From Verrucomicrobiia bacterium (GTDB lineage: Bacteria > Verrucomicrobiota > Verrucomicrobiia > Verrucomicrobiales > DEV007): DNA of 64,000 nucleotides. Position 1 is the first letter of the stretch. Every line of letters starts with the position of its first letter. The position numbers and the translations under genes are program-made. The DNA is taken from contig JAUICH010000011.1 of assembly GCA_030427505.1 (NCBI GenBank), positions 114,673 through 178,672 of the forward strand, given 5' to 3'. A model generated the notes under the pieces. It saw nothing but the letters and a program-made list of their open reading frames with translations. It searched no databases and had not been told where the DNA came from. Positions 1 through 64,000 of the stretch are shown here, piece by piece.

Positions 1-442
1 GATTCGGGTCCGCCGCCGGTTTGGTGTCCGTCATGGCTGGAGCCGCTCCGGTAGATTCCAGGCTGGCGCCTTCTTCCACCCATTGGGCAATCAATTTGAT
101 CTCGTCCGCCGTCAGCGGGTCTCCCCGGCGCGGTGGAGGCATGGCATCCGTATCATCCCGGGGAAGTCCCGGCTTGATCACGATCTTACTCTCCGTGGGT
201 TTCCCGGGAACGATCACATTGTCTTTCCCGTCAGCGATGAATTCCGCCAGCGTGTCGTTGTCGTCATAGCGCAACCCTTTCTTGGCGCTGGGCCCGGAAT
301 GGCACTTGTAGCACTTCTCCTTAAGGATGGGCCGGATCTCCGATTCAAAGTCAACCGCCATGGCGGCCGGAACGGCTGACAAGACCAGCCCGAAGGCGGT
401 GGCGAAAAAAGCGGAGGGAAATTTCAGCAAGCGGGAATTCAT
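1..442 (-). CDS. planctomycete-type c-type cytochrome domain protein (partial)
   Basis: The reading frame opens with ATG at 440-442 and runs leftward off the window, giving the first 147 residues only. Residues 1-29 form a signal peptide ending near AVPAAMA, so the product is exported. A haem-binding CYKCH motif lies at C44, C47 and H48, followed by PGKPTESKI and the M-P-P-P-R-R-G-D stretch typical of the planctomycete cytochrome C domain (PSCyt1), where that Met is the likely sixth haem ligand. Members are usually followed by DUF1549/DUF1553 or other domains; the visible Ala/Pro/Thr-rich tail after residue 125 looks like a linker to a missing C-terminal part. It is divergent from the DUF1549 gene at 619, with a 176-bp gap between them. 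Direct electron-transfer partners cannot be told from the sequence. Confidence 0.85.
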   Translation of the reverse strand, partial: MNSRLLKFPSAFFATAFGLVLSAVPAAMAVDFESEIRPILKEKCYKCHSGPSAKKGLRYDDNDTLAEFIADGKDNVIVPGKPTESKIVIKPGLPRDDTDAMPPPRRGDPLTADEIKLIAQWVEEGASLESTGAAPAMTDTKPAADPN

Positions 443-618
443 GACCAGACGTTTCAGGGAGCCAAAACATCCCTAAAAATGGTCTCTCCGTCAACTCAGC
501 CCGGAATTTTCTTCCCGGCGCGCAAGGGCGTTCCACGGGTGAACGCTCCCCGCCCTTCCTTGTCTAATTTCCTGATTCCGTGCAAACTTCCTCCGCTGGA
601 AGCGGCCGGAGCCCCGTC

Positions 619-2976
619 ATGTCTAGATCCAACAGCAGCCCCCACCTCAAGATTGTCTTCGTCAGGATAGTCACCGCCGTGTGGCTGAGCCTTTCCCTTC
701 CGCTCGTCTCGTGGGCGGCGGAAAAACCAAAGGACGAAACGGGAACGCCCGAGGAAGCCCCGCTTCCGGCGAAGAATACCGCGGAAGCGAAACCGGCTCC
801 TCCCACCGAGGCCAAAGCGGCGCCGTCCTGGAATCCGGAGGCGGTGTCCTTCCATAACGAAGTCATGGCCGTGCTGTCCAAGACCGGCTGCAACATGGGC
901 GCCTGTCACGGCGCCCAGACCGGGAAGGGCGAGTTGTCCCTGTCTTTGCGCGGCGAGAATCCGGCCAAGGACTACCAGGCGCTCCTGAAAGCTTTCGTAA
1001 ACCTGAAAGAACCCGAGAAGAGCTTCCTCCTGCGCAAGCCTCTCCTGGAGGTAAAGCATGATGGCGGAAAGCGCTTCGAAAAGGATTCGGAGTCCTATGA
1101 AATCCTGAGGAAGTGGGTCGCGGATGGCGCGCCTTTCGACGACGCGCCGGAAGCCCCACGCCTGGCCAGCCTGGAGGTCACCCCTTTGCAGGAGGTGTTC
1201 TTTGCTCCCGCGAATGAAGTCACCCTCTCCGTAAAGGCCCACTTCACGGATGGGACCGTTAAAGACGTCAACCGCTGGGCCATTTACGAGCCTTCCACCC
1301 TGAACCTGGAGGTTTCCGAGGACGGACACGTAGCCAGTCTGCGCCCGGGCGAAACCACTGTGGCGGTGCGCTTTCTGGACCAGCAGGTGCCCGCCCGCCT
1401 GGCCTTCGTGCCCGACCGGCCGGACTTCCAGTGGGACAACCCTCAACCCTTCAACTACATCGATCAGCACGTCTTCGCCAAGCTGAAGACCTTCCGGACG
1501 AATCCCTCTCCCCTGGCGGATGATTCGCTCTTTGTGCGCCGGGTGTACCTGGACCTGATTGGCACGATTCCCACGGCGGAGGAAGCGCGCGGCTTCGTCA
1601 AGGATACCCACCCTGACAAGCGCGCCAAACTCATCGATGCGCTGCTCCAGCGTCCGGAGTTTGCCGACTTCTGGGCCCTGAAATGGAGTGACCTGCTCCG
1701 CAATGAAGAGAAGGTCCTGGACCGTAATGGCGTGGCTGCCTTTCATGGCTGGATTCGTGACTGCATCGCTTCCGGGAAACCGCTGGACCAGTTTGCCAGG
1801 GAAATTCTGACCTCCCGGGGAAGCACCTACGATGAGGCTCCATCCAACTACTATCGCGCCCTGCGGGAACCTAACCTGCGGGCCGAAGCCACGGCCCAGG
1901 TCTTTCTGGGCACGCGTCTCCAATGCGCCAAGTGCCACAATCACCCCTTCGAGAAGTGGACCATGGACGACTACTACCAGTTCTCCGCGATTTTCGACGG
2001 GATGGATTACGACATCATCGAAAACAAACGAAAGGACAAAAGCGACAAGAACATGTTCATCGGCGAGCAGGTGGTGAAGCTGGTGGACGACCGGAAGTTC
2101 AAAGATCCCCGCACCGAAAAACCGCCTGCGCCACGCCTCCTGAACATCTCCGCGCCCGCGCTGGACCCGGAAAAGGATCGCTTCGAGCAGATGGCGGCCT
2201 GGCTGACCGCGCCGGAGAATCCCCTCTTTGCGCGTGTCCAGGCGAACCGTATCTGGGCTCACCTGATGGGCCGGGGCATCGTGGACCCGCCGGACGATTT
2301 CCGGGGCACAAACCCGCCTTCCAACCCCGCCCTCCTGGACGCCCTGACGGAGGACTTCATTGCCAGCGGTTATGACCTGCGTCATGCCATTCGCGTCATC
2401 GCCAACAGCCGCACCTACCAGCTTTCCTCCACCCCGAATGAAACGAACGTGGAGGGCGATCTGAACTTCGCCCGCGCGGAGATCTATCGCGTGCCGGCGG
2501 AACCACTCCTGGACTCTTTGCACGCGGCTCTGGAAATGCCCGCCACCTTCGCGGGCTATGACGAACCGCTCCGGGCCGCGGAGGTTCCGGGCGTGCAGGC
2601 TACCTTCCGCGGCAGCGGCATGACACCCGCCGATCATTTCCTGAAGTTGTTCGGAAAACCGCCCCGGCTCATGAACTCGGACATCGAGCGGACGAACGAA
2701 ACGTCCCTGGCCCAAGTCTTCGAACTGACCAGCGGTGAAAACCTGGATCAATTGCTTAACAAGAGCGGCAACCGCCTGAGCCGCCTGCTCTCGTCCAAAA
2801 TGAGCGATGACGAAATGATCGAAGACCTCTACTGGGCGGTCCTGAGCCGTCCGCCCCAAAGGGCCGAGCAGATGGCGGCGGCCTACTACCTGCACCGGGC
2901 GGAAGACCGGCGCGCCGCCCTGGAGGACATCGCCTGGTCGGTCCTGAACTCCAAGGAATTCCTGCTGCGGCGCTAA
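619..2976 (+). CDS. DUF1549 and DUF1553 domain-containing cytochrome protein with Ig-like domain
   Basis: The product has 785 aa from the ATG at 619. An upstream in-frame GTG at 580 would only add residues ahead of the signal peptide (residues about 7-29, ending SLPLVSWA). Order: a cytochrome-like segment with C91-x4-C96-H97, a Big_2/Ig-like segment around residues 170-255, the DUF1549 domain (residues about 285-470) with a second CxxCH at C436, C439, H440 inside CAKCHNHPF, then DUF1553 to the C terminus with the conserved RVQANRIWAHLMGRGIV and IANSRTYQLS segments. In this family the protein sits next to a DUF1501 gene, as it does here 22 bp downstream, and the pair is thought to act outside the cytoplasm. 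The biochemical role is not established. Family assignment is secure; function is not. Confidence 0.93.
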   Translation: MSRSNSSPHLKIVFVRIVTAVWLSLSLPLVSWAAEKPKDETGTPEEAPLPAKNTAEAKPAPPTEAKAAPSWNPEAVSFHNEVMAVLSKTGCNMGACHGAQTGKGELSLSLRGENPAKDYQALLKAFVNLKEPEKSFLLRKPLLEVKHDGGKRFEKDSESYEILRKWVADGAPFDDAPEAPRLASLEVTPLQEVFFAPANEVTLSVKAHFTDGTVKDVNRWAIYEPSTLNLEVSEDGHVASLRPGETTVAVRFLDQQVPARLAFVPDRPDFQWDNPQPFNYIDQHVFAKLKTFRTNPSPLADDSLFVRRVYLDLIGTIPTAEEARGFVKDTHPDKRAKLIDALLQRPEFADFWALKWSDLLRNEEKVLDRNGVAAFHGWIRDCIASGKPLDQFAREILTSRGSTYDEAPSNYYRALREPNLRAEATAQVFLGTRLQCAKCHNHPFEKWTMDDYYQFSAIFDGMDYDIIENKRKDKSDKNMFIGEQVVKLVDDRKFKDPRTEKPPAPRLLNISAPALDPEKDRFEQMAAWLTAPENPLFARVQANRIWAHLMGRGIVDPPDDFRGTNPPSNPALLDALTEDFIASGYDLRHAIRVIANSRTYQLSSTPNETNVEGDLNFARAEIYRVPAEPLLDSLHAALEMPATFAGYDEPLRAAEVPGVQATFRGSGMTPADHFLKLFGKPPRLMNSDIERTNETSLAQVFELTSGENLDQLLNKSGNRLSRLLSSKMSDDEMIEDLYWAVLSRPPQRAEQMAAAYYLHRAEDRRAALEDIAWSVLNSKEFLLRR

Positions 2977-2998
2977 CCTTGTAACCTTTCCCATTGCG

Positions 2999-4438
2999 AT
3001 GAATCCGAACCGGAAAAGCCAACGCCTGCGCAGCCGATCCACCCATGGGGACGGGTGTTCCAGTTTTCATTCCTCGCTCCTCAGCCGGCGGCATCTTCTG
3101 AAGGTGGGTGGCCTGGGCCTGCTCGGGCTGAATATGCCCAGCATCCTGCGGGCCACGGAACGCCAGCTCGTGTCGCCCGTGGCCCGGGCGAAGTCGGTCA
3201 TCTTCCTCTTCCAATGGGGCGGTCCCAGCCAGCTCGACATGTTCGACATGAAGCCGGACGCGCCGAAGGAATACCGCAGCCCGCACGGCCAGATCCGGAC
3301 GAGCAACCCGGACATCGACATCAACGAGTACCTGCCCAATGTGGCTCGCGTCATGGATCGCTGCACGGTCATCCGGACCATGCATCACACCATGAAGAAC
3401 CACAATTCCGCCGGCTACTACGCCCTGTCCGGCCACGCGCCGCCGACGGACGACCAGCGCCTGCGGGACTCCATCGATCTCCGCCCGGCCTACGGATCCA
3501 TCGTGGACAAGCTGGCTCCGGAAAAAGATCCGGAAATGCCCACCTTCGTCTCCTATCCCTACGAAGTGGCGGACGGCTCCAAGACACCGGGACAGCACGC
3601 CAGTTTCCTGGGGAAGACCCACGACCCGCTCTACGTTCCGCGGGATCCGAACGAGAATGACTTTCGCCTTCCGGAACTGAGCCTGCCGGATGACATCAGC
3701 ATGGACCGGTTGCAAGCGCGGCGCGGCCTCCAGGAAATCGTCGACCGCCAGTCCCGCCTGCTCGACTTTTCCGCCGAGGCACGCGGCCTGGACGACTACT
3801 ACAAGAACGCCATCGCCCTGCTGAATTCCGAGCGTGTCCGGAAAGCTTTCGACATTTCCAAGGAATCCCCCGCCGTGCGCGACGCCTATGGGCGCACCAC
3901 CTACGGGCAGGGTTGCCTGCTGGCCCGGCGACTGGTGGAGTCTGGCGTGAAGTTCGTGAGCTGCTATTTTTCCAAGAGCATCGGCGGCCAGAGCACCACG
4001 GATGGCGGCTGGGATACTCATGGGTTCAATGACACGCGGATGTACCCCATCGTGGAGCAATATCACCTGCCCATCACGGATGTGACTTTCCCCACCCTGA
4101 TCATGGATCTGGAACAACGCGGTCTGCTGGACGAAACGCTGGTGGTCTGGATGGGCGAGTTCGGCCGCACGCCGAAAATCAATAAGAACGCCAGCCGCGA
4201 CCACTGGCCGAACTGCTACTCCGTGGTCCTCGCGGGTGGCGGCGTGAAGCAGGGTTACATCTACGGAAAGTCCGATGCGACCAGCAGCGCGCCGGAAGAA
4301 AACCCCGTGAAACCGGAAGACCTGGCCGCTACGATCTACTACCTCCTGGGCATCGATCCCACGGCGGAAATTTACGACAAGCAGGATCGTCCGCTCATGA
4401 TCTCCAGCGGCGAGCCGGTGCACGCCGTCATTGCGTGA
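2999..4438 (+). CDS. DUF1501 domain-containing Tat-exported protein
   Basis: The product has 479 aa and starts 22 bp after the DUF1549/DUF1553 gene, so the two are probably co-transcribed. The N terminus carries a twin-arginine signal (SRRHLLKVGGLGLLGLNM, residues about 29-46). The body matches DUF1501, a sulfatase-like alkaline-phosphatase fold: an opening strand with FLFQWGGPSQLDMFDMKP, a middle GGWDTHGFND, and a closing WMGEFGRTPKIN followed by GRDHWP-type residues (here ASRDHWPN) and a VVLAGGGVKQGYIYG strand. The H and D residues in WDTHG and RDHW are the usual candidate metal ligands. The paired occurrence with DUF1549/DUF1553 proteins is characteristic of Planctomycetota and Verrucomicrobiota. 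Substrate unknown. Confidence 0.93.
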   Translation: MNPNRKSQRLRSRSTHGDGCSSFHSSLLSRRHLLKVGGLGLLGLNMPSILRATERQLVSPVARAKSVIFLFQWGGPSQLDMFDMKPDAPKEYRSPHGQIRTSNPDIDINEYLPNVARVMDRCTVIRTMHHTMKNHNSAGYYALSGHAPPTDDQRLRDSIDLRPAYGSIVDKLAPEKDPEMPTFVSYPYEVADGSKTPGQHASFLGKTHDPLYVPRDPNENDFRLPELSLPDDISMDRLQARRGLQEIVDRQSRLLDFSAEARGLDDYYKNAIALLNSERVRKAFDISKESPAVRDAYGRTTYGQGCLLARRLVESGVKFVSCYFSKSIGGQSTTDGGWDTHGFNDTRMYPIVEQYHLPITDVTFPTLIMDLEQRGLLDETLVVWMGEFGRTPKINKNASRDHWPNCYSVVLAGGGVKQGYIYGKSDATSSAPEENPVKPEDLAATIYYLLGIDPTAEIYDKQDRPLMISSGEPVHAVIA

Positions 4439-4557
4439 GGCCCGGCGGACACCGCTGCCTCGACCCACGAAAGGAAGAAGCCGGGTAAATTTTCCCGCCT
4501 TTCCATAGCCTTACCACTTTCGTTGGCGTAGCCTCCGTGGTGTCACGAACTTTGCCT

Positions 4558-5037
4558 ATGAAGAAGGTCAATACCGATCAGATGGAATGGGATGCCTGGT
4601 CCTCGCCCAAGGAAAAATTCGGCGGCGCTTCCAAAGGAGTTTCCATCGCCCTGGGCCGGGAACCGCTTTCCAACGACCTCCTAAAACGCCACCCCTTTGA
4701 CGTGGAGATCCTCCGGGTGCCTCCTGGAAAGACTCCCTACCCCTACCACTCCCACAGCGCCCAGTGGGAATTTTACCACGTCATCTCCGGGACCGGCCTG
4801 ATTCGCCACGCGGAAGGCACCGGCCCCATCGAAACCGGGGACGCCTTTGTCTTCGAACCCGGCCAGCCGCACCAGATTATCAATAACAGCGCGGAAGACT
4901 TGATCGTTTACGTCATCGCCGACAATCCCATCGGCGAAAGCTGCCACTACCCGGACAGCGGAAAGTGGCTGGTCCGCTCGCCGAAGGGCACGCTCATCCG
5001 GTCGGAGGCGCTTGACTACTATGATGGGGAGGAGTGA
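4558..5037 (+). CDS. cupin domain-containing protein
   Basis: The product has 159 aa. I use the ATG at 4558 rather than the in-frame GTG at 4537, because the protein reads naturally from MKKVNTDQM. It is a single-domain cupin. Motif 1 is G58-x5-H64-x-H66-x4-E71-x6-G78, a textbook metal-binding arrangement, and motif 2 includes G94 and H105 in PGQPHQIINN. The four ligands (two His, one Glu, one His) are all present, so a metal site is expected. No signal peptide is seen, so it is cytoplasmic. The C-terminal tail after residue 120 contains one Cys and an acidic end. It converges on the GNAT gene with only 6 bp between stop codons. Possible roles are sugar or amino-acid isomerisation or ligand sensing; the substrate cannot be read. 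Confidence 0.88.
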   Translation: MKKVNTDQMEWDAWSSPKEKFGGASKGVSIALGREPLSNDLLKRHPFDVEILRVPPGKTPYPYHSHSAQWEFYHVISGTGLIRHAEGTGPIETGDAFVFEPGQPHQIINNSAEDLIVYVIADNPIGESCHYPDSGKWLVRSPKGTLIRSEALDYYDGEE

Positions 5038-5043
5038 ACACCT

Positions 5044-5904
5044 TTATCCCAAGGCCGGTTCCGCGATGGCATACATGGCTGACGGCTGACCTTCCACATT
5101 CGCTTCGCCCAAGTACATGCGGGTGAGGACGCGGACGGGGTGGAAGCCCTGGGATTGGGCGAGTCGCACCGCCACGGGATTCTCGTCCGGAATATCCCAG
5201 AAAACCTCGCCCGGCGGGGCCAAACTCAGGAGTTGGGAAATTAAGATCTCCGCGCCCATCGCATCCAAACTGGTGACTGGACCAAGGTAAGAAGCACGGG
5301 CCCCTTCCCGGAGAAGGCCAAATCCCAGACGAGCACCTGGGCGATCCGAAACGGCTGCCACCGAACCCTCCCATAGGGACCGCAAGAGCTTGGCCCGATC
5401 CGCGCCGAAGACTTTCCGGTCCATGGCGAGATGCTCTTCGCTGAGCGGATCTTTGGAAGGTTTGTTAGGGTAAATATCCGCCTCGTTCCCGGAGCGCCTC
5501 TCCAACCGCCACCGCTTTAGCCCCCACTCCGCCCGGAAGCCCAGCTTTTCATAGAGCGGCTGACCTTCCGGAGTCGCGTCCAGCTTGATGCAACCGATCT
5601 GCCGTTCCTCTTGTAAATAGCGGATGCAATGACGCAGCAACGCCGTGCCCACGCCCCGGCGGCGAAAGTCCGGATGCACCAGGACCATCCCGATCCACGC
5701 CAGTTCCCGGCCGTAGCAGGTGGTGGTGGCGGTTCCAGCGGGTTGACCCTGACATTCCGCCAGAAAGCAACCCTCCGGCTCCAGGGCCAGGAAGCGCCGC
5801 CAGCCACGCGGCGTCTGGTTCCAGCCCGCGTGACGGCGGACCTCGTCCGCAAAGGACAGGTCCTCCTCCGTCAGCCGCCGGATGGTAGTGACCGGGTCCG
5901 GCAT
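5044..5904 (-). CDS. GNAT family N-acetyltransferase with tandem GNAT folds
   Basis: The product has 286 aa, about twice a single GNAT domain. Residues 1-140 hold a complete acetyltransferase fold. The acyl-CoA-binding motif A is RRRGVGTALL at residues 81-90, preceded by the strand WIGMVLVHPDF, and strand 5/helix 4 read CIKLDATPEGQPLYEKLGF. Residues about 155-286 form a second fold like the Acetyltransf_18 domain (KVFGADRAKLLRSL, then LAQSQGFHPVRVLTRMYLG). In such two-domain proteins the first half normally binds acetyl-CoA and the second helps bind substrate. No export signal is visible. Its 3' end meets the cupin gene with a 6-bp gap. The acceptor amine is unknown. Confidence 0.9.
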   Translation of the reverse strand: MPDPVTTIRRLTEEDLSFADEVRRHAGWNQTPRGWRRFLALEPEGCFLAECQGQPAGTATTTCYGRELAWIGMVLVHPDFRRRGVGTALLRHCIRYLQEERQIGCIKLDATPEGQPLYEKLGFRAEWGLKRWRLERRSGNEADIYPNKPSKDPLSEEHLAMDRKVFGADRAKLLRSLWEGSVAAVSDRPGARLGFGLLREGARASYLGPVTSLDAMGAEILISQLLSLAPPGEVFWDIPDENPVAVRLAQSQGFHPVRVLTRMYLGEANVEGQPSAMYAIAEPALG

Positions 5905-5952
5905 GACGAAGCGGAGAAAAGCGGTCTAGCTCAAGTATTGAGCTTAGTTTAC

Positions 5953-6876
5953 TCAGTAGTCACAAAGCGCCCGCATCTTGTCCAGCAGTGGCGGCACGGC
6001 CTCGAAAGGATTGTCGCTCTCTTCGTACTCCAGGGTCACGTAGCCCTGGTATCCCGCCTCGCGCAAGATCTTGAAAATACGATCGAGGTCCGCCGGTTGT
6101 TTCTGAATGCGCATCTGCACTTTGACCTGCACGTTCAGGGCATAGGGCGCCGCTTCGGCAATGTCCTTATAGGGGTCTTCCGTCCGGAAATTTCCCGTAT
6201 CCAGGTTCACCCCCACCCAGGGATTCTTCACCGCTTTGACGATGCGGAGCAGGAGCGGCGATTCGCCGATGCTATCGTGGTTTTCAATGCCCAGGAAAAC
6301 ACCTTTCTCACCTGCGTACTCACCCGCTTCTTCCAGGCACTCGATGGCATATTTCTCGGCCTCTTCTTCGCTGACACCCTTGGGGTGTTTCCCGGCGAAA
6401 ACGCGGATGTGCGGCGCGCCCATCAGCGCGGCACGGTCGATCCACGACTTCGTGTAGGCCATTTGCTCCTCACGCTCCGGACCCGCCGGATGGGAGAAGT
6501 TGTTCCCGATGGCGGTTCCGCTCACGGCTACCCCATTCAAGTGCGCATGAAACCGCAAACCGGCATAGTATTCCTCCGCCCCATCCTGGGGCATGAAGTA
6601 ACTGGTCAGCTCCGCGCCGCCCACGCCGTGTTTGGCGCAGTAGTCGATGAAGTCCGTCATCGTGATCTGCTCTTCCGCGGGCCGGCTGGAGGGCTTGCCC
6701 TTCATCGTATCGAAGTATTCGCGGAACGAGTATGCCGCCAAACCCAAGCGCAGGTTCGCGCCTCCGGCCCGGGCATAGGGATCGGTAACGGCCCAAGCGG
6801 CCGCGCCGGGCAGCGCGGTGACGGCGGCGGCGGGCAGGAGGGACTTCAGGAGATCGCGTCGATTTAGATGTTTCAT
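5953..6876 (-). CDS. Tat-exported sugar phosphate isomerase/epimerase-like TIM barrel protein
   Basis: I take the ATG at 6876 (MKHLNRRDLLK), giving 307 aa; a longer frame only adds residues before the export signal. The signal is a Tat-type N-terminus (NRRDLLKSLLPAAAVTALPGAAAWA). The body is an AP-endonuclease-2/xylose-isomerase-like barrel. Visible strands include LRLGLAAYSF, GGAELTSYFM, HIRVFAG, GVFLGIENHD with candidate metal-binding E and H, WVGVNLDTGNF with D, YALNVQVKV with a Q/H-like position, and GYVTLEYE with the terminal E. These E/D positions match divalent-metal ligands of the family. Exported copies are common in Verrucomicrobiota and are thought to handle sugars released outside the cytoplasm. 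The substrate cannot be assigned. Confidence 0.88.
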   Translation of the reverse strand: MKHLNRRDLLKSLLPAAAVTALPGAAAWAVTDPYARAGGANLRLGLAAYSFREYFDTMKGKPSSRPAEEQITMTDFIDYCAKHGVGGAELTSYFMPQDGAEEYYAGLRFHAHLNGVAVSGTAIGNNFSHPAGPEREEQMAYTKSWIDRAALMGAPHIRVFAGKHPKGVSEEEAEKYAIECLEEAGEYAGEKGVFLGIENHDSIGESPLLLRIVKAVKNPWVGVNLDTGNFRTEDPYKDIAEAAPYALNVQVKVQMRIQKQPADLDRIFKILREAGYQGYVTLEYEESDNPFEAVPPLLDKMRALCDY

Positions 6877-7026
6877 GGCGGGAATTTTCCGGGTTTGGGC
6901 AAAATCATGCACGGGAGCACCGCAATAACAAGCTGGAAGGACCCATCCGCCTGGGATAACGTTTGAGCAGGCTCACATTGTGGTCCCGGCGAACCTCCTG
7001 ACTCTCCCCCGCCCTTCTTCTCTCTC

Positions 7027-8502
7027 ATGCCTGCTTACGTCATCGAGTCTATCGATCTCTTCATCCGGCCTCTGCCGCCGGACCGCTTCGACTTTTCCAT
7101 CGGCAAACAAACGGGCCCGGATGGAAAGCCGAAGCCCCCTCGCCGCCCGGCGGCCGCGGGGCTCTGCCGTATGGAGATGCGGGACACGCGCACGGGAAAG
7201 ACCGCCACCGGCTGCTCCGGAGACCGCCCTTCCCACGGCTGGCTGGACAAACGCCCGGACATCTCCGCCGCGGACAAGCTGCGGGCCCTGATCGCGCTGC
7301 TTCACGAGGCGCGGGATCTCTGGCTGGCGGCCCCGGAATTCGACTCGGTGTTCGACCACTGGCTGGACCGGCACGAGGCCATCGTGAAACGTGGCCAGGA
7401 ACTGGGCCACGAAGCCCTCAGCGCCAGCTACGCCTCCGCCTTTTTCGAGCGCGCGGTGATCGATGCCGCCTGCCGGCTGGAGGAGAAGTCCGTTTTCCAG
7501 ATGTTCCAGGAAGATCGGCTGGGGTTCCGGCCGGAAAAGGTTCACCCGGAACTGGAAGGCATGGACTTTCCCACCCTGATGCCGGCCCAGCCCCGGACGC
7601 GCTTTTTCATCCGCCACACTGTCGGTCTCAGCGATCCCTTGACCGCGGCGGATTTGCCCGAGCGGATCAACGACGGCGAGCCGGAAACCCTCCAGGAGTA
7701 CATCGCCCGCGACGGGCTGCGCTACTTCAAGGTAAAGATCTCCGGCCAGAAGGAGGCGGACATCGAGCGCCTGATCAAGATATGGGACGTCGTGCCGCAG
7801 GAGATGGAGCCCGCCATCACGCTGGACGGAAACGAAGCTTACCAGGACCTGGGCGAGTTCGCCACCTTTGTGGAAGCGCTGGACGAAAAGGCGCCCGGAC
7901 TCTTCCAGCACCTGCTTTACATCGAGCAGCCCCTAACCCGCGCCCTCACTCTGAACCCGGCTTCAAAACCCTGGATCGAGCGCATTAGCGAGAAAAAGCC
8001 TCTCATTATCGACGAAGCGGACGGCTCGCTGGACGCCTTCAAGCAAGCCCACGCCCTGGGCTACTCCGGTACCTCGCACAAGAACTGTAAAGGCGTCTTC
8101 AAATCTCTGATGAACCTGGCGCTTTGTTTCCGCTTCGAGAATGAGGGCCGCTTGGCCTTTCTGAGCGGCGAGGACCTGTCGAACCTGCCCATCGTGCCGC
8201 TACACCAGGACTTTGCCGCCCTGGGCATCCTGGGCCTGGAACACTGCGAGCGAAACGGTCACCACTACGCCTACGGCGCCTCCCACCTGACAGAGGGCGA
8301 AAAAGTGCGCCTCGCGGCTTACCACCCGGATCTCTATACCAAGCGGAACGGCGAGGTCTTTCTGAACATTCAGGACGGCGAGGTGGAATGCGCCAGCCTC
8401 CAGACCATTGGCTTTGGCGTGCGCGACCACCCGGACTGGTCCGCCCTGGAACCCATGAAAACCTGGCTGGACACCCACTACCCGCCAGAGCCGCCGGTCT
8501 GA
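7027..8502 (+). CDS. enolase-superfamily (mandelate racemase/muconate lactonizing-like) protein
   Basis: The product has 491 aa and no signal peptide, so it is cytoplasmic. The C-terminal barrel shows the superfamily signature: K235-V-K237 at the end of the second strand (RYFKVKISG), then three metal-ligand positions, D267 (ITLDGNEAY), E300 (YIEQPL) and D329 (IIDEAD), and a later K in SHKNCKGVFKS. The N-terminal part is larger than usual and begins with the capping-domain strand YVIESIDLFI. At 491 residues it is longer than the usual 350-400, with extra sequence at both ends. The family abstracts a proton alpha to a carboxylate; typical substrates are acid sugars. The exact reaction is not readable. 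It is divergent from the TIM-barrel gene upstream, which may link both to sugar acid use. Confidence 0.85.
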   Translation: MPAYVIESIDLFIRPLPPDRFDFSIGKQTGPDGKPKPPRRPAAAGLCRMEMRDTRTGKTATGCSGDRPSHGWLDKRPDISAADKLRALIALLHEARDLWLAAPEFDSVFDHWLDRHEAIVKRGQELGHEALSASYASAFFERAVIDAACRLEEKSVFQMFQEDRLGFRPEKVHPELEGMDFPTLMPAQPRTRFFIRHTVGLSDPLTAADLPERINDGEPETLQEYIARDGLRYFKVKISGQKEADIERLIKIWDVVPQEMEPAITLDGNEAYQDLGEFATFVEALDEKAPGLFQHLLYIEQPLTRALTLNPASKPWIERISEKKPLIIDEADGSLDAFKQAHALGYSGTSHKNCKGVFKSLMNLALCFRFENEGRLAFLSGEDLSNLPIVPLHQDFAALGILGLEHCERNGHHYAYGASHLTEGEKVRLAAYHPDLYTKRNGEVFLNIQDGEVECASLQTIGFGVRDHPDWSALEPMKTWLDTHYPPEPPV

Positions 8503-8544
8503 CGAAAAGGCGAGCCCCCGCTTGAAGCCCACTCACCCGCCGCT

Positions 8545-9153
8545 ATGTTCCCGCCCATGCAGCCCTATCGCTTCTGTTTCAGCGCCCGCCGCGCCCGCCG
8601 GTTCGTTTCGTTTTTCCGGCGTTTCATCGCGGCCAGTCCCTTCGCAGCCGCCGGAGCCCTTTCCCTGGTTTTGATTTCCTGCGGAGGAAGCGAGCCGGGA
8701 GCCGCCCCCACCTCCAAAAAGGAACAACCCGTGGTGGATCCCCTGGATTTCGAAAAGGAGCAGGCCCTGGCCGCCGCAAAGGCCGCCGATCCCGAAGTGG
8801 AAGAGTTCGATCCCGCTTTCATGCAGCAGATGGTCTATTACGTGACGCCGGAGGAAGCGTCCCTCATGCTGGAGCGCTATCCTGAGGCTGCCGTCCTGGA
8901 CCTGCGCCCCCCGGCTGAGTATGGCAAGGAACGCATCGATGGCGCGATGAACATCGACTTCAACAATCCCAAGTTCGAATACAACCTCATCAGCCTGACG
9001 CGCGCCCAGCGGTATCTCATTTACGACACCACCGGTTTCTACAGCAACGACGCGCTCTTCTTCTTTAAGGCCCACGATTTCGTCTATGTCTATCACTTGG
9101 ACGGGGGCCTGAACGCCTGGAAAGAGGCGGGAAAAGCCGTGGCCACGGAGTAG
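8545..9153 (+). CDS. rhodanese-like domain lipoprotein, active-site Cys missing
   Basis: The product has 202 aa. A basic N-terminus and hydrophobic stretch end in the lipobox LISC at residues 43-46, so C46 should be lipidated. Residues about 100-195 form a rhodanese domain: MLERYPEAAVLDLRPPAEY, then the terminal HLDGGLNAWKEAGK. In active rhodaneses the central strand ends in a catalytic Cys that opens a small loop; here the strand reads YLIYDTTGFYS, with D160 at the Cys position. Sulfurtransferase activity is therefore not expected, and a binding or scaffolding role is more likely. An alternative ATG lies at 8557. It starts 42 bp after the enolase-superfamily gene and may share its transcript. 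Confidence 0.85.
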   Translation: MFPPMQPYRFCFSARRARRFVSFFRRFIAASPFAAAGALSLVLISCGGSEPGAAPTSKKEQPVVDPLDFEKEQALAAAKAADPEVEEFDPAFMQQMVYYVTPEEASLMLERYPEAAVLDLRPPAEYGKERIDGAMNIDFNNPKFEYNLISLTRAQRYLIYDTTGFYSNDALFFFKAHDFVYVYHLDGGLNAWKEAGKAVATE

Positions 9154-9249
9154 CGCCCGCGCACCGTCCGCCAAGCGGGAAGATCCCCGGAAAACGAGGC
9201 TTGTTCAGCCGGCCCCGGCGGGGTTATGACAGGGGAGAAAATTCCCCCA

Positions 9250-10431
9250 ATGAAATCCCGACGAATCTCTTTCGCCGCCGGGGGCGCGTGCTTGGCTTGC
9301 GCCCTGACCCTGACATTTTTTCCTCACTCAGCCCGCGGGCTGGAATTTCCTGAGGTCACTCCGGAATCTCAGGGGCTGCGGTCCGAGAACCTGCGCCAGC
9401 TCTCGGAGTACGTGCGCACCGAGCAGCTCGATGTCCGGGCCATGATCGTCCTGCGGCACGGAAACCTCGTCTTGGAATGGTACTCCGGTGGCGTCACCCG
9501 GGACCACAATCACAACGTCTATTCCATTACCAAAAGCATGACGGCCACCCTGACAGGTCTGGCTCTGGAAGACGGATCGCTGAAAAACGTGGACATGACG
9601 CTCGCGGAACTCTTCCCCAAGTCTTCAGGTTTGAAAGACGATCCGGTGAAAGCCGGCATCACCCTGGAAGACCTCCTGACCATGCGCAGCGGCCTGCCCT
9701 GCTCCCGGTCCAATCGCACCACGGGCCCTGAAAGGGAACTTTTCGACCGTCTCCAGGCTGAAGCGGACCGCACGGCCGTGGTCCTGGACGAACTGTCCAT
9801 GGTCTCGGCACCGGGCGGCAAGTTCGTGTACGGCAACATCGAACCCGCGCTGGTCCTGGCCGCCATTGAAGATCAAAGCGGCCAGTACGCCCTCGACTAT
9901 GCGAAAGAGAAACTGTTCGACCCTCTTGACTTCGAAAACGCGGACTGGATTTTCGCCGACCGCGCGCGGCGGGTGCCCGGCGGGTACGGGCTCCGGCTTC
10001 GGGCCATCGACCTGGCGAAGCTGGGCCAGCTCTACCTCCAGGGAGGCCAGTGGGACGGGCGCCAGATTCTTCCCAAAGCCTGGGTCCAGGCTTCCACCCA
10101 AGACCACACCGGCACCGGCTACGGTTACTTCTGGTGGATAGACAAGACCACCCAGAGCTATTCCGCCAAGGGGGTGCGTGGCCAGCGGCTGGAGATCTAT
10201 CCCGAACTGGACCTCGTCTTTGCCCTCACTTCTGACCTGCCTCCGGAAAAGGTGGCCGCGATAACCAAGATCATCAGTCAAAACTACATTCTTAAGGCCG
10301 TCGCCTCGCCGGACGCCCTGCCTGAAGACCGCGACGAACTCAAGAAATTGGAAGACGAGCTGGAACTGGCTCGAGACTACGAACCCGCCTCACGGAAGGG
10401 CCTTCCGGATTTCCGGTTGCCGGAGCGTTGA
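9250..10431 (+). CDS. serine hydrolase (class C beta-lactamase-like)
   Basis: The product has 393 aa from the ATG at 9250. An earlier in-frame ATG at 9226 is less likely because a good Shine-Dalgarno run (AGGGGAG at 9231-9237) lies between them and serves the second start. Residues 1-30 are a signal peptide. The penicillin-binding/beta-lactamase fold carries the catalytic S92-I-T-K95 and the Y194-G-N196 motif, with a later GYGYFWW segment near the third motif region (a KTG equivalent is not clear). Proteins of this type include esterases and D-amino-acid peptidases as well as beta-lactamases, so drug resistance should not be inferred. The Glu/Asp/Lys-rich C-terminal tail (residues about 350-393) looks helical. 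Confidence 0.88.
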   Translation: MKSRRISFAAGGACLACALTLTFFPHSARGLEFPEVTPESQGLRSENLRQLSEYVRTEQLDVRAMIVLRHGNLVLEWYSGGVTRDHNHNVYSITKSMTATLTGLALEDGSLKNVDMTLAELFPKSSGLKDDPVKAGITLEDLLTMRSGLPCSRSNRTTGPERELFDRLQAEADRTAVVLDELSMVSAPGGKFVYGNIEPALVLAAIEDQSGQYALDYAKEKLFDPLDFENADWIFADRARRVPGGYGLRLRAIDLAKLGQLYLQGGQWDGRQILPKAWVQASTQDHTGTGYGYFWWIDKTTQSYSAKGVRGQRLEIYPELDLVFALTSDLPPEKVAAITKIISQNYILKAVASPDALPEDRDELKKLEDELELARDYEPASRKGLPDFRLPER

Positions 10432-10461
10432 CAGGTCTCACTAACAGTCCTCCCATGACAC

Positions 10462-10845
10462 ATGGATCTCGTACCTCTCCTGTTCGTTTCAAACTTGGAG
10501 GGTTCCATCGCTTTCTACCGGGAGAAGCTGGCCTTCGAAGTGACGCAGAAAGCGGTGAACCAGAGTGGTTCCGTCTTCTGGTGCCGGATCTCCCGGGACG
10601 GGTGCTCCCTCATGCTGGAGCAGGAAGACCCCGAAGAAGATGGCCCTTTGGATCACCGCGGTCAGGGGGTTCATTTCTATTTCATCTGCGAAGACGCGGA
10701 CAAGAAGTACGCCGAGATGGTAGCGAACGGTCTCAATCTGCCCGCCCCGCGGAACGCCTACTACGGGATGCGGCAAGTCGAGCTGACGGACCCCGATGGC
10801 TACCGGCTTTGTTTTGAAAGCCCGCTTCCCAAGTCACCGGAATAA
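10462..10845 (+). CDS. VOC family (glyoxalase/bleomycin-resistance-like) protein
   Basis: The product has 127 aa, the normal length for a single vicinal-oxygen-chelate protein. It shows both beta-alpha-beta-beta-beta modules. The first is VPLLFVSNLEGSIAFYREKLAF, ending CSLMLEQEDP. The second is GVHFYFICEDADKKYAEM, ending RQVELTDPDGYRLCFESP. The terminal E in the last strand and an H near GQGVHFYF are in positions used for metal binding in this fold. It lies 30 bp after the serine hydrolase and converges on the long minus-strand gene set. No export signal is present. The family includes glyoxalases, dioxygenases and drug-binding proteins, and the sequence does not decide between them. Confidence 0.87.
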   Translation: MDLVPLLFVSNLEGSIAFYREKLAFEVTQKAVNQSGSVFWCRISRDGCSLMLEQEDPEEDGPLDHRGQGVHFYFICEDADKKYAEMVANGLNLPAPRNAYYGMRQVELTDPDGYRLCFESPLPKSPE

Positions 10846-10866
10846 CATCCCAAGGTATATCGGGAC

Positions 10867-13800
10867 TCACGGCTCGGCCCCTTGCCGGAGAAGGATTTGC
10901 CGGGCCGCCTCCTCTGGATCGAAGGCGTCGCTCTCGTCACTCCCGTCGCTTTCATGGATCAGCACGGCGTAGCGAAGGCGGAACCGCTCTCCCCGTTTCA
11001 CGGTGGTGGTAGTGTAGGGCTCGCGCCGTTCCTTCGGCTGTTTCGGAAACGGGTTGGCGACCAGCACGCCGTAGTCCCGGCTGTGCGCCCAACTGGCGCG
11101 GGGGTTCTCAGGATGAGGAACGATGAGGAGCCCCACCTCCTTACCACTGACTTTTCCCGCGTAGTCGATCCAACGGAACTCTTTGCCCCAGATTCCAGCT
11201 TCGTTCCTCTCGCCCCGGTCGTTCAGAATGCGCCCGTTTCCGCCCTTCACCCGAATGGGCGAGGCCACCCGGATGGCCAGGCCGCTTTCTTCCTGGTCTC
11301 CAAAGGCGAACTCATGATCGTCGCTGTAAAAGGTGGCGTCCATGCTCAGCAAGATGTTGTTGGCTCCAAAACGCTCGAACCGATAGACGGTGTCTTCCGT
11401 GCACACCCGTTCCTCACCGGATTCGTTCAGGTAGTGATTCCGGACGGTGAAGGTGGCCGCGCCTTCGCCCGTTTCTTCTTCAAGATAGCTGTCAAACTCC
11501 ACCTTGGACTTCAGTCGCCAGTAGTCATTTCCATCAATCCAGCCAAAGCCCATCCACAGACCGGGGTGCATGTCAGGGTGAATGATCCCGCCCTCGCCCT
11601 TATATCCGGGGTCGATGTCTTCGGGTTTCCGGGGCGGAAAGTTCCGCGTCACCGGCAGGCCGGAGACTGTCCGCAGATTCACGAAGGCTCGCCGGCCCAA
11701 CGCCTTCCCGTCCGCTAACCAGGTGGCGATGGGTCTTCCATCCAACAGAATCTCCAAACCGTTCTCAGCCTTCCGGAAAACGAATCCTCCCCGGTTCTTC
11801 AAGAGATAAGCCGTCAGATCGGCGACCTGACCGGCGTCCATCGTGTAACCAAATCCCGCGGGCATGGCGGAAACCCGGGGCGACTCGCGAGACGCCACCT
11901 CCGCGAGCGGAACTGTCCGCTTTACCCCTCCCAGCATGCCCAACGTGACGGCCTGAGCCGACTCCTCCAACACAATCCCGGATGCGATCTCTCCACTCTT
12001 CAAGGTAAACACCTGCAGGCTGAAACCTTCCGTAATGGTAGCGCTTGGGTCCAGGATGGACTCCACAATCGTGCGGGCATCGGCCCGGGAACCCAGCTCC
12101 GATAGGTCCGGCGCAAACACATTGCCGCGCCCTTCCAGCCGGTGGCACAGGTAGCAACCCGCGCCGCGCTCGTGCAGAAACAGGTCTCGCCCCCGGCCGG
12201 GATCGGCCACCCGCTCCCGGTTTTCTCCGTTCAGAATCGAAAGCACGGACTCTACCGTCGCGGGCTTCTCGCCGGGATGAAGCAGCGTGCCTCTTTCAAA
12301 AGCCACCAGGTAGTTCCCCTTTCCGCCACGCTGACCGTCGTCCGTGTTTCCGCCCAGAACGGCTACTCCCGCTGGAAATGCCTCTGCGTAGAGGCGCAGT
12401 TTCGCCGGGTCGTCCGCTGTCAGGACTTCGCCTGTCTCTTGAAAGCCCTCGTCTTCTCCCACCCCCATCCAGGCCGGCGGCGCGGGCTGCCGGGCATCAA
12501 GGCCGATGTGAATCGTCACGGGATCGTCCAGTGTCAGTATCAGCCGGTCATGGCCCTGGGAGTCATCATTGTCATTGGCCATCCGCAGGTAGGGCAGACC
12601 CTCCATCGAGTCCGGCACTTCCCGGATGCGGTAGTCCCGGTCCGCATAGACGAGTTCCCCTGGACGCAGTCCGGCCCAATTCATGAGGTAATCTCTATTC
12701 GCGGATTCCTTGAACACATGCACGAAGGGGTGCGGTTGGTAAGGCGGGGTCCGGTCCCGGTGGTACCCCCCCTCCACCACCGGCCCCAATGCGCTGCCAT
12801 CCTTCAACACCGCGGCCCGCAACCGGGTGCCGTCTTCAATCCGGATCGGCTTCTTAAACTGGGGGGAGTTCCGCACCGGCGGGCTGCCGTCCAGCGTGTA
12901 GTGAATGCGCGCCCCTTTCAGCGGCGTGGAAAGAGTGACCTCCACCACATCCCCCTGAAACAGTCCGGGCGGTGGCGCGACCGTCAGCAGCGGCTCCACC
13001 CCAAAGCCAGACTTCTCCAGCCACTCCTCCGCCAGGGCCGCTACCGTCGAGTCAGCATCACGGGCCAGTGGCCGCACATCCTCCTCTTTCAAGAGCCCAT
13101 CCTCCAACAACCCTAACAAAGCCGCCAACCGCGCTCCGGGACGCTTGTCCGCCAATAAGGCACGCCGCTCTGGTTCTTCCAGAAGATCGCGCATGACATT
13201 CCAAAGGGCAAAAAAGGCCAAGCGGTCGCTTTCGATGGCAGCCGTTTGAACAATCGGCTTCGCATGCTCCTTCGCTCCCGCTTCCCGAACCGCCAAAGCG
13301 GCGGCAAGACGCAGGCGGGCTTCTGGATCACCTAACAATAACGCCACTTCCTCCGGCAATGGCTCCCCTTTCCGGCTCGCTCGAAAGGCAGCAATCCGCG
13401 CCGCCTGGAGCCGCTGACTCAGAGGGCGGTCAGGCGCCAGCTCCCCCACCAAGAATATCGCGATAGCTTCCGGTGAAGAATCTCCGCGACCGATGGCCCA
13501 CATCAGCCAGGTCCGTTGCCGTTCGGTCAGCCGCGATGCTTCGTTCTTTTTCCAGAGAGCAATCCAGGCGGACGCTTCGTCCCGCCGCACCATTTCTTCC
13601 TGAGCCACAACGCGGCGAGCCTCCAGCGGACTTCCCAAGTCTGCTATCAAATCCTCCAGGCTCTTCTCTTCCAGAGACGAGGGCTCTGCAATACTCAAGA
13701 ATGTAGACTGGCCTTTTCCGGCAAACCGGAAGATCCGGCCCGCGTTGTTCTGCTTTCCGTCCTCTCCCGTGGCCAGGCCATATTCCCGGCCCCAACTGGC

Positions 13801-14991
13801 GATGTAGAGAGCTCCCTCCGGACCGATGGCGGAGTCGGTGGGATCGAACAGAATTCCGCTGCTTCCCTGCATGGCCCGCCCGCCGCCGGCGGAAGCCAGC
13901 ACCTCGAAGTCTTCCACCGACCGCACGCCCTCCGGTCTCATCAGGGCGCCGTCCCAGCTGGGCCGGTAAACGTAGACGAGCCGCCGGAGCCAGTCATTCA
14001 CCAGGAACGCGCCCCGGAAGCGTTCCGGAAGCGCCGCGTCATCGTACCACACCACTCCGGTGCCCGAGCCTTCGAACAGCGGCCCGCTGGCGGGCACGGT
14101 GGGGAGGTGACCGTCCCCTTTCCAGTCAAAGCTCCAAGCGTGACCCCAACCAAAGTGCGCCCCGAAAAAGGGCGCGAAGAATTTGTCGCCCTGCGTCTGG
14201 TCGTTGTCCGTGCCGAGGAACTGAAAGTGGTCGTCATACGCCATGTCCCAGGGGTTCCGGTTTCCCCGGGAGACGATCTCCAGGTTCGTGCCGCCGGGAT
14301 CGCAACGCAGCACGCCACCCTGGCGGCCCCAGTCGTCGCGCGGATCATGGTAACTTTTCTGATAAGCTCCTTTTTGAAACGTCACCGGCGCCGGGAGGTC
14401 CGGCGCGCCCTCGGGAGAAGGAATGTCCCACAGCTCCCGGAACGGCAACGGGGCGAGAGCATCCAGGGTATTCAGCCCCTTGGAATTGCCCTTGGAAAAG
14501 TAGAGCCGCCCATCCGGACCGAAGGTCAAGCCGTGCAGGCCATGTTCCAGGTTACCCAGGCCGGTGTAAAGACGCACGTATTCATCCGCCACATCGTCTC
14601 CATCCAGATCTCGAACCACGGTGAGGTCCGGAGCATTGGCCACGTAGAGATCGCGGCCTCTCCAGGCGAGGCCCTGAATGGTGTTGAAGCCTTCCGCGAA
14701 TGTCTGACGCCGGTCGGCCACGCCGTCTCGGTCGTCATCCAGCAGCAGGTCCACCCGGTCGCCCTCGGTCTCCGGTTGAGGGGTGCGGTACTGGGGCCCC
14801 TGCCCCACAAACAGGCGGCCCCGGGCATCGAAAGCCAGCGAACAGGGATTTCTTACCAGGGGTTCGCGGGCGAAGAGGGTGACCTCCACGTCCTCGGGAA
14901 CGAGGGGAAACTCTTCGCCCTCCTCTGCGCTGGCGGACATGGGAGCGGCAGCCAGAAAGACCGCCGCGACAACGTTCCAAATAGGTCTCAT
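10867..14991 (-). CDS. PVC-type haem-binding dehydrogenase-like protein fused to chitobiase-like, cytochrome c and DUF6807 domains
   Basis: The product has 1374 aa with a signal peptide at residues 1-22. Residues about 25-430 are the PVC-type membrane-bound dehydrogenase propeller (a soluble glucose dehydrogenase-like fold), rich in DxDxDGxxD loops such as DDDRDGVAD and DLDGDDVAD. Residues about 440-655 are HEAT-like repeats. About 675-745 resemble the chitobiase C-terminal domain (ARIHYTLDGSPP). About 750-900 form an extra beta-rich module. A cytochrome c domain follows with C946-x-x-C949-H950 and a Met-bearing VSAMPAG loop. Residues about 1085-1350 match DUF6807 (PmoA-like), with GGIIHPDMHPGLWMGFGWIDG. 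The final part is unusual for this family. It is the last gene of a minus-strand series, 145 bp after the next PVC-type gene. Predicted location: periplasm. Confidence 0.9.
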   Translation of the reverse strand: MRPIWNVVAAVFLAAAPMSASAEEGEEFPLVPEDVEVTLFAREPLVRNPCSLAFDARGRLFVGQGPQYRTPQPETEGDRVDLLLDDDRDGVADRRQTFAEGFNTIQGLAWRGRDLYVANAPDLTVVRDLDGDDVADEYVRLYTGLGNLEHGLHGLTFGPDGRLYFSKGNSKGLNTLDALAPLPFRELWDIPSPEGAPDLPAPVTFQKGAYQKSYHDPRDDWGRQGGVLRCDPGGTNLEIVSRGNRNPWDMAYDDHFQFLGTDNDQTQGDKFFAPFFGAHFGWGHAWSFDWKGDGHLPTVPASGPLFEGSGTGVVWYDDAALPERFRGAFLVNDWLRRLVYVYRPSWDGALMRPEGVRSVEDFEVLASAGGGRAMQGSSGILFDPTDSAIGPEGALYIASWGREYGLATGEDGKQNNAGRIFRFAGKGQSTFLSIAEPSSLEEKSLEDLIADLGSPLEARRVVAQEEMVRRDEASAWIALWKKNEASRLTERQRTWLMWAIGRGDSSPEAIAIFLVGELAPDRPLSQRLQAARIAAFRASRKGEPLPEEVALLLGDPEARLRLAAALAVREAGAKEHAKPIVQTAAIESDRLAFFALWNVMRDLLEEPERRALLADKRPGARLAALLGLLEDGLLKEEDVRPLARDADSTVAALAEEWLEKSGFGVEPLLTVAPPPGLFQGDVVEVTLSTPLKGARIHYTLDGSPPVRNSPQFKKPIRIEDGTRLRAAVLKDGSALGPVVEGGYHRDRTPPYQPHPFVHVFKESANRDYLMNWAGLRPGELVYADRDYRIREVPDSMEGLPYLRMANDNDDSQGHDRLILTLDDPVTIHIGLDARQPAPPAWMGVGEDEGFQETGEVLTADDPAKLRLYAEAFPAGVAVLGGNTDDGQRGGKGNYLVAFERGTLLHPGEKPATVESVLSILNGENRERVADPGRGRDLFLHERGAGCYLCHRLEGRGNVFAPDLSELGSRADARTIVESILDPSATITEGFSLQVFTLKSGEIASGIVLEESAQAVTLGMLGGVKRTVPLAEVASRESPRVSAMPAGFGYTMDAGQVADLTAYLLKNRGGFVFRKAENGLEILLDGRPIATWLADGKALGRRAFVNLRTVSGLPVTRNFPPRKPEDIDPGYKGEGGIIHPDMHPGLWMGFGWIDGNDYWRLKSKVEFDSYLEEETGEGAATFTVRNHYLNESGEERVCTEDTVYRFERFGANNILLSMDATFYSDDHEFAFGDQEESGLAIRVASPIRVKGGNGRILNDRGERNEAGIWGKEFRWIDYAGKVSGKEVGLLIVPHPENPRASWAHSRDYGVLVANPFPKQPKERREPYTTTTVKRGERFRLRYAVLIHESDGSDESDAFDPEEAARQILLRQGAEP

Positions 14992-15136
14992 AGGGGGGGG
15001 CTCCGGCCAGGACCGGAGTTCCCCATTCTTTCTGGAACACGGCGCCTCGTCGAGGCTGGAACCTCCAAACTCCCCAAGATTCCCTGGCCGGAAATCTGAG
15101 GAGTCTGGACTGTAAATCGACCGAACAGGGAATCCC

Positions 15137-18100
15137 CTAGCCCTTCAGCGAAGACAGGTAGGCCACCAGGTCGCGAATCTCCGTGGGCTTCAGCAGGGTT
15201 GCCATCGGTGGCATGGCGGACACTTTCTGGGACTGACGGTCTTTGATGTCCGCTTTCTTCACGGTGACCTTCTCGTCTGACGCGGGCGGCGTGATAACTA
15301 CCTCAGCATCCGTCTCCGAAGTGACCGTTCCGGCCACCATGGAGCCGTCGTTCTGCGTGATGATGGCCATCTCGAAGCCTTCGGCGATCTGGGCGCTGGG
15401 TTCGAGGAGCGATTGCAGGATGTCTTCCCGCTTCAAGCGCTTGCCCACTTCCGTGAGATCCGGGCCGGCATCGCCGCCGGTGCCCTTGATCTTGTGACAG
15501 CGCATGCACTGGGCCGCCTGGTGATCGGAAAAGATGGTCTTACCTTCGCTGGCCTTGCCGCCCTGGAGCGCCACGGCAAACTGCTCGGGAAGCGATTTGC
15601 CTTCCAGCGTGGCATTCCATTTCGTCAGGAGTTCCTGCAAGGCCGCGTTGTTTTCCTTGGAACGGGCGGCTTCCAAGACATCCAGCTGCACGGCGCCGGG
15701 AACTTTGCCTTCCAACAGTCGTTGCATCCAGTCCAGGATCAGCTCGTTCACTTCAGGCGCTTGAAGCTTAGCCAGATTCGCCAGGGCCAACTGGCGTTCC
15801 GCGGTGCTGCCGTTTTCCAGGGTCGTCCGCAGAATCGGCACGGCCTTGGCGGGGTCCAGGCTTCCCACGACGGAGGCGGCTTCCGCGCTCAGCTTGGCGT
15901 TCTTCGAAGCCATGGCGGCATCCACCGCGCTTTGAAGTTTGTCGCTCTTCACGGCGGCGAGATAGCGGAGCGCTTCCACCCGCACCTTCTCGGGATATTC
16001 ATTTCCGGCTACCCACGAGGCCAGATCCACACCCGGGTCTTCCACGCCTTGAAGCGCCGCCACGCGCAGGGCTTCCGCCTGGATGTCAGCATTGGAGGTA
16101 ACGAGGATGGTCTTCAGCCAGGGCTTCATGGCTTCGCCCACGTAGCTGGCGTCCCGGGGTTCGATGGGCCGGTAGTAGCCAAGCACGCGGTCGCGGGGAT
16201 TGGGCTCCGCCCAGTCTCCCAGCGCGGCCAGGGCTTCCTGGCGAATGACATCCAAGTTCTCCGGACGCGCCGCGATCTTCGCGAGCGCCTCGGCCCGGTC
16301 TTTCCCGCCGGTGCGGAAGTTGGCGTTTACCACCCGGCGCAGCAGGGACTCCAGGCCCACGCCGCCGATGGGGCTTTCCAGGCTGCCGTCTGGTTGCTTC
16401 CAGGCCACCGAGACGTGGGTGGTGTCCAGACCGGGGCAGGCCGAACGGGCCTCGATGTAATAGCGTTTCCCAGCTTCCAGGGTCACCGCCTTGGAGGTCT
16501 GCGTCTCTGACTTGTCCCATTCCTGCGCGTCCGTACCGCCGGACACAAAGGCGATCTTCTGGCGATCTTCAAACTTGTCATTGGGAGACAGGTAGAGCGC
16601 GGCTTCTTTATTGCCGGAGACATAGAAGGTGTATTCCCCGCTCTGGCGAGGCACCACGTAGCCCGCCAGCCGGGTGTAAATTGTCCCGGCTTCTTTGCGG
16701 AAGTATTGATCGTCCAGGGAAGTGAAGGCGTCCTTCTGGTTCATCTTCGGAGCGGACTTGAAGAGTCCCTCTGTCTCCAGCGCTTCCTGGCTGACCGGCT
16801 TTTCTTCGCCATACTGCTTGTATTGGCGCACCAGGCTCAGCCGGGGCGTGGGAGCGTCCGCCGCGTTCTCGATTTTCTCCTGGGCTTCATAGCGTGCCGC
16901 CAGATCCGCCAGGGCGGGCATGGCGCCGGTAATCGGCACGTCATTGATAGCCCGCGCCGCTTCCAGCACAATCAGACCATCTTCATCCTCCAGGAACTTG
17001 GCGATGCGTGGATCCTCCAGACGCCGGAGGGCCAGCAAATTGCCCATACGGGCCGAGCGGTTTTCGTCGTCCGCGTATTTCAGCAACGCGTCCGCGTCCC
17101 CCGTTCCCACCAGGGCCATGACGCCAGCGTGACGCAGATACACATCCCGGTCGCGATTTTCCCGCAGCATGGCCAAGGCAGGTTCGATGGCGTCCTTCAC
17201 GCCCAGCCGGCTCAGGCCAATGCCAGAGTAAAACCGAACCCGGGCGTTTTCGTCCGTCAGGTGTTCGATGAAAGCCTTCGCGGCGCCTTCGTAGCGGTTG
17301 TCACCCAGCACCTTGGCGGCCTGGGTGCGCACCTCGGCATCCGCGTCGCCTAACATTGGCAGCACCCGGCCCAGGACGGACGGCTCCTGCCTGGCCAGCA
17401 TGCCCAGGCCCCACAGGCCATGAAAGCGCTCCAGCCGATGTCCGGTCTGTTCCGCCGCCGCCAGGAAGAGGGGCTCCGCGGTCTTCAGATCTTTCGCCAG
17501 GGTAAACTGGGCGCGCAGACGCACCCGCATATCGGGATGGTGCAGCAGTTCCGCCAGCCGCTCCGGGGCCAGGCTGTCGAACCCGTTCTTAAATAGTTCC
17601 ACGGTTTCCTTGATGGCCGGGTTCTGGATGGCCTTCGGATCCTCCATCTTGTAGACGCGGCCCATGCGATCCATGCCCCAGCCCTGGACCATGTCCGCCA
17701 CATAGACGCGGCCGTCATAGCCGAAGTCCACATCCACCGCCAGGGTCTGGCCGATGAACTGGTGGTGGTCCACCAGGGTAAAGGTGGCGCCGTCCGGCTC
17801 CACGGCAAAGGACTGCACGCCGCTGCGGGCCCGCGCCCCGCCCCGGTAGTCGCAGAGGAAGAAGTGCTCGTCGTAACGCTCCGACAACCCTACTCCAGGA
17901 TAGTAAGCGAAGCCGGAAGGGCCGCTGTTAATGTGCGAGACCGGGGGCAGGATCCAGGCCGCCTGCCCAGGATGCTGCGGGTGCCAAAGCTTATCCATGT
18001 GCCAGGTGCCCCGCTCGTAGGGTTTGCCCATGGACTGGTAGGACATGTGCCAGCCGGTTTCCCCGCCTTCCACGCAATAAACCAGGCGCGCCGCGTCTCC

Positions 18101-19021
18101 AGCGTCGGAATTGTTGTCTCCGGCGAAAAGGTTGCCGTACTGGTCAAAGGCCAGCTCCTGCGGATTGCGAAGGCCATGGTGGAAAACTTCCAGGTTCGAG
18201 CCGTCAGGATCGCAACGAAAAACGGCGCCGCTGCCCGGCGAAACGTAGTGCTTCCCTTCAGGGGTTTCCAGGTTGTAACCGCGGTCGCCGATGGACCAAT
18301 AGAGTTTACCGTCCGGACCCCAGATCAGACCGTGCATGTCGTGACCGCGCAGGGCCACCCGCACGCCGAAGCCCGTGTGCAAGACTTTGCGTTCGTCCGA
18401 AACCCCATCGCCATCCTTGTCTTCCAGAAGCCAGAGATTCGGAATGCAGGTGTAGTACACTTTCCCGTCGCGAGCCAGCACCCCGGCGCCGGTGCCGTCC
18501 ATGGGGTCGTTGAAGCCTTCGGCAAACATGGTGACCTTGTCAGCGCGGCCATCGCCGTTGGTGTCTTCCAGCAGGCGGATGCGTTCGTCATATTTCCGGA
18601 AGTAGTCCATGCCGCCTTCGAACTTGGAGGACCACTTTTCGAAATAGGCCAGCCGGTCCGCCACGGTCTGGGCCGCCAGGTCGTCCAGCAGCCAGAATTC
18701 CTTGCCCCGGTTATCTTCCACCCCATAGCTCTGGCGGAAAGACTCGGCCACATACATGCGGCCCTGTTCGTCAAAGCAGAAAGCCACGGGCGTGTTCACG
18801 TCCGGTTCCGCGGCGAAGATGCTCACTTCCATCCCCTCGGGATAGGAGAGTGTCAGGATGGATTCTTCCGCGGACTTGGCGGCTTCCTCGCGGGACTGGA
18901 CACCGTGGCCGTCCGCGGGTTTGCCGCCGTCTTCTTCATTGACCGCCGGAGAGGTTACGGGAAGGGCCAACAGCCCCATGACTACCGCCGCGAACGCGGC
19001 AAGACCAGTGTAGTGACGCAT
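15137..19021 (-). CDS. PVC-type haem-binding protein with HEAT repeats, PA14 and cytochrome c domains
   Basis: The product has 1294 aa with a signal peptide ending about residue 27 (LLALPVTSPAVN). The first 470 residues form the dehydrogenase-like propeller (MEVSIFAAEPDVNTPVAF, DGKLYWSIGDRG, HGLRNPQELAFD). A long HEAT-repeat region follows. A PA14-like carbohydrate-binding segment (TIYTRLAGYVVPRQSGEYTF and YYIEARSA) interrupts it around residues 760-880, and more HEAT repeats come next. The C terminus is a class I cytochrome domain with C1172-x-x-C1175-H1176 and VSAMPPM, whose Met is the probable distal ligand, in the form typical of Verrucomicrobiota. Together with its downstream paralogue it probably acts in the periplasm as a sugar-oxidising redox protein, but neither substrate nor electron acceptor is visible. 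Confidence 0.91.
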   Translation of the reverse strand: MRHYTGLAAFAAVVMGLLALPVTSPAVNEEDGGKPADGHGVQSREEAAKSAEESILTLSYPEGMEVSIFAAEPDVNTPVAFCFDEQGRMYVAESFRQSYGVEDNRGKEFWLLDDLAAQTVADRLAYFEKWSSKFEGGMDYFRKYDERIRLLEDTNGDGRADKVTMFAEGFNDPMDGTGAGVLARDGKVYYTCIPNLWLLEDKDGDGVSDERKVLHTGFGVRVALRGHDMHGLIWGPDGKLYWSIGDRGYNLETPEGKHYVSPGSGAVFRCDPDGSNLEVFHHGLRNPQELAFDQYGNLFAGDNNSDAGDAARLVYCVEGGETGWHMSYQSMGKPYERGTWHMDKLWHPQHPGQAAWILPPVSHINSGPSGFAYYPGVGLSERYDEHFFLCDYRGGARARSGVQSFAVEPDGATFTLVDHHQFIGQTLAVDVDFGYDGRVYVADMVQGWGMDRMGRVYKMEDPKAIQNPAIKETVELFKNGFDSLAPERLAELLHHPDMRVRLRAQFTLAKDLKTAEPLFLAAAEQTGHRLERFHGLWGLGMLARQEPSVLGRVLPMLGDADAEVRTQAAKVLGDNRYEGAAKAFIEHLTDENARVRFYSGIGLSRLGVKDAIEPALAMLRENRDRDVYLRHAGVMALVGTGDADALLKYADDENRSARMGNLLALRRLEDPRIAKFLEDEDGLIVLEAARAINDVPITGAMPALADLAARYEAQEKIENAADAPTPRLSLVRQYKQYGEEKPVSQEALETEGLFKSAPKMNQKDAFTSLDDQYFRKEAGTIYTRLAGYVVPRQSGEYTFYVSGNKEAALYLSPNDKFEDRQKIAFVSGGTDAQEWDKSETQTSKAVTLEAGKRYYIEARSACPGLDTTHVSVAWKQPDGSLESPIGGVGLESLLRRVVNANFRTGGKDRAEALAKIAARPENLDVIRQEALAALGDWAEPNPRDRVLGYYRPIEPRDASYVGEAMKPWLKTILVTSNADIQAEALRVAALQGVEDPGVDLASWVAGNEYPEKVRVEALRYLAAVKSDKLQSAVDAAMASKNAKLSAEAASVVGSLDPAKAVPILRTTLENGSTAERQLALANLAKLQAPEVNELILDWMQRLLEGKVPGAVQLDVLEAARSKENNAALQELLTKWNATLEGKSLPEQFAVALQGGKASEGKTIFSDHQAAQCMRCHKIKGTGGDAGPDLTEVGKRLKREDILQSLLEPSAQIAEGFEMAIITQNDGSMVAGTVTSETDAEVVITPPASDEKVTVKKADIKDRQSQKVSAMPPMATLLKPTEIRDLVAYLSSLKG

Positions 19022-19077
19022 GAGATAGAGTTCTGGGTGGTTTGCAATAACCTTTGGACGCGCCGAGGACCCGCATC

Positions 19078-19096
19078 ATTGAGCAAAAAGCTCAAT
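19078..19096. promoter_or_regulatory. perfect 7-bp inverted repeat upstream of the PVC-type gene
   Basis: ATTGAGC at 19078-19084 and GCTCAAT at 19090-19096 are separated by AAAAA. It sits 57 bp upstream of the start of the 1294-aa gene, between that gene and the end of the PQQ-propeller gene. It has no following T-run on the minus strand, so an operator or a weak transcript hairpin is as likely as a terminator. Confidence 0.35.
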
Positions 19097-19154
19097 CGCA
19101 GACCTCGCAGCGGCCCGAGGCGATCCGGGAACTATACCGGAAAAACGGAAAAAG

Positions 19155-20435
19155 TCAGGAACCGCCGAGACTGATCAGGTGCGAATCGGTCCGAATGAAA
19201 AGCTTTCCATTCGCGATAGCCGGAGAAGCATTGACCCCGGAGGGCAGCTGGCTGACGCCGAGCACCTTAAACTCACGCGAAGCTTTTACCGCCACGAAAC
19301 GTCCGTCCCGGCTGCCGCAAAAGACTTTTCCGTCCGCCACCACGGGAGAGCTGAAGTAGGTCGCTTCCGGAAGCCGCTCCTGGTAGAGCACATCTCCATT
19401 GGCGGCATCCACGCAGGTCAAGATACCGGCATCACTCCAGAGGAAAAAGAGTCCGTCATAAGCCACGGGCGTGGGCACATACGGCATGGCCTTGGTGGGA
19501 AGTTCGAAAGCAATGACCGGCTTCCCGGCAGCGAGAGATTCATCCAGCTTGATGGCGGCGCTTTCCTTGCCGCCCACCCCACCGGAGCCCATGGTGGCGA
19601 TCATCACTCCGTCCCAGATGGCCATGGAACCCACGGAACGCAGTTTGAAGCCGGGATTGTGCTGCCAGTTCACTTCGCCCGTTTTCGGGTCCAGGCTGAC
19701 AAAGCCCTGGGTGGTGTTCACGATGAGCAGTTGCTTGCGGCCGTCCTTGCCCTCGTACACCACGGGCGTGCTGTAGGCGCTTTTGTGCGCGTCGCCCTTG
19801 GGATCGTTCATCCGGTCGTAGCTCCACACTTCTTTTCCGGTCAGCTTTTCAAGCGCCAGGATGGAACTGCTTTGTTCGTCCTTGTGCTCGGCTTGCACGA
19901 TGACCAGGTCATCGACCAGGATGGGCGACGAGGCGTTCCCGTGGTCGGAAGTGAAGTTTGGGAACGTGGTTTCCCAGATCTCTTTCCCACTGTGGTCCAT
20001 GGCCACGACGTAGGACACTTCGCCAGAAGACCAGGCCAGGAAGAGATGTTTTTCATCCACCGCGGGGGTGGCGGAGGCAAAGGTGTTATAACGGTGCTGA
20101 TGATGCGGCTCCAGCTTGGACGGCGTCCGCCATAGCTCATTTCCCGTCTTGGAGTCATAGCACATCACGAAGCGCTTCTGCTCCGCTTCATCGCTGACGG
20201 AAAGGAAAAGCTTGTCCCCCCACAGGACCGGAGAGGAATGGCCCACGCCGGGCAGTTCCACGATCCAGTTGTAATCGGCCACGGTAAATTCCGAGGGAAT
20301 CTTCTGCGCGTCCCCCACTCCGGAACCATCGGGTCCCCGGAACCGGGTCCACTCTTGAGCCTGGACCAGGGTGCTCATGCTCAACACCGCCAGGGACACG
20401 GTGCCCACCCAGGGCATAAAGGGGTTCTTACGCAT
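19155..20435 (-). CDS. PQQ-binding-like beta-propeller protein (BamB-like fold)
   Basis: The product has 426 aa with an N-terminal signal peptide (residues 1-26, ending STLVQAQ). The rest is a run of PQQ-type propeller blades: WTRFRGPDGSGVG, HSSPVLWGDKLFLSVS, CYDSKTGNELWRT, DHSGKEIWETTF, LDPKTGEVNWQH, and VDAANGDVLYQE. The W at the end of each blade is the tryptophan-docking residue of the repeat. Such proteins either bind pyrroloquinoline quinone or only share its fold. No CC disulfide or other catalytic feature of quinoprotein dehydrogenases is visible, so a non-enzymatic or scaffold role is possible. It is the third gene from the end of a minus-strand series and is followed by the two giant cytochrome proteins. 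Confidence 0.9.
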   Translation of the reverse strand: MRKNPFMPWVGTVSLAVLSMSTLVQAQEWTRFRGPDGSGVGDAQKIPSEFTVADYNWIVELPGVGHSSPVLWGDKLFLSVSDEAEQKRFVMCYDSKTGNELWRTPSKLEPHHQHRYNTFASATPAVDEKHLFLAWSSGEVSYVVAMDHSGKEIWETTFPNFTSDHGNASSPILVDDLVIVQAEHKDEQSSSILALEKLTGKEVWSYDRMNDPKGDAHKSAYSTPVVYEGKDGRKQLLIVNTTQGFVSLDPKTGEVNWQHNPGFKLRSVGSMAIWDGVMIATMGSGGVGGKESAAIKLDESLAAGKPVIAFELPTKAMPYVPTPVAYDGLFFLWSDAGILTCVDAANGDVLYQERLPEATYFSSPVVADGKVFCGSRDGRFVAVKASREFKVLGVSQLPSGVNASPAIANGKLFIRTDSHLISLGGS

Positions 20436-20554
20436 TGGGTGTTAATAGAGTCACGTACGGCGGATTTGTCCAATGCAGAACTAATTCCGCGTACGCGCCA
20501 AAGAGGCCCCTTCCCAATGTCCCCTATCCCGCCGGCAAACCACCGGCCGCCAAC

Positions 20555-21733
20555 TCAAAAAGAGAGGTTCCAGAGAATGACGACGTTCTTGGTGGCCCGT
20601 CCGGCGGCGATGATGTCCAGTTTGCCATCGCCATCCAGGTCCGCCAGCTTCAGATCTTCGCAGGCTATCTGGACCTGGCTCAACATGAAGGACCCCCAAC
20701 TTCCATCCGTTCCCTGATAGAAGATCCGGATTCCCACCTCTCCTTTCTCGTCGGGATTTCTCCAGCCAGCCACGATCTCCTGCCGCTCGTCGCCAAAAAG
20801 ATCGCCCACCGCCAGAGCGTGTCCCTGGTTCATCTTGTCCGTGAGCAGGGTGCGCGTCCATTTCCCGGACGCGTTTTCCGGGTCCCGGGAATAGACGGCC
20901 AGTTCGTTGCCGTGCATGGGCTCGATAGCGGCGTAAAACCCGTCTCCGATGCGCACTTCGCCCGCGCCAATGGTGGGAGGCTCGCTGTTTTCGGGCGAGA
21001 TCAGGAGCTTGGTCTCTTTTCCCTTGGCCAGCACGCCCTGCTTCAGCAGGCCTTCCGCTCCAGCCACGACAATCTCGCCATCGCCCACGTCGTCAAAATT
21101 GTGGGTCTTGTGCAGGCTTTCGTTGATGACCTGCATCTGCCACGCGGCGGGATCGTTCGCTTTTTCGCCCTGGGGCACCGCAAAGGAGGCGATCCGCACG
21201 CCATTTTCGCCCTCGCCCTTTTGATTGCCAATGCCGTGCAGGGGCAGCACCACCAGGCGATAGTCGCCACTTTCCGTTTTTACCCACCTCATGCGGTGCA
21301 CGGTGGGATCGTGCGGAAGCGCAATCGCTTCCCAAAGATTGGCCGGATCCACCGGACGCACCAGGTAGTGCACCGAGCCAGATAGCGAGCGGTCCGAAGT
21401 TTCGCCGGGGTTCCAATTCGCGCCCACGGCGACTTCCACCATGCCGTCTCCGTCCAGGTCCTCCGCCGCGATGCACACGTTGTCCCGGAGGGAGAGTTGC
21501 TTCGCCATCACCAGGCGCTCCCAACCGGGATTGCGGTACCAGACGATCTCCCGCTTGTCCGCCAAAAGGATGTCCTCGAGGCCATCGCCATCCACGTCCC
21601 CAATGGCGAGGCCGTAGCCGATTTCAATGGCGGGGTCGATCGTCTCCGGATCGAAGGCCGGTTCCGCGATCGCGAAACCCGCCGAACCAAGCGTCAAACA
21701 GACTGCGATAAGTGCGAGAAGGAGGGAGCGCAT
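20555..21733 (-). CDS. FG-GAP/VCBS repeat protein
   Basis: The product has 392 aa with a signal peptide (residues 1-23, ending SAGFAIA). It is built of repeats with a DxDxDGxxD/E calcium-binding loop: GDVDGDGLEDILLAD, EDLDGDGMVEVAVGA and ADLDGDGKLDIIAAG at the C terminus. These are integrin-alpha-like propeller blades. Its start is only 12 bp from the stop of the ExbD-like coiled-coil gene, so it is almost certainly transcribed with the proton-channel genes. That linkage could mean it is a surface or periplasmic partner of the channel, but that is inference. It has no catalytic motif and no haem motif. Confidence 0.88.
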   Translation of the reverse strand: MRSLLLALIAVCLTLGSAGFAIAEPAFDPETIDPAIEIGYGLAIGDVDGDGLEDILLADKREIVWYRNPGWERLVMAKQLSLRDNVCIAAEDLDGDGMVEVAVGANWNPGETSDRSLSGSVHYLVRPVDPANLWEAIALPHDPTVHRMRWVKTESGDYRLVVLPLHGIGNQKGEGENGVRIASFAVPQGEKANDPAAWQMQVINESLHKTHNFDDVGDGEIVVAGAEGLLKQGVLAKGKETKLLISPENSEPPTIGAGEVRIGDGFYAAIEPMHGNELAVYSRDPENASGKWTRTLLTDKMNQGHALAVGDLFGDERQEIVAGWRNPDEKGEVGIRIFYQGTDGSWGSFMLSQVQIACEDLKLADLDGDGKLDIIAAGRATKNVVILWNLSF

Positions 21734-21745
21734 GGACCTGTCTAT

Positions 21746-23437
21746 TTAGTCCAAGGTCATTCTGCCCGCGCCTTCCGCGTCGGTCGTATTCTTGGGCGGA
21801 CCAGTGACGGGTTTCTTCCCATCCGGGGAGGCCGGCGGCTGGGTGGGCAACGCCGTGGCCACAAACACACGACTGTGGGGAATCTCAGGCGGATGAACGT
21901 CTATCCGGACTTCTTTCTCCCCCTTGGCTTCGTTGGCGGCCATGGTGGCTTCGTAAATCTGGCGGGTGTAGGGTTGCAATCGCTTGATGATCACGTCCTT
22001 CCGGGCTGCTTTCACCGCGGCGACGAATTTCTCCTTTTCAGCCGCGTCCTTCATGTCCTTGGGAACAAAGGAGGCGGAGTCTTTATCCAGATTCTCAATA
22101 CTATCTTTCACCGTGATGACCATGGACGGCCCCACGATCTTGGCGATGTTCACGAACTCCTGGGGATGCACCATGGCTTCCAGGTTTACCCTGGTGGTTT
22201 CCTGTTTCTGCTGCGCCTGGGGATTGAAGCGGTCCTGCGTGAAAGTCGTCCACCCCGCCGGAATATTGTAGCTCTCCGTGATGTTCCGCGCGTCCAGGTA
22301 GGTTTCGAAGCTGTCAGGCGCCACCATGAAAAAGAAGAAGGCGCTACGCTGCACGGAAATCCGTTTGCAGGCCTGGTGGAATTCGGAATTGGCCTTGGTA
22401 AATCTTTCAATCGGCCAGCCGCCTTTTTCCTTGAAACCCAGTTTCAGGGACAGGCGGTCCGAGGTTCCCACCCGGGTCACGTAGTAGGAAAAGTCCGCCG
22501 GACCCAGTTTCCCGTCTCCGAAGAATTCCGCGATCTTCTTCTCGTCCAGGCGGAACTTGGAGATATTGAATTCCTTCCGGTCGTCAGCGCCGAACAGGCG
22601 GGAAAGCATGTCTTTGGTTTCGACCTTGGAGCCGTCATTGCTGAACTCGGTGAACTGAACCTCCTCCAGGGCGAGGTCCTTCACAAAGCGGTCTCCTTTG
22701 CGTACGCTTTCGGTGTGGGGAAGATACGAAGTCTTGGCGTCGTTCTGTTTGTTCGTGTCTAGCGTGTAGGTGTAGCTGCCGACCGCCGGTTCGCGGTAGG
22801 CGAGTTTCGCGAAGTTCTGGTCGATCACGTCCCGGACCCGGAACACATGCTCGTAGGGGTCCCCCACAAAGTAGAGTTTGCCGTATTTACAGACGATGAA
22901 CATCGGCACCGCCTCCGCCGGGGCCAGGCGGGGGTTGGGCATGCGCACCTCTTTCGGAGGTTTCACCTCCCGGTCCGGCGTCTGGGCGAGGAGCGCCCGG
23001 AGGTTGGCAAGTTCGGTGGAGGCGACATTGATCTCCTCTTCATTGACCTTCTTGGCGCCTTCCTGTTCTTCGATCTTTTTCCTGAGTTCTTCAATGTCCC
23101 GCAGTTTGTCGGTCAGAGTTGAATTCTCTTCCTCGATCTGATCGATCTGCATGACGATCTGAGACGCCTCGTCCTCGGTAATCTCATTATTTTTCTGCTG
23201 ATCCAGCGTCAACTGAAGAGTCTTCAAGTCGTCGATCTTGTCCTGAAGCCGCTGACGCTGCTGGTCGACGTCCTCCTGAGTGACGTCCGGCAGGTTCTCC
23301 ACAATCTTCTGCACCGCGTTGCTGATGCCCAGACTGGTGGTAATCAGGATGAGCAAGAGAATGCCCACCACGTTGGTCAAGGCATCCAGCAGGGAGTCCA
23401 TGCTCCCGCCTTCTTCCGATCTGCGCCTTCTTGCCAT
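21746..23437 (-). CDS. ExbD/MotB-like coiled-coil membrane protein
   Basis: The product has 563 aa. After a basic start (MARRRRSEEGG) comes one membrane segment (residues about 16-40, LLDALTNVVGILLLILITT) with an Asp just inside it at D18, the position of the ion-path Asp in ExbD, TolR and MotB. Residues about 55-150 are a long coiled coil. The remaining 400 residues are predicted to be outside the membrane and contain APAEAVPMFIVCKYGKLYFVGDPYEHVF. I do not recognise a named domain there. It is 47 bp downstream of the 275-aa partner. The length and the large outer domain are beyond normal ExbD (about 140 aa). Role: probable force-transducing partner of the TolQ-like protein. Confidence 0.75.
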   Translation of the reverse strand: MARRRRSEEGGSMDSLLDALTNVVGILLLILITTSLGISNAVQKIVENLPDVTQEDVDQQRQRLQDKIDDLKTLQLTLDQQKNNEITEDEASQIVMQIDQIEEENSTLTDKLRDIEELRKKIEEQEGAKKVNEEEINVASTELANLRALLAQTPDREVKPPKEVRMPNPRLAPAEAVPMFIVCKYGKLYFVGDPYEHVFRVRDVIDQNFAKLAYREPAVGSYTYTLDTNKQNDAKTSYLPHTESVRKGDRFVKDLALEEVQFTEFSNDGSKVETKDMLSRLFGADDRKEFNISKFRLDEKKIAEFFGDGKLGPADFSYYVTRVGTSDRLSLKLGFKEKGGWPIERFTKANSEFHQACKRISVQRSAFFFFMVAPDSFETYLDARNITESYNIPAGWTTFTQDRFNPQAQQKQETTRVNLEAMVHPQEFVNIAKIVGPSMVITVKDSIENLDKDSASFVPKDMKDAAEKEKFVAAVKAARKDVIIKRLQPYTRQIYEATMAANEAKGEKEVRIDVHPPEIPHSRVFVATALPTQPPASPDGKKPVTGPPKNTTDAEGAGRMTLD

Positions 23438-23484
23438 GTTAAGTCAGAATGGTTTTTGGGGGTTGTGTCAGGAAAGTCTCCGCG

Positions 23485-24312
23485 TTATTTCAGGAATTGA
23501 GCGAATACGCTCAGGTCCAGCTTTCCTTCACCCGGAATGGGGACTTTCCCAGGCACGATCTCGTTGCCAGTGCCATTGTTGAAGTTGGTCACCAGTTTGT
23601 TGGCCCTGGTCAGATTTGCCAGGGAACCCTCGTTGCCCCGGACCAGGAAGATCAGCTTCCGGTAGGGTTTAGCGGCCACGGTCTTGAGCAACTCGATGAA
23701 ATCCTGATTGTCCACCAGGGACGCCGTGGGAAGCATCAGCGGCTCCTCAGTCAGGCTGCGGTGGATCAAAACCGCGTTGTCCGCGATCTCCACAAAGTAG
23801 GGCTCCACGTTGCCGCTGGATCCGGTGGGACGGACGAGTACGCGAGGGGCATCTGGCGGCTCCGACTTGAGGTCGAGCTGTTTCTTGAGTTCCTCGATTT
23901 GGGCGAGCAATTGCTTCTCGTCATTGTCGAGGTTCTTATTGATCTGAACGAGCAGGTTGAACTTGGCGATCAATTCATCCCGCCGGGCGTCGGTTTCCTC
24001 GTTGCTGGCCAGAAGCTCCTGCAACAGCCGGAGCTTCTCCCGCTTCATCTGAAAGTCCTTCTGCTGGCTGGTCAGGGTTTCGATATCAATCCGGAGCTGC
24101 TCCAGCTCCTTGCTTTTGATCTCGTTCTCCTTCTCCAGCTTCACGTATTCCCGGGCAATCTCCACTTCCTCGGGCTCTTTGTCGCCCTGGTTCATCTGGA
24201 CGACGGTAAGCGTCACGATGATCAGCGTCAGACAGCCGATCAGCGCCGTGAGAATGCTGAGAAACGGAAACAGCGAAATCTCGATTCCGGAATCTGCGCG
24301 GGGTTTGGCCAT
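23485..24312 (-). CDS. ExbD-like coiled-coil membrane protein
   Basis: The product has 275 aa. A short cytoplasmic start (MAKPRADSGIEISLFPFLS) leads into a membrane segment at residues about 16-43. The usual ExbD layout is seen, but the segment opens FPFLSILTALIG, so a Ser stands where ExbD has its Asp. Residues about 48-140 form a coiled coil with many E, K, Q and L. A compact C-terminal domain follows (VLVRPTGSSGN, YFVEIADNAVLIH, KLIFLVRGNEGSLANL) with an ExbD/TolR-like strand pattern. It lies between the TolQ-like gene (77 bp upstream) and the larger ExbD-like gene (47 bp downstream), so the three form one operon. Two different ExbD-like partners imply a heteromeric complex. Confidence 0.75.
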   Translation of the reverse strand: MAKPRADSGIEISLFPFLSILTALIGCLTLIIVTLTVVQMNQGDKEPEEVEIAREYVKLEKENEIKSKELEQLRIDIETLTSQQKDFQMKREKLRLLQELLASNEETDARRDELIAKFNLLVQINKNLDNDEKQLLAQIEELKKQLDLKSEPPDAPRVLVRPTGSSGNVEPYFVEIADNAVLIHRSLTEEPLMLPTASLVDNQDFIELLKTVAAKPYRKLIFLVRGNEGSLANLTRANKLVTNFNNGTGNEIVPGKVPIPGEGKLDLSVFAQFLK

Positions 24313-24389
24313 GGCTTATATGGAGGGGGTAGAACGGGCAGCCACGGAATCCGCGGCGAATGGCCCGTACTACCCTAGCCTATCTATTT

Positions 24390-25853
24390 TCAGCGGGAAA
24401 ACCAGCCTCTCTTTTGCACCTTCACCTGCTTGCCGTTCAATTCACGGAGCACGTCATTGAGGTTGTGGATGCCTTCGGAGAGCGGTTTGACGTTCTTTTC
24501 GATGGCCTCCACGGAACCGGTGCGGATTTTTTCCAGGGTGCCGAAGAACTCTTCGTCCAGCTTGGTTTCGTAGGCTTCGGCCCGCTGGCCGATGGCGCTG
24601 AGCTGGGTGTCCACGGCTGAGGCCACTTCCTTGAAGTACTTGTTCTGGTTGTCCAGAGAGGAGTCCATCTTCTTCTGCACCTCCTGGATCTTGCCGATCA
24701 TTTCCTTGGCACTGGCGGCCACGGCGTCGCCCAGGGCTTTCACCAGAGCGGAGTCGCCGGTGATGTTGGAGCCCGCGCCGCCGTCGTTCAGACGCTTGAG
24801 GAGGTTATCGATGCAGTACTCGTCCACTTCGTTGATGTGGTCTTCCTCGGAGCGCTGGAGGAAGGCCACCGGAATGGCGAGGATGATGCTGAAGACCAGC
24901 GCGAGGAGGGTGGTGTCGAACGCCACGCCCAAGCTTCCCAACACCGTGGTCAGCGCGGCCTGCAATGCGTCCATTTCACCGGCCGCCTTCAACACGTCGC
25001 CGAACTGGCCGACCGCGGCACCGATACCCAAAACGGTTCCGATAAAGCCCATGATCGGAATGGCCCAGAGGAAGACCTTGGCGATGGAATAGCTGCCGGC
25101 CACCTGGTTGGCGTCGATCTCCGACTGGCTGGTCAGCAGTTGCGCCACTTCCGGGTTGTTCTGGCGGACGTAGAAAAACTCCAGCGCCTTGCGAATCCGG
25201 CTGATGATAAAGGTGCGCCGCAGCGGTTTCGGGAAGTTCACGACGTGTTCGTAAAAGTCCGGAAGGTTGTGAATGCTGATTTCGTCCCCGATGTCGCGAG
25301 GCAGTGCCTCCACCATCATGGCGCGGCGCTGCTTGCGCAGGTTGAAGGACTTCAGCAGCAGAATCCCGATGGTCCAGCCGGTCAGGAAGGTGGTGGCATA
25401 CTGCGGCCAGCCGCGTTCCAGGAACAGTTCTCTCAGGTAGCCCAGGGCACCGGTCGAATCCGCCGGGATCAACATCATTCCCAGGATGACCGCGAAGGCG
25501 AATGCCGCGCCGATGGCGGCCGCCAGCCAGATATTGACATTGGAATTATCGACCCGCTCGACGTGCTTGATGTTCAGTTCCGGCAGTTGCTCGTAGAACT
25601 CATCCGCCATCTCTTCCGCGGCGCTGGGTTCGTAGTCGTGGCTTGCATCGGGCGCGGGAACGCTTCCCGCCGGGCTAGTCGCTCCGTCCGGCGGCGGCAC
25701 GTCGGAAGAGGCCTGCGGATGCAGGGACTCGGACGCGCCCAAATCCTCGGGAATTTGAATCTTGGTCCCGCAGCCTGGACACTTTACGGCCTTTCCGGCC
25801 AGCTCGGGTTCCGCCTGCAAATGGAGGTTGCACGAAGGACAACTGAATCTCAT
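24390..25853 (-). CDS. MotA/TolQ/ExbB proton channel family protein with N-terminal zinc ribbon
   Basis: The product has 487 aa from the ATG at 25853; an upstream in-frame ATG at 25928 would put low-complexity residues before the ribbon. Residues 4-33 carry two CPxC pairs (CPSC and CPGC), a zinc-ribbon of the type seen in many PVC proteins. An acidic/Pro linker follows, then membrane segments at about residues 114-135, 155-173, 262-285 and 315-340. The last two match the ExbB signature (PIMGFIGTVLGIGAAVGQF and FDTTLLALVFSIILAIPVAF). A coiled-coil tail of about 130 residues ends the protein. It is the first gene of the operon with the two ExbD-like genes. Zinc-ribbon plus long tail is unlike classic TolQ or MotA. 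Confidence 0.85.
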   Translation of the reverse strand: MRFSCPSCNLHLQAEPELAGKAVKCPGCGTKIQIPEDLGASESLHPQASSDVPPPDGATSPAGSVPAPDASHDYEPSAAEEMADEFYEQLPELNIKHVERVDNSNVNIWLAAAIGAAFAFAVILGMMLIPADSTGALGYLRELFLERGWPQYATTFLTGWTIGILLLKSFNLRKQRRAMMVEALPRDIGDEISIHNLPDFYEHVVNFPKPLRRTFIISRIRKALEFFYVRQNNPEVAQLLTSQSEIDANQVAGSYSIAKVFLWAIPIMGFIGTVLGIGAAVGQFGDVLKAAGEMDALQAALTTVLGSLGVAFDTTLLALVFSIILAIPVAFLQRSEEDHINEVDEYCIDNLLKRLNDGGAGSNITGDSALVKALGDAVAASAKEMIGKIQEVQKKMDSSLDNQNKYFKEVASAVDTQLSAIGQRAEAYETKLDEEFFGTLEKIRTGSVEAIEKNVKPLSEGIHNLNDVLRELNGKQVKVQKRGWFSR

Positions 25854-26365
25854 CGGTAAATAGGGATTGAAGTATCTTGGTGAGCCGGGGGGTTTAGCCA
25901 GACTCGGGCCCCGCCGAAAGTGGGGCAAAGGCTACCTAATAACGCAGCGGCAAGATTTGACGAGAAAAAATTATATCCCACAAAGCTGAAAGCCCCATGA
26001 AATATGGGATTTTCGTTTCCAGAACAGCGAAATCGGAAATTGCACCCCTGAACAGAAGCCTGAGCGGCCCGCTGTTTTCCGGCTTGTTTCGCAAAATTCC
26101 GGTTCTTTCGATTTTCGCTCGCCCGGGAATTTCCGCGGAACGCCAAGAGGGCTATCAACTCGTTCTGGTTCACGCCTCTACGGCCTCCCGCCCCGGCATC
26201 TCTAACCGGACAGCCCAACCACGGTCCCGGCTCAGGTTTCCGCGAACCACGGGACCTGACTTCAAGAGCCGCTCGAGGCCAGGTCCGCGCCGAAGCCGCA
26301 AGCGGTCTTCGAACGGCCAGCGTTTTTCCAACCGCGAATTTTTTCCAAGCCACCTGGCCGCCGTG
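25854..26365. other. 512-bp non-coding stretch upstream of the proton-channel operon
   Basis: No coding region is supported on either strand: the open frames here lack family features and are short. A small hairpin, CCCAT-GAAAT-ATGGG, near 25995-26010 is followed by a TTTT run on the plus strand. The stretch must contain the promoter of the channel operon, which reads leftward, and the end of the pectate lyase transcript. I could not identify convincing -35 and -10 boxes. Confidence 0.5.
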
Positions 26366-28066
26366 CTACTGGGAATCCTTTTGGGCGGACGCTTTCTCTT
26401 TGCCAGCTTTTTCCGCGGCGTTGTCCGGTTTCTTCTTGCCGGACTCGGGTTCTTCCGGCGCGGCGGGTGGCGGCGGGGGTTGTGACTCTTTCCACGCCTT
26501 GTGGAAGATCTCGCCACCATTCCGGGCGGCCTTCACATAGGAAATCATCGCGTTCATGTTCTCGATGAAGTCCCGCGACTCGATGGCTCCGCCGTCCGAT
26601 TTCCAGGCGCCCTTGGAGTCCAGTTTCTCCATGGCGGACCTTGCCTTTTTGGCGGCGCTCTTGGCCTTGCTGGCCCAGCGTTTCTCGCTGTCCGGCTCGG
26701 CCAATTTATACTGCATTTCCTCCCGGCTCAGTTCGAGGTACTCCGCGAAGCGCTCCAAAGACTTGCCAAAGTCCTCGATCTTGAACCCGTAGTGCGTCGG
26801 CATGTTGCCGTCATCATAGGTTAGTTCGTAGGTGTCTTTGACGAAGTAGAGCGGCTGGTTGGTGCGCAACTCATAGAACCGCGCCCACTGACCGTCCGGA
26901 AGCTTGCAGGACCGCAACCACTCCAGGGCTTTGGGGATGGGTTTCAAGAACCGTTCTTCCCCCGTCGCAACCCAGAGGTAGTGCAGGGCCCGCAGGGAAG
27001 CGAGGCTTTCAACGGAGCTGACTGACGGCGGCTCGAACTTGCGCGCCCAGACCGGCTCCATCTGGAAGTTATACTGTTGCGCCCAGCCGGGTTGCGGGTC
27101 CGGCATCTGAGCCAGGATCAGGAAGTCTCCCGCCTTTTTCGCGGACTCCAGGTAGCGCTCCTCACCGCTGACTTTGTAGGCTTCCAGGAGCAGTAAGACG
27201 GCCTGGAGGATGTTCCCGTCGTTCAGGGTGTAGTAGACTGGGTAATCTTCATTCGGCCAGATGCGGGACCACTCCTCTGGGTAGCGCGCTTTCAGGTCCG
27301 CGGGCAGCGAGGGGTCCGCCGGGCCGGAGTATTGCTGCGGCCATCCCCCATTGGGAGCCTGGGCCGCGAGCAGCCCGTCGAAGCCGAACTTCACCGTCCG
27401 CTGAAGCTCGGCGTTGTCCGGATCTTCCGCCGCCAGGTGTACCAGGAAAAGCAGCGCGGACTGGGTCTTGTTGTCGTCCAGCGTGGTGCGGTTGCGCAGC
27501 TTGCCGGGCTCGGTTTCGCCGGCATCCAGGTCGCGCCGGAAGTGATACCGGCTCGCCACCGTGGGGTTGAAGTCGAAGTCGCTCGGCCACCCGCCCGTGG
27601 AGAGCTGGCACCAGGTCAGGCACTGCGCCGCCTCGCGGGCTGCCTGGAGATAGAGCGGGTCCTGAGTAACGCGCCAGGCCTCCACCAGGACCTTGCCCAC
27701 GGTGGTCGTCGCCGGTGGCTGGATGGAAATGACGGAAGGAGACTTCCTCCCTTCCACGTAGGCCTCGGTCCGGTCCGGGTTCCAGCCAAAGGGGTATCCG
27801 CCCGCGAACGAGGCTTCCCGCCGGAACCAGGCCGCCGCCTTCTTCATCGCCGCCGCGACTTCTTCGGGGTCTGGCAGACCGGGTTTGGGTTCGGGCGCTT
27901 TTTCCTTCGTCTCGCCTGCCTTGGCGGGAGCGCTTTCTTCTTTCTGAACCGGAGGACCTCCGTTCTCCGGGTCCTTGCCGGCTCCCTGGGCCACGGTCAA
28001 GAAAGTCGCGAAAGACGACAGCAGGGCCAGGACACACAGACGCAGCAGCAGCATGGGGTTTCGCAT
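26366..28066 (-). CDS. pectate lyase-like protein (PL10 family)
   Basis: The product has 566 aa with a signal peptide (residues 1-29, ending TFLTVAQG). An acidic/Pro/Glu linker runs to residue about 70, then the alpha/alpha-toroid fold of the PL10 pectic acid lyases: CQLSTGGWPSDFDF, TLDDNKTQSALLFL, APNGGWPQQYSGP, YYTLNDGNILQAVLLLLE. The NGGWPQ and DDN motifs are the family signature; an Asp in the DDN segment and nearby basic residues are candidate calcium and catalytic positions. Such lyases cleave polygalacturonate by beta-elimination with calcium. After residue about 470 comes a Lys/Ala-rich helical tail that the family does not need. It follows the DUF3500 gene by 108 bp on the same strand. 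Confidence 0.82.
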   Translation of the reverse strand: MRNPMLLLRLCVLALLSSFATFLTVAQGAGKDPENGGPPVQKEESAPAKAGETKEKAPEPKPGLPDPEEVAAAMKKAAAWFRREASFAGGYPFGWNPDRTEAYVEGRKSPSVISIQPPATTTVGKVLVEAWRVTQDPLYLQAAREAAQCLTWCQLSTGGWPSDFDFNPTVASRYHFRRDLDAGETEPGKLRNRTTLDDNKTQSALLFLVHLAAEDPDNAELQRTVKFGFDGLLAAQAPNGGWPQQYSGPADPSLPADLKARYPEEWSRIWPNEDYPVYYTLNDGNILQAVLLLLEAYKVSGEERYLESAKKAGDFLILAQMPDPQPGWAQQYNFQMEPVWARKFEPPSVSSVESLASLRALHYLWVATGEERFLKPIPKALEWLRSCKLPDGQWARFYELRTNQPLYFVKDTYELTYDDGNMPTHYGFKIEDFGKSLERFAEYLELSREEMQYKLAEPDSEKRWASKAKSAAKKARSAMEKLDSKGAWKSDGGAIESRDFIENMNAMISYVKAARNGGEIFHKAWKESQPPPPPAAPEEPESGKKKPDNAAEKAGKEKASAQKDSQ

Positions 28067-28174
28067 GCCCGCATGATAGGACCTTCGCCCTGGAAAGCGA
28101 TGGCGGAATGACGCTACCAGGCACCGCCTTTTCTCACCCCGGGAAGAGCCCAGGCCTCCCCTTTCCCGGCGCTC

Positions 28175-29377
28175 CTACGGCTTGCTCCCGTGCTCCTTCG
28201 CATAGTGCTGCCGAAGCAGGTCTTTGCCGTAGTCGTTCCCATTCGGCGTCCGGACCACGGTGTGAATGTGGTTGGGCGTGGGGACCTGGTCTTTTCCCAG
28301 GGCGATGGGCCGCTGGTGATCGAATTCGATGAGGATGACGGGACTGTGGATACGGTAGTAGAAGACGCCGCCTATCTCTGCCTCTCCGATCCACGCAAAC
28401 CAGGTGTCGTCCAGGTGTTTTCGGACCTCTTCCATCCGGACCTCGGCGTGGCCCTCGCGCATTCGGCCCACGTACTCTCTGACAACCTCCAGCAGCCCTT
28501 CCCTTTGCGGCTGGGTCAGGTCCGAGCCGCGCAAGCCCGCGTAGTCCAGCACCAGGTTGTCATGATAGGCTTCGCCCAGGTTATTGGTGGGGCCTTTTTC
28601 GGTGGCGATGCGGGCCTGGGCCTGCTGCTTTTCCGTCAGCGACTGCATGAAGGACAGGCCCATGTCCTGTTCGTCCTGGAGCACCACGGTGCCCTGGAAC
28701 TTTCCGGCCTCCGCCCGGATGGGTTCGGACCCCATGAAGACGGGCGACATCACCACCTGGTCGCCCAGCACGAAGTAATTGATAATGCAGTGGTGCCCGT
28801 CCAGTTGCCAGCCCCAGGGCTCCGTCGCGGAGGGCGTGCCCATGATGGACACCCAGTAAAGCCATTGCCCGTATTCCTCCGGCTTCGCGGTCAGTTCCGC
28901 CAGGGTCTCGTTCAGCTTCATGATGTCCTGGGTCTCCGCCAGCCCTTTTGCGCTGAGCCCCGCTCCGAACAACTCAAACGCCAGGGCCCGCTGTTCTTCC
29001 GTCATCTGTTCGAAGGCAATGCCCTGCCGGTCCGAGATGTGCCGGTTGTCCCACATGCGCCACTCCGCGTCTTCCACTGGAAAGAGCACCTTATCCCTCT
29101 GTCCCTCCGTGAGACCGGCCAGGAATTTTTCCGCCGCCAGCACCACCGGCTCCGTCGAAACTCCGGTGGCCTGGACGCGATAGAGACCCGGCACAATTTT
29201 CCCATCAGCCGTGACGCCTTTGAAAGGCTCGGCCAGCGCCGCTTCCGCCTGTTTACGAAATCGTTCCCGGATATCCGCCGGCGGCCCTTGCGCCTTCAAA
29301 GACGCGCTGCCACCCACAAGTAAGCCAAGGCTCAGGACCGCCGTCCTGGCCGTTCCGGAAAGTGTCGCGCTTCGCAT
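28175..29377 (-). CDS. DUF3500 domain-containing exported protein
   Basis: The product has 400 aa from the ATG at 29377. A longer frame from 29452 puts 25 polar residues in front of the signal peptide and is rejected. The signal ends near GSASLKAQ (residue about 29). The body matches DUF3500: [19 protein letters not shown], the [11 protein letters not shown] segment, [18 protein letters not shown] with paired His, and [18 protein letters not shown]. The GHH and the later [21 protein letters not shown] segment (end of the protein, with D, H and Q) could hold a metal. The function of DUF3500 is unknown. It is divergent from the sulfatase (133-bp gap) and upstream of the pectate lyase. Confidence 0.87.
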
Positions 29378-29510
29378 TCTGCCTGAATTCAATCGTTTCA
29401 ACTCGGGGTTCTTAAGAAAACGGTCGAGAGGGAATAGTTCTCTCCCACTCACGCGAAAGTGTACCCCATTCGGCTTTGCAGCAGCAATCGAATTGGCTAC
29501 TCTCTAGCCC

Positions 29511-30893
29511 ATGATCCCCCTGAGTCCCCTGTTTCGAGCTGTCTTTGTCTCCTTTCTGTTCGCGGGAGCGGCCGCGGCCGCCACGCCTGAGAAGCCCAAT
29601 GTCCTGATCATCTACACCGACGACCAGGGCTCGGTGGACGCGAATTGCTACGGCTCTCACGACTTGATCACGCCGAACATCGACCGCCTCGCCTCCACGG
29701 GCGTGCGGTTCACCCAGATGCTCGCGCCTTCGGCCATCTGCTCCTCCTCCCGCGCCGGCCTCATGACCGGACGCATTCCCCCGCGCGCCGGCGTGGCGGG
29801 CAATGTGTCGTCGGAGAAAGGTCACGAAGGCATGCCGCAGTCTGAGGTGACCATCGCGGACATGCTTAAAGCCCAGGGCTACGCCACCGGGCATGTGGGC
29901 AAGTGGCACCTCGGCTACACCCCGGAAACGATGCCCAACGGCCAGGGCTTCGACTACAGCTTCGGGCACATGGGCGGCTGCATCGACAACTACAGCCACT
30001 TCTTCTACTGGAACGGCCCCAATCGCCACGACCTGTGGAAGAACGGCGAGGAAATCTGGCGGGACGGCGAGTACTTTGGCGACCTGATGATCGGTGAAGT
30101 GAAGTCCTTCATCGACCGCCAGAAAGACGGCCCTTTCTTCCTCTACTGGGCCATCAACTGGCCTCACTATCCGCTCCAAGGCACCTCCAAGTGGCGGGAA
30201 AAATACAAGGATCTCCCCTCCCCCCGCGACAAGTACGCGACCTTCGTTTCCACGACGGACGAGTTCATCGGAAAAGTCCTGGACCACCTGGAGGCGACCG
30301 GGCTGCGGGAAAAGACGCTCGTCATCTATCAATCCGACCACGGCCATTCCGTGGAGGAACGCACCTTCTTCGGCGGCGGCAGCGCGGGACCCTACCGGGG
30401 TCATAAGGGCAATCTCTTTGAAGGCGGCCTGCGCGTGCCCTCCATCGTCAGCCTGCCCGGCACCCTGCCCCAGGGCGAAGTGCGCGATCAATTAGTCGTG
30501 GGCACGGACTGGCTGCCCACCATCGCGGAACTGACCGGCGCGAACGTCCCGGACGACCGCCCCATCGACGGCCGCTCCATCCTGCCCGTCATCCAGGACG
30601 CCAAAGCCAAGACCCCGCACGACACCTACTACTGGCAGCTCGGCGCGGGCAAAAACGCCCAGTGGGTCATCCGCGAAGGCGACTGGAAACTCTACGGCAA
30701 CGCCCGCGAAAACGTCCGCCCCGACGGTGCCACCGAATTGACCAAAGAAGACAAGCAACTCTTCCTCGCCAACCTCGCCGAAGACCTCGGCGAAACCACC
30801 AACGTCGCCGATCAGAACGCGGACCTGGTGAACGTGCTGTCCGCCATGGCCAAGGAGATGTCCCTGGGGATCGAGGCGGAGGTTGGGAAGTGA
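29511..30893 (+). CDS. sulfatase, formylglycine-type site C-S-S-S-R
   Basis: The product has 460 aa, normal for a type I sulfatase. Signal peptide at residues 1-24. Metal-ligand pair D37-D38 in YTDDQG; modification motif C77-S-S-S-R81 followed by AGLMTGR; then GKWHLGY with a conserved Lys and His, a WPHYPLQ segment, and YQSDHGHSVEE with the D and H of the second metal pair. The usual motif is C-x-P/A-x-R; here the third position is Ser. The rest of the signature (S/T, L-T-G-R) is intact, so I expect an active sulfatase if a maturase accepts it. The FGE-fold protein at 58669 lacks the catalytic Cys pair and is unlikely to be that maturase. Substrate is not predictable. Confidence 0.92.
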   Translation: MIPLSPLFRAVFVSFLFAGAAAAATPEKPNVLIIYTDDQGSVDANCYGSHDLITPNIDRLASTGVRFTQMLAPSAICSSSRAGLMTGRIPPRAGVAGNVSSEKGHEGMPQSEVTIADMLKAQGYATGHVGKWHLGYTPETMPNGQGFDYSFGHMGGCIDNYSHFFYWNGPNRHDLWKNGEEIWRDGEYFGDLMIGEVKSFIDRQKDGPFFLYWAINWPHYPLQGTSKWREKYKDLPSPRDKYATFVSTTDEFIGKVLDHLEATGLREKTLVIYQSDHGHSVEERTFFGGGSAGPYRGHKGNLFEGGLRVPSIVSLPGTLPQGEVRDQLVVGTDWLPTIAELTGANVPDDRPIDGRSILPVIQDAKAKTPHDTYYWQLGAGKNAQWVIREGDWKLYGNARENVRPDGATELTKEDKQLFLANLAEDLGETTNVADQNADLVNVLSAMAKEMSLGIEAEVGK

Positions 30894-33800
30894 GACGTAT
30901 TAGAGAAAGACAACGGGACTCAAACTATTCAAAACGAAAATTTACTCCGCGCAAATACTTCTTCCAAAATGACAGCCACTCTGACCTTTCAAGAATAGCA
31001 GACATACTAAGCACTGTGTCTTACCGAAAAGAAAAACATCTGAACAATATCAAAAGCCTTCACCCTATAGCTCGTCTTCTTTCCTTGCCCATACAGAAGA
31101 ATCGAACACCTTGAAAGGCCCTTGGGTGAACAACTCAAAAGGTTCTTGAAAGTCAAAACCTTCCATTAGTTCGCGACGATGCTCCTTATTCCCGGAGAAA
31201 ACCTCTTTAATATGCTCAGGCGAGTTCAAAGGTCTTCGGTCTCCACGAAAAGTCCCATCAGCTAGGAAAAAAAGGCAAGCCACGAAAAAGTTTGACGCCT
31301 CGTCCTTCTTTTCCTGTGCCAACTTCCATTGATCAAGTAGATACGCTGAAATCGGAGAGCCAGGAAGGACATATACCCTATCGAAACAACAAACTGCCAG
31401 GTCGCTTTCCTGCCCCTCAATTTCAATATTGCTATTGGCGACAAATAAACGCGGCCTTTCTAAGTTAAACCTCGCCGCTGCTTCAGCTGAAATACTTGCC
31501 CAGCGAGGACTATCCGAGCACTCTGACCATCGGAGATCCAAGCGCCTTTGCCCTCTGACAATTCTCACCTTGTCAACTTCCTTGTTATTAAAGGTTTCAC
31601 TGTACGGGAAGGTTTGAACTGAAGTATCACAAACAATAATACCTTGCGGCAAATCGACAGAGGCCACCCCTAGCGCTTTTATCAATGCTCCAATTGATGC
31701 AGAGCTTGATACTTCTCGAATCATTCGTTCCGCCGACCTGAAAAACTGACCGTCAACGGTCCAAAATTCCCTGCTACCCTGCAGCTCTCGAATAGAAGCG
31801 GAACGCCTTCCCTCACTTGTTTCAACGAGAATAAGCGGCAAATCAAAAATACTTTGCGACAGGAGCTTTCCCGAACGCGGTCGTGCATTGAGTAAACTAC
31901 GCATCAAATATCGAGCTTCTTGTACTGCCCACGTCAGCGAAAAGTCACGTTCACTCTGCATCTTCGCTAGTTCAGACATTACATGGTCGCAATAGGCACA
32001 GTAAACGGAACGGATCATCTTATCAAACTCTGGTGTTTGCTCCAAGCCCGAACGCGCCACATTCGTTTTAGGCGCATTCTGGCCTTTAGCGTTGGCTATT
32101 GCAGCAATGCCATCTAGATCTTCATATCCAGGAGGATATGTCTCTACCCTTATTCCCTCGACACAAGTTCCGAGAGGCCACGAGTGATTATCACTACGTA
32201 CATTGCCTCCCGCTAAAAATGACCATTCTTTGAAATATTCAGACCACCGAAGAGCGAATGCTATAGTCAATCCATCAATCTCGACCTGCTCAACACGAAC
32301 TCGCGCTCTATACTTAATGTCCCCCTCAACAGTATCCGACTCCATATCCCATCGCACATAATCTGAACGCTCCAAAGCATCATAAAGCACTTCGTCAGGA
32401 GAGCCATAGCCGACAGAAACAGGCTCACCGTCATCGATACAGACAACCACCTCACATTCAGGAATCACAATCCAATAACGAGCTATGCCCAAAACATCCT
32501 TCAATTCAGCGCTCGGCCTTATATGAAGCTGAATGCTAGTTCCACCGGTTCTTATTTCCTCCGGAATCCGAACATCCGACTTATCTAGCAATTGAATTAA
32601 ATATTTTCCATGAACCGATCGCAAGTTCAGTATTCTCGCTTGCTCCTCTTCGTCATGGCACGTGATTATCTCTACATGATCAGCAATCATGAACGTGGAC
32701 AGGACGCCTATTCCAAACCTACTGATTGATGAAAAACTTGGATATAGTTTCTTAAATTCGGCATCCTGATATCTCGATGCCCCTACTTTCAATAGGTGAC
32801 GCTCAATCATTGACTGAGTCATTCCTGTCCCGTTATCACGAACTTGAAGACATCGTGATGCTGAATTCCAATGAATACTCACACGCCCAGCATGATCTTC
32901 GACACCCTTTGCTGTAGATATATGTCGTCTCAATCGAATTGCATCTAAAGAATTTTGCACCAACTCGCGCAGCACAACTGTTGTTTCATTGTAAAGAGTA
33001 TGACCAGTTAGAAGGTCTAGAATTCGAGCTTGATCCAAAGTGAACTCGAATGATTCTCGAAGAAATCCTTCAGTTTCAATCCACTGGTCATCTATGAATC
33101 GCCAAGGAAATTGGTGCTTTGCACCTTGAGCCTCTTTCGCAGCAATGGTCCATTCGTGGGACTTCTGCAGTTGAGTTTGAGCGTATGCGAGATATGACGT
33201 CAGCCCAAAAAAGCCATCCGGTTTTGTAAAATAGGCATGCACCTCGATCGTATTTCTTGGCGCAGCTTCGTCCGGCACCCCCTCCTTCCCAATTCCCATC
33301 TGACTCCTGACCCTTCTAACCGCCATCTGCTTGGCCCACTCCGACTGACTAATTGGGTCCGTCGGGTTTATTAGTCTGAATGCAATAGAAGGTGTTCGGT
33401 TTCTGGTAATATGCAGCAGATCTGATGTTCTAAGCAGGATAGCTGCAAAATGAAGATTTGCTGTTTCCGCTTCACTATCCCCATATGGTTGAGACACCTT
33501 GTATTTCCGAAGGTCGCTTAAGTCATCCAAGTGATGACTCTCGCAGATAAATCCAAGATCCCGCTGAAATTGTTGACCGAGCGGCTCAAGGAGCCCAAAG
33601 ATCTCAGTCATTGCAGCATGGCTACACCCCAGCCGATCTGGAGCCTTTCCCAAGACCCATTCGCGAATGCGTTCAGCGTGAGTGAAACGAACGAATTCTT
33701 GATATAGAAATCGTTGCCTCTCATCTGGTTTTAGTTGGTCAATCTTGTCTTTATAATCGACTCCAGCTTCTTCGGCGAATAGCCGTGATTGGCAAAATTC

Positions 33801-34317
33801 CAAGAACCCCGACCGATCTCGGTTCTCGTACTCGGTTTTTGTGACGAGCATTCCAATGTCGTGAAAGTATATGGCGAGAACTGTCATGAGCCAATCCGCA
33901 GAGCTCATCACACTCTTCGTTTCTTCGACAATTAGCCAATCGAGCAAGTTGAGCATTGAGTCTATATGCGAGATATCATGAACGGTATATTCATCGAAAA
34001 TCCCTTCACGTCCTATGAGATTTAAGATGGTCTCTACCTTTCGCTTGATCCCGAGCAGATTTATTCCGTCAAACGCCGGCAGTTGCTCAGCTTCCTGCGC
34101 TTTTCTTTCAGCAAACGTAGTTAGGGTTTCAATCATTTTCTTATCCTTATTTATCTGAGGATGATCAGACGTTAGACCGCTGCTATTCTCTAGGCTAATC
34201 TCATAAAGTCAATTAACTGGTTAGATTTGACTACACTCTGGTCATCTCGTCAATCATTTGGAATCAGTCTTCCTTCGCCTATGATGTTAGTCGGACTGCA
34301 AGATCTATAATTCTCCC
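30894..34317. mobile_element. AT-rich genomic island carrying a single HD-GHKL gene
   Basis: From just after the sulfatase stop to just before the DUF434 gene the base composition drops visibly below the GC-rich flanks, including the non-coding ends at 30894-31064 and 34137-34317. The single gene inside uses A/T-ending codons far more than its neighbours. No integrase, direct repeat or tRNA was seen at the ends, so the boundaries are approximate and the mechanism of arrival is unknown. Acquisition by transfer is inferred from composition alone. Confidence 0.5.
31065..34136 (-). CDS. HD domain and GHKL (Hsp90-like) ATPase fusion protein
   Basis: The product has 1023 aa and no signal peptide or membrane segment. 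Residues 45-245 look like an HD hydrolase: TVHDISHIDSML (H53, D54 and H57), then AIYFHDIGML with the H92-D93 pair, later HHLDDL near 201 and LLRTSDLLHITRN (D239). Residues about 375-560 contain a GHKL ATPase fold: N-box ELVQNSLDAI with E391, N395 and D398; G1 box DNGTGM at 434-439; then RFGIGVLS near 473-480. The last 450 residues have no recognised domain. HD phosphohydrolase and GHKL ATPase in one chain suggests a conflict or signalling role, but I cannot assign it to a named system. It lies alone in the AT-rich island. Confidence 0.82.
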   Translation of the reverse strand: MIETLTTFAERKAQEAEQLPAFDGINLLGIKRKVETILNLIGREGIFDEYTVHDISHIDSMLNLLDWLIVEETKSVMSSADWLMTVLAIYFHDIGMLVTKTEYENRDRSGFLEFCQSRLFAEEAGVDYKDKIDQLKPDERQRFLYQEFVRFTHAERIREWVLGKAPDRLGCSHAAMTEIFGLLEPLGQQFQRDLGFICESHHLDDLSDLRKYKVSQPYGDSEAETANLHFAAILLRTSDLLHITRNRTPSIAFRLINPTDPISQSEWAKQMAVRRVRSQMGIGKEGVPDEAAPRNTIEVHAYFTKPDGFFGLTSYLAYAQTQLQKSHEWTIAAKEAQGAKHQFPWRFIDDQWIETEGFLRESFEFTLDQARILDLLTGHTLYNETTVVLRELVQNSLDAIRLRRHISTAKGVEDHAGRVSIHWNSASRCLQVRDNGTGMTQSMIERHLLKVGASRYQDAEFKKLYPSFSSISRFGIGVLSTFMIADHVEIITCHDEEEQARILNLRSVHGKYLIQLLDKSDVRIPEEIRTGGTSIQLHIRPSAELKDVLGIARYWIVIPECEVVVCIDDGEPVSVGYGSPDEVLYDALERSDYVRWDMESDTVEGDIKYRARVRVEQVEIDGLTIAFALRWSEYFKEWSFLAGGNVRSDNHSWPLGTCVEGIRVETYPPGYEDLDGIAAIANAKGQNAPKTNVARSGLEQTPEFDKMIRSVYCAYCDHVMSELAKMQSERDFSLTWAVQEARYLMRSLLNARPRSGKLLSQSIFDLPLILVETSEGRRSASIRELQGSREFWTVDGQFFRSAERMIREVSSSASIGALIKALGVASVDLPQGIIVCDTSVQTFPYSETFNNKEVDKVRIVRGQRRLDLRWSECSDSPRWASISAEAAARFNLERPRLFVANSNIEIEGQESDLAVCCFDRVYVLPGSPISAYLLDQWKLAQEKKDEASNFFVACLFFLADGTFRGDRRPLNSPEHIKEVFSGNKEHRRELMEGFDFQEPFELFTQGPFKVFDSSVWARKEDEL

Positions 34318-35050
34318 ATGCCCGACTCCCGCCAGCATCGTGGTCTTCACCCGGAAGACCGATCGTTGTTCGCAGAGGCGGCGCTGCCAGACCTGCGGAT
34401 GGCGGTGCGAGACCTGTCGTGGTTGCTCAGCCAGGGGTATGCGGACAAGAGCGCGCTGAAACTGGTGGGCGATCGTTATGCGCTGGTGGCGCGGCAGCGG
34501 GTGGCGGTGGCGCGGTGTGCCTGCAGTGATGCCGCCCTGGCGCGGCGGCGGGCGGCGGGCGGCGCAGGTGACGCCGGGAGACATTGCTGGGGCGGAGGTG
34601 TGGCTGGATGGGTTCAACGTTTTGACCACGGTTGAAGCGGCGCTCTCCGGCGGCGTCATCCTGGTGGGCCGGGACGGCTGCTGTCGGGACATGGCCAGCA
34701 TGCACGGCAACTACCACGCCGTGGAGGAAACCGGCCGGGCCATCGAAGCGTGCCACACCCTTCTCTCCAAACTAAAGGTAACCCGCGCGGTCTGGTTTCT
34801 GGACCGTCCGGTCTCCAACAGCGGACGCCTCAAGGCCCGCCTCGCGGAAATGGCTCCGGTTGATTTCGAAACCGAAATTCGCCTGGTTCAGGATCCCGAT
34901 CCCGAGCTTAAGCACGCCCCGGAAACCTGCATCGTCGCCACGGCGGACAGCGGCATCCTGGACGCCTGCGCCCGATGGACGAACTTTTCCGCCGCGGTCC
35001 TGAATTCCATAGAGGCTGACCGGTGGGAAGTGGACCTCTGGAGAGCATGA
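34318..35050 (+). pseudogene. DUF434 domain protein, frameshifted by a 7-bp tandem duplication
   Basis: Two overlapping frames make one protein. The first starts with ATG at 34318 and gives the DUF434 N-terminus (MPDSRQHRGLHPED, LSWLLSQGYADKSALKLVGDRY, CACSDAALARRR). The second carries the C-terminal part (WLDGFNVLTTVEAALSGG, GRDGCCRDMASMHG, WFLDRPVSNSGRLKA, ATADSGILDA). The break lies in GGGCGGC-GGGCGGC at 34550-34563, an exact tandem copy of seven bases. Dropping one copy joins the frames as ALARRRAAQVTPGD, restoring a normal protein of about 240 aa. Either the gene is dead or the repeat is a sequencing or slippage error. No other damage is seen. Function of DUF434 is unknown. Confidence 0.85.
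34550..34563 (+). repeat. 7-bp tandem duplication GGGCGGC causing the DUF434 frameshift
   Basis: GGGCGGC at 34550-34556 is repeated exactly at 34557-34563 inside a GC-rich run. Seven is one more than a multiple of three, which accounts exactly for the shift between the two frames of the DUF434 gene. Confidence 0.85.
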
Positions 35051-35170
35051 AACCGCGCCTTCGATCCCATTTGAGTTGCGGAATCGTCACAGAAACTCAA
35101 CTCCGGTATTGATTTTTGTTTTGGACTTTAGACGTTATGGTAGGCAAATCATTTCTCTCTTCTCCCCCGC

Positions 35171-35953
35171 ATGCTGAAGTTCGCAACCAAGCTTTCGCCC
35201 ACTGAAGACAATTTTCAGGATGCTTGGGACGCGGGATTTCGCAGTGCCGAAATCTGGCTGAATGGCGATCTCCTGAAAAACTGGAAGCTCATCGCCGAGC
35301 GGGCGGAGGTGTTTCCGATGAACTACGTGTTCCATTTCCCGAACCGTGGTCCCCTGAGCAGCAAGCGCTTGCGCAAAGCGGTGAAGCTCTATCGGCGGCT
35401 CAACTGCAACACTTTTGTGATTCATCCGCCCATGCTGAAGGAGTATGGGAAGGCGCTGCTGGAGATCGATCCGGACATCCGGCCCGCCGTGGAAAATCAC
35501 CGCATGTCGCTGGAGGATTTCTGGCGGTGGGCGGACGAAAACACCTGGCTCACGCTGGACGTGGAGCACCTGTGGAAATACTCCCTGGAAGACGCTCCCC
35601 TGGAGAGGCTCCTGGAGGTCATGCGGGACTTCATGGCTCACTACGGTGACAAGCTCTGCCACTCCCACCTGCCCGGCTACGAACCGGGCGCGAAAGAGCA
35701 CCGTCCCTCATATTTCAGCCCGCGCATGGTGGAGTCCGTTTTTGACCTTTATAAAGACTATGGCTTTGAGGGACTAATTGTCTCAGAAGCCCGCCCTGCT
35801 TTACAGACGCCCCGGGATCTTCAGGCGGACATCCGCCTCTACCGGAACTGGATGGAGAAACGCTCCCTCAGGGACAAACCGCCCCGTACCCGGGTCCGCC
35901 TGGTCCGGGACTGGCTGGAGCGCTCCGTGGGCGCCCTCACCCGGCCAGTCTAG
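35171..35953 (+). CDS. sugar phosphate isomerase/epimerase-like TIM barrel protein
   Basis: The product has 260 aa and no export signal, so cytoplasmic, unlike the Tat-exported relative at 5953. A xylose-isomerase-like barrel is suggested by MLKFATKLSP, GFRSAEIWLNG (with E), MNYVFHFPNRG, CNTFVIHPPM (H), WLTLDVEHLWKY (D and H), KLCHSHLPGY (H and H) and FEGLIVSEARP (E). These are plausible metal ligands. The last residues, GALTRPV, end at TAG 35951-35953, exactly where a TA-flanked inverted-repeat element begins, so the C terminus may have been set by that insertion. Substrate unknown. Confidence 0.82.
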   Translation: MLKFATKLSPTEDNFQDAWDAGFRSAEIWLNGDLLKNWKLIAERAEVFPMNYVFHFPNRGPLSSKRLRKAVKLYRRLNCNTFVIHPPMLKEYGKALLEIDPDIRPAVENHRMSLEDFWRWADENTWLTLDVEHLWKYSLEDAPLERLLEVMRDFMAHYGDKLCHSHLPGYEPGAKEHRPSYFSPRMVESVFDLYKDYGFEGLIVSEARPALQTPRDLQADIRLYRNWMEKRSLRDKPPRTRVRLVRDWLERSVGALTRPV

Positions 35954-36150
35954 TGCACTGACCGCCTTAAAATGATGAGCGCTTGGTCTGAACAAAGAGC
36001 CGTTGGCAAAAGGACGCGACCCGGTCTTTTTGGCTGGGGTCTTCGTTGCTCTTCAGTCAGTTATGATTCACATAGCCTCCTTCATCGCGCCTTGCCCCCA
36101 GCCAAAAATCCTCGCCTATCACCCATCATCTTAAGGCGGTCACTGCACTA
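35951..36150. mobile_element. element A: TA-flanked MITE-like inverted-repeat element, copy 1
   Basis: A 196-bp unit lies between TA dinucleotides at 35951-35952 and 36149-36150. Terminal inverted repeats of 25 bp match at 23 positions: 35953-35977 begins GTGCACTGACCGCC and the complement of 36124-36148 begins GTGCAGTGACCGCC. A second, inner inverted repeat pairs TTTTTGGCTGGGG with its complement near the right end. No coding region is inside. A copy of the left part, same orientation, ends the window at 63875-64000. TA or C-TA-G at the ends suggests mobilisation by an IS630- or IS5-type transposase, which is not in the window. Confidence 0.75.
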
Positions 36151-36261
36151 GGCAGCGTGGACAAATTGGAGAACGGACCGGAAATGAAGAAAAGGAGAGT
36201 GAACTCAGCGCCGCGAAGCGGCGAATACTTGGAGGCGCGGCCCCAATTTGTCCACACTGCC
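36151..36261. mobile_element. element B: TA-flanked MITE-like inverted-repeat element, copy 1
   Basis: A 111-bp unit begins directly after the TA that ends element A (36149-36150) and ends at TA 36262-36263. Its ends are GGCAGCGTGGACAAATTGG and the complement GGCAGTGTGGACAAATTGG, one mismatch in 19 bases. It contains a small GC hairpin, CGCCGC-GAA-GCGGCG. The same 111-bp unit, same orientation and length, lies at 63764-63874. No coding potential is visible. A and B are different sequences. Confidence 0.8.
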
Positions 36262-36317
36262 TAAGGAATCATTTCAAAGCTGGCCCCTGACTGGCTGACG
36301 GCCGTTAAACGGGAGGA

Positions 36318-37223
36318 TCACTCCCGTTCCAAGTCCCGCTCCAGCTTACGCTGGGTCTTTTCCCAGTCCTCATTCGGCAGGGCTTCCCAGACGCGCAGGT
36401 TGCGGAAGCTGGCCGTCTCTCCGGAGACAACGAACCCGGCTTTGGTCTTGGCGGAAGCCAGCAGCGGATCCGAACCAAAGGACACGCTGTCTTGCACCTG
36501 GCCCAGCATGGTCTCTCCCAGGATCTCGATACGCACGGTCTGCCATTCGCCGGGCTTGGCCTCCAGGGCCACGCGGGGAAAGGGCACCGCTTTGTCTGGT
36601 CCCTCGTGATCGTGATCGTCCCGCCGCACGGAAAAGCCTTCGGGATCCAGCGACAGGCGGCAGATGTGGTCCGCGTCGTCATCGATGCCGAAGCTGATGT
36701 TTTTGGCCCCGTCCAGTTTCACCTCGAACTCAATCACGGCGTCCTTCATCGGGAGGGCTCGCTTGAAGACGGCGGCGTGCTCGTCTTTGGCCAGTTCTTT
36801 ACCCATCAAGGCGCCATCCGTGATGGCCCATTCCCCGATATTGGCGCGCCAGTCCGAAGCGATCTCTTTCCCGAAATCATCCGAGAAAATCAGTGCCCCG
36901 GTCGTCGCCAGAAGGGTTTCGCCGGAGGGCTTCGGCGCGTTTTCGATGGCTTCCATTTTCTCCTGCCGGGTCAGCCATTCCGACACATACGCGCTGTCGG
37001 CATCGGAAAGCCCGCTCAGGGCCACGTCGTAGTTTCCTCCGCCTCGTTTCTGCAAGGTCACCATGTCATTGGCGGCGGCGACGAGTTTGGCTTCGATGGT
37101 CCGGCCCTCTTGATTGGTCCAGATCCGGTAGGCTTCCTCCGCGTGGATTGTAGAAGGGCCCAGGGTCAGAAGCACCAAGGCAGCGGTCGCCGGCCGCCAG
37201 CTGATGAGGGAATTTTTTTTCAT
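36318..37223 (-). CDS. SHD1-domain exported protein with jellyroll-like domain
   Basis: The product has 301 aa with a signal peptide (MKKNSLISW to about residue 29). Residues about 30-95 match the SHD1 (SLA1-homology) domain common in PVC bacteria: YRIWTNQEGRTIEAKLV, MVTLQKRGGGNY and LSGLSDADSAYVSEWL. A second domain (residues about 105-275) looks like a concanavalin/DUF1080-type beta-sandwich: IFSDDFGKEIASDWRANIGEWAI, then VIEFEVKLD, ISFGIDD, WQTVRIEILGE and ASFRNLRVWE. SHD1 modules probably bind partners, and the jellyroll may bind sugar. No catalytic residues are evident. It is transcribed toward the two TA-flanked elements, 56 bp away. Confidence 0.8.
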   Translation of the reverse strand: MKKNSLISWRPATAALVLLTLGPSTIHAEEAYRIWTNQEGRTIEAKLVAAANDMVTLQKRGGGNYDVALSGLSDADSAYVSEWLTRQEKMEAIENAPKPSGETLLATTGALIFSDDFGKEIASDWRANIGEWAITDGALMGKELAKDEHAAVFKRALPMKDAVIEFEVKLDGAKNISFGIDDDADHICRLSLDPEGFSVRRDDHDHEGPDKAVPFPRVALEAKPGEWQTVRIEILGETMLGQVQDSVSFGSDPLLASAKTKAGFVVSGETASFRNLRVWEALPNEDWEKTQRKLERDLERE

Positions 37224-37427
37224 GTCAGGTCAGGGTTTGGATTTTAGGAGCTTAACGAGCGGGAAATTTTTCTACCAGCGCAAAAAGAGAGACCCGCCGC
37301 GAACTTTACGGAGTTTTTCCGGTCGAATTTCGTTTCAGAGTGAAGTCACGTAAAACGGCCCTTTGACTTAGGGCGGAAATGTCCGTCCAATACCCCTTCC
37401 CGGATTGGTTCCGGGGGGCATCGCATC

Positions 37428-38099
37428 ATGCGCCAGAGAGTCGTCACCCCAGAATTGATCGATCAATTGCCAGCGGACGATCCCCGGGCGATTCGCAGCC
37501 GGCGCGACCTGCTGTTCGTGAACCGCATCATGGGCAGCCACCGCTGGCTGGCCCGGGTCCTGGGCCAGCTGCACCGGCCCGGAATGTCCTGGGTGGAGCT
37601 GGGCGCGGGCGATGGCATGCTGGGCCGGATGGTTCATCGCCAGGAAGACGGCCCGTCACTGGAGGGAATGGACCTGTTCCCCCGGCCCCAGAACTGGCCC
37701 CGGGACTGGACCTGGCTCCAGGGCGATCTCTTCGCGAAGCTGAAGGACCACCCCGAACGCTGGAACGCCGCGACGGGAAACCTGATTCTCCACCACTTTG
37801 AAGACGCGGAACTGGAACGCCTGGGCCAGGCGCTCTCCCGGTTCCAGGTCCTCGCCTTCAGCGAGCCGGCGCGCTACTGGCTGCACCGCGTGGAGGGCTA
37901 CGCCATTTCTCCCCTCTTCCTCCACCCCGTCACCCGGCACGACTTGCACGCCAGTGTCCGGGCGGGCTTTCGCGGCGAGGAATTGGCGGACCTGTTAGGG
38001 CTCGACCGCCGGGACTGGAAAATCTCCTGCCGCAGCACACTACTCGGTGCCTACCGGTTTCTCGCGGTAAGGAACGATTTTGAAGAAAGCGCCACCTGA
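37428..38099 (+). CDS. class I SAM-dependent methyltransferase-like protein
   Basis: The product has 223 aa. The SAM-binding motif I is VELGAGDG at residues 56-63, the acidic end of strand 2 is MDLF at about 85-88, and strand 4 reads TGNLILHHFED (NLILHHF is the usual post-II segment). The region after it is shorter and more basic than in standard UbiE enzymes. No export signal. It ends at 38099, five bases before the ATG of the FAD oxidoreductase at 38104, so the two are translationally linked. In many PVC and Bacillota genomes such pairs sit next to a type III polyketide synthase that makes alkylresorcinols or quinones, but no such synthase is in this window. Confidence 0.85.
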   Translation: MRQRVVTPELIDQLPADDPRAIRSRRDLLFVNRIMGSHRWLARVLGQLHRPGMSWVELGAGDGMLGRMVHRQEDGPSLEGMDLFPRPQNWPRDWTWLQGDLFAKLKDHPERWNAATGNLILHHFEDAELERLGQALSRFQVLAFSEPARYWLHRVEGYAISPLFLHPVTRHDLHASVRAGFRGEELADLLGLDRRDWKISCRSTLLGAYRFLAVRNDFEESAT

Positions 38100-38103
38100 A
38101 CCC

Positions 38104-39123
38104 ATGAAACCACTCACCATCGCCGGCGGCGGTCTCGCGGGTTTGTCGCTGGGCGCCGGGCTGCTCCGGCGGGGCGTCCCAGTTCAGTTGCATGAGGCGG
38201 CTGCCTACCCCCGGCACCGGGTGTGCGGCGAGTTCATTTGCGGGGTGACGGACGCCACTCTTTCGAACCTGGGTATTTCAGGAATTCTCGATGGCTCGTA
38301 CCTGAACCAGACTTCCACCTGGTACGCCGGAGAGCGGCCCGCCATCTCCCGGGAGCTTCCCGTGCCCGCGCACGGACTGTCCCGCCATTCCCTGGACGCC
38401 CGGCTGGCGGACCGTTTCCGCGCGGCGGGCGGAGAACTGATCTGCCAGAGCCGCCATCCAGACTCCGAACGGGAGGGCCTGGTCTGGGCCTCCGGGCGGC
38501 AAGTTCGCGGCGGCAGCCGCTGGCTGGGCCTGAAATGCCACCTCCGCCAACTGGACCTCGCCACGGACCTGGAAATGTACCAGGGCAACATGGCCTACGC
38601 CGGACTGAGCCGGATCGAAGACGGGGCCGTGAATCTGTGCGGCCTGTTTCGCCGGCGGCCCTCTGAGGGAGCCAAGGGGCGGGACCTCATTCTCTTTTAC
38701 CTGCGCGAATCAGGACTGCGCGGCCTGGCGGACCGGGTCGCGGCGGCGGACATGGACCTGGACTCCGTGACGGGGATCAGCGCCTTCGAACTCGGCCCCC
38801 AGAACCCGCCCCAGTCTCCGCGCCTGTGCCTGGGCGACTGCTTCGCCATGATCGGTCCCTTCACGGGAAACGGCATGAGCATGGCCTTCGAAAGCGCGGA
38901 GATCGCCCTCGGGCCCCTGGAGGCTTACGCATTGGGGAAAAGCGGTTGGGAAGAAACCGTCGCCGCCATTCAGAAAGAGATGCTCGAAAAATTCCGCCAC
39001 CGCCTGCGGCTTTCCGCCTGGGTGCATCCCTTTCTCCTCCACCGGGCGGGCCAGATCCTGATGACCGTGGCGGCCCGGTCAGGCTTGCTCCCGTTCGAAA
39101 AGCTGTTCAAAGCCCTTCGCTGA
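38104..39123 (+). CDS. FAD-dependent oxidoreductase (geranylgeranyl reductase-like)
   Basis: The product has 339 aa from the ATG at 38104 (MKPLTIAGGG); an in-frame TTG at 38080 would overlap the methyltransferase. The N-terminal FAD motif GGGLAG at residues 8-13 is the Rossmann GxGxxG. HRVCGEFICG follows near residue 40, the C-G-E position typical of geranylgeranyl reductase-like enzymes. The second FAD motif is LCLGDCFAMIGPFTGNGM, where the GD and the G-N-G bind the flavin. No membrane segment is seen. Together with the methyltransferase it may act on a quinone or aromatic lipid head group. Reaction inferred from family, not shown. Confidence 0.87.
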   Translation: MKPLTIAGGGLAGLSLGAGLLRRGVPVQLHEAAAYPRHRVCGEFICGVTDATLSNLGISGILDGSYLNQTSTWYAGERPAISRELPVPAHGLSRHSLDARLADRFRAAGGELICQSRHPDSEREGLVWASGRQVRGGSRWLGLKCHLRQLDLATDLEMYQGNMAYAGLSRIEDGAVNLCGLFRRRPSEGAKGRDLILFYLRESGLRGLADRVAAADMDLDSVTGISAFELGPQNPPQSPRLCLGDCFAMIGPFTGNGMSMAFESAEIALGPLEAYALGKSGWEETVAAIQKEMLEKFRHRLRLSAWVHPFLLHRAGQILMTVAARSGLLPFEKLFKALR

Positions 39124-39209
39124 GGAAAAATCTCAAACGGAACGGAGCGTCTCTGGTCTAACCCAGAGACCTTCCTTCTGGTTCACCCCCAAAACTCAAA
39201 ATCCCCCCC

Positions 39210-40349
39210 ATGCAACGCCGCCGCTTTGTCAAAAACGGCCTGCTCGGCGCTTCCGCCGGACTGGTTCCCGCCGTGTTCACTTCCCGGACTCAGGCCGCGC
39301 CGGCGGCGAAAGTTCACGAGATCAAGACCATCAGCCAGGAACCCGAATACTACTGCGGCTGGCCGACCGTGGCCCGGCGCTCGAACGGCGAACTGCTGGT
39401 GTCCTGGTCGGGCGGGCGGGAATCTCACGTCTGCCCCTTTGGCCGGGTGGAGATGATGCGCTCCCATGACGATGGCGCGACCTGGACCTGGCCGCGTGTC
39501 CTGCTGGACGGCCCCATCGATGACCGGGACTCCGGCGTCCTGGAAACGGCCACGGGCAGCCTGCTGGTGACCACGTTTACCTCCCTGGCCTATGAGGAAC
39601 GCTACATGAAGGCCGGCAAACCTTACTCCCCGAATTGGGAAGCCGCCAACAACCGGCTGACGGCGGAGCAGCGGCAGGCAGAACTGGGCCAATGGGCCAT
39701 CCGTTCCACTGACGGCGGCATTTCCTGGTCGGCCAGGATTCCCACCCTCGTCAACAGCCCCCACGGTCCCTGCCAACTGGCGGACGGCCGGCTCCTGTAT
39801 GCGGGAAAAGAGCTGTGGACCGAGGAAAAACGCATCGGCGTCGCGGAGTCCACGGACGATGGCCAAACCTGGACCTGGCTGGCGGCCATTCCCGCCCGCG
39901 AGGGGGACACGGTGACGAACTACCATGAGTTGCACGCTGCCGAGTTGCCCTCCGGCCGGATTGTGGTTCACATCCGGAACCACAACCAGACCAACCACCG
40001 GGAAACCCTCCAGACCGAATCGGAGGATGGCGGCAAAACCTGGACCGTTCCCCACTCCATCGATGTCTGGGGGCTGCCCTCTTTCCTTACCCCTCTGAGC
40101 GACGGCCGCTTACTGATGAGCTACGGCTACCGTCGCGAACCCCACGGAAACCAAGCCCGGATCAGCGAAGACGAAGGCCGCTCCTGGTCCGCGCCCCTGA
40201 CGATTTCCAGCGACGGGGCCAACGGAGACCTCGGCTATCCCAGCACAGTGGAACTGGCCGGCCAGAAATTTCTTACAGTCTGGTACGAGCAACGCCCCGA
40301 TTCCCCCAAAGCGGTCCTGAGACAGGCCGTCTGGTCCCTGGAAAGCTAA
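39210..40349 (+). CDS. Tat-exported sialidase/BNR-repeat protein
   Basis: The product has 379 aa. Tat signal at residues 1-31 (MQRRRFVKNGLLGASAGLVP, twin Arg). The body carries five Asp-box (S/T-x-D-x-G-x-T/S-W) repeats: SHDDGATWTW, STDGGISWSA, STDDGQTWTW, SEDGGKTWTV and SEDEGRSWSA, arranged as a six-bladed propeller. The Arg positions of catalytic sialidases can be guessed (VARRSNGELLVSWSGGRE) but the Arg triad is not certain. It may hydrolyse terminal sialic or other acid sugars or only bind. It reads as part of the sugar-release set of the window. Confidence 0.87.
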   Translation: MQRRRFVKNGLLGASAGLVPAVFTSRTQAAPAAKVHEIKTISQEPEYYCGWPTVARRSNGELLVSWSGGRESHVCPFGRVEMMRSHDDGATWTWPRVLLDGPIDDRDSGVLETATGSLLVTTFTSLAYEERYMKAGKPYSPNWEAANNRLTAEQRQAELGQWAIRSTDGGISWSARIPTLVNSPHGPCQLADGRLLYAGKELWTEEKRIGVAESTDDGQTWTWLAAIPAREGDTVTNYHELHAAELPSGRIVVHIRNHNQTNHRETLQTESEDGGKTWTVPHSIDVWGLPSFLTPLSDGRLLMSYGYRREPHGNQARISEDEGRSWSAPLTISSDGANGDLGYPSTVELAGQKFLTVWYEQRPDSPKAVLRQAVWSLES

Positions 40350-40400
40350 GCAACCCCGCCGGTCCGCCACATTTCGAACCGATCCAGTCATTCCCCTCCG

Positions 40401-40820
40401 TCAGTTCGGACTGGAGGAGGAACTACTGCTGGAGCTGGACGGCTGGCCACTGCTGCTGCTGGAACTCGAAGAACTCGACGGCTGACTGCTGCTGCTACTG
40501 GAACTCGAAGAACTCGACGGCTGACTGCTGCTGCTGCTGGAGCTCGAAGAACTCGGCGGCTGGCTGCTGCTGCTACTGGAGCTCGAAGAACTCGACGGCT
40601 GGCTGCTGCTGCTACTGGAGCTCGAAGAACTCGACGGCTGGCTGCTGCTGCTGCTGGAGCTCGAAGAACTCGACGGCTGACTGCTGCTGCTGGAACTCGA
40701 AGAACTCGACGGCTGGCTACTGCTGCTGCTGGAGCTCGAAGAACTCGACGGCTGGCTGCTGCTGCTGCTACTGCTGCTGGAGCTCGAAGAACTGGTTGAT
40801 GAACTGCTGCTTGAACTCAT
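40401..40820 (-). CDS. poly-serine repeat protein
   Basis: The product has 139 aa from the ATG at 40820 (MSSSSSSS); it is about 85% Ser. After an opening Ser run come nine units of Q-P followed by 10-11 Ser (one QPP, one with a Gly before QP), ending SSSPN. The DNA repeats every 36-39 bp, but the copies differ by synonymous AGC/AGT changes and mixed TCN/AGY codons, and the other two frames of this strand are blocked by stops or give unrelated residues. That argues it is a real protein. No signal peptide, membrane segment or Cys is visible. An upstream in-frame ATG at 40859 would add 13 residues. It is divergent from the GT9-like gene at 41020, 199 bp away. Confidence 0.7.
   Translation of the reverse strand: MSSSSSSSTSSSSSSSSSSSSSQPSSSSSSSSSSSQPSSSSSSSSSSQPSSSSSSSSSSSQPSSSSSSSSSSSQPSSSSSSSSSSSQPPSSSSSSSSSSQPSSSSSSSSSSSQPSSSSSSSSSSGQPSSSSSSSSSSPN
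40420..40810. repeat. tandem minisatellite encoding (QP-Ser10-11)n
   Basis: The unit is about 36-39 bp and repeats roughly nine times, with recurring blocks such as GAGCTCGAAGAACTCGACGG on the plus strand. Length can vary in multiples of three without frame loss because the unit is a multiple of three, so length polymorphism between strains would not destroy the gene. Confidence 0.85.
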
Positions 40821-41019
40821 TGGATCTACCTGTGTTTCTCGAAAATACTTCCTTCCCAACAGACCCCGGCATGCCCCTGGCTACATTGCTCGCTTCCGCC
40901 CTAACAAAGCGGCTTTACATCCCGCCATTCTAACAATTCATATATGCTTGTGCTGCGGTGGAATCAACACTAAGAATCTCCAAATGGGTCTTCCCCCGGG
41001 GCCAGGATTTGATTGAGGA

Positions 41020-42018
41020 ATGCCTAAACATCTGATTCTTAAGAATTTCCAGTCCCCAGGAGACATCGTCATGCTTACTGGAGCTGTCCGCGATTTACAT
41101 ACCACCTACCCCGGAAAGTTCGTCACAGACGTCAGAAGCTCGGCTCCCGCGCTTTGGGAAAACAACCCTTTCTTGACCGCGTTGGACAGTTCCGGCGGAA
41201 AGGCAGAGGAGATCGACTGTCGCTATCCGCTAATCCACCAGAGCAATCAGAAACCCTATCATTTCCTCCATGGGTTCACCCGTTTTCTATCCTCCCAGCT
41301 AAATATCTCCCTGGAACCGGTTGCGTTTAAGGGGGACATCCACCTTTCCCCCTTGGAGAAGTCCTGGATATCTCAGGTGCACGAGATCGTTGGAGCCGAC
41401 GTGCCCTACTGGATTGTGGCCGCGGGAGGGAAACACGATTTCACTATCAAGTGGTGGCCCAAAGAACGCTACCAGGCCGTGGTCGACCATTTCAGGGGCC
41501 GGATTGTGTTTGTGCAAGTCGGTGAGAGCCATCACCATCACCCACCGCTGAACGGCGTCATCGACCTGCGTGGAAAGACCGATCTACGTCAGTTGGTCAG
41601 GCTCGTCTACCACGCGGCGGGGGTGATCAGTCCCGTCACCCTCCTCATGCATCTGGCGGCGGCGGTGGAGACCAAACCCGGCCGGCCCAAAAACCGGGCC
41701 GCCGTGATCATCGCGGGAGGCCGCGAACCCACCCACTGGGAAGCCTACCCCCACCACCAGTTCATCCACACCATCGGTGCCCTGTGGTGTTGCGACAACG
41801 GCGGCTGCTGGAAATCCAGGACCCTGCCCCTGGGGGACGGAGACGAAAAAGACCAGGCGGAGCACCTCTGCGTCAACGTAACCGGCCAACTCCCCCACTG
41901 CATGCATCTCATCACCCCGGAGGAGGTGATCCAGCGCGTGGAACTCTACTTTCAGGGCGGCGCCTTGACCGATCTAGACCCGGCTTTACGTCCGCGAATC
42001 CCCTGTTGGAACGACTAA
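41020..42018 (+). CDS. glycosyltransferase family 9-like protein
   Basis: The product has 332 aa. It follows the ADP-heptose/GT9 pattern: MPKHLILKNFQSPGDIVMLTGAV (GD-I-V-M-L loop that replaces the classic G-D-x-x-x-T), then an N-terminal Rossmann domain, a strand YWIVAAGGKHDFTIKWWPKERY (the G and W-P-K-E-R-Y are sugar-nucleotide-binding residues of the family), HHHHPPLNGVIDLRGKTDLRQL, and AGVISPVTLLMHLAAAVE in the C-terminal domain. A C-terminal Cys-rich segment (CCDNGGCW and LCVNV) is unusual. It is probably cytoplasmic, transfers a sugar to an acceptor, and is the first gene of an operon-like pair with the fusion gene. A short GAGGA lies just before the start. Confidence 0.8.
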   Translation: MPKHLILKNFQSPGDIVMLTGAVRDLHTTYPGKFVTDVRSSAPALWENNPFLTALDSSGGKAEEIDCRYPLIHQSNQKPYHFLHGFTRFLSSQLNISLEPVAFKGDIHLSPLEKSWISQVHEIVGADVPYWIVAAGGKHDFTIKWWPKERYQAVVDHFRGRIVFVQVGESHHHHPPLNGVIDLRGKTDLRQLVRLVYHAAGVISPVTLLMHLAAAVETKPGRPKNRAAVIIAGGREPTHWEAYPHHQFIHTIGALWCCDNGGCWKSRTLPLGDGDEKDQAEHLCVNVTGQLPHCMHLITPEEVIQRVELYFQGGALTDLDPALRPRIPCWND

Positions 42019-42041
42019 GACCCACCCTCTCATCTTTTCGT

Positions 42042-42047
42042 GGAGGA
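42042..42047 (+). promoter_or_regulatory. Shine-Dalgarno site deciding a TTG start
   Basis: GGAGGA at 42042-42047 lies four bases before TTG at 42052-42054. No comparable site serves the in-frame GTG at 42040, so the TTG is preferred for the fusion gene. Confidence 0.5.
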
Positions 42048-42051
42048 ACCT

Positions 42052-43476
42052 TTGAACGACATCACCATCCGCTTCACCGGTCTGCGGCGCTCCGGCAATC
42101 ACGCGGTGCTAAACTGGATTGCGAGCCTCTTTGACGGGGAGGTTTGCTTCATCAACGACGCAAACCATCAGGCGGAAATCTTACCGGATCAGGTCAGCGA
42201 TCCCCTGCCCTCGTTAAAGGGCCGGCCAGCCACCACCCTGGACAGCCGAAAGGCCCTGTTACTCTACAGCCTGGAAGACATTCGCCTGATCGAAGCCGCC
42301 CGCTACACGCTTCCCGGTGAGGCGTCGCAACGAGCACGAAAGAGCACGAACGTGCTGCTTCTGCGCGATCCCTACAACACCTTCGCCAGCCGGCTTCAAA
42401 TGCTTCGGGACCGGCCGGCCAACGGCTTTGTCCGGAGCTTTCTGATTCCGGACAGAGATGGACGGACTCAGCTCCGGTCTCTCTGGAAACGGTACGCCAG
42501 AGAGTTCCTCCGCCGCTCGTCGCGCCTGGGGCCGGACCTGGTGGCCATCAACTACAACCGGTGGCGGGTGGACCAGCCATACCGGAAACAGCTCGCGGCC
42601 GCCCTGGGAGGCCACTACACGGAAGAGCACCTCCACCGCGTGGCTGCCTATGGCTTTGGCAGTTCGTTTGACGCCCACCACTTTGACGCCGCCGCCTCCC
42701 AGATGAACCTGTCCGAAAGGTGGAAGCATTTTGTTGGCGACGACTTCTTTCTCTCTCTGATCGACGACGGAGAGCTTCACGATTTGTCCGATGAGATTTT
42801 TGGTCCCGTCATTCCGGACCGGCCCGCCACCTTGACCCGCCGCCTGGCCAGGCTCCCCATGCCGAAGGATCCTCCGCGGGCCAGGCTCAACCACCAGGAA
42901 GCCATCCGCCAGGTCTTCGAGGACCACGCTTCCGGCTTCGCCGATTCCCCCATCCTCATCGAGACCGGTTGCGGGAAATCCACCCAGGCTCTGGGAGAGT
43001 TGGCGGCCAAGCTGGGCGGCAGAGCCTACTCCTGCGACATTGACGCCGGCAAGATTGACCGGTTGAAGGAAAAACACCGAGATTCGCTGACAACCGTTCG
43101 CTTCCTGGCGGGAGACAGCTTGACCACTTTGCGCGAGATTCTGACCACCTTTACCGAAGCCATCGATTTTGTCCTCCTGGACTCGGCGCCCTCCGCCCAC
43201 CACACTTTTCAGGAGTTCCAACTACTGGAATCACGGCTACGCCCCGGAGCCTGTTTATTGATCGACAATGCCGCCACCCAGCTGACCGCGGACCTCCGTT
43301 CGCCCTGCCGCAAAGGAAAGGTGGTGGTCGAGTACTTGAAAGCTTCCCCCCACTGGAAAGTTCTTCCCAAACCGGACTGGGGAGACTCCATGGTTCTGGC
43401 CCTGTACCACGACCTGCCCGTCTATCCGGACATCAGCTACACTCACCCGTCTTTGGTCAGGCAATCCATCGCCTGA
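42052..43476 (+). CDS. sulfotransferase-like and SAM methyltransferase fusion protein
   Basis: The product has 474 aa from TTG 42052. The N-terminal half (to residue about 250) opens with ITIRFTGLRRSGNHAVLNWI. The R-x-S-G-N-H-A loop takes the PAPS-binding site of sulfotransferases, and NVLLLRDPYNTFASRLQML is the second sulfotransferase signature (3'-phosphate-binding). The C-terminal half (residues about 285-450) is a SAM methyltransferase: ILIETGCGKSTQ near residue 304, YSCDIDAGKI, LLDSAPSAHHTF and GACLLIDNA. The two folds are usually separate genes. It begins 33 bp after the GT9-like gene and ends 14 bp from the convergent pseudokinase. I infer a decorating enzyme that sulfates and methylates one acceptor. 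Confidence 0.78.
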   Translation: MNDITIRFTGLRRSGNHAVLNWIASLFDGEVCFINDANHQAEILPDQVSDPLPSLKGRPATTLDSRKALLLYSLEDIRLIEAARYTLPGEASQRARKSTNVLLLRDPYNTFASRLQMLRDRPANGFVRSFLIPDRDGRTQLRSLWKRYAREFLRRSSRLGPDLVAINYNRWRVDQPYRKQLAAALGGHYTEEHLHRVAAYGFGSSFDAHHFDAAASQMNLSERWKHFVGDDFFLSLIDDGELHDLSDEIFGPVIPDRPATLTRRLARLPMPKDPPRARLNHQEAIRQVFEDHASGFADSPILIETGCGKSTQALGELAAKLGGRAYSCDIDAGKIDRLKEKHRDSLTTVRFLAGDSLTTLREILTTFTEAIDFVLLDSAPSAHHTFQEFQLLESRLRPGACLLIDNAATQLTADLRSPCRKGKVVVEYLKASPHWKVLPKPDWGDSMVLALYHDLPVYPDISYTHPSLVRQSIA

Positions 43477-43490
43477 CCTCTAAAGACCAG

Positions 43491-45692
43491 CTACTTCGGC
43501 TCATTCCCCAGGGACACCGGCTTCGAGCGTTCCTCCCCGGCGATGTTTACCGGGGGAAGCGGGTCTTCAAACTTCAGTCCGGTTTCGCCGGCGGCAAAGC
43601 GCAGGTTGGAACCCGCAAAGGGCGCCTCCTCCACCTTTTCGACTTTAAACCGGCACCCTTTCACCTCGGGTGGCGACGGAGTTGTCCCCATCAAGTATAA
43701 CTTCCTGTCGATGGAACTCCCCAAATTCAAATCATTGTCCTTCGGAAAAGTGCAATTGTGAAAGACGCACTCATTCGTGGCAATCAGCACGCTGGGCGGG
43801 ATCTCACAATCCACGAAGAGGCACCGTTCGATGGTCCGCCACTCGCTGCCCGATTCGATGGCCGGATCTCCAATGTAGACCATGGGCCGGAAGTTCACGT
43901 TCAGGAAGGTGCACTTCTGGATCTTGACGCCGACGGTCTTGGTATGCCACCTCTCGAAGAAGCTTCCGGAAATCGCGCAATTCGTGATCTCCCACTTGGC
44001 GGAGTACTCCTTGACGGTCCACCAACCCTCTTTAGCTAGGCTACAGCGGTTCAGCAGGGAATCCTTGAGGTAGTACTTCCCATGAAGATTGGAGGTGAGA
44101 ACTACTTTCTGGAACCGGACATGATCGGCCGAAAACTGCCCCGCGTCCAGATAGACTCCGCCGTTCGAGATTTCCACTCCCGGTAGCGCCACAATCTCCG
44201 CCGGAATGCGGTCTTCATCTCCATCCCCGTGACTGCGGTCCCCTGCCGTAATCTTGAGTCCCAGCAGATCGTACCGGCCCGGGTTCAATACAATGCGGCT
44301 GGTCAGCGGCCCCGCCACGAGCAAAGGATTGGCCGGCGCACTGCTTTCCGGGCGCTCGGGCTCGGGTGGCGTTTCCAGGCGAACCTCTCCAGAGACATCC
44401 GCGACAACCGGTTCCGCACGCTTCCGGTCCTGCCGTCCATGAGTCCAGGCTTTCCAGATGGACTCCACCCCCCACAGAAACACGAAGATGCCCAGGGCCG
44501 CCACGAGCACATAAGCCACCCGGATTGAAGGCGCCGCGGGCGCTCCGGATGGATCACTTCCCTCTTTTTCGAACTCCTCTCCAGCCAGCTGGCTATCTTC
44601 TTCTTCGGTACCTAAACCGAGCACGGCTTCCAAGGTATCGGCATCCAGTTCTTCGTCCAACTCGTCATCGAGATCGCCGTCCTCCACTTCCTCGAAACCG
44701 AAGTTCTTCTCGTCCAACCACTCCTCGTCGTCACCTTCGTCTTCGTCCTCTTCGCTTCCGAATTCCCCGAAATTCGTTTCTTCCTCCGCGACGTAAGATT
44801 CCTCGCCAAACTCCCCTCCTTCGAAGCTTTCGTCGTCCTCTCCGTGGCGAACGGCCAGACTCTCAGCTTCGAGGCACTTCTTGAACTCCTTCAGTTGAGT
44901 CAGCAACTCTTCGAAATCTTTGAAGCGCTCTTCGCGATCTGGGTTCATCCCCCGCCCAATGATGGCATCGATAAAATCCAGGATAGCGGGTTCCTCTTCA
45001 CCTTCCATCCTTTCGGCGAAGGGCTGGGCATCCTCGTCCGGCGCTTCGCCCGCCAGAAGGTGATACCAAAGCGCCACCAGCGAAAAGATGTCGGCCTGCT
45101 CGTTCAGGACCACATTGGGCGAATCCATTTCCGGCGCGCGGTAATAGCGCACGTCAAATTCCTCCGTATCACCAACGGAACCCGAGTATCGCTGTGGGTC
45201 ACCATCCCGCTCCAGACGAAAGTCGGTCACTTTTACCGAGATCTCGTCCTGATCCGACCCGGTCCCCTTGGTGACTCTTACGAAGACGTTGGTTGGCTTT
45301 AGGTTCAGGTGCAGCCGTCCGTTCTTGCGAGCATACAGAAGCGCCCGGGCCACCTGCTGAACGATCTCCAGGGACTCCTCAATCTCTATGACCCCCTGGT
45401 CCTCTATGAATTGTTCCAGATTTTTGCCTTCGAGAAGTTCGGTCACCACATAGAATTGCCCGCGCACGGCGTCACACTCAGTGGTTAGCGCAATGCCCGG
45501 GTGGTTTAGAACCGCCAATTTCTGGACGTCTTCGTGAAAGTCCTCGACGGCACCTTCACTCTCCGGCGCGTAGCGATGGAAAAACTTAATCGCCACCGGC
45601 TTGGCCATATGCCTTTCCACGGCCCGGTAAACCGCTCCCCGCGGTCCCAGTCCCAAAAGCTCAAAATTCCTGTAGCCTTCGAGTTCTACCAT
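43491..45692 (-). CDS. membrane pseudokinase with beta-helix-like extracellular domain
   Basis: The product has 733 aa. Residues 1-280 are a serine/threonine kinase fold: GLGPRGAVY (14-22), ATP-binding K36 in VAIKF, then HLNLKPTN at 128-135, where N130 replaces the catalytic Asp of HRD. The metal-binding D157 remains but is followed by F-R (DFR) instead of DFG. APE is at 186-188. An acidic linker (residues about 285-400) is rich in Glu and Asp. One membrane segment lies at about 410-432 (VAYVLVAALGIFVFLWGVESI). The outer part (450-733) repeats like a right-handed beta-helix, with many Cys (CTFLN, CLFVDCE, CVFHNCTF). ATP transfer is doubtful, binding possible. Confidence 0.82.
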   Translation of the reverse strand: MVELEGYRNFELLGLGPRGAVYRAVERHMAKPVAIKFFHRYAPESEGAVEDFHEDVQKLAVLNHPGIALTTECDAVRGQFYVVTELLEGKNLEQFIEDQGVIEIEESLEIVQQVARALLYARKNGRLHLNLKPTNVFVRVTKGTGSDQDEISVKVTDFRLERDGDPQRYSGSVGDTEEFDVRYYRAPEMDSPNVVLNEQADIFSLVALWYHLLAGEAPDEDAQPFAERMEGEEEPAILDFIDAIIGRGMNPDREERFKDFEELLTQLKEFKKCLEAESLAVRHGEDDESFEGGEFGEESYVAEEETNFGEFGSEEDEDEGDDEEWLDEKNFGFEEVEDGDLDDELDEELDADTLEAVLGLGTEEEDSQLAGEEFEKEGSDPSGAPAAPSIRVAYVLVAALGIFVFLWGVESIWKAWTHGRQDRKRAEPVVADVSGEVRLETPPEPERPESSAPANPLLVAGPLTSRIVLNPGRYDLLGLKITAGDRSHGDGDEDRIPAEIVALPGVEISNGGVYLDAGQFSADHVRFQKVVLTSNLHGKYYLKDSLLNRCSLAKEGWWTVKEYSAKWEITNCAISGSFFERWHTKTVGVKIQKCTFLNVNFRPMVYIGDPAIESGSEWRTIERCLFVDCEIPPSVLIATNECVFHNCTFPKDNDLNLGSSIDRKLYLMGTTPSPPEVKGCRFKVEKVEEAPFAGSNLRFAAGETGLKFEDPLPPVNIAGEERSKPVSLGNEPK

Positions 45693-46140
45693 AAGCGTCG
45701 CACTTTTAAGGATCCAGAGTTCCCCATAACACTTCAGGGCCCTTTCACAGCTCCCCTAGCACCCCAGGAAAATACTGCTAACGCCGCGCCAATTGGACAG
45801 AATTTTAGAGGGCCTCCCTAATTTCGCCATTGTCAGTCGTAGTTCTGACAAATCTGATTCAAAACTCAATTACAAATCGGGACTCGCCGGTAAATATTAG
45901 ACAATTTTTGAATAGTTTAACCTATCTTAAGGTTTGACTGGTTGGTCCACAATGCGCGCCAAGCTCTCACCAATCAGAGTTCCAGCCGGAAGGTTTTCGG
46001 CATCGATTCGGTATCATTGTAAGAAAAGGCGCCCTGAATTCGTATTATTTAGACAAGAGCAACCGTGACGGACGCCTTTTTCTATAAGAAGGGCGAATCC
46101 GAAACGAAGGGCTGAAAGATCCTCCGCTCCAACCCCTGAT
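45693..46140. other. 448-bp divergent intergenic region between pseudokinase and sigma factor
   Basis: It is AT-richer than the genes. An inverted repeat TTGTCAG-8-CTGACAA at 45830-45851 resembles an operator. TAGACA at 45898 and TATCTT at 45923 could be a weak promoter for the sigma gene, but the 19-bp spacing is long. AAAAGGCG near 46024 pairs with CGCCTTTT near 46073, a loose terminator- or attenuator-like hairpin upstream of the sigma start. No gene is supported. Confidence 0.45.
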
Positions 46141-46641
46141 ATGAGTTCCCGCAACTGGAAAGACTGGCTATACGAGCACCGTTCCAGGCTGATGCTGTAC
46201 GCGCGGCAACAAACCCGCACGGAAGCGGATGCCGAAGACGTGTTGCAAAACGCCATTCTGAAATCCTGGAAGACTCAAGAAGGCAAAATTGACGACGGAA
46301 CTTTGGCGCTCGTTTACGCGAACATTCGCCGCTGTGCCATCGACCAGGCCCGGAGCAATCAACGCCGCGTAATTCGCGAGGAAAAAGCCGTCGCGGAAGC
46401 TGGTGAGCCGGTTTCCTGGTTCGAACTGCCGGAGGACGACGAGTCCCGCCGTCTTCAGGTGGCTCTCTCCAATATTCCGGAGAAGTACCGCGAGGTGATT
46501 TCCTTGAAAATCTGGGGTGACCTGACGTTCGCCCAGATCGGAGACTCCCTGAACATTTCGCCGAACACGGCTGCTTCCCGCTATCGCTACGGCTTGGCGG
46601 CTCTAAAGACCCGGCTCGAAATGGAGCCCGCGGAATATTGA
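46141..46641 (+). CDS. RNA polymerase sigma-70 family (ECF-like) sigma factor
   Basis: The product has 166 aa, right for an ECF sigma. Region 2 reads RLMLYARQQTRTEADAEDVLQNAILKSWKTQ, with RRCAIDQARSNQRR as its end (the -10 recognition helix). Region 4 is ALSNIPEKYREVISLKIWGDLTFAQIGDSLNISPNTAASRYRYGLAALKTRL, the helix-turn-helix that reads the -35 box; I list the motif in parts because it is long. No extra C-terminal domain is seen. The opposing, convergent genes at 46973 and 48175 include a membrane protein with a cytoplasmic N-terminus that may be its anti-sigma factor. A bidirectional terminator lies between. Confidence 0.9.
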   Translation: MSSRNWKDWLYEHRSRLMLYARQQTRTEADAEDVLQNAILKSWKTQEGKIDDGTLALVYANIRRCAIDQARSNQRRVIREEKAVAEAGEPVSWFELPEDDESRRLQVALSNIPEKYREVISLKIWGDLTFAQIGDSLNISPNTAASRYRYGLAALKTRLEMEPAEY

Positions 46642-46832
46642 TCCGCGCGATCTTTCCGGCTCTGATTTCTTCCTTTCTCTTCTCTACTCCGGAAGCCGGG
46701 CCTCTCTCGCCTCTTCCCATCCCTCCCCCAGCAAGGGCGCGGATTCGGCTCTTTTTGCATCTTCCCCCATATCTCCGCCGAACAAAAGGGGACTTCGGAT
46801 TTCCAAACGTTCTTTTCCCATTTTGGCGAAAG

Positions 46833-46864
46833 AAAAAGGCGGGCTCTTTCAAGCCCGCCTTTTT
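46833..46864. terminator. bidirectional Rho-independent terminator
   Basis: GGCGGGCT at 46838-46845 pairs with AGCCCGCC at 46852-46859, loop CTTTCA. The stem is flanked by AAAAA on the left (46833-46837) and TTTTT on the right (46860-46864), so it can end both the sigma gene and the convergent PDZ gene. Confidence 0.88.
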
Positions 46865-46972
46865 ACTCCTTCAGTCTCCACCAACTATACCACCTCAGGA
46901 ACCAACTTCAGTGGCATGAGAAAATTCTGTTTTCATGAAATAACCTTTGTGTCCGCCTTGGGGCCTCGCTAT

Positions 46973-48109
46973 TCAGTCCCGGCTGTCTGTCTGACGCTCG
47001 CTTCCAGGTGCCTTTCGCGAGGTTTCTTCCTTGCCGCCGCCCGCTTCTTCATCCTTTCCACCGGACCGGTCCAACAGCTTTAACTGATTGACCTTCATCT
47101 CTTCGAGAACCGCCTGAGCTTCCTTGGGCAGGCCGCTCACGCCCTTTTCGGGGTCGAACGCTCCTTGATATACGGACTTTCCGCCGGCGTCTTTCACCGT
47201 AATTTCGTGGGCGCCGTCTTCCGCCGTAATGGTGACTTCGCCATGCGGATTCTTGAGCTGAATCGTTCCGGTTCCCCCCATGACATTCATCGGCAGGCCA
47301 GGCTGGACCATGACCGAAGGCGGCCGCCCGGCTTGGGGGTTCCGGTCCGTGGGAACCCGGCTCGGGGCGGGCCCGTCCGCGCCGTAGCGGTTCTGTTGAG
47401 GCGGCCGCGACGAAGAATCGGGACGGGCTTCATCTCCGCGAAGCGAGCGTCCGTCGTAGGTTCCAGGGTAGCGGGGTTGCGCCGGCTTCTCCTCCCGATG
47501 GTGAGCCGCTTTCTCCAGCAGAGCGGTCAGGTCCCCCCAAGTCATGCCTTCCAAGTCTTCCAGGGCCGGAAAGTTTCCGTCAAACCGCCAGCGTCCTTCC
47601 TCTCCCCTGGGGCCCAACACCCGGAAGGAAAAGGGCTCCGGATTGGCTTCGCCCTCCATCTCACCCAGGGTGACTTTCACGGTATCCTCAGCGCCTTTCC
47701 GGATAAGGGTCAGTTTCACTTCGTCGCCAGCCTTCTTCATTCGCACCAGCGTGGCGAGGTGCTCGGGAGTGGTCAGCCACTGGTCGTCCAGCTTCATCAA
47801 AACGTCATGCGGACGCAACCCGGATGCCGCGGCGGGGCTGCCTTCGGCGACGAATTCCACTTCCACGCCTATGCCGTCCGGCAATTCCAGGTGACGCCGG
47901 ACGGGCAGGGCCACCCCCGCGGTCACGATCCCCATCCAGGTCCGCATGGAGGGGGCTTCCGGTTCGGGTTTCCCGTCCCGGACCGGCGGTTTTCCGGTGT
48001 TCGCTTCCTTTTCCGTCTCTTGGGCACTTACCCAGAGAGGAGTCGCCGCCATCGCCAAGAGAGCGCCACAGGCGATCCACCGGCTGGCGGGAGAGGGTTT
48101 GAATTTCAT
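46973..48109 (-). CDS. PDZ domain-containing exported protein
   Basis: The product has 378 aa with a signal peptide (residues 1-29, ending TPLWVSAQ). A PDZ domain spans residues about 58-150 (MGIVTAGVALPVRRHLEL, EGSPAAASGLRPHDVLMKLDDQ, LATLVRMKKAGDEVKLTLIRKG). It has the carboxylate-binding loop and hydrophobic pocket of C-terminal-peptide readers but no protease domain. A long Pro/Arg/Asp-rich middle and a DUF-like beta segment with GEVTITAEDGAHEITV follow. The sequence ends with a Lys/Glu tail. It lies after the anti-sigma-like gene (65 bp apart) and the two probably form an operon. It may sense unfolded or cut proteins in the periplasm. Confidence 0.8.
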   Translation of the reverse strand: MKFKPSPASRWIACGALLAMAATPLWVSAQETEKEANTGKPPVRDGKPEPEAPSMRTWMGIVTAGVALPVRRHLELPDGIGVEVEFVAEGSPAAASGLRPHDVLMKLDDQWLTTPEHLATLVRMKKAGDEVKLTLIRKGAEDTVKVTLGEMEGEANPEPFSFRVLGPRGEEGRWRFDGNFPALEDLEGMTWGDLTALLEKAAHHREEKPAQPRYPGTYDGRSLRGDEARPDSSSRPPQQNRYGADGPAPSRVPTDRNPQAGRPPSVMVQPGLPMNVMGGTGTIQLKNPHGEVTITAEDGAHEITVKDAGGKSVYQGAFDPEKGVSGLPKEAQAVLEEMKVNQLKLLDRSGGKDEEAGGGKEETSRKAPGSERQTDSRD

Positions 48110-48174
48110 GGGCGTTGGATATCGGGGGTTTCGCCTCTGACTTGATTTGAACAGAAAAAATCTTCCTCTGGCCC

Positions 48175-48735
48175 TCAGTAGGTATCCTCGGGAACCAGGA
48201 TGGTTTCCTCTTCGGGATACTGCACATGGATGTCGGTCTGCGTGTCCTCGTCATACAGACGCAGGGAATGCTGGATGCGCAGGTCGATCTGCCGGAGGGG
48301 CACCTGGCCATCGGGACTGATAATGCCCTGATCGAGCGCGGACTCCACGGTCTTGTCCATGGAAACGGGCACCAAGCCGCCCTGAATATGGCTGGTGGAA
48401 CTGGCCGGCAACAACGTGCCTTCCGGCGCGGGAGCCAGGGTGGCCTTGGGAACCTCCGCTTCGGTGAGGTCCGAACCCACGGCGCCGGTTGCGGCGGGCG
48501 AACTCTGCGTCCACTGGTAGCGGAGGGCAATGGTGGCCGCGAGCATGAGACAGGCCGCCAGGGCCAGGGGCGCCAATTTCAGATAGACGATCTTATTCCG
48601 AGGAACCGTCTCCGGCTGAACCTCCTTGGGTTCTTCGAGTTTTTCGGCCAAGGCTTCGACGAATGCATCGTCCGGCGCGTTCGGCTTCAGTCTGCTGAGC
48701 GCGCTTTCCAGTGCCTTTTGTTCCGCGTCTTCCAT
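48175..48735 (-). CDS. probable anti-sigma factor-like single-pass membrane protein
   Basis: The product has 186 aa. A cytoplasmic part of about 50 residues with a helical MEDAEQKALESALSRLKP start is followed by one membrane segment (about 53-70, LAPLALAACLMLAATIAL) and an outer part with no recognised fold. The layout (short cytoplasmic sigma-binding region, one helix, outer domain) is that of many anti-sigma factors, but no zinc-binding HxxxC motif (ZAS) is present. The gene precedes the PDZ gene on the same strand and converges with the sigma gene. Assignment rests on context. Confidence 0.6.
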   Translation of the reverse strand: MEDAEQKALESALSRLKPNAPDDAFVEALAEKLEEPKEVQPETVPRNKIVYLKLAPLALAACLMLAATIALRYQWTQSSPAATGAVGSDLTEAEVPKATLAPAPEGTLLPASSTSHIQGGLVPVSMDKTVESALDQGIISPDGQVPLRQIDLRIQHSLRLYDEDTQTDIHVQYPEEETILVPEDTY

Positions 48736-48971
48736 GGTATTCTGGTGATCTTGGTTGGGAATTTACCCGGTCTTACAAATGGGAGCGGCACCACCGGGTG
48801 GGTTCGTCTATTTGAAGCGCGAAATTTCGCCCGTCAAAGCCACGATTTCTTCTTCAAATCCGGTTCCGGAACTTTCCTTGAGCGTCCCCCCGCCGATTTG
48901 ACAGGCCTCGAGGGTTGATCCATTCGGACCCTCCTGCTACCCTCAGGGACACACCCAAATCGATAAGCCCC

Positions 48972-51900
48972 ATGAATGTTCCTTTCAGCAAGCTGGCTGG
49001 GTGGTGTCTTGTAGCTCTGTTGCTTGGCATCGTCCAAACGCAAGCCCTTCACGCCGAAGATGGCGTGACTCAGGTTCCGCTGGCCGCTCCTTCGGCGGGC
49101 AGCTCTGACACGCTTTTCGAATCTCTGCCCCCCGATCAGACGGGAGTGGACTACACTTTTCCCATCGACCTGGAGCATCCGCTGCAACGGCTCTATTCCT
49201 TTTCCAATGGCTGCGGCAGTGTGGCGATTGGAGATGTGAACGGAGACGGCAAGCCAGACCTGTTCTTCGCGGGCTCTGCCACGGACCACGCGCTCTACCT
49301 CCAGACCGGTGACTTTCAGTTCACGGATGTCACGGCGGAATCCGGTGTGTCTTCTCCGGACGTCTGGGCAGCCGGCTCGTCCCTGGTCGACATCGACGGG
49401 GACGGCGATCTGGACATCTACGCGGTTTGCTACGACACGCCGAACCAGCTTTTCATTAACGAGACGGGCGCCGACGGAAAGGTCCGTTTCGTGGAACGGG
49501 CCAAGGAGTATGGCCTGGACCTGAAAGACGGCTGCACCGGCCCCGCCTTCTGCGACTATGACCGGGACGGGGACCTGGACGTGTACATTTACACCTACCA
49601 CCTGGAACCGGAACACGGCCGGCCGGAGGGGACGATGAAAATCACCATCACTCCCAGCGGCGAAGCGTTCGTGCCGGACGAATGGAAACGCTACTACCGG
49701 GCCTACATTCGCGCCGATGGCTCGGTCTACTTCACGGAACACGGGCGCCCGGACTACCTCTACCGGAACAATGGCGACGGCACCTTCACGGACGTCAGCG
49801 CGGAGGCGGGCATTCCCAAGGACGGAGGCTACGGCATTTCCGCCACCTGGTGGGACTACAACCACGACGGCTGGCCGGACCTCTACATCGGCAATGACTT
49901 TTCCAGCCCGGACCGGCTCTACCAGAACAACGGAGACGGCACTTTTGACGAAGTCTCAGAAAGCCACTTTTCTCATACCGCGTGGTTCTCCATGGGAGCC
50001 GCCGTGGGCGACTTCAACAATGACCTCATGACCGACTTCATCGTCGGCGACATGAAGGGCACCACCCACTACAAGCAAAAGGTATCCATGGGGGAAATGG
50101 GCGCCCGGTTCGAAAGCATGTTTCGCGCGGGTGGCGTCCGCCAGGTCATGCACAACACTGTGTTCGTCAACACTGGCACGCCGCGTTTCCTGGAAGTTTC
50201 GCAGATGGCGCACCTGTCGGGCACGGACTGGACCTGGGCCATCAAGGCCGCCGACTTTGACCTGGACCGCCGGACCGACCTCTTTTTCGCCAATGGCATG
50301 GCCCGGAACACCAACTGGTCCGACGCGCCCGCCGTCCGGGGTGATGACCTGATCGGCCACACCTGGTGGGACTATTACAAAGTGCTTCCGGAAAAACGGG
50401 ACGCCAACCTGGCGTTCAAAAACGAAGGCGGCCTCGACTTCCACAACGTCTCTGACGAATGGGGACTGCACCGCGAGACCATGAGCTACTGCGCCAACAC
50501 CGGCGATCTGGACGGGGACGGCGATCTGGACCTGGTGGTGTGCAACCTGGAAGACCCGGTTTCCATCTACCGGAACAATGCCCAGACCGGAAACCGCCTG
50601 GTCCTGGAACTGAAAGGCCGGAACGCGAACACGGCCGGCATCGGCGCTGAGGTGGAGCTTCAGTCCGCTTCGGGTTCTCAGATCCGGCAGTTCTGGAACA
50701 CGGGCGGTTACATGAGCGCGGACGAACCGGTGGTTCATTTCGGCCTCGGGGACGACGAGGTGGTGGAAAAGCTGATCGTGCGCTGGCCGGAAGGCCCGGA
50801 ACAGGTCCTGACTCAGCTCGCGGCGAATCACCGCTACATCATCGAAGAGCCGGAAACCGGCGCCGATGTCGAAGCCACTCCCCTGACCCGGACTCCCCCT
50901 GGTTCCCGAAAGCCGCTGTTCTCCGCGGTGGACATCTTTGACGGGGCCGGACATGTGGAGCAGCCCTTCGACGACTTTGCCCGCCAGCCGTTGCTGCCCA
51001 ACCAGCATTCTCAACTGGGACCCGGCCAGGCCTGGGCGGATCTGGATGGCGACGGGATGGAGGAAATGTACCTGGGCGGTTCCACCGGAGTCCTGGGCCG
51101 CATCCTGTCCCGTTCCCGGAAGTTTTCCGAATTGCCCCAACCCTTCGCCAAAGACGCCGGGTATGAAGACATGGCGCCGCTGTTTTTTGACGCGGATGAA
51201 GACCGTGACCTGGACCTTTACGTGGTAAGCGGCAGCGTGGAGTGCGACCCCGGGGACCCCGTGCTCCAGGACCGTCTCTACCTCAACAATGGAGCGGGCG
51301 TATTCGAGCGGGCTCCGGCCGATGCGCTGCCGGAATTCAGAGACTCGGGAAGCGCGGTCGTGGCGGCGGACTTTGACAAGGACGGAGACCAGGACCTCTT
51401 CGTCGGCGGCCGGGTCGTCCCGGGCGAATACCCCACCCCGCCCCGGAGCCACCTGTTGATCAATGACGGCGGAAAGTTCACGGACCAGACCGAAGCCCTG
51501 GCCCCGGCCCTCAGCAATTGCGGCATGGTGACCTCCGCCCTGTGGACGGATGTCGACAACGACGGGTGGCTGGACCTCCTGGTGGCCCACGAATGGGGCC
51601 CGGTGCGGGTCATGAAGAACCGGGAGGGCAAGCTGGAGGATATCTCCGCCGAAGCCGGTACCGCCAATCTACTGGGCTGGTGGAACGGCCTCACCGGGCG
51701 GGACATCGATAACGACGGCGACATTGACTACGCCGTGACGAGCTTTGGCCTGAACACGAAGTACCACGCGGACGAGCACCACCCAGAAATGCTCTACTAT
51801 GGGGACTTCGACGACAGCGGTCACGCCGACATCGTGGAAGCCAAGCTGGGCAGCAATGACGTGTGCCTGCCCCGCCGGGGCTACAGCTGCTCCAGCCGGG

Positions 51901-52649
51901 CGATGCCTTTCTTGGTCAAGAAAGTCGGTTCCTACGAGAACTTCGCCCTCTCTACCCTGAGCGACCTGTATTCCGACGACAAGCTGAACAACGCCACGCT
52001 GCTGAAGGCAAACGAGATCCGTTCCGGCTATCTCCTGAACGACGGCGAAGGCCACCTGACCTTCCATGCCATGCCCCTGCTGGCGCAGGTCTCGCCCGGG
52101 TTCGGCGTGGTGCTGACGGACTACAACTACGACGGCCTGACGGACTGCTACCTGGCGCAGAACTTCAAAACTCCGCAAATCGAGACCACGCCCATGGACG
52201 GGGGCCTGAGCGTGCTGCTGCGCGGCACGGGGAACGCGGAGGAACCTTTCGAAGCGGTCTGGCCCAACGAGAGCGGCCTGATCGTTCCGGGCGATGGCAT
52301 GAGCCTGGCGACCACGGATCTGAACAACGACCAGCGAGTGGACTTCGTGATGGGCGTGAACAACGGCAACCCCAAGGTCTTCGTGAATCAGACCGCCAAC
52401 AGCGGCTACCAGCCGCTGAAGGTGGCGCTGCCGTATATCGGCAAAGACCCCGTGGGCGCGCGCGTCACCGTGAAGTGTCCCGGCATGCCGGACCAGACCG
52501 CCGAAGTTTACTGCGGCGGCGGCTACCTTTCCCAGTCCGCTCCGGTCCTCTACTTCGGCCTGAAGAAGAACCCGGGCGACCTGGTGAAAGTCATCATCCG
52601 CTGGCCGGACGGAGAGGTCACGGAACAGAGCCTGGCGCCGCCGATGTAG
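48972..52649 (+). CDS. large FG-GAP/VCBS repeat protein with two UnbV-like domains
   Basis: The product has 1225 aa from the ATG at 48972 (MNVPFSKLAGWC); an upstream TTG frame is rejected because it lacks a signal. The signal peptide ends near ALHA (residue about 28). Each half repeats a block: FG-GAP propeller blades with DxNxDGKPD, DIDGDGDLD, DYDRDGDLD and DFDKDGDQD calcium loops, then an ASPIC/UnbV domain (GIGAEVELQ to IVRWPEG; second VGARVTVKC to IIRWPDG). The duplication is visible along the whole chain, with the second half starting near residue 650. Exported, probably surface or periplasmic. No catalytic residues. Downstream of it is the RAYT region. Confidence 0.9.
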   Translation: MNVPFSKLAGWCLVALLLGIVQTQALHAEDGVTQVPLAAPSAGSSDTLFESLPPDQTGVDYTFPIDLEHPLQRLYSFSNGCGSVAIGDVNGDGKPDLFFAGSATDHALYLQTGDFQFTDVTAESGVSSPDVWAAGSSLVDIDGDGDLDIYAVCYDTPNQLFINETGADGKVRFVERAKEYGLDLKDGCTGPAFCDYDRDGDLDVYIYTYHLEPEHGRPEGTMKITITPSGEAFVPDEWKRYYRAYIRADGSVYFTEHGRPDYLYRNNGDGTFTDVSAEAGIPKDGGYGISATWWDYNHDGWPDLYIGNDFSSPDRLYQNNGDGTFDEVSESHFSHTAWFSMGAAVGDFNNDLMTDFIVGDMKGTTHYKQKVSMGEMGARFESMFRAGGVRQVMHNTVFVNTGTPRFLEVSQMAHLSGTDWTWAIKAADFDLDRRTDLFFANGMARNTNWSDAPAVRGDDLIGHTWWDYYKVLPEKRDANLAFKNEGGLDFHNVSDEWGLHRETMSYCANTGDLDGDGDLDLVVCNLEDPVSIYRNNAQTGNRLVLELKGRNANTAGIGAEVELQSASGSQIRQFWNTGGYMSADEPVVHFGLGDDEVVEKLIVRWPEGPEQVLTQLAANHRYIIEEPETGADVEATPLTRTPPGSRKPLFSAVDIFDGAGHVEQPFDDFARQPLLPNQHSQLGPGQAWADLDGDGMEEMYLGGSTGVLGRILSRSRKFSELPQPFAKDAGYEDMAPLFFDADEDRDLDLYVVSGSVECDPGDPVLQDRLYLNNGAGVFERAPADALPEFRDSGSAVVAADFDKDGDQDLFVGGRVVPGEYPTPPRSHLLINDGGKFTDQTEALAPALSNCGMVTSALWTDVDNDGWLDLLVAHEWGPVRVMKNREGKLEDISAEAGTANLLGWWNGLTGRDIDNDGDIDYAVTSFGLNTKYHADEHHPEMLYYGDFDDSGHADIVEAKLGSNDVCLPRRGYSCSSRAMPFLVKKVGSYENFALSTLSDLYSDDKLNNATLLKANEIRSGYLLNDGEGHLTFHAMPLLAQVSPGFGVVLTDYNYDGLTDCYLAQNFKTPQIETTPMDGGLSVLLRGTGNAEEPFEAVWPNESGLIVPGDGMSLATTDLNNDQRVDFVMGVNNGNPKVFVNQTANSGYQPLKVALPYIGKDPVGARVTVKCPGMPDQTAEVYCGGGYLSQSAPVLYFGLKKNPGDLVKVIIRWPDGEVTEQSLAPPM

Positions 52650-53026
52650 GTTTGGGGGGGCTGACGCAGGGCTCAGCTTGAACCGATCTCCCGCGCCCGA
52701 ATCTCCTAAAAGCGAAACCCATACGCCCGGTGACCCAGGGAGCGAAGCTCTTTGGACTGCGCCGATTTTTCGGCGCTTTCGTTACGGGACGCGGGTGCGG
52801 GGGACGAACACGTTGCCGCTATCCCCTCGGCTTTCGGATTGGCGGGACAGGGTAAGATCGTGAAAACAAAGCTCAAAACAGATCGGACCGTGCCTGAGCG
52901 GCGAAAGCGGCGAAAAATCGCCGCAGTCCAAAGAGGCTGCGCCTCCTTCGATAGTCTTCAGAAAAATTGGAACGAGAAGGCAGACACATTTCTTGGCCCC
53001 TAGCGCCTTTGGTGCTAACCCAAACT
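52650..53026. other. 377-bp stretch holding a REPIN upstream of the RAYT gene
   Basis: Apart from the inverted-repeat pair noted separately at 52741-52945, the stretch carries no gene I can support. The region between FG-GAP gene and transposase likely carries the transposase promoter; I did not find convincing boxes. Confidence 0.5.
52741..52945. repeat. REPIN-like pair of inverted REP hairpins
   Basis: The left REP at 52741-52781 reads TTTGGACTGCGCCGA-TTTT-TCGGCGCTTTCG. The right REP at 52901-52945 is its inverted near-copy (complement TTTGGACTGCGGCGA-TTTT-TCGCCGCTTTCG). Two inverse REPs about 120 bp apart define a REPIN. It lies directly upstream of the RAYT transposase gene, the classic linkage. 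Confidence 0.78.
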
Positions 53027-53599
53027 GTGCCAAACGACGCCGAGACACCTTCCGAAGATGCAATTCCTTGGCCACATGCGCCCCCGCATTTTCAGAGTGG
53101 GCCGGGAACCTTTATGGTGACGGCTGGCACCTATGGAAAGGAGATGATCTTTCGATCTCGAAAACGGTTGGCCTACCTTTGCGGCCTGCTATTGAATCAA
53201 GCTTACCAGCACGGGTGGCAGTTCGAAGCCTGGGCCGTTTTTCCAAATCACTACCACTGGATTGGGAAATCGCCTGAGAAGTCAGATGGGGTGACTTCGT
53301 TGCGGAAAATGACGCGGGCGTTGCACCAGAAAAGTGCGCTATGGGTGAATCGACTGGATGAAACACCGGAGCGAAAGGTGTGGCACAACTTCTGGGATAG
53401 CAGGTTAACGTTTGAGATATCTTACTATACCCGGCTAAAGTATGTCATGGAAAATGCGGTGCGTCATGGGTTGGTCACCGCGGCAGCGGAATACCCGTGG
53501 TGCTCGGCGGGATGGTTTGTGAAGAATTCGAGTCCGGCATTTCGGAAGACGTTGGATAGTTTCAAGATTGATCTAGTAAAAGTGCCGGATGAGTTTTGA
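53027..53599 (+). CDS. REP-associated tyrosine transposase (RAYT, Y1/IS200-like)
   Basis: The product has 190 aa from GTG 53027, chosen because the RAYT N terminus WPHAPPH follows; a TTG at 52967 is possible. The HUH-type signature is NHYHW (H75, H77). The catalytic Tyr is probably Y139 in LKYVMENAVRHGLV, and YPWCS (156-160) is a RAYT-type closing motif. RAYTs cut and join single-stranded REP sequences and are not usually able to move themselves. The REPIN upstream and degenerate REPs downstream fit this. No accessory protein is seen. Base composition is somewhat lower in GC than neighbours. Confidence 0.88.
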   Translation: MPNDAETPSEDAIPWPHAPPHFQSGPGTFMVTAGTYGKEMIFRSRKRLAYLCGLLLNQAYQHGWQFEAWAVFPNHYHWIGKSPEKSDGVTSLRKMTRALHQKSALWVNRLDETPERKVWHNFWDSRLTFEISYYTRLKYVMENAVRHGLVTAAAEYPWCSAGWFVKNSSPAFRKTLDSFKIDLVKVPDEF

Positions 53600-53967
53600 T
53601 GCTGGCTTGGGAAATAGCAGCATCAGTTTGCAGAGATCGAATCGTTTTCCCTGCCTCGAAGGCGGTGAAGAATCCTGACCTCTACTCACATTTCGCATAA
53701 CTCTCTAAATAAGCTCAATGCAGGCTGAAGATCTCCACCGAATTCCAGATCTTCCGGGGAAGCGCCGCTTCTTTGGCATGTTCGGAGGCTATTAAGCACT
53801 TCCGCTGTCCAAAAAAATCAACCCAGCCACGCCGTCTCCCCGCAATTGCGGACTGGATTCGGGCCGCAAGTTCGGTAAGCATACGCCTTCCCCCGATTGA
53901 GGGACCGGGCCATGCGCCTGGCCGTCTTCCTGGGGTTTGAAACCTTCCCTGATTTATTCCGATCCCC
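53600..53967. other. 368-bp stretch with a degenerate REP
   Basis: GGGGAAGCG.CGCTTCTTTGG near 53756-53776 resembles the head of the REP family at 58351 (GGGGAAGCGAAGCTTCCTTGG) but the following hairpin is decayed. No gene is supported in the stretch. Confidence 0.5.
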
Positions 53968-56900
53968 ATGCGCCCGAGATCCCACTCCGTCCGGCCGGTG
54001 TTTACCGGTGTATTCACCGCTCTGTTCAGCTTTTTGTTGATGTTGCCCTACCCGGCCCAGGCGGAGGAGCCGAAACCGGTAAAGGTGCTCTACGTCGGCG
54101 GCGGCTGTTGCCACGACTACGAGGTGCAGAAAGAGCTTATCAAGACCGGCCTGGAAGAACGGGCCCTGGCGGAGGTGACGGTGGTCGTCCAGGGCGGGGA
54201 TGCCACGGATTCCAAGATTCCCCTCTACGAAAGCGCCAGCTGGGCAGAGGGCTATGATGTGGTGATCCATCACGAGTGCTTTGCCGCCGTGAAGGAAAAA
54301 GAGTGGGTGGACAACATCCTGAAGCCGCACCGGGACGGGCTGCCCGCCGTGGTCGTCCACTGCGCCATGCACTGCTATCGCACGGGCGAGGATGACTGGT
54401 TCAAGTTCTGCGGCGTCACTTCGCGCCGTCACGGAAAGCACTACGGCCACGATGTGACCCCGGCCGCTCCGGAGCACCCCATCATGGAAGGCTTTCCCAA
54501 GGTCTGGCAGAACCCGGTGGGCGAACTCTACTGGATCGAGAAACTCTGGGACACGGCCACGCCCCTGGCGACCTCGAAGAACCAGGAGAACGGAAACCTG
54601 GAGACCTCGGTCTGGACCAACCTCTACGAGGGAAAAACGCGTGTCTTCGGCACCACGCTGGGGCATCACAACGAAACCGTGGCCTCGCCGGAATTTCTCA
54701 ATCTCCTGGCGCGGGGCACCCTGTGGGCGGCGGATAAACTGGATGAGGCCCACCTCAAGGTGCCCGAGCCCAAGCTCGTCCGCGTCAACCTTGCCCTGGG
54801 TCAGCCCGCCACGGCCTCCAGCGAAGAAACGAACAAGGGCAACCTCATCGCCAAGGCCTTCGACGGCGATCCCGGCACCCGCTGGTGCGCCGCCAACAGT
54901 TCCGCGCCCCAGTGGCTGGCGGTGGACCTGACAAAGCCACAAAAGGTGACCGGTGTTCGCCTGGACTGGGAGAGTAAAGGCAACGCCTACCGGCACACCA
55001 TCGAGGTCTCCGCCGACGGAAAGGAATGGAAAACCGCCGTGGATGCCGCGGACCAAGACAAACCCGGCGCGGTGGATCACGACTTCGAAGCGCCCGGCGC
55101 GCGCTTCGTGCGGGTGACTTTCCTGGGTAGTTCGGGCGGTGGCTGGGGCAGCATCCGCGAGTTTGAGGTTTATGGCGAGAAAACCGTGCCTGCCGGTTCC
55201 GGAACTCAGGCGGCTTCGGCGCTGACGGCCCAGGAAAAGGAATTGCTCGACACCATGAAGGTGCCCGAGGGCTTCGACGCCACGATCTTTTCCGCGCCGC
55301 CGCGCACGAATTACCCCACCTTCGTGAAGGCCACGGGCGCGGGCGACGTGTTTGTCAGCATCGACAAAAACGGGTCCCTGGCCCGCGATCCGCACCAGGG
55401 CTCCATCCAGCTCCTCCGCGACACGGACGGCGACGGCAAGGCGGACGTGGCGACCGCGTTCGTGGCCGACGTGGACGCGCCGCGCGGCCTGGAGTGGGAT
55501 GGCGAATGGCTCTACTGCGTGCACCCGCCGGACCTCTCCGCCTACCGCGACACGGATGGCGACGGGGTCGCTGACGAGTCCCGCGACCTGATCAAGGGCA
55601 TCGCGTTCGGCTACGAAGACCGGCCCGCGGACCACACCACCAACGGGACTACTCTCGGCGTCGATGGCTGGCTCTACATCGCGGGAGGCGATTTCGGTTT
55701 CATGCACGCCGTGGGGGCGGACGGCACCGAACTGGCCCGGCGGGGCGGCGGCGTCCTGCGCATCCGGCCGGACGGCAGCGGCCTCCACCAGTTCTCCATC
55801 GGCACGCGGAACATTTACAAGACGGCGGTGGGTCCCCTGCTGAACGCCTTTTCCCGTGACAACACGAATGACGGCGGCGGCTGGGACGTGCGCCTGCACC
55901 ATTTTACCGGGTTGGAGAATCACGGTTATCCCCAGCTCTACATGCACTTCAACGAGCAGATCGTCCAGCCGCTGGCGGACTTCGGCGGCGGCTCCGGCAC
56001 GGGCGCGCTGTTCCTGGCGGAGCCGGGTTTCCCCCGCGACACGGGACACAGCGTCCTGACGGTGGACTGGGGCAAGAATTTTGTGTATCGCCAGCTCCTC
56101 GAACCGGCGGGCGCGACCTTCAAGTCCGTCGATCAGGAGGAGTTCATCGGCGTCCCCCGCCCCACGGACATCGACGTGGACGGCAGCGGCCATCTTTTCG
56201 TGGCCAGTTGGAAAGACGGCCGTTTCAAGTACGATGGTGAGAACATCGGTTTCCTGGCCCGCGTCACGCCCCGGGGCGGCACCGGCGCCCCACCGTTCCC
56301 GAACCTGAAGAAAGCGAAGGACGGCGAATTGGTGGGCCTGTTAGGCTCGCCCAGTCTGAAGCGCCGCCTGCTGGCCCAGCAGGAACTCCTGCGCCGGGGC
56401 AATGCCGTATCATCCAAAGATCGCGAAGCGCTGGAAAAGAAGATCGCCGATCCGAAAGCCTGGCCCCTGGAATCCCGCGTGGCGGGCCTGTTCACGCTGG
56501 CCCAGCTATCCGCCGAAGCGGACCTGGCTCCGTACGCCCAAGATGCTGCGCTGCGGGAATTCGCCCTACGGGCCTTGGGCGACAGGAACCCCGACGCGGT
56601 CTCCGAAGACGCCCTCACCCCCTACCTGACCGGCAATGACCCGCGTGTCCGGCTACAGGCCCTCGTTTCCCTGGGCCGCTTGAACAAGACCGCCGCCGGC
56701 CCTGACATTCTGCCGCTGACTGCCGACCCCGATCCCGTCATCGCGCACACCGCTGTCCGCGTTCTGTCCAAGATCGAAGCGGACGACGCCTGCCTGGCTG
56801 AGGTGATGGCGGAAGGCTCCTATGCGGACGGCGCCCTCTACGCTCTCCAGGCCCGGCACACGCTAGAAGTGGTCACGGAACTCGGCAAGGCCCTGGACTC

Positions 56901-58251
56901 CGTGAAGTCCACCGAGGTGCGCAAGGGCATCCTCCGTACCCTGGCCCGGCTCTACTACCAGGAAGGTCCGTGGGACGGCAGCAGCTGGGGCACCCGCCCG
57001 GACACCACCGGCCCCTACTACAACCGCGTGACCTGGGAAGGCAGCGAGGCGGTGGGCGCTCTATTGAAGAAAGCGCTCGGCAGTTCCGCCACGGACCAGA
57101 AGGACCTCTTCGCCGAGATGGCCCGCAACCAGATAGACCTGGATGACTCCCTGCCCACGGTACTCAGCCTGGCAGAAAAAGATCCCTCCGCCGAGCCGAC
57201 CCTGGTGGCGATGATGCTCAAGAAAGGCGAGACGCCAGAGCAGGCGGTGCCCGCCCTGACCCGCATCGCGAATGCCGAAGACCGGCCCGGCGAGCTTCGC
57301 CTCGGCGCGGCGCAGGCGCTGGCCAACGCAAACTCCGACGCCGCCGCGAAGACCGCGCTGGAGATGATCGTGAAGGAAAATTCCATCGAAGCCATTCCCC
57401 ACGCACGGAACCACTTGAACGACGCGTTCTACGCCAACCACTATCATGAGAACCGCTACGAGTGGCTTATCGAAACAGCCCAGGGCGAAGACGACGCCCG
57501 CGGCGTGGTAGCCTACACCACCCTGGTTTTTCTACTGAACCAACCTAAGCTGGCCCCGGAAACGCGGGGTGAGGTGGAGAGGGCCATCGCCGCCGCCACG
57601 GAAGATAAGACGCTGCACCTGCGCCTGCTAAAGGGCATCCAGTCCTCCAAGCATCAGCCCTCCGCGCCACTTGTGATTGCCGCCGCGAAGTCGGAAGACA
57701 AAGACATTCGCAAGGCCGCCGAACGGGCCGCCGGTTCCCTGAAGATCGACCTGAAAGCCGCCGCCAGCAACGAACCGAAGATCGCGGTGATGAAGCCGGA
57801 AGACGTGGTGGCCGCCGTCCTGAAAGTGCCGGGCGATCCGGCGCTGGGCGAAGCGCTCTTTACCCGCCAGACCTGCGTCACCTGCCACACGGTGGACCCG
57901 GACGAGCCGCTGAAGGGACCTTTCCTGGGCAACATCACGTCCATCTACCAGCGCAAGGAATTGGCCGAAGCCGTCCTGAACCCCGGCGCGACGATTGCCC
58001 AGGGCTTTGCCACGAATGTCATCCAGACCAAGGACGGCCAGACTTACCTGGGCTTTGTCTCCAAAGAAAGCGCGGATCAGGTGGAACTGCGCGACATTAC
58101 CGGAAACGTAAACGTGATCGACGTTGCCAACATCAAGGAACGCACCGTGACGGAGATTTCCGTCATGCCACCCGGGCTGGCCGCGACGCTCACGGTCAAG
58201 GAGTTCGCGTCGCTGCTCGCCTACCTGGAGTCCCTGAACAAGGCACAGTGA
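53968..58251 (+). CDS. ThuA, discoidin, PVC-type haem-binding propeller, HEAT and cytochrome c fusion protein
   Basis: The product has 1427 aa with a signal peptide (about 1-32). Domain order: ThuA-like (35-270; VKVLYVGGGCCHDYEV, VIHHECFAAV, VVVHCAMHCY, FGTTLGHHNET); F5/8 type C/discoidin (270-410; TASSEETNKGNL, WLAVDLTKPQKV, FVRVTFLG); PVC-type dehydrogenase propeller (425-785; DTDGDGKADV, HTTNGTTLGVDGWLYI); HEAT repeats (790-1250); cytochrome c with C1303-x-x-C1306-H1307 and SVMPPG. ThuA is linked to trehalose use, discoidin to sugar binding, and the PVC domain to oxidation. Probably periplasmic. Combining all in one chain is rare. Confidence 0.9.
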   Translation: MRPRSHSVRPVFTGVFTALFSFLLMLPYPAQAEEPKPVKVLYVGGGCCHDYEVQKELIKTGLEERALAEVTVVVQGGDATDSKIPLYESASWAEGYDVVIHHECFAAVKEKEWVDNILKPHRDGLPAVVVHCAMHCYRTGEDDWFKFCGVTSRRHGKHYGHDVTPAAPEHPIMEGFPKVWQNPVGELYWIEKLWDTATPLATSKNQENGNLETSVWTNLYEGKTRVFGTTLGHHNETVASPEFLNLLARGTLWAADKLDEAHLKVPEPKLVRVNLALGQPATASSEETNKGNLIAKAFDGDPGTRWCAANSSAPQWLAVDLTKPQKVTGVRLDWESKGNAYRHTIEVSADGKEWKTAVDAADQDKPGAVDHDFEAPGARFVRVTFLGSSGGGWGSIREFEVYGEKTVPAGSGTQAASALTAQEKELLDTMKVPEGFDATIFSAPPRTNYPTFVKATGAGDVFVSIDKNGSLARDPHQGSIQLLRDTDGDGKADVATAFVADVDAPRGLEWDGEWLYCVHPPDLSAYRDTDGDGVADESRDLIKGIAFGYEDRPADHTTNGTTLGVDGWLYIAGGDFGFMHAVGADGTELARRGGGVLRIRPDGSGLHQFSIGTRNIYKTAVGPLLNAFSRDNTNDGGGWDVRLHHFTGLENHGYPQLYMHFNEQIVQPLADFGGGSGTGALFLAEPGFPRDTGHSVLTVDWGKNFVYRQLLEPAGATFKSVDQEEFIGVPRPTDIDVDGSGHLFVASWKDGRFKYDGENIGFLARVTPRGGTGAPPFPNLKKAKDGELVGLLGSPSLKRRLLAQQELLRRGNAVSSKDREALEKKIADPKAWPLESRVAGLFTLAQLSAEADLAPYAQDAALREFALRALGDRNPDAVSEDALTPYLTGNDPRVRLQALVSLGRLNKTAAGPDILPLTADPDPVIAHTAVRVLSKIEADDACLAEVMAEGSYADGALYALQARHTLEVVTELGKALDSVKSTEVRKGILRTLARLYYQEGPWDGSSWGTRPDTTGPYYNRVTWEGSEAVGALLKKALGSSATDQKDLFAEMARNQIDLDDSLPTVLSLAEKDPSAEPTLVAMMLKKGETPEQAVPALTRIANAEDRPGELRLGAAQALANANSDAAAKTALEMIVKENSIEAIPHARNHLNDAFYANHYHENRYEWLIETAQGEDDARGVVAYTTLVFLLNQPKLAPETRGEVERAIAAATEDKTLHLRLLKGIQSSKHQPSAPLVIAAAKSEDKDIRKAAERAAGSLKIDLKAAASNEPKIAVMKPEDVVAAVLKVPGDPALGEALFTRQTCVTCHTVDPDEPLKGPFLGNITSIYQRKELAEAVLNPGATIAQGFATNVIQTKDGQTYLGFVSKESADQVELRDITGNVNVIDVANIKERTVTEISVMPPGLAATLTVKEFASLLAYLESLNKAQ

Positions 58252-58668
58252 TTTCTGATGGGTTTGTTAGGGAAATCCCGCGGAACGGCGAGCACATAAG
58301 CAAGCAAGGTCCGCCATCGGTTAAACTAACAGAACCACCCCATACCTAACGGGGAAGCGAAGCTTCCTTGGAGTGCGGTGATCGTAATCACCGCTTTGCA
58401 ACACGCAGCCGGAGGCACGGTTGGGGCGGAGAACCACTGATCGGAGAAAACGAACGCCTTCTCCCCCGCCACGCCTCCGGCTACCCTCCCCAGAGCGCTG
58501 AAAAAAATTCGGCGCGCTCAAGAGAAGTTTCGCTTCCCCGGAAGATTTTAGATCTGACGAGACCTTTCCACCCAAGTGGCGATTATCAGCTGGATTGAAG
58601 ACCTGGATCTTGTGCCACAGCCGGACCAGACAGAAATCCGGAATCACTGAACAAGGCGCCGTGATGGC
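58252..58668. other. 417-bp convergent gap with a REPIN-like element
   Basis: The giant cytochrome gene (plus) and the PEGA/FGE gene (minus) end here. Apart from the REPIN at about 58345-58550 no gene is supported; short plus- and minus-strand frames in it lack features. Confidence 0.55.
58345..58550. repeat. REPIN-like inverted repeat
   Basis: The left end reads GGGGAAGCGAAGCTTCCTTGG then GTGCGGTGAT-CGTA-ATCACCGCTTTGC, a hairpin of eight pairs. The right end, complemented, begins CCGGGGAAGCGAAACTTCTC and carries a decayed hairpin. It is the same family as the pair at 52741, with the same TTGGAGTGCG/TTGGACTGCG core. Confidence 0.68.
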
Positions 58669-60792
58669 TTAGTTCTCCGGCAACAGGACCACGCGGAAGC
58701 CCGCGTCGCGGCGGCTGTCATCGGAAGGCGGCGCCGCGAGGCGGTAGCCGACGTCCAGGTCATATTTGGACGAGCGGTTCCAGGCGCCACCGCGCAGGAT
58801 TTTCCGTTCCGTTCCCGCCCAGTCGCGATTGACGGGCGCACCCGCGTTTTCCGCCCGGCGGAGGATCTCCAGGGTGTACCAGTTTTCGCACCACTCCCAA
58901 ACATTGCCCCGCGTGTTGTAGAGGCCGTATTGATTCGGCTGACCGGACCTTACCGGGCTGGTGCTCTTCTGCTCCACAGCGGCGCTGTTGATGGAATCTT
59001 CCAGCTTCGCGTCGCCCACAAAGAAGCTCCACTCTTCATCGCTGGGCAGGGAGTAAGCATAGCCCGGGGGGACCAGTCCGGCGGCGCGTTCCTCCACCGT
59101 CAGCCGCTGACAAAAATGGTCCGCCTGGTACCAGGACACGCTGTCCACCGGCAGGTCTTTCCCTTTGAACTGGCTCGGGTTGTTGCTCAGCAAACCGCGG
59201 TCATTCACAATGATGGCCTCGTAAACGCCCTGGCTGACCTCTTCGGCCGCCACCCAGCCTTTTAGCCCCTCCACCCAGCGCATTTCCTGGCCCTGGCCGT
59301 TGGTGAAGTGCTGACCGATGCGCGGAGTGGGCTCGAACTTCAGCCGGGTGTTGAACTCCAGGGTCTGGCCGGGATTCACGGTTCCGGCCACGATGGCGGG
59401 CTGGTAGCGTTCCTTGGACACCGTGTAGCGATATTCCCCCGGCCGCACCACGGGCTGACGCAATGGCGTCTTTCCGACGGGTTCGCCGTTCACAAACACG
59501 TCGGCTCCCGGAGGATCGCTGGAAATGGAGACGGACCCGTAGTCGAAGGAAAATTTCGCTTCGTTTTCGCGGGAGGAGCGCACGGAAATCATGGACTCGG
59601 CAAAGCCCAGCGATTCGTGCCGGGCTTCCATGTCATAGTCGCCCTCTGGCATTTCCCATTGGAAAGGCGTGGTGTCATCCGTGGCGCCCACCCGGTCTCC
59701 GTCCATGTAAACGGCCGCGCCGGGAGGATCGCTCTGGAAGGTGACGAGGCCCCGCTTCCAGGCAAAGTCCAGCTTCTGTTCCTTGCCACCCGCCACATCC
59801 ACGGTGCGGCGGATCGAGGGCCAGTCTCCCTGACGGAGTTCCAGGTAAACGCGCCCCGCCGGCAAGTCGCTCAGGCTGATGGGCGTCTCGCCCACCAGAC
59901 GGGAGTTCTCCTTCAAACTGGTTCGCAGCCAGACCTCCGCCCCCGCCGGATCGCTCGTAATCTGCAGCCCGCCACGTGCAAAAACGTGGGAGACGCTGGT
60001 CTCGCGATTGTGCTGGACCTCCACGGTCCGGGTAAAGGCCGGCCAGTCGTCCCGCGTCATCACCACCTTGTAGGCCCCCGGCGGCAGACCGTTCAGATCC
60101 GCCGGGGTTTTGCCTTCGAGGACCAGCTTGGCATCGTCCTCTTTGTCCGCTGCGTAAAGCTCGAAGGGGACGTCTTCCGGCTCGCTGGAGATGCTCAACA
60201 TTCCCGCGCTTTTCACGAGGGTCACCTTACCCGCGTCGCGAACCTCCTCCGCGTCCACCTTTATCTCCCGCCGCACGGGTTCGTATCCCTCCAGGGAGAC
60301 TTCCACGGAATATTTCCCAAAGGGCAGTCCCGTGAACTCCGCCGGTGACTGCTGGGGCGGCTGATCCGCCACCGTCACCGTGGCGCCGGCCGGGTCCGTG
60401 GTCAGGGCGAAGCCGCCCCGCGCCTTGTTCAGATTTTGCTCGATCAGCGGCAGCGTCACCTTCGCCTCGGCGTTGGAGCCGTCCACCTCCAACACGGAAC
60501 GGTAGAGGTTCCCGGCTTTCAGCCAGTCCCGCTCCGCCACGCGCACCCGGGCTTCCGCGAGCAGCTTTTCCACCTGGGCCGCTTCCTTCGCGCTCAAGGC
60601 CGGTTCATTTTGCGAAGCCTGCGCGGTCTTCGGATCTGTTCCATTCTGGCCCCTCGAATAGCCCATGTAAAAGGCCATCAAGCAGCCGAGCACGGCGATC
60701 AAGATGGCCGCCGCGACGGACCACGGCAAAAGACTCTTCTTCGGCCGGACATGGTGCCGCCGTGGTGGCAGAAGAATGCGTTCGGTTTTCAT
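58669..60792 (-). CDS. PEGA-repeat protein with degenerate formylglycine-generating-enzyme fold
   Basis: The product has 707 aa from the ATG at 60792 (MKTERILL). One membrane helix lies at about 20-42 (LLPWSVAAAILIAVLGCLMA). Five or so PEGA repeats follow (TTDPAGATVTVADQPP, SVEVSLEGYEPV, SSEPEDVPFELY, TSDPAGAEVWL, QSDPPGAAVYMDG, SSDPPGADVFVNG). The C-terminal 200 residues are FGE-sulfatase-like (WVEGLKGWVAAEEVSQGVYEAI, LPVDSVSWYQADHFCQRL, YALPSDEEWSFF-type segment, ILRGGAWNRSS, DAGFRVVL). The catalytic Cys pair of true FGE, normally before RYRCAAR, is replaced (YRLAAP). So it probably binds or modifies something other than a sulfatase Cys. Predicted single-pass, outer face. Confidence 0.85.
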   Translation of the reverse strand: MKTERILLPPRRHHVRPKKSLLPWSVAAAILIAVLGCLMAFYMGYSRGQNGTDPKTAQASQNEPALSAKEAAQVEKLLAEARVRVAERDWLKAGNLYRSVLEVDGSNAEAKVTLPLIEQNLNKARGGFALTTDPAGATVTVADQPPQQSPAEFTGLPFGKYSVEVSLEGYEPVRREIKVDAEEVRDAGKVTLVKSAGMLSISSEPEDVPFELYAADKEDDAKLVLEGKTPADLNGLPPGAYKVVMTRDDWPAFTRTVEVQHNRETSVSHVFARGGLQITSDPAGAEVWLRTSLKENSRLVGETPISLSDLPAGRVYLELRQGDWPSIRRTVDVAGGKEQKLDFAWKRGLVTFQSDPPGAAVYMDGDRVGATDDTTPFQWEMPEGDYDMEARHESLGFAESMISVRSSRENEAKFSFDYGSVSISSDPPGADVFVNGEPVGKTPLRQPVVRPGEYRYTVSKERYQPAIVAGTVNPGQTLEFNTRLKFEPTPRIGQHFTNGQGQEMRWVEGLKGWVAAEEVSQGVYEAIIVNDRGLLSNNPSQFKGKDLPVDSVSWYQADHFCQRLTVEERAAGLVPPGYAYSLPSDEEWSFFVGDAKLEDSINSAAVEQKSTSPVRSGQPNQYGLYNTRGNVWEWCENWYTLEILRRAENAGAPVNRDWAGTERKILRGGAWNRSSKYDLDVGYRLAAPPSDDSRRDAGFRVVLLPEN

Positions 60793-61175
60793 TGCGACCA
60801 GATTGACCAGGCAGCCCTCCCCGGCTGCCCCAGGCAGATTTCTGCCCCGAACCAAACAGGGGTGGCGATCCCCGCTCAATTCATCACCTATTCATCTTGA
60901 ACCGTCTTTGACAATTTTTACTTAAAATCGTTCTAAAAAGCCGCTTATGGAAGGATGCCGCTGACCGCCGTTAATTTTCTCCGGTCTAACGCAATTCTCG
61001 TACCTTCCCTCTGAAATCCCCTCTACTACAAATTCTATTGTCCCGAAACGCGCCAGCCGTGACACCCGATTCCCCCCCTTTAGGCAACTTTAGCGGTGAA
61101 GATCGGACGGCCCAAGAAAAGAATCCTGGATTTGATCCGGTCAATTTTCCAGCGTGCCGGTCTTTGAAAGAATTT
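60793..61175. other. 383-bp divergent intergenic region
   Basis: The region lies between the PEGA/FGE gene and the small membrane protein and is AT-rich in the middle. A promoter-like pair is given separately. No gene is supported; one longer frame reading into the membrane protein has no Shine-Dalgarno or signal. Confidence 0.5.
60908..60937 (+). promoter_or_regulatory. candidate sigma-70 promoter for the small membrane protein
   Basis: TTGACA at 60908-60913 is followed after 18 bp by TCTAAA at 60932-60937, a four-of-six match to the -10 box. It would start a transcript about 230 nt upstream of the gene at 61176. Unproven. Confidence 0.35.
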
Positions 61176-61475
61176 ATGAAAACCATGAAAATCCCCCTCC
61201 ATCGCACCGTGCCCTATTTTGTTCTTTTCCTGATTTTTCTGATTTTGCTAGATGTGGTGGGCCGGGAGGGGATGATCCTCAAATACGCCCTGGAGGCCGC
61301 CATCAGCGCGGCGGGCTGGTTCGTTTCTTACCGGTCTTTTCGAAAGACCGGCAAGCGCTGGCTGCTGGCGGCGCAGGTGTTTTTCGCGGTGGCGTTCTTC
61401 CTGGCGCTTATCCTGGCCGCGGACTTGCACTTGAGGCCGGGCGCCTACCCGGCTCCCTTTCCGGCCTCGGAATGA
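61176..61475 (+). CDS. small integral membrane protein
   Basis: The product has 99 aa from the ATG at 61176 (MKTMKIPLHR); a longer frame from 61038 adds a polar, non-homologous-looking 46 residues and is not preferred. Three likely membrane segments: about 12-27 (YFVLFLIFLILLDVVG), 36-51 and 63-82 (LLAAQVFFAVAFFLALILAA). Two short charged loops, one with SYRSFRKTGKRW. No known family recognised. It is between the divergent PEGA gene and the DUF4838 gene (154 bp downstream). Function unknown. Confidence 0.6.
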   Translation: MKTMKIPLHRTVPYFVLFLIFLILLDVVGREGMILKYALEAAISAAGWFVSYRSFRKTGKRWLLAAQVFFAVAFFLALILAADLHLRPGAYPAPFPASE

Positions 61476-61629
61476 CAGGTACGCACACGCGTCCCCGCAA
61501 AGTCTGGACGCCGTTTGCAAAGCTCTGTCATCGTTAGACACGGCACGCCCTGCATGGCTTGACCGGCCCGGCACTGGAGCGTCTTGCCCCCTTCCCCCCG
61601 CCCTTGCTCTACTCCCCAACCAGATCGAC

Positions 61630-63666
61630 ATGCCCCCTCGTCCCTCCCTGCCCGCCTCTCTCTGTATCGCGTTTCTCACCCTGATTTTGACCCTGGCTCC
61701 GCCCTCCCTCTGGGCGGACGTGGTTCTGGTGGACACGGAGGCGGGCGTTGCGCCCGCGCCGATTTACCTCTATCCGGGAGCTCCGCCCCGGACGCGGGAC
61801 GCGGCGGTCACGCTGGCGGACTACCTGGAGAAAATCTGCGGCGCCCGGCCCGAGCTGATCGAAAGCGCTCCCACCTCCCTGCCAGAGCGGGCCCTCTGGG
61901 TGGGCTATCAGCCGGGACTGGAGAAGGTGTTTCCCGGCCTGGATTTCGACTTTCAGTTCCCGGAAGAAACGCTCATCGCGGCGAATGAGCGCTACCTGGT
62001 CATCGCCGGGCGGGACCGCTGGGACCCGGACCACATGGAGGCCAGGGGCCGGCTGGCGGACATTACCGGGCGGCAGCAGGAATACGGCACGGCCAACGCG
62101 GTCTACACCTTCCTCCAGGACCAGCTGGGGGTGCGCTGGCTCTGGCCGGGCGAGAAGGGTGAAGACGTGCCGGAGGCCAGGCGCCTGGCCTTCGCCCCTT
62201 TCGAACAGCGCTACCATCCTCAGATCCGGGCGCGGAGCGGCATGCTGGTGCGTCTCTCCCTGGGCGACACCAAGGAGGGCCCGGACGAACTCTGGGCCCG
62301 CTACCAGCGGGTGCAACTGGACTCCCTGGAGCTGGACGGCGGCCACGGTTTTGGCGACTGGTGGGACCTCTACCACGAGACCCACCCGGACTACTTCGCC
62401 CTCCAGCCGGACGGTACCCGCAGCGGCTTCCCCGGCGGGCACAACGCCAAGCTCTGCGAAACGAACCCCGCCGTGTGGGAGCAGTGGCTGGAGAACGTGG
62501 CGGAAAGGCGGAAGGCAGACCCCACCCTCCACGTCTTCAACGTCTCTGAGAACGACAGCTGGGCCTCCGGGTTCTGCGTCTGCGAAAAGTGCCAGGCCTG
62601 GGACAACCCGGACGCGGAGACCGGCACCTTTCACTGGAAAGGGGTGACGGAAGACCGGCCCGTGCTGTCCGACCGGCAGGTGACCTTCGCCAATCACCTG
62701 GCCCGGATGCTGAAGGAGCGCTTCCCCGGCCAGGACCTGTATGTCCAGCTGCATGCCTACGGCTTCTCCCGCCCCGCACCGGTCGCGGCGGTGCCGGATG
62801 ACAATGTCATCATCTCCAGCGTGTCGAACTTCCACTTGCGGGGAGACGGCGTGGGCGACGACCGGACCCTGGCCATGAAGCAGTTCGGCGACTGGGGCGA
62901 AAAAGCTTCCCTCCTGGCCTGGCGTCCCAACCTGGGCAGCGCGGCGGGCCACGGCTGGGGCCTGCCGGACGTGGCCATGACGCAGGCGGCGGAAGATCTC
63001 CGCTTCGTGGCGGACCGGCACTGCATGGGCCTCTTCTTTGACATGCTCTGGCTCCACTGGTCCACGCAGGGCCCGCACTACTATGCCCTGGCCCACCTGG
63101 CCTGGAACCCCTACACGGACGTGGAAGCGCTCATGGACGACTACTACCAGCGCGGCTTCGGCCCCGCCGCCGCCGAAGTGAAGGCCTACTGGCGGCTCTG
63201 GGAAAAAGCGCGGACGGATTTCGTGGCGGAGGCGCGCAACCGGCAGCGGATCTACGGGTCGCCCCAGACCTATACGCCCGAACTGCTCGGCCAGGCCCAG
63301 GCGCTGCTGGAGGCGGCCAACGCCAAGCTGGACGCCGCCGGCGCCCCGCCCAAATACCGGGACCGCGTGGCCTTTGTGCAATGCGGCCTGGACTACAGCC
63401 GCATGGTGCTGGACACCCGCCGCTGGATGCAGACCTACGAGTCCTCCAAAGGCAAAGAAAAACAGGCCGCCGCGGCCGAGGTCCTGGCCAACTGGAAGAT
63501 GGCGGCCAAAATGAAAGCCACCTTCCCCGAGTTCGCCATCAACTGGGTCTACGTCTTTAACCAGCCAAACTCCAAACGGATGCTGGGCCTGCACCCGAAG
63601 TACCCCCTGAGCGGCCGCACCAAGCGGGAGTCCGAAGAGACGGTGGACGGGGACGGGCTGGAGTAG
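61630..63666 (+). CDS. DUF4838 domain-containing exported protein
   Basis: The product has 678 aa with a signal peptide (residues 1-30). It matches the DUF4838 family: a N-terminal beta-sandwich/hexosaminidase-like domain (APIYLYPGAPPRTRDAAV, LADYLEKICG, GTANAVYTFLQDQLGVRWLWPG), then a TIM-barrel-like part with HPDYFALQPDGTR, VFNVSENDSWASGFCVCEKCQAWD (Cys cluster that may bind a metal), and VIISSVSNFHLRGDG. Such proteins are related to glycoside hydrolases and are thought to act on polysaccharides, but activity is unproven. It is the last gene of the window, 97 bp before the repeated element B. Confidence 0.88.
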   Translation: MPPRPSLPASLCIAFLTLILTLAPPSLWADVVLVDTEAGVAPAPIYLYPGAPPRTRDAAVTLADYLEKICGARPELIESAPTSLPERALWVGYQPGLEKVFPGLDFDFQFPEETLIAANERYLVIAGRDRWDPDHMEARGRLADITGRQQEYGTANAVYTFLQDQLGVRWLWPGEKGEDVPEARRLAFAPFEQRYHPQIRARSGMLVRLSLGDTKEGPDELWARYQRVQLDSLELDGGHGFGDWWDLYHETHPDYFALQPDGTRSGFPGGHNAKLCETNPAVWEQWLENVAERRKADPTLHVFNVSENDSWASGFCVCEKCQAWDNPDAETGTFHWKGVTEDRPVLSDRQVTFANHLARMLKERFPGQDLYVQLHAYGFSRPAPVAAVPDDNVIISSVSNFHLRGDGVGDDRTLAMKQFGDWGEKASLLAWRPNLGSAAGHGWGLPDVAMTQAAEDLRFVADRHCMGLFFDMLWLHWSTQGPHYYALAHLAWNPYTDVEALMDDYYQRGFGPAAAEVKAYWRLWEKARTDFVAEARNRQRIYGSPQTYTPELLGQAQALLEAANAKLDAAGAPPKYRDRVAFVQCGLDYSRMVLDTRRWMQTYESSKGKEKQAAAAEVLANWKMAAKMKATFPEFAINWVYVFNQPNSKRMLGLHPKYPLSGRTKRESEETVDGDGLE

Positions 63667-63763
63667 GGACGGAGACCCTGTGCCTCGTGGGGCGTCAATA
63701 AGGCGGCGGAAGCCGCTAACCTATCCTGGCAAGCCAGCGCACCCATCATTCCGCAATACTTTA
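63667..63763. other. short spacer before the second copy of element B
   Basis: It contains only GCGGC-GGAA-GCCGC, a small hairpin near 63700-63720 without a T-run, possibly a weak transcript end for the DUF4838 gene. Confidence 0.35.
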
Positions 63764-63874
63764 GGCAGTGTGGACAAATTGGAGAACGGACCGGAAATGA
63801 AGAAGGGGAAAGAGAACTCAGCGCCGCGAAGCGGCGAATACCAAGAGACGCGGCCCCAATTTGTCCACACTGCC
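63764..63874. mobile_element. element B: TA-flanked MITE-like element, copy 2
   Basis: The 111-bp unit matches 36151-36261 in length and orientation, with a few substitutions in the middle (AAGGGGAAAGAG against AAAAGGAGAGTG). TA dinucleotides lie at 63762-63763 and 63875-63876. The ends GGCAGTGTGGACAAATTGG and its complement are exact. Confidence 0.82.
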
Positions 63875-64000
63875 TAGTGCACTGACCGCCTTAAAATGAT
63901 GAGCGCTTGGTCTGAACAAAGAGCCGCTGGCGGCAGGGCGGGAACCGGTCTTTTTGGCTGGGGTCTTCGTTGCTCTTCAGTCAGTTATGATTCACATAGC
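63875..64000. mobile_element. element A: MITE-like element, copy 2 (cut by the window end)
   Basis: It starts at the TA that ends element B copy 2, with GTGCACTGACCGCC, and follows 35953 onward almost base for base except around 63927-63947. It runs off the window, so its right end is not seen. Order here is B then A, whereas copy 1 is A then B. Confidence 0.75.

Follow-up and report, generated by a model that had tools for sequence, protein, structure and literature searches.

We find that a family of glycosyltransferase family 9 (GT9) enzymes is encoded near poly-serine genes far above background, across phyla and in nine bacterial groups. One such pair lies in the window, i.e. the whole stretch of 64,000 nucleotides analysed here, where a small poly-serine (poly-Ser) open reading frame (ORF) is divergent from a GT9 gene that precedes the gene of a two-domain protein (Table 1). 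Based on this association and on gene fusions, the GT9 enzyme likely acts on the neighbouring poly-Ser protein. For the window we consider it fairly probable that the poly-Ser protein is the acceptor of GT9 sugar transfer, followed by sulfation and methylation by the two-domain protein. The simplest account suggested by the data is that the GT9 enzyme O-glycosylates poly-serine and that the enzymes of the second step are exchangeable.

Table 1. Features of the window (positions are those of the window).
Feature	Position	Strand	Remarks
Poly-Ser ORF, ATG start	40401..40820	-	139 aa; mixed TCN/AGY codons; proposed acceptor protein
Poly-Ser ORF, alternative TTG start	40401-40859	-	
Tandem array within the poly-Ser ORF	40438..40769	.	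period 39 bp, 8.6 copies, 92% matches
Divergent intergenic region between poly-Ser and GT9 genes	40821..41019	.	199 bp
GT9 glycosyltransferase	41020..42018	+	332 aa; proposed poly-serine O-glycosyltransferase
Two-domain protein, sulfotransferase fold and O-methyltransferase	42040..43476	+	GTG start at 42040
Kinase gene	43491-45692		14 bp between its end and the sulfotransferase-methyltransferase gene
Poly-Ser-like open frame opposite the kinase gene	44515-44793	+	antisense of an acidic stretch

From its ATG start the poly-Ser protein begins MSSSSSSSTSS..., continues through nine QP units (QP-Ser10-11), ends in ...SSSPN and is nearly all serine. An earlier reading of the letters, referred to here as the sequence-only reading, had described a 139-aa protein of such units in which serine is encoded by mixed synonymous codons, and the codon comparison agrees with this. 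The serine codons are a mix of TCN and AGY. When the eight full repeat units are compared with their consensus over the first ten codons, six of the seven differences are synonymous, whereas 28% would be expected if transitions are given a weight of 4 (P 0.0025). In the C-terminal Ser10, which lies outside the repeat pattern, 14 of the 24 bases in the first eight codons are unlike the repeat and every serine is kept. The serine run is more than minisatellite chance, with serine kept at the protein level.

The same reading had cautioned that the ORF may be a minisatellite by-product, open by chance and without a made protein. A minisatellite origin is real because the ORF contains the clean 39-bp array, across which the other reading frames are likewise open. 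Neither a Tat nor a Sec-like start was seen by eye in the ORF and its upstream extension, and the combination of an RRxF/L signal and a lipobox Cys is absent from it, in line with the lack of an export signal noted before. A protein search with the poly-Ser sequence gave no homologue, although a query of such low complexity is not informative, and its comparison with 25 whole genomes gave no match either, a result that is uninformative for tracts elsewhere in those genomes. A nucleotide search of the whole 6.41-Mb genome yielded no further match to the ORF below E 0.05, and no ORF with at least 12 Ser in 20 residues was found in the examined stretches around the genome's own RHS genes. Against a by-product stand the synonymous bias between units, the tail serines in different codons and the recurrence of stand-alone poly-Ser ORFs with mixed codons beside the same GT9 enzyme; we regard it as very unlikely.

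The GT9 enzyme of the window belongs to glycosyltransferase family 9 (PF01075, 32.5 bits, cut-off 22), as do all 19 members of our GT9 alignment A1 at E ≤ 0.01. Asp15 and Lys144 are invariant in 81 of 81 GT9 sequences, and four cysteines (257, 263, 284 and 294 in the window enzyme) are present in 80 of them, with a spacing of 5-20-9 in 70. The enzyme lies above the cut-off of no NCBIfam family, heptosyltransferase I scoring 17.9 bits vs a cut-off of 185.3. The predicted model has WaaF and WaaC among its best fold matches and is nearer to plain heptosyltransferases than to TibC. Sequence searches of the PDB with the enzyme and with the A1 profile gave nothing relevant, and the profile search finds no TibC. 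The family comprises 4,523 homologues; among the 120 matches listed the usual name, where the source gives one, is 'ADP-heptose:LPS heptosyltransferase'. A mobile-element home is not supported, since plasmid and phage collections gave no GT9 match. For the supply of ADP-heptose only an HldE-II-like gene, below its family cut-off, was found. The intergenic region contains no match to a sigma-70-type consensus, and a promoter and terminator scan gave nothing above chance; Rfam gave nothing in the window at gathering score.

To describe the surroundings of this family we scanned 84,980 species genomes with the GT9 alignment, which confirmed 191 relatives, and examined the best 80 of these 191 (L042-L121). 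In 43 of the 80 loci the examined flank contains an ORF in which a stretch of 20 residues has at least 14 Ser. Antisense reading of acidic stretches mimics poly-Ser, as in the open frame opposite the kinase gene of the window (Table 1), and we therefore recounted requiring mixed codons, i.e. at least three TCN and at least three AGY serine codons. By this measure 41 of the 80 loci have a poly-Ser ORF in the examined flank, 26 of them within 1.5 kb, and 39 have no such tract. Where the locus spans at least 18 kb the count is 22 of 37, vs 0 of 40 control stretches of 20 kb picked on contigs of 18 genomes that have loci of this kind. Likewise, poly-Ser lies within 1.5 kb of 14 of 34 GT9-family loci and of 0 of 30 ordinary PF01075 loci, taken one each from 30 of the 34 genomes; of 30 ribosomal L2 loci, each about 3 kb long, 0 carry a poly-Ser ORF. 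Relaxing the threshold to at least 12 Ser in 20 gives 25/37 GT9 loci vs 4/40 controls. A threshold of at least 10 Ser in 20 was dropped, as it gave no separation (28/37 vs 28/40). As the GT9 loci are related to one another, P values for such comparisons are not independent; at 80% identity the loci form 60 clusters, 27 of which have poly-Ser.

The linkage is stronger for short GT9 enzymes like that of the window, with poly-Ser in 38 of 60 loci (21 of 27 where the locus is at least 18 kb), vs 3 of 20 loci for long forms, which are extended by at least 150 aa at the C-terminus. In the one long form scanned (L113) GT9 is fused to a Mannosyl_trans3 domain and is flanked by an ECF sigma factor on one side and a WD40 kinase on the other; several other long-form loci share this setting as judged by cluster membership. 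By group, poly-Ser loci amount to 12/13 in Acidobacteriota, 8/11 in Gemmatimonadota, 3/3 in Planctomycetota, 3/5 in Bacteroidota, 3/8 in Proteobacteria, 8/34 in Verrucomicrobiota, 1/1 each in Nitrospirota, SAR324 and UBP12, 0/1 in Armatimonadota and 1/2 without a group label. Verrucomicrobiota, the phylum of the window, shows the weakest linkage of the larger groups, partly because of the long form that is rarely linked to poly-Ser.

The proteins carrying the tract differ widely. A Tat-lipoprotein-like signal (RR-x-F-L ... LAAC, then Ser) was matched by regular expression in 17 of 43 loci and precedes poly-Ser in many Acidobacteriota and Gemmatimonadota loci. Other carriers are RHS proteins starting MSS... 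(L214 and L216 with a Pfam RHS match; L083 and L223 by resemblance to the eye only, L083 without a Pfam match) and proteins with Laminin_G_3 and Big_9 domains. Pfam scans gave nothing for 7 of 10 carriers in one set and 7 of 9 in another. The tract of L216 is short, with 13 Ser in 20, and the closely related L110 has the same tract with an in-frame stop at the position of the L216 start. A DUF6519 protein at L073 does not exceed 13 Ser in 20, and this locus lies outside the 41 and 43 loci counted above.

One could argue that the GT9 enzyme makes a lipid-linked or surface polysaccharide, that the poly-Ser tracts are flexible linkers and that the linkage reflects shared gene-rich islands. Most functionally characterised GT9 enzymes are LPS heptosyltransferases, consistent with the fold matches to WaaF and WaaC, and there are papers on polyserine linkers in Saccharophagus degradans. 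However, the 30 ordinary GT9 loci lack poly-Ser within 1.5 kb, and poly-Ser genes abut GT9 of this family in four phyla, including small stand-alone proteins that have nothing to link (L065, L072 and the window). Moreover, carriers vary and the serine tract is the feature they have in common. We therefore judge the linker explanation unlikely and favour a direct action of the GT9 enzyme on the tract.

The second enzyme of the window consists of a sulfotransferase fold (residues ~1-260) and a Methyltransf_24 domain (~300-440); a TTG at 42052 behind GGAGG is an alternative start and perhaps the one used. The methyltransferase half is a member of PF13578 (47.8 bits, cut-off 26.3). The other half adopts a sulfotransferase fold in the predicted model; Pfam gives no sulfotransferase match for it at E ≤ 1, and a PDB sequence search with the protein found nothing relevant. 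Its invariant residues R17 S18 G19 H21 and R109 D110 S117 presumably represent the two phosphate-binding motifs of PAPS sulfotransferases. Pfam matches and modelled fold thus agree with the initial description of a GT9-like transferase and a sulfotransferase-methyltransferase fusion. Among 95 relatives, 8 of 10 genomes with the sulfotransferase have a GT9 match vs 11 of the remaining 85, some of these matches being weak or fragments. GT9-sulfotransferase fusions occur in relatives and GT9-methyltransferase fusions elsewhere.

The divergent order of poly-Ser and GT9 recurs at L067, L078, L083 and L216, and at L214 the gene divergent from poly-Ser encodes a sulfotransferase homologue. At L083/G028 GT9 and sulfotransferase share a single open frame, next to which a poly-Ser gene runs divergently. 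As poly-Ser, GT9 and sulfotransferase were found all together only there and in the window, the precise set of three does not hold generally, and in other lineages the second enzymes differ from the sulfotransferase-methyltransferase. Thus, of the two points raised for relatives, the divergent order recurs and the full trio was found again only at L083/G028. The idea of a self-contained system that could build a glycosylated, sulfated and methylated serine polymer is partly supported, through the GT9/poly-Ser linkage and the GT9/sulfotransferase co-occurrence; a fixed set of three genes is not borne out as a rule.

As a kinase gene adjoins the sulfotransferase-methyltransferase gene, the serine tract might instead be chiefly phosphorylated by the neighbouring Ser/Thr kinase, GT9 being secondary. 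We keep this rival because proteins of one kinase-like sequence cluster are encoded next to GT9 at ten loci, mostly of Gemmatimonadota, and seven of the ten have poly-Ser; PF00069 was found in the one cluster member scanned. On the other hand, a kinase with the motif HRDxKPxN lies within 3 kb of 2/41 poly-Ser loci vs 15/39 others, and of 14/20 long-form vs 4/60 short-form GT9 loci, a motif that misses the ten loci of the kinase-like cluster. In Acidobacteriota a kinase is found by either criterion at only two of 13 loci (L045 and L079), while 12 of the 13 have poly-Ser. Phosphorylation as the main modification therefore appears hardly probable.

For the favoured O-glycosylation, the GT9 enzyme would attach a sugar, probably heptose, to poly-Ser hydroxyls in the cytoplasm, with ADP-heptose as the donor expected from the GT9 family. 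By analogy with TibC, Asp15 may serve as the base and Cys257, Cys263, Cys284 and Cys294 may hold a metal. The sulfotransferase-methyltransferase could then add sulfate and methyl groups to the sugars. The product would be a stiff rod that is densely glycosylated and, in the window, anionic, i.e. a bacterial mucin-like or proteoglycan-like element. Tat-lipoprotein-like carriers would be glycosylated in the cytoplasm first and leave through Tat after, since their poly-Ser part follows the signal. As no export signal is seen for the free rod of the window, it may act as a primer in the cytoplasm, take some other way out of the cell or represent the leftover leader of an RHS-type protein. Weighing against the O-glycosylation reading are the loci without a tract nearby, the low share in Verrucomicrobiota, the relatedness of the loci, the nearness of the GT9 model to plain heptosyltransferases, the slight hint of a donor pathway and the missing export signal of the window protein.

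In a wider and tentative reading, which we hold to be plausible but somewhat short of probable, a horizontally spread GT9 family with a four-Cys metal finger coats any protein bearing poly-Ser, and lineage-specific partners sulfate, methylate, mannosylate or pyruvylate the portable glyco-scaffold. Its carriers, i.e. Tat lipoprotein, RHS giant, tail-like protein and free rod, would then be bacterial mucins or proteoglycans. If true, this would provide a function for this GT9 family and account for the persistence of long serine homopolymers in many environmental bacteria; enzyme and poly-Ser tag would together make up a simple two-gene system for dense protein glycosylation. The linkage in nine bacterial groups suggests a widespread and apparently undescribed route of protein coating. 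We found no description of such a system in the part of the poly-serine literature that was covered, with few subscription papers and no bioRxiv preprints among it.

The proposed system resembles several known ones in part. It shares fold and Pfam family PF01075 with the LPS heptosyltransferases WaaC and WaaF, but its GT9 subfamily is distinct, scores far below the NCBIfam cut-offs and is linked to poly-Ser. Unlike tyrosylprotein and other PAPS sulfotransferases, the window protein has no Pfam sulfotransferase match and is fused to a methyltransferase, or to GT9 in relatives. Streptococcal serine-rich repeat adhesins are O-glycosylated in the cytoplasm by GtfA/GtfB before export with the accessory SecA2/SecY2, with further enzymes specific to the locus. 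We likewise propose that a serine-rich protein is O-glycosylated in the cytoplasm by a dedicated enzyme before it is exported, and that additional enzymes vary with the locus; the differences are a GT9 enzyme in place of GtfA/GtfB, near-pure vs spaced serine, Tat-lipoprotein-like signals or none, and other phyla.

In TibC and Aah the enzyme gene sits beside the substrate gene. Both are bacterial autotransporter heptosyltransferases (BAHT) with a GT9-like GT-B fold and a four-Cys iron finger (PMC4358343). TibC-type BAHT carry an N-terminal beta-barrel of ~97 residues, transfer heptose onto serines of the partner protein and form a dodecamer (PMC4358343). The likeness thus comprises the GT9-like GT-B fold, the modification of partner serines proposed here, four cysteines that may form a similar metal site and adjacent genes for enzyme and proposed substrate. 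However, residue 1 of the modelled window enzyme aligns with TibC residue 95 (4rap), and as the enzyme begins with its catalytic domain it does not belong to the TibC family by the beta-barrel. TibC-type enzymes have a catalytic Asp and a nucleotide-binding Lys, to which the invariant Asp15 and Lys144 may correspond; Asp15 falls near TibC Asp110, as judged by the aligned range only. The cysteine spacing is 5-20-9 in the window's GT9 family vs 2-15-11 derived from residue numbers for TibC (PMC4358343), a comparison by residue numbers rather than coordinates. Finally, the proposed substrate here is homopolymeric serine, on lipoproteins, on RHS proteins or alone, whereas TibC and Aah modify a beta-helix autotransporter.

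A kinase-like gene lies close to the gene of the GT9-family glycosyltransferase in ten of the loci compared from other genomes (L043 and, with members of the same cluster, L044-L046, L048, L049, L051, L053, L056 and L058), at a median distance of 23 bp. Most of these loci also carry a Tat-lipoprotein-like poly-Ser gene; the kinase-like gene is a possible third player.

Beside the locus in the window stand a Ser/Thr kinase gene with an acidic middle and, adjoining it, an ECF-type sigma factor gene. The Ser-rich open frame that faces the acidic stretch of the kinase gene is evidently the antisense of that stretch, and such a frame can mislead a search for poly-Ser genes. ECF sigma factors and kinases were likewise found repeatedly alongside the long GT9 form (C-terminal extension of at least 150 aa) in Verrucomicrobiota. 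In L113 a Pfam scan showed that the long GT9 form is joined to a Mannosyl_trans3 domain in one protein, flanked by an ECF sigma factor and a WD40-repeat protein kinase; the same arrangement in L075, L103, L104, L111 and L115 was judged from neighbours and ORF length, the Pfam evidence being that of L113. The Methyltransf_24 protein identified by a scan in L076 belongs to a cluster whose members also occur near GT9 in L042, L063, L083, L118 and L224.

Features near the window locus and in other stretches (L numbers)
Feature	Location	Strand	Remark
BNR/sialidase-like protein	window 39210-40349	+	immediately precedes locus; start Tat-like by eye
Ser/Thr kinase	window 43491-45692	-	weak C-terminal beta-helix match
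Ser-rich open frame	window 44515-44793	+	
ECF-type sigma factor	window 46141-46641	+	
Kinase-like gene	L043:3532-4356		
Long GT9-Mannosyl_trans3 fusion	L113:9914-12559		
Methyltransf_24 protein	L076:16178-17716		GT9 match below cut-off
RHS-repeat open frame	contig C46:3946-42438 (L271-L273)		12,831 codons, single frame
RHS-type proteins	L214:5914, L216:10525, L223:18470		L223 as RHS by eye only
Serine-tract proteins near GT9	L060:7948-9312, L073:4349-8047, L059, L077, L084		DUF6519 in L073

Three RHS-type proteins begin with a poly-serine leader at their very start, and no signal peptide is visible in them by eye. In the genome to which the window belongs, the giant frame that contains numerous RHS repeats is free of a serine tract. 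Among the serine-tract proteins encoded near GT9 some are possibly tail-like. The L060 protein appears to resemble a phage-type tail sheath, but its N-terminal part has no Pfam match.
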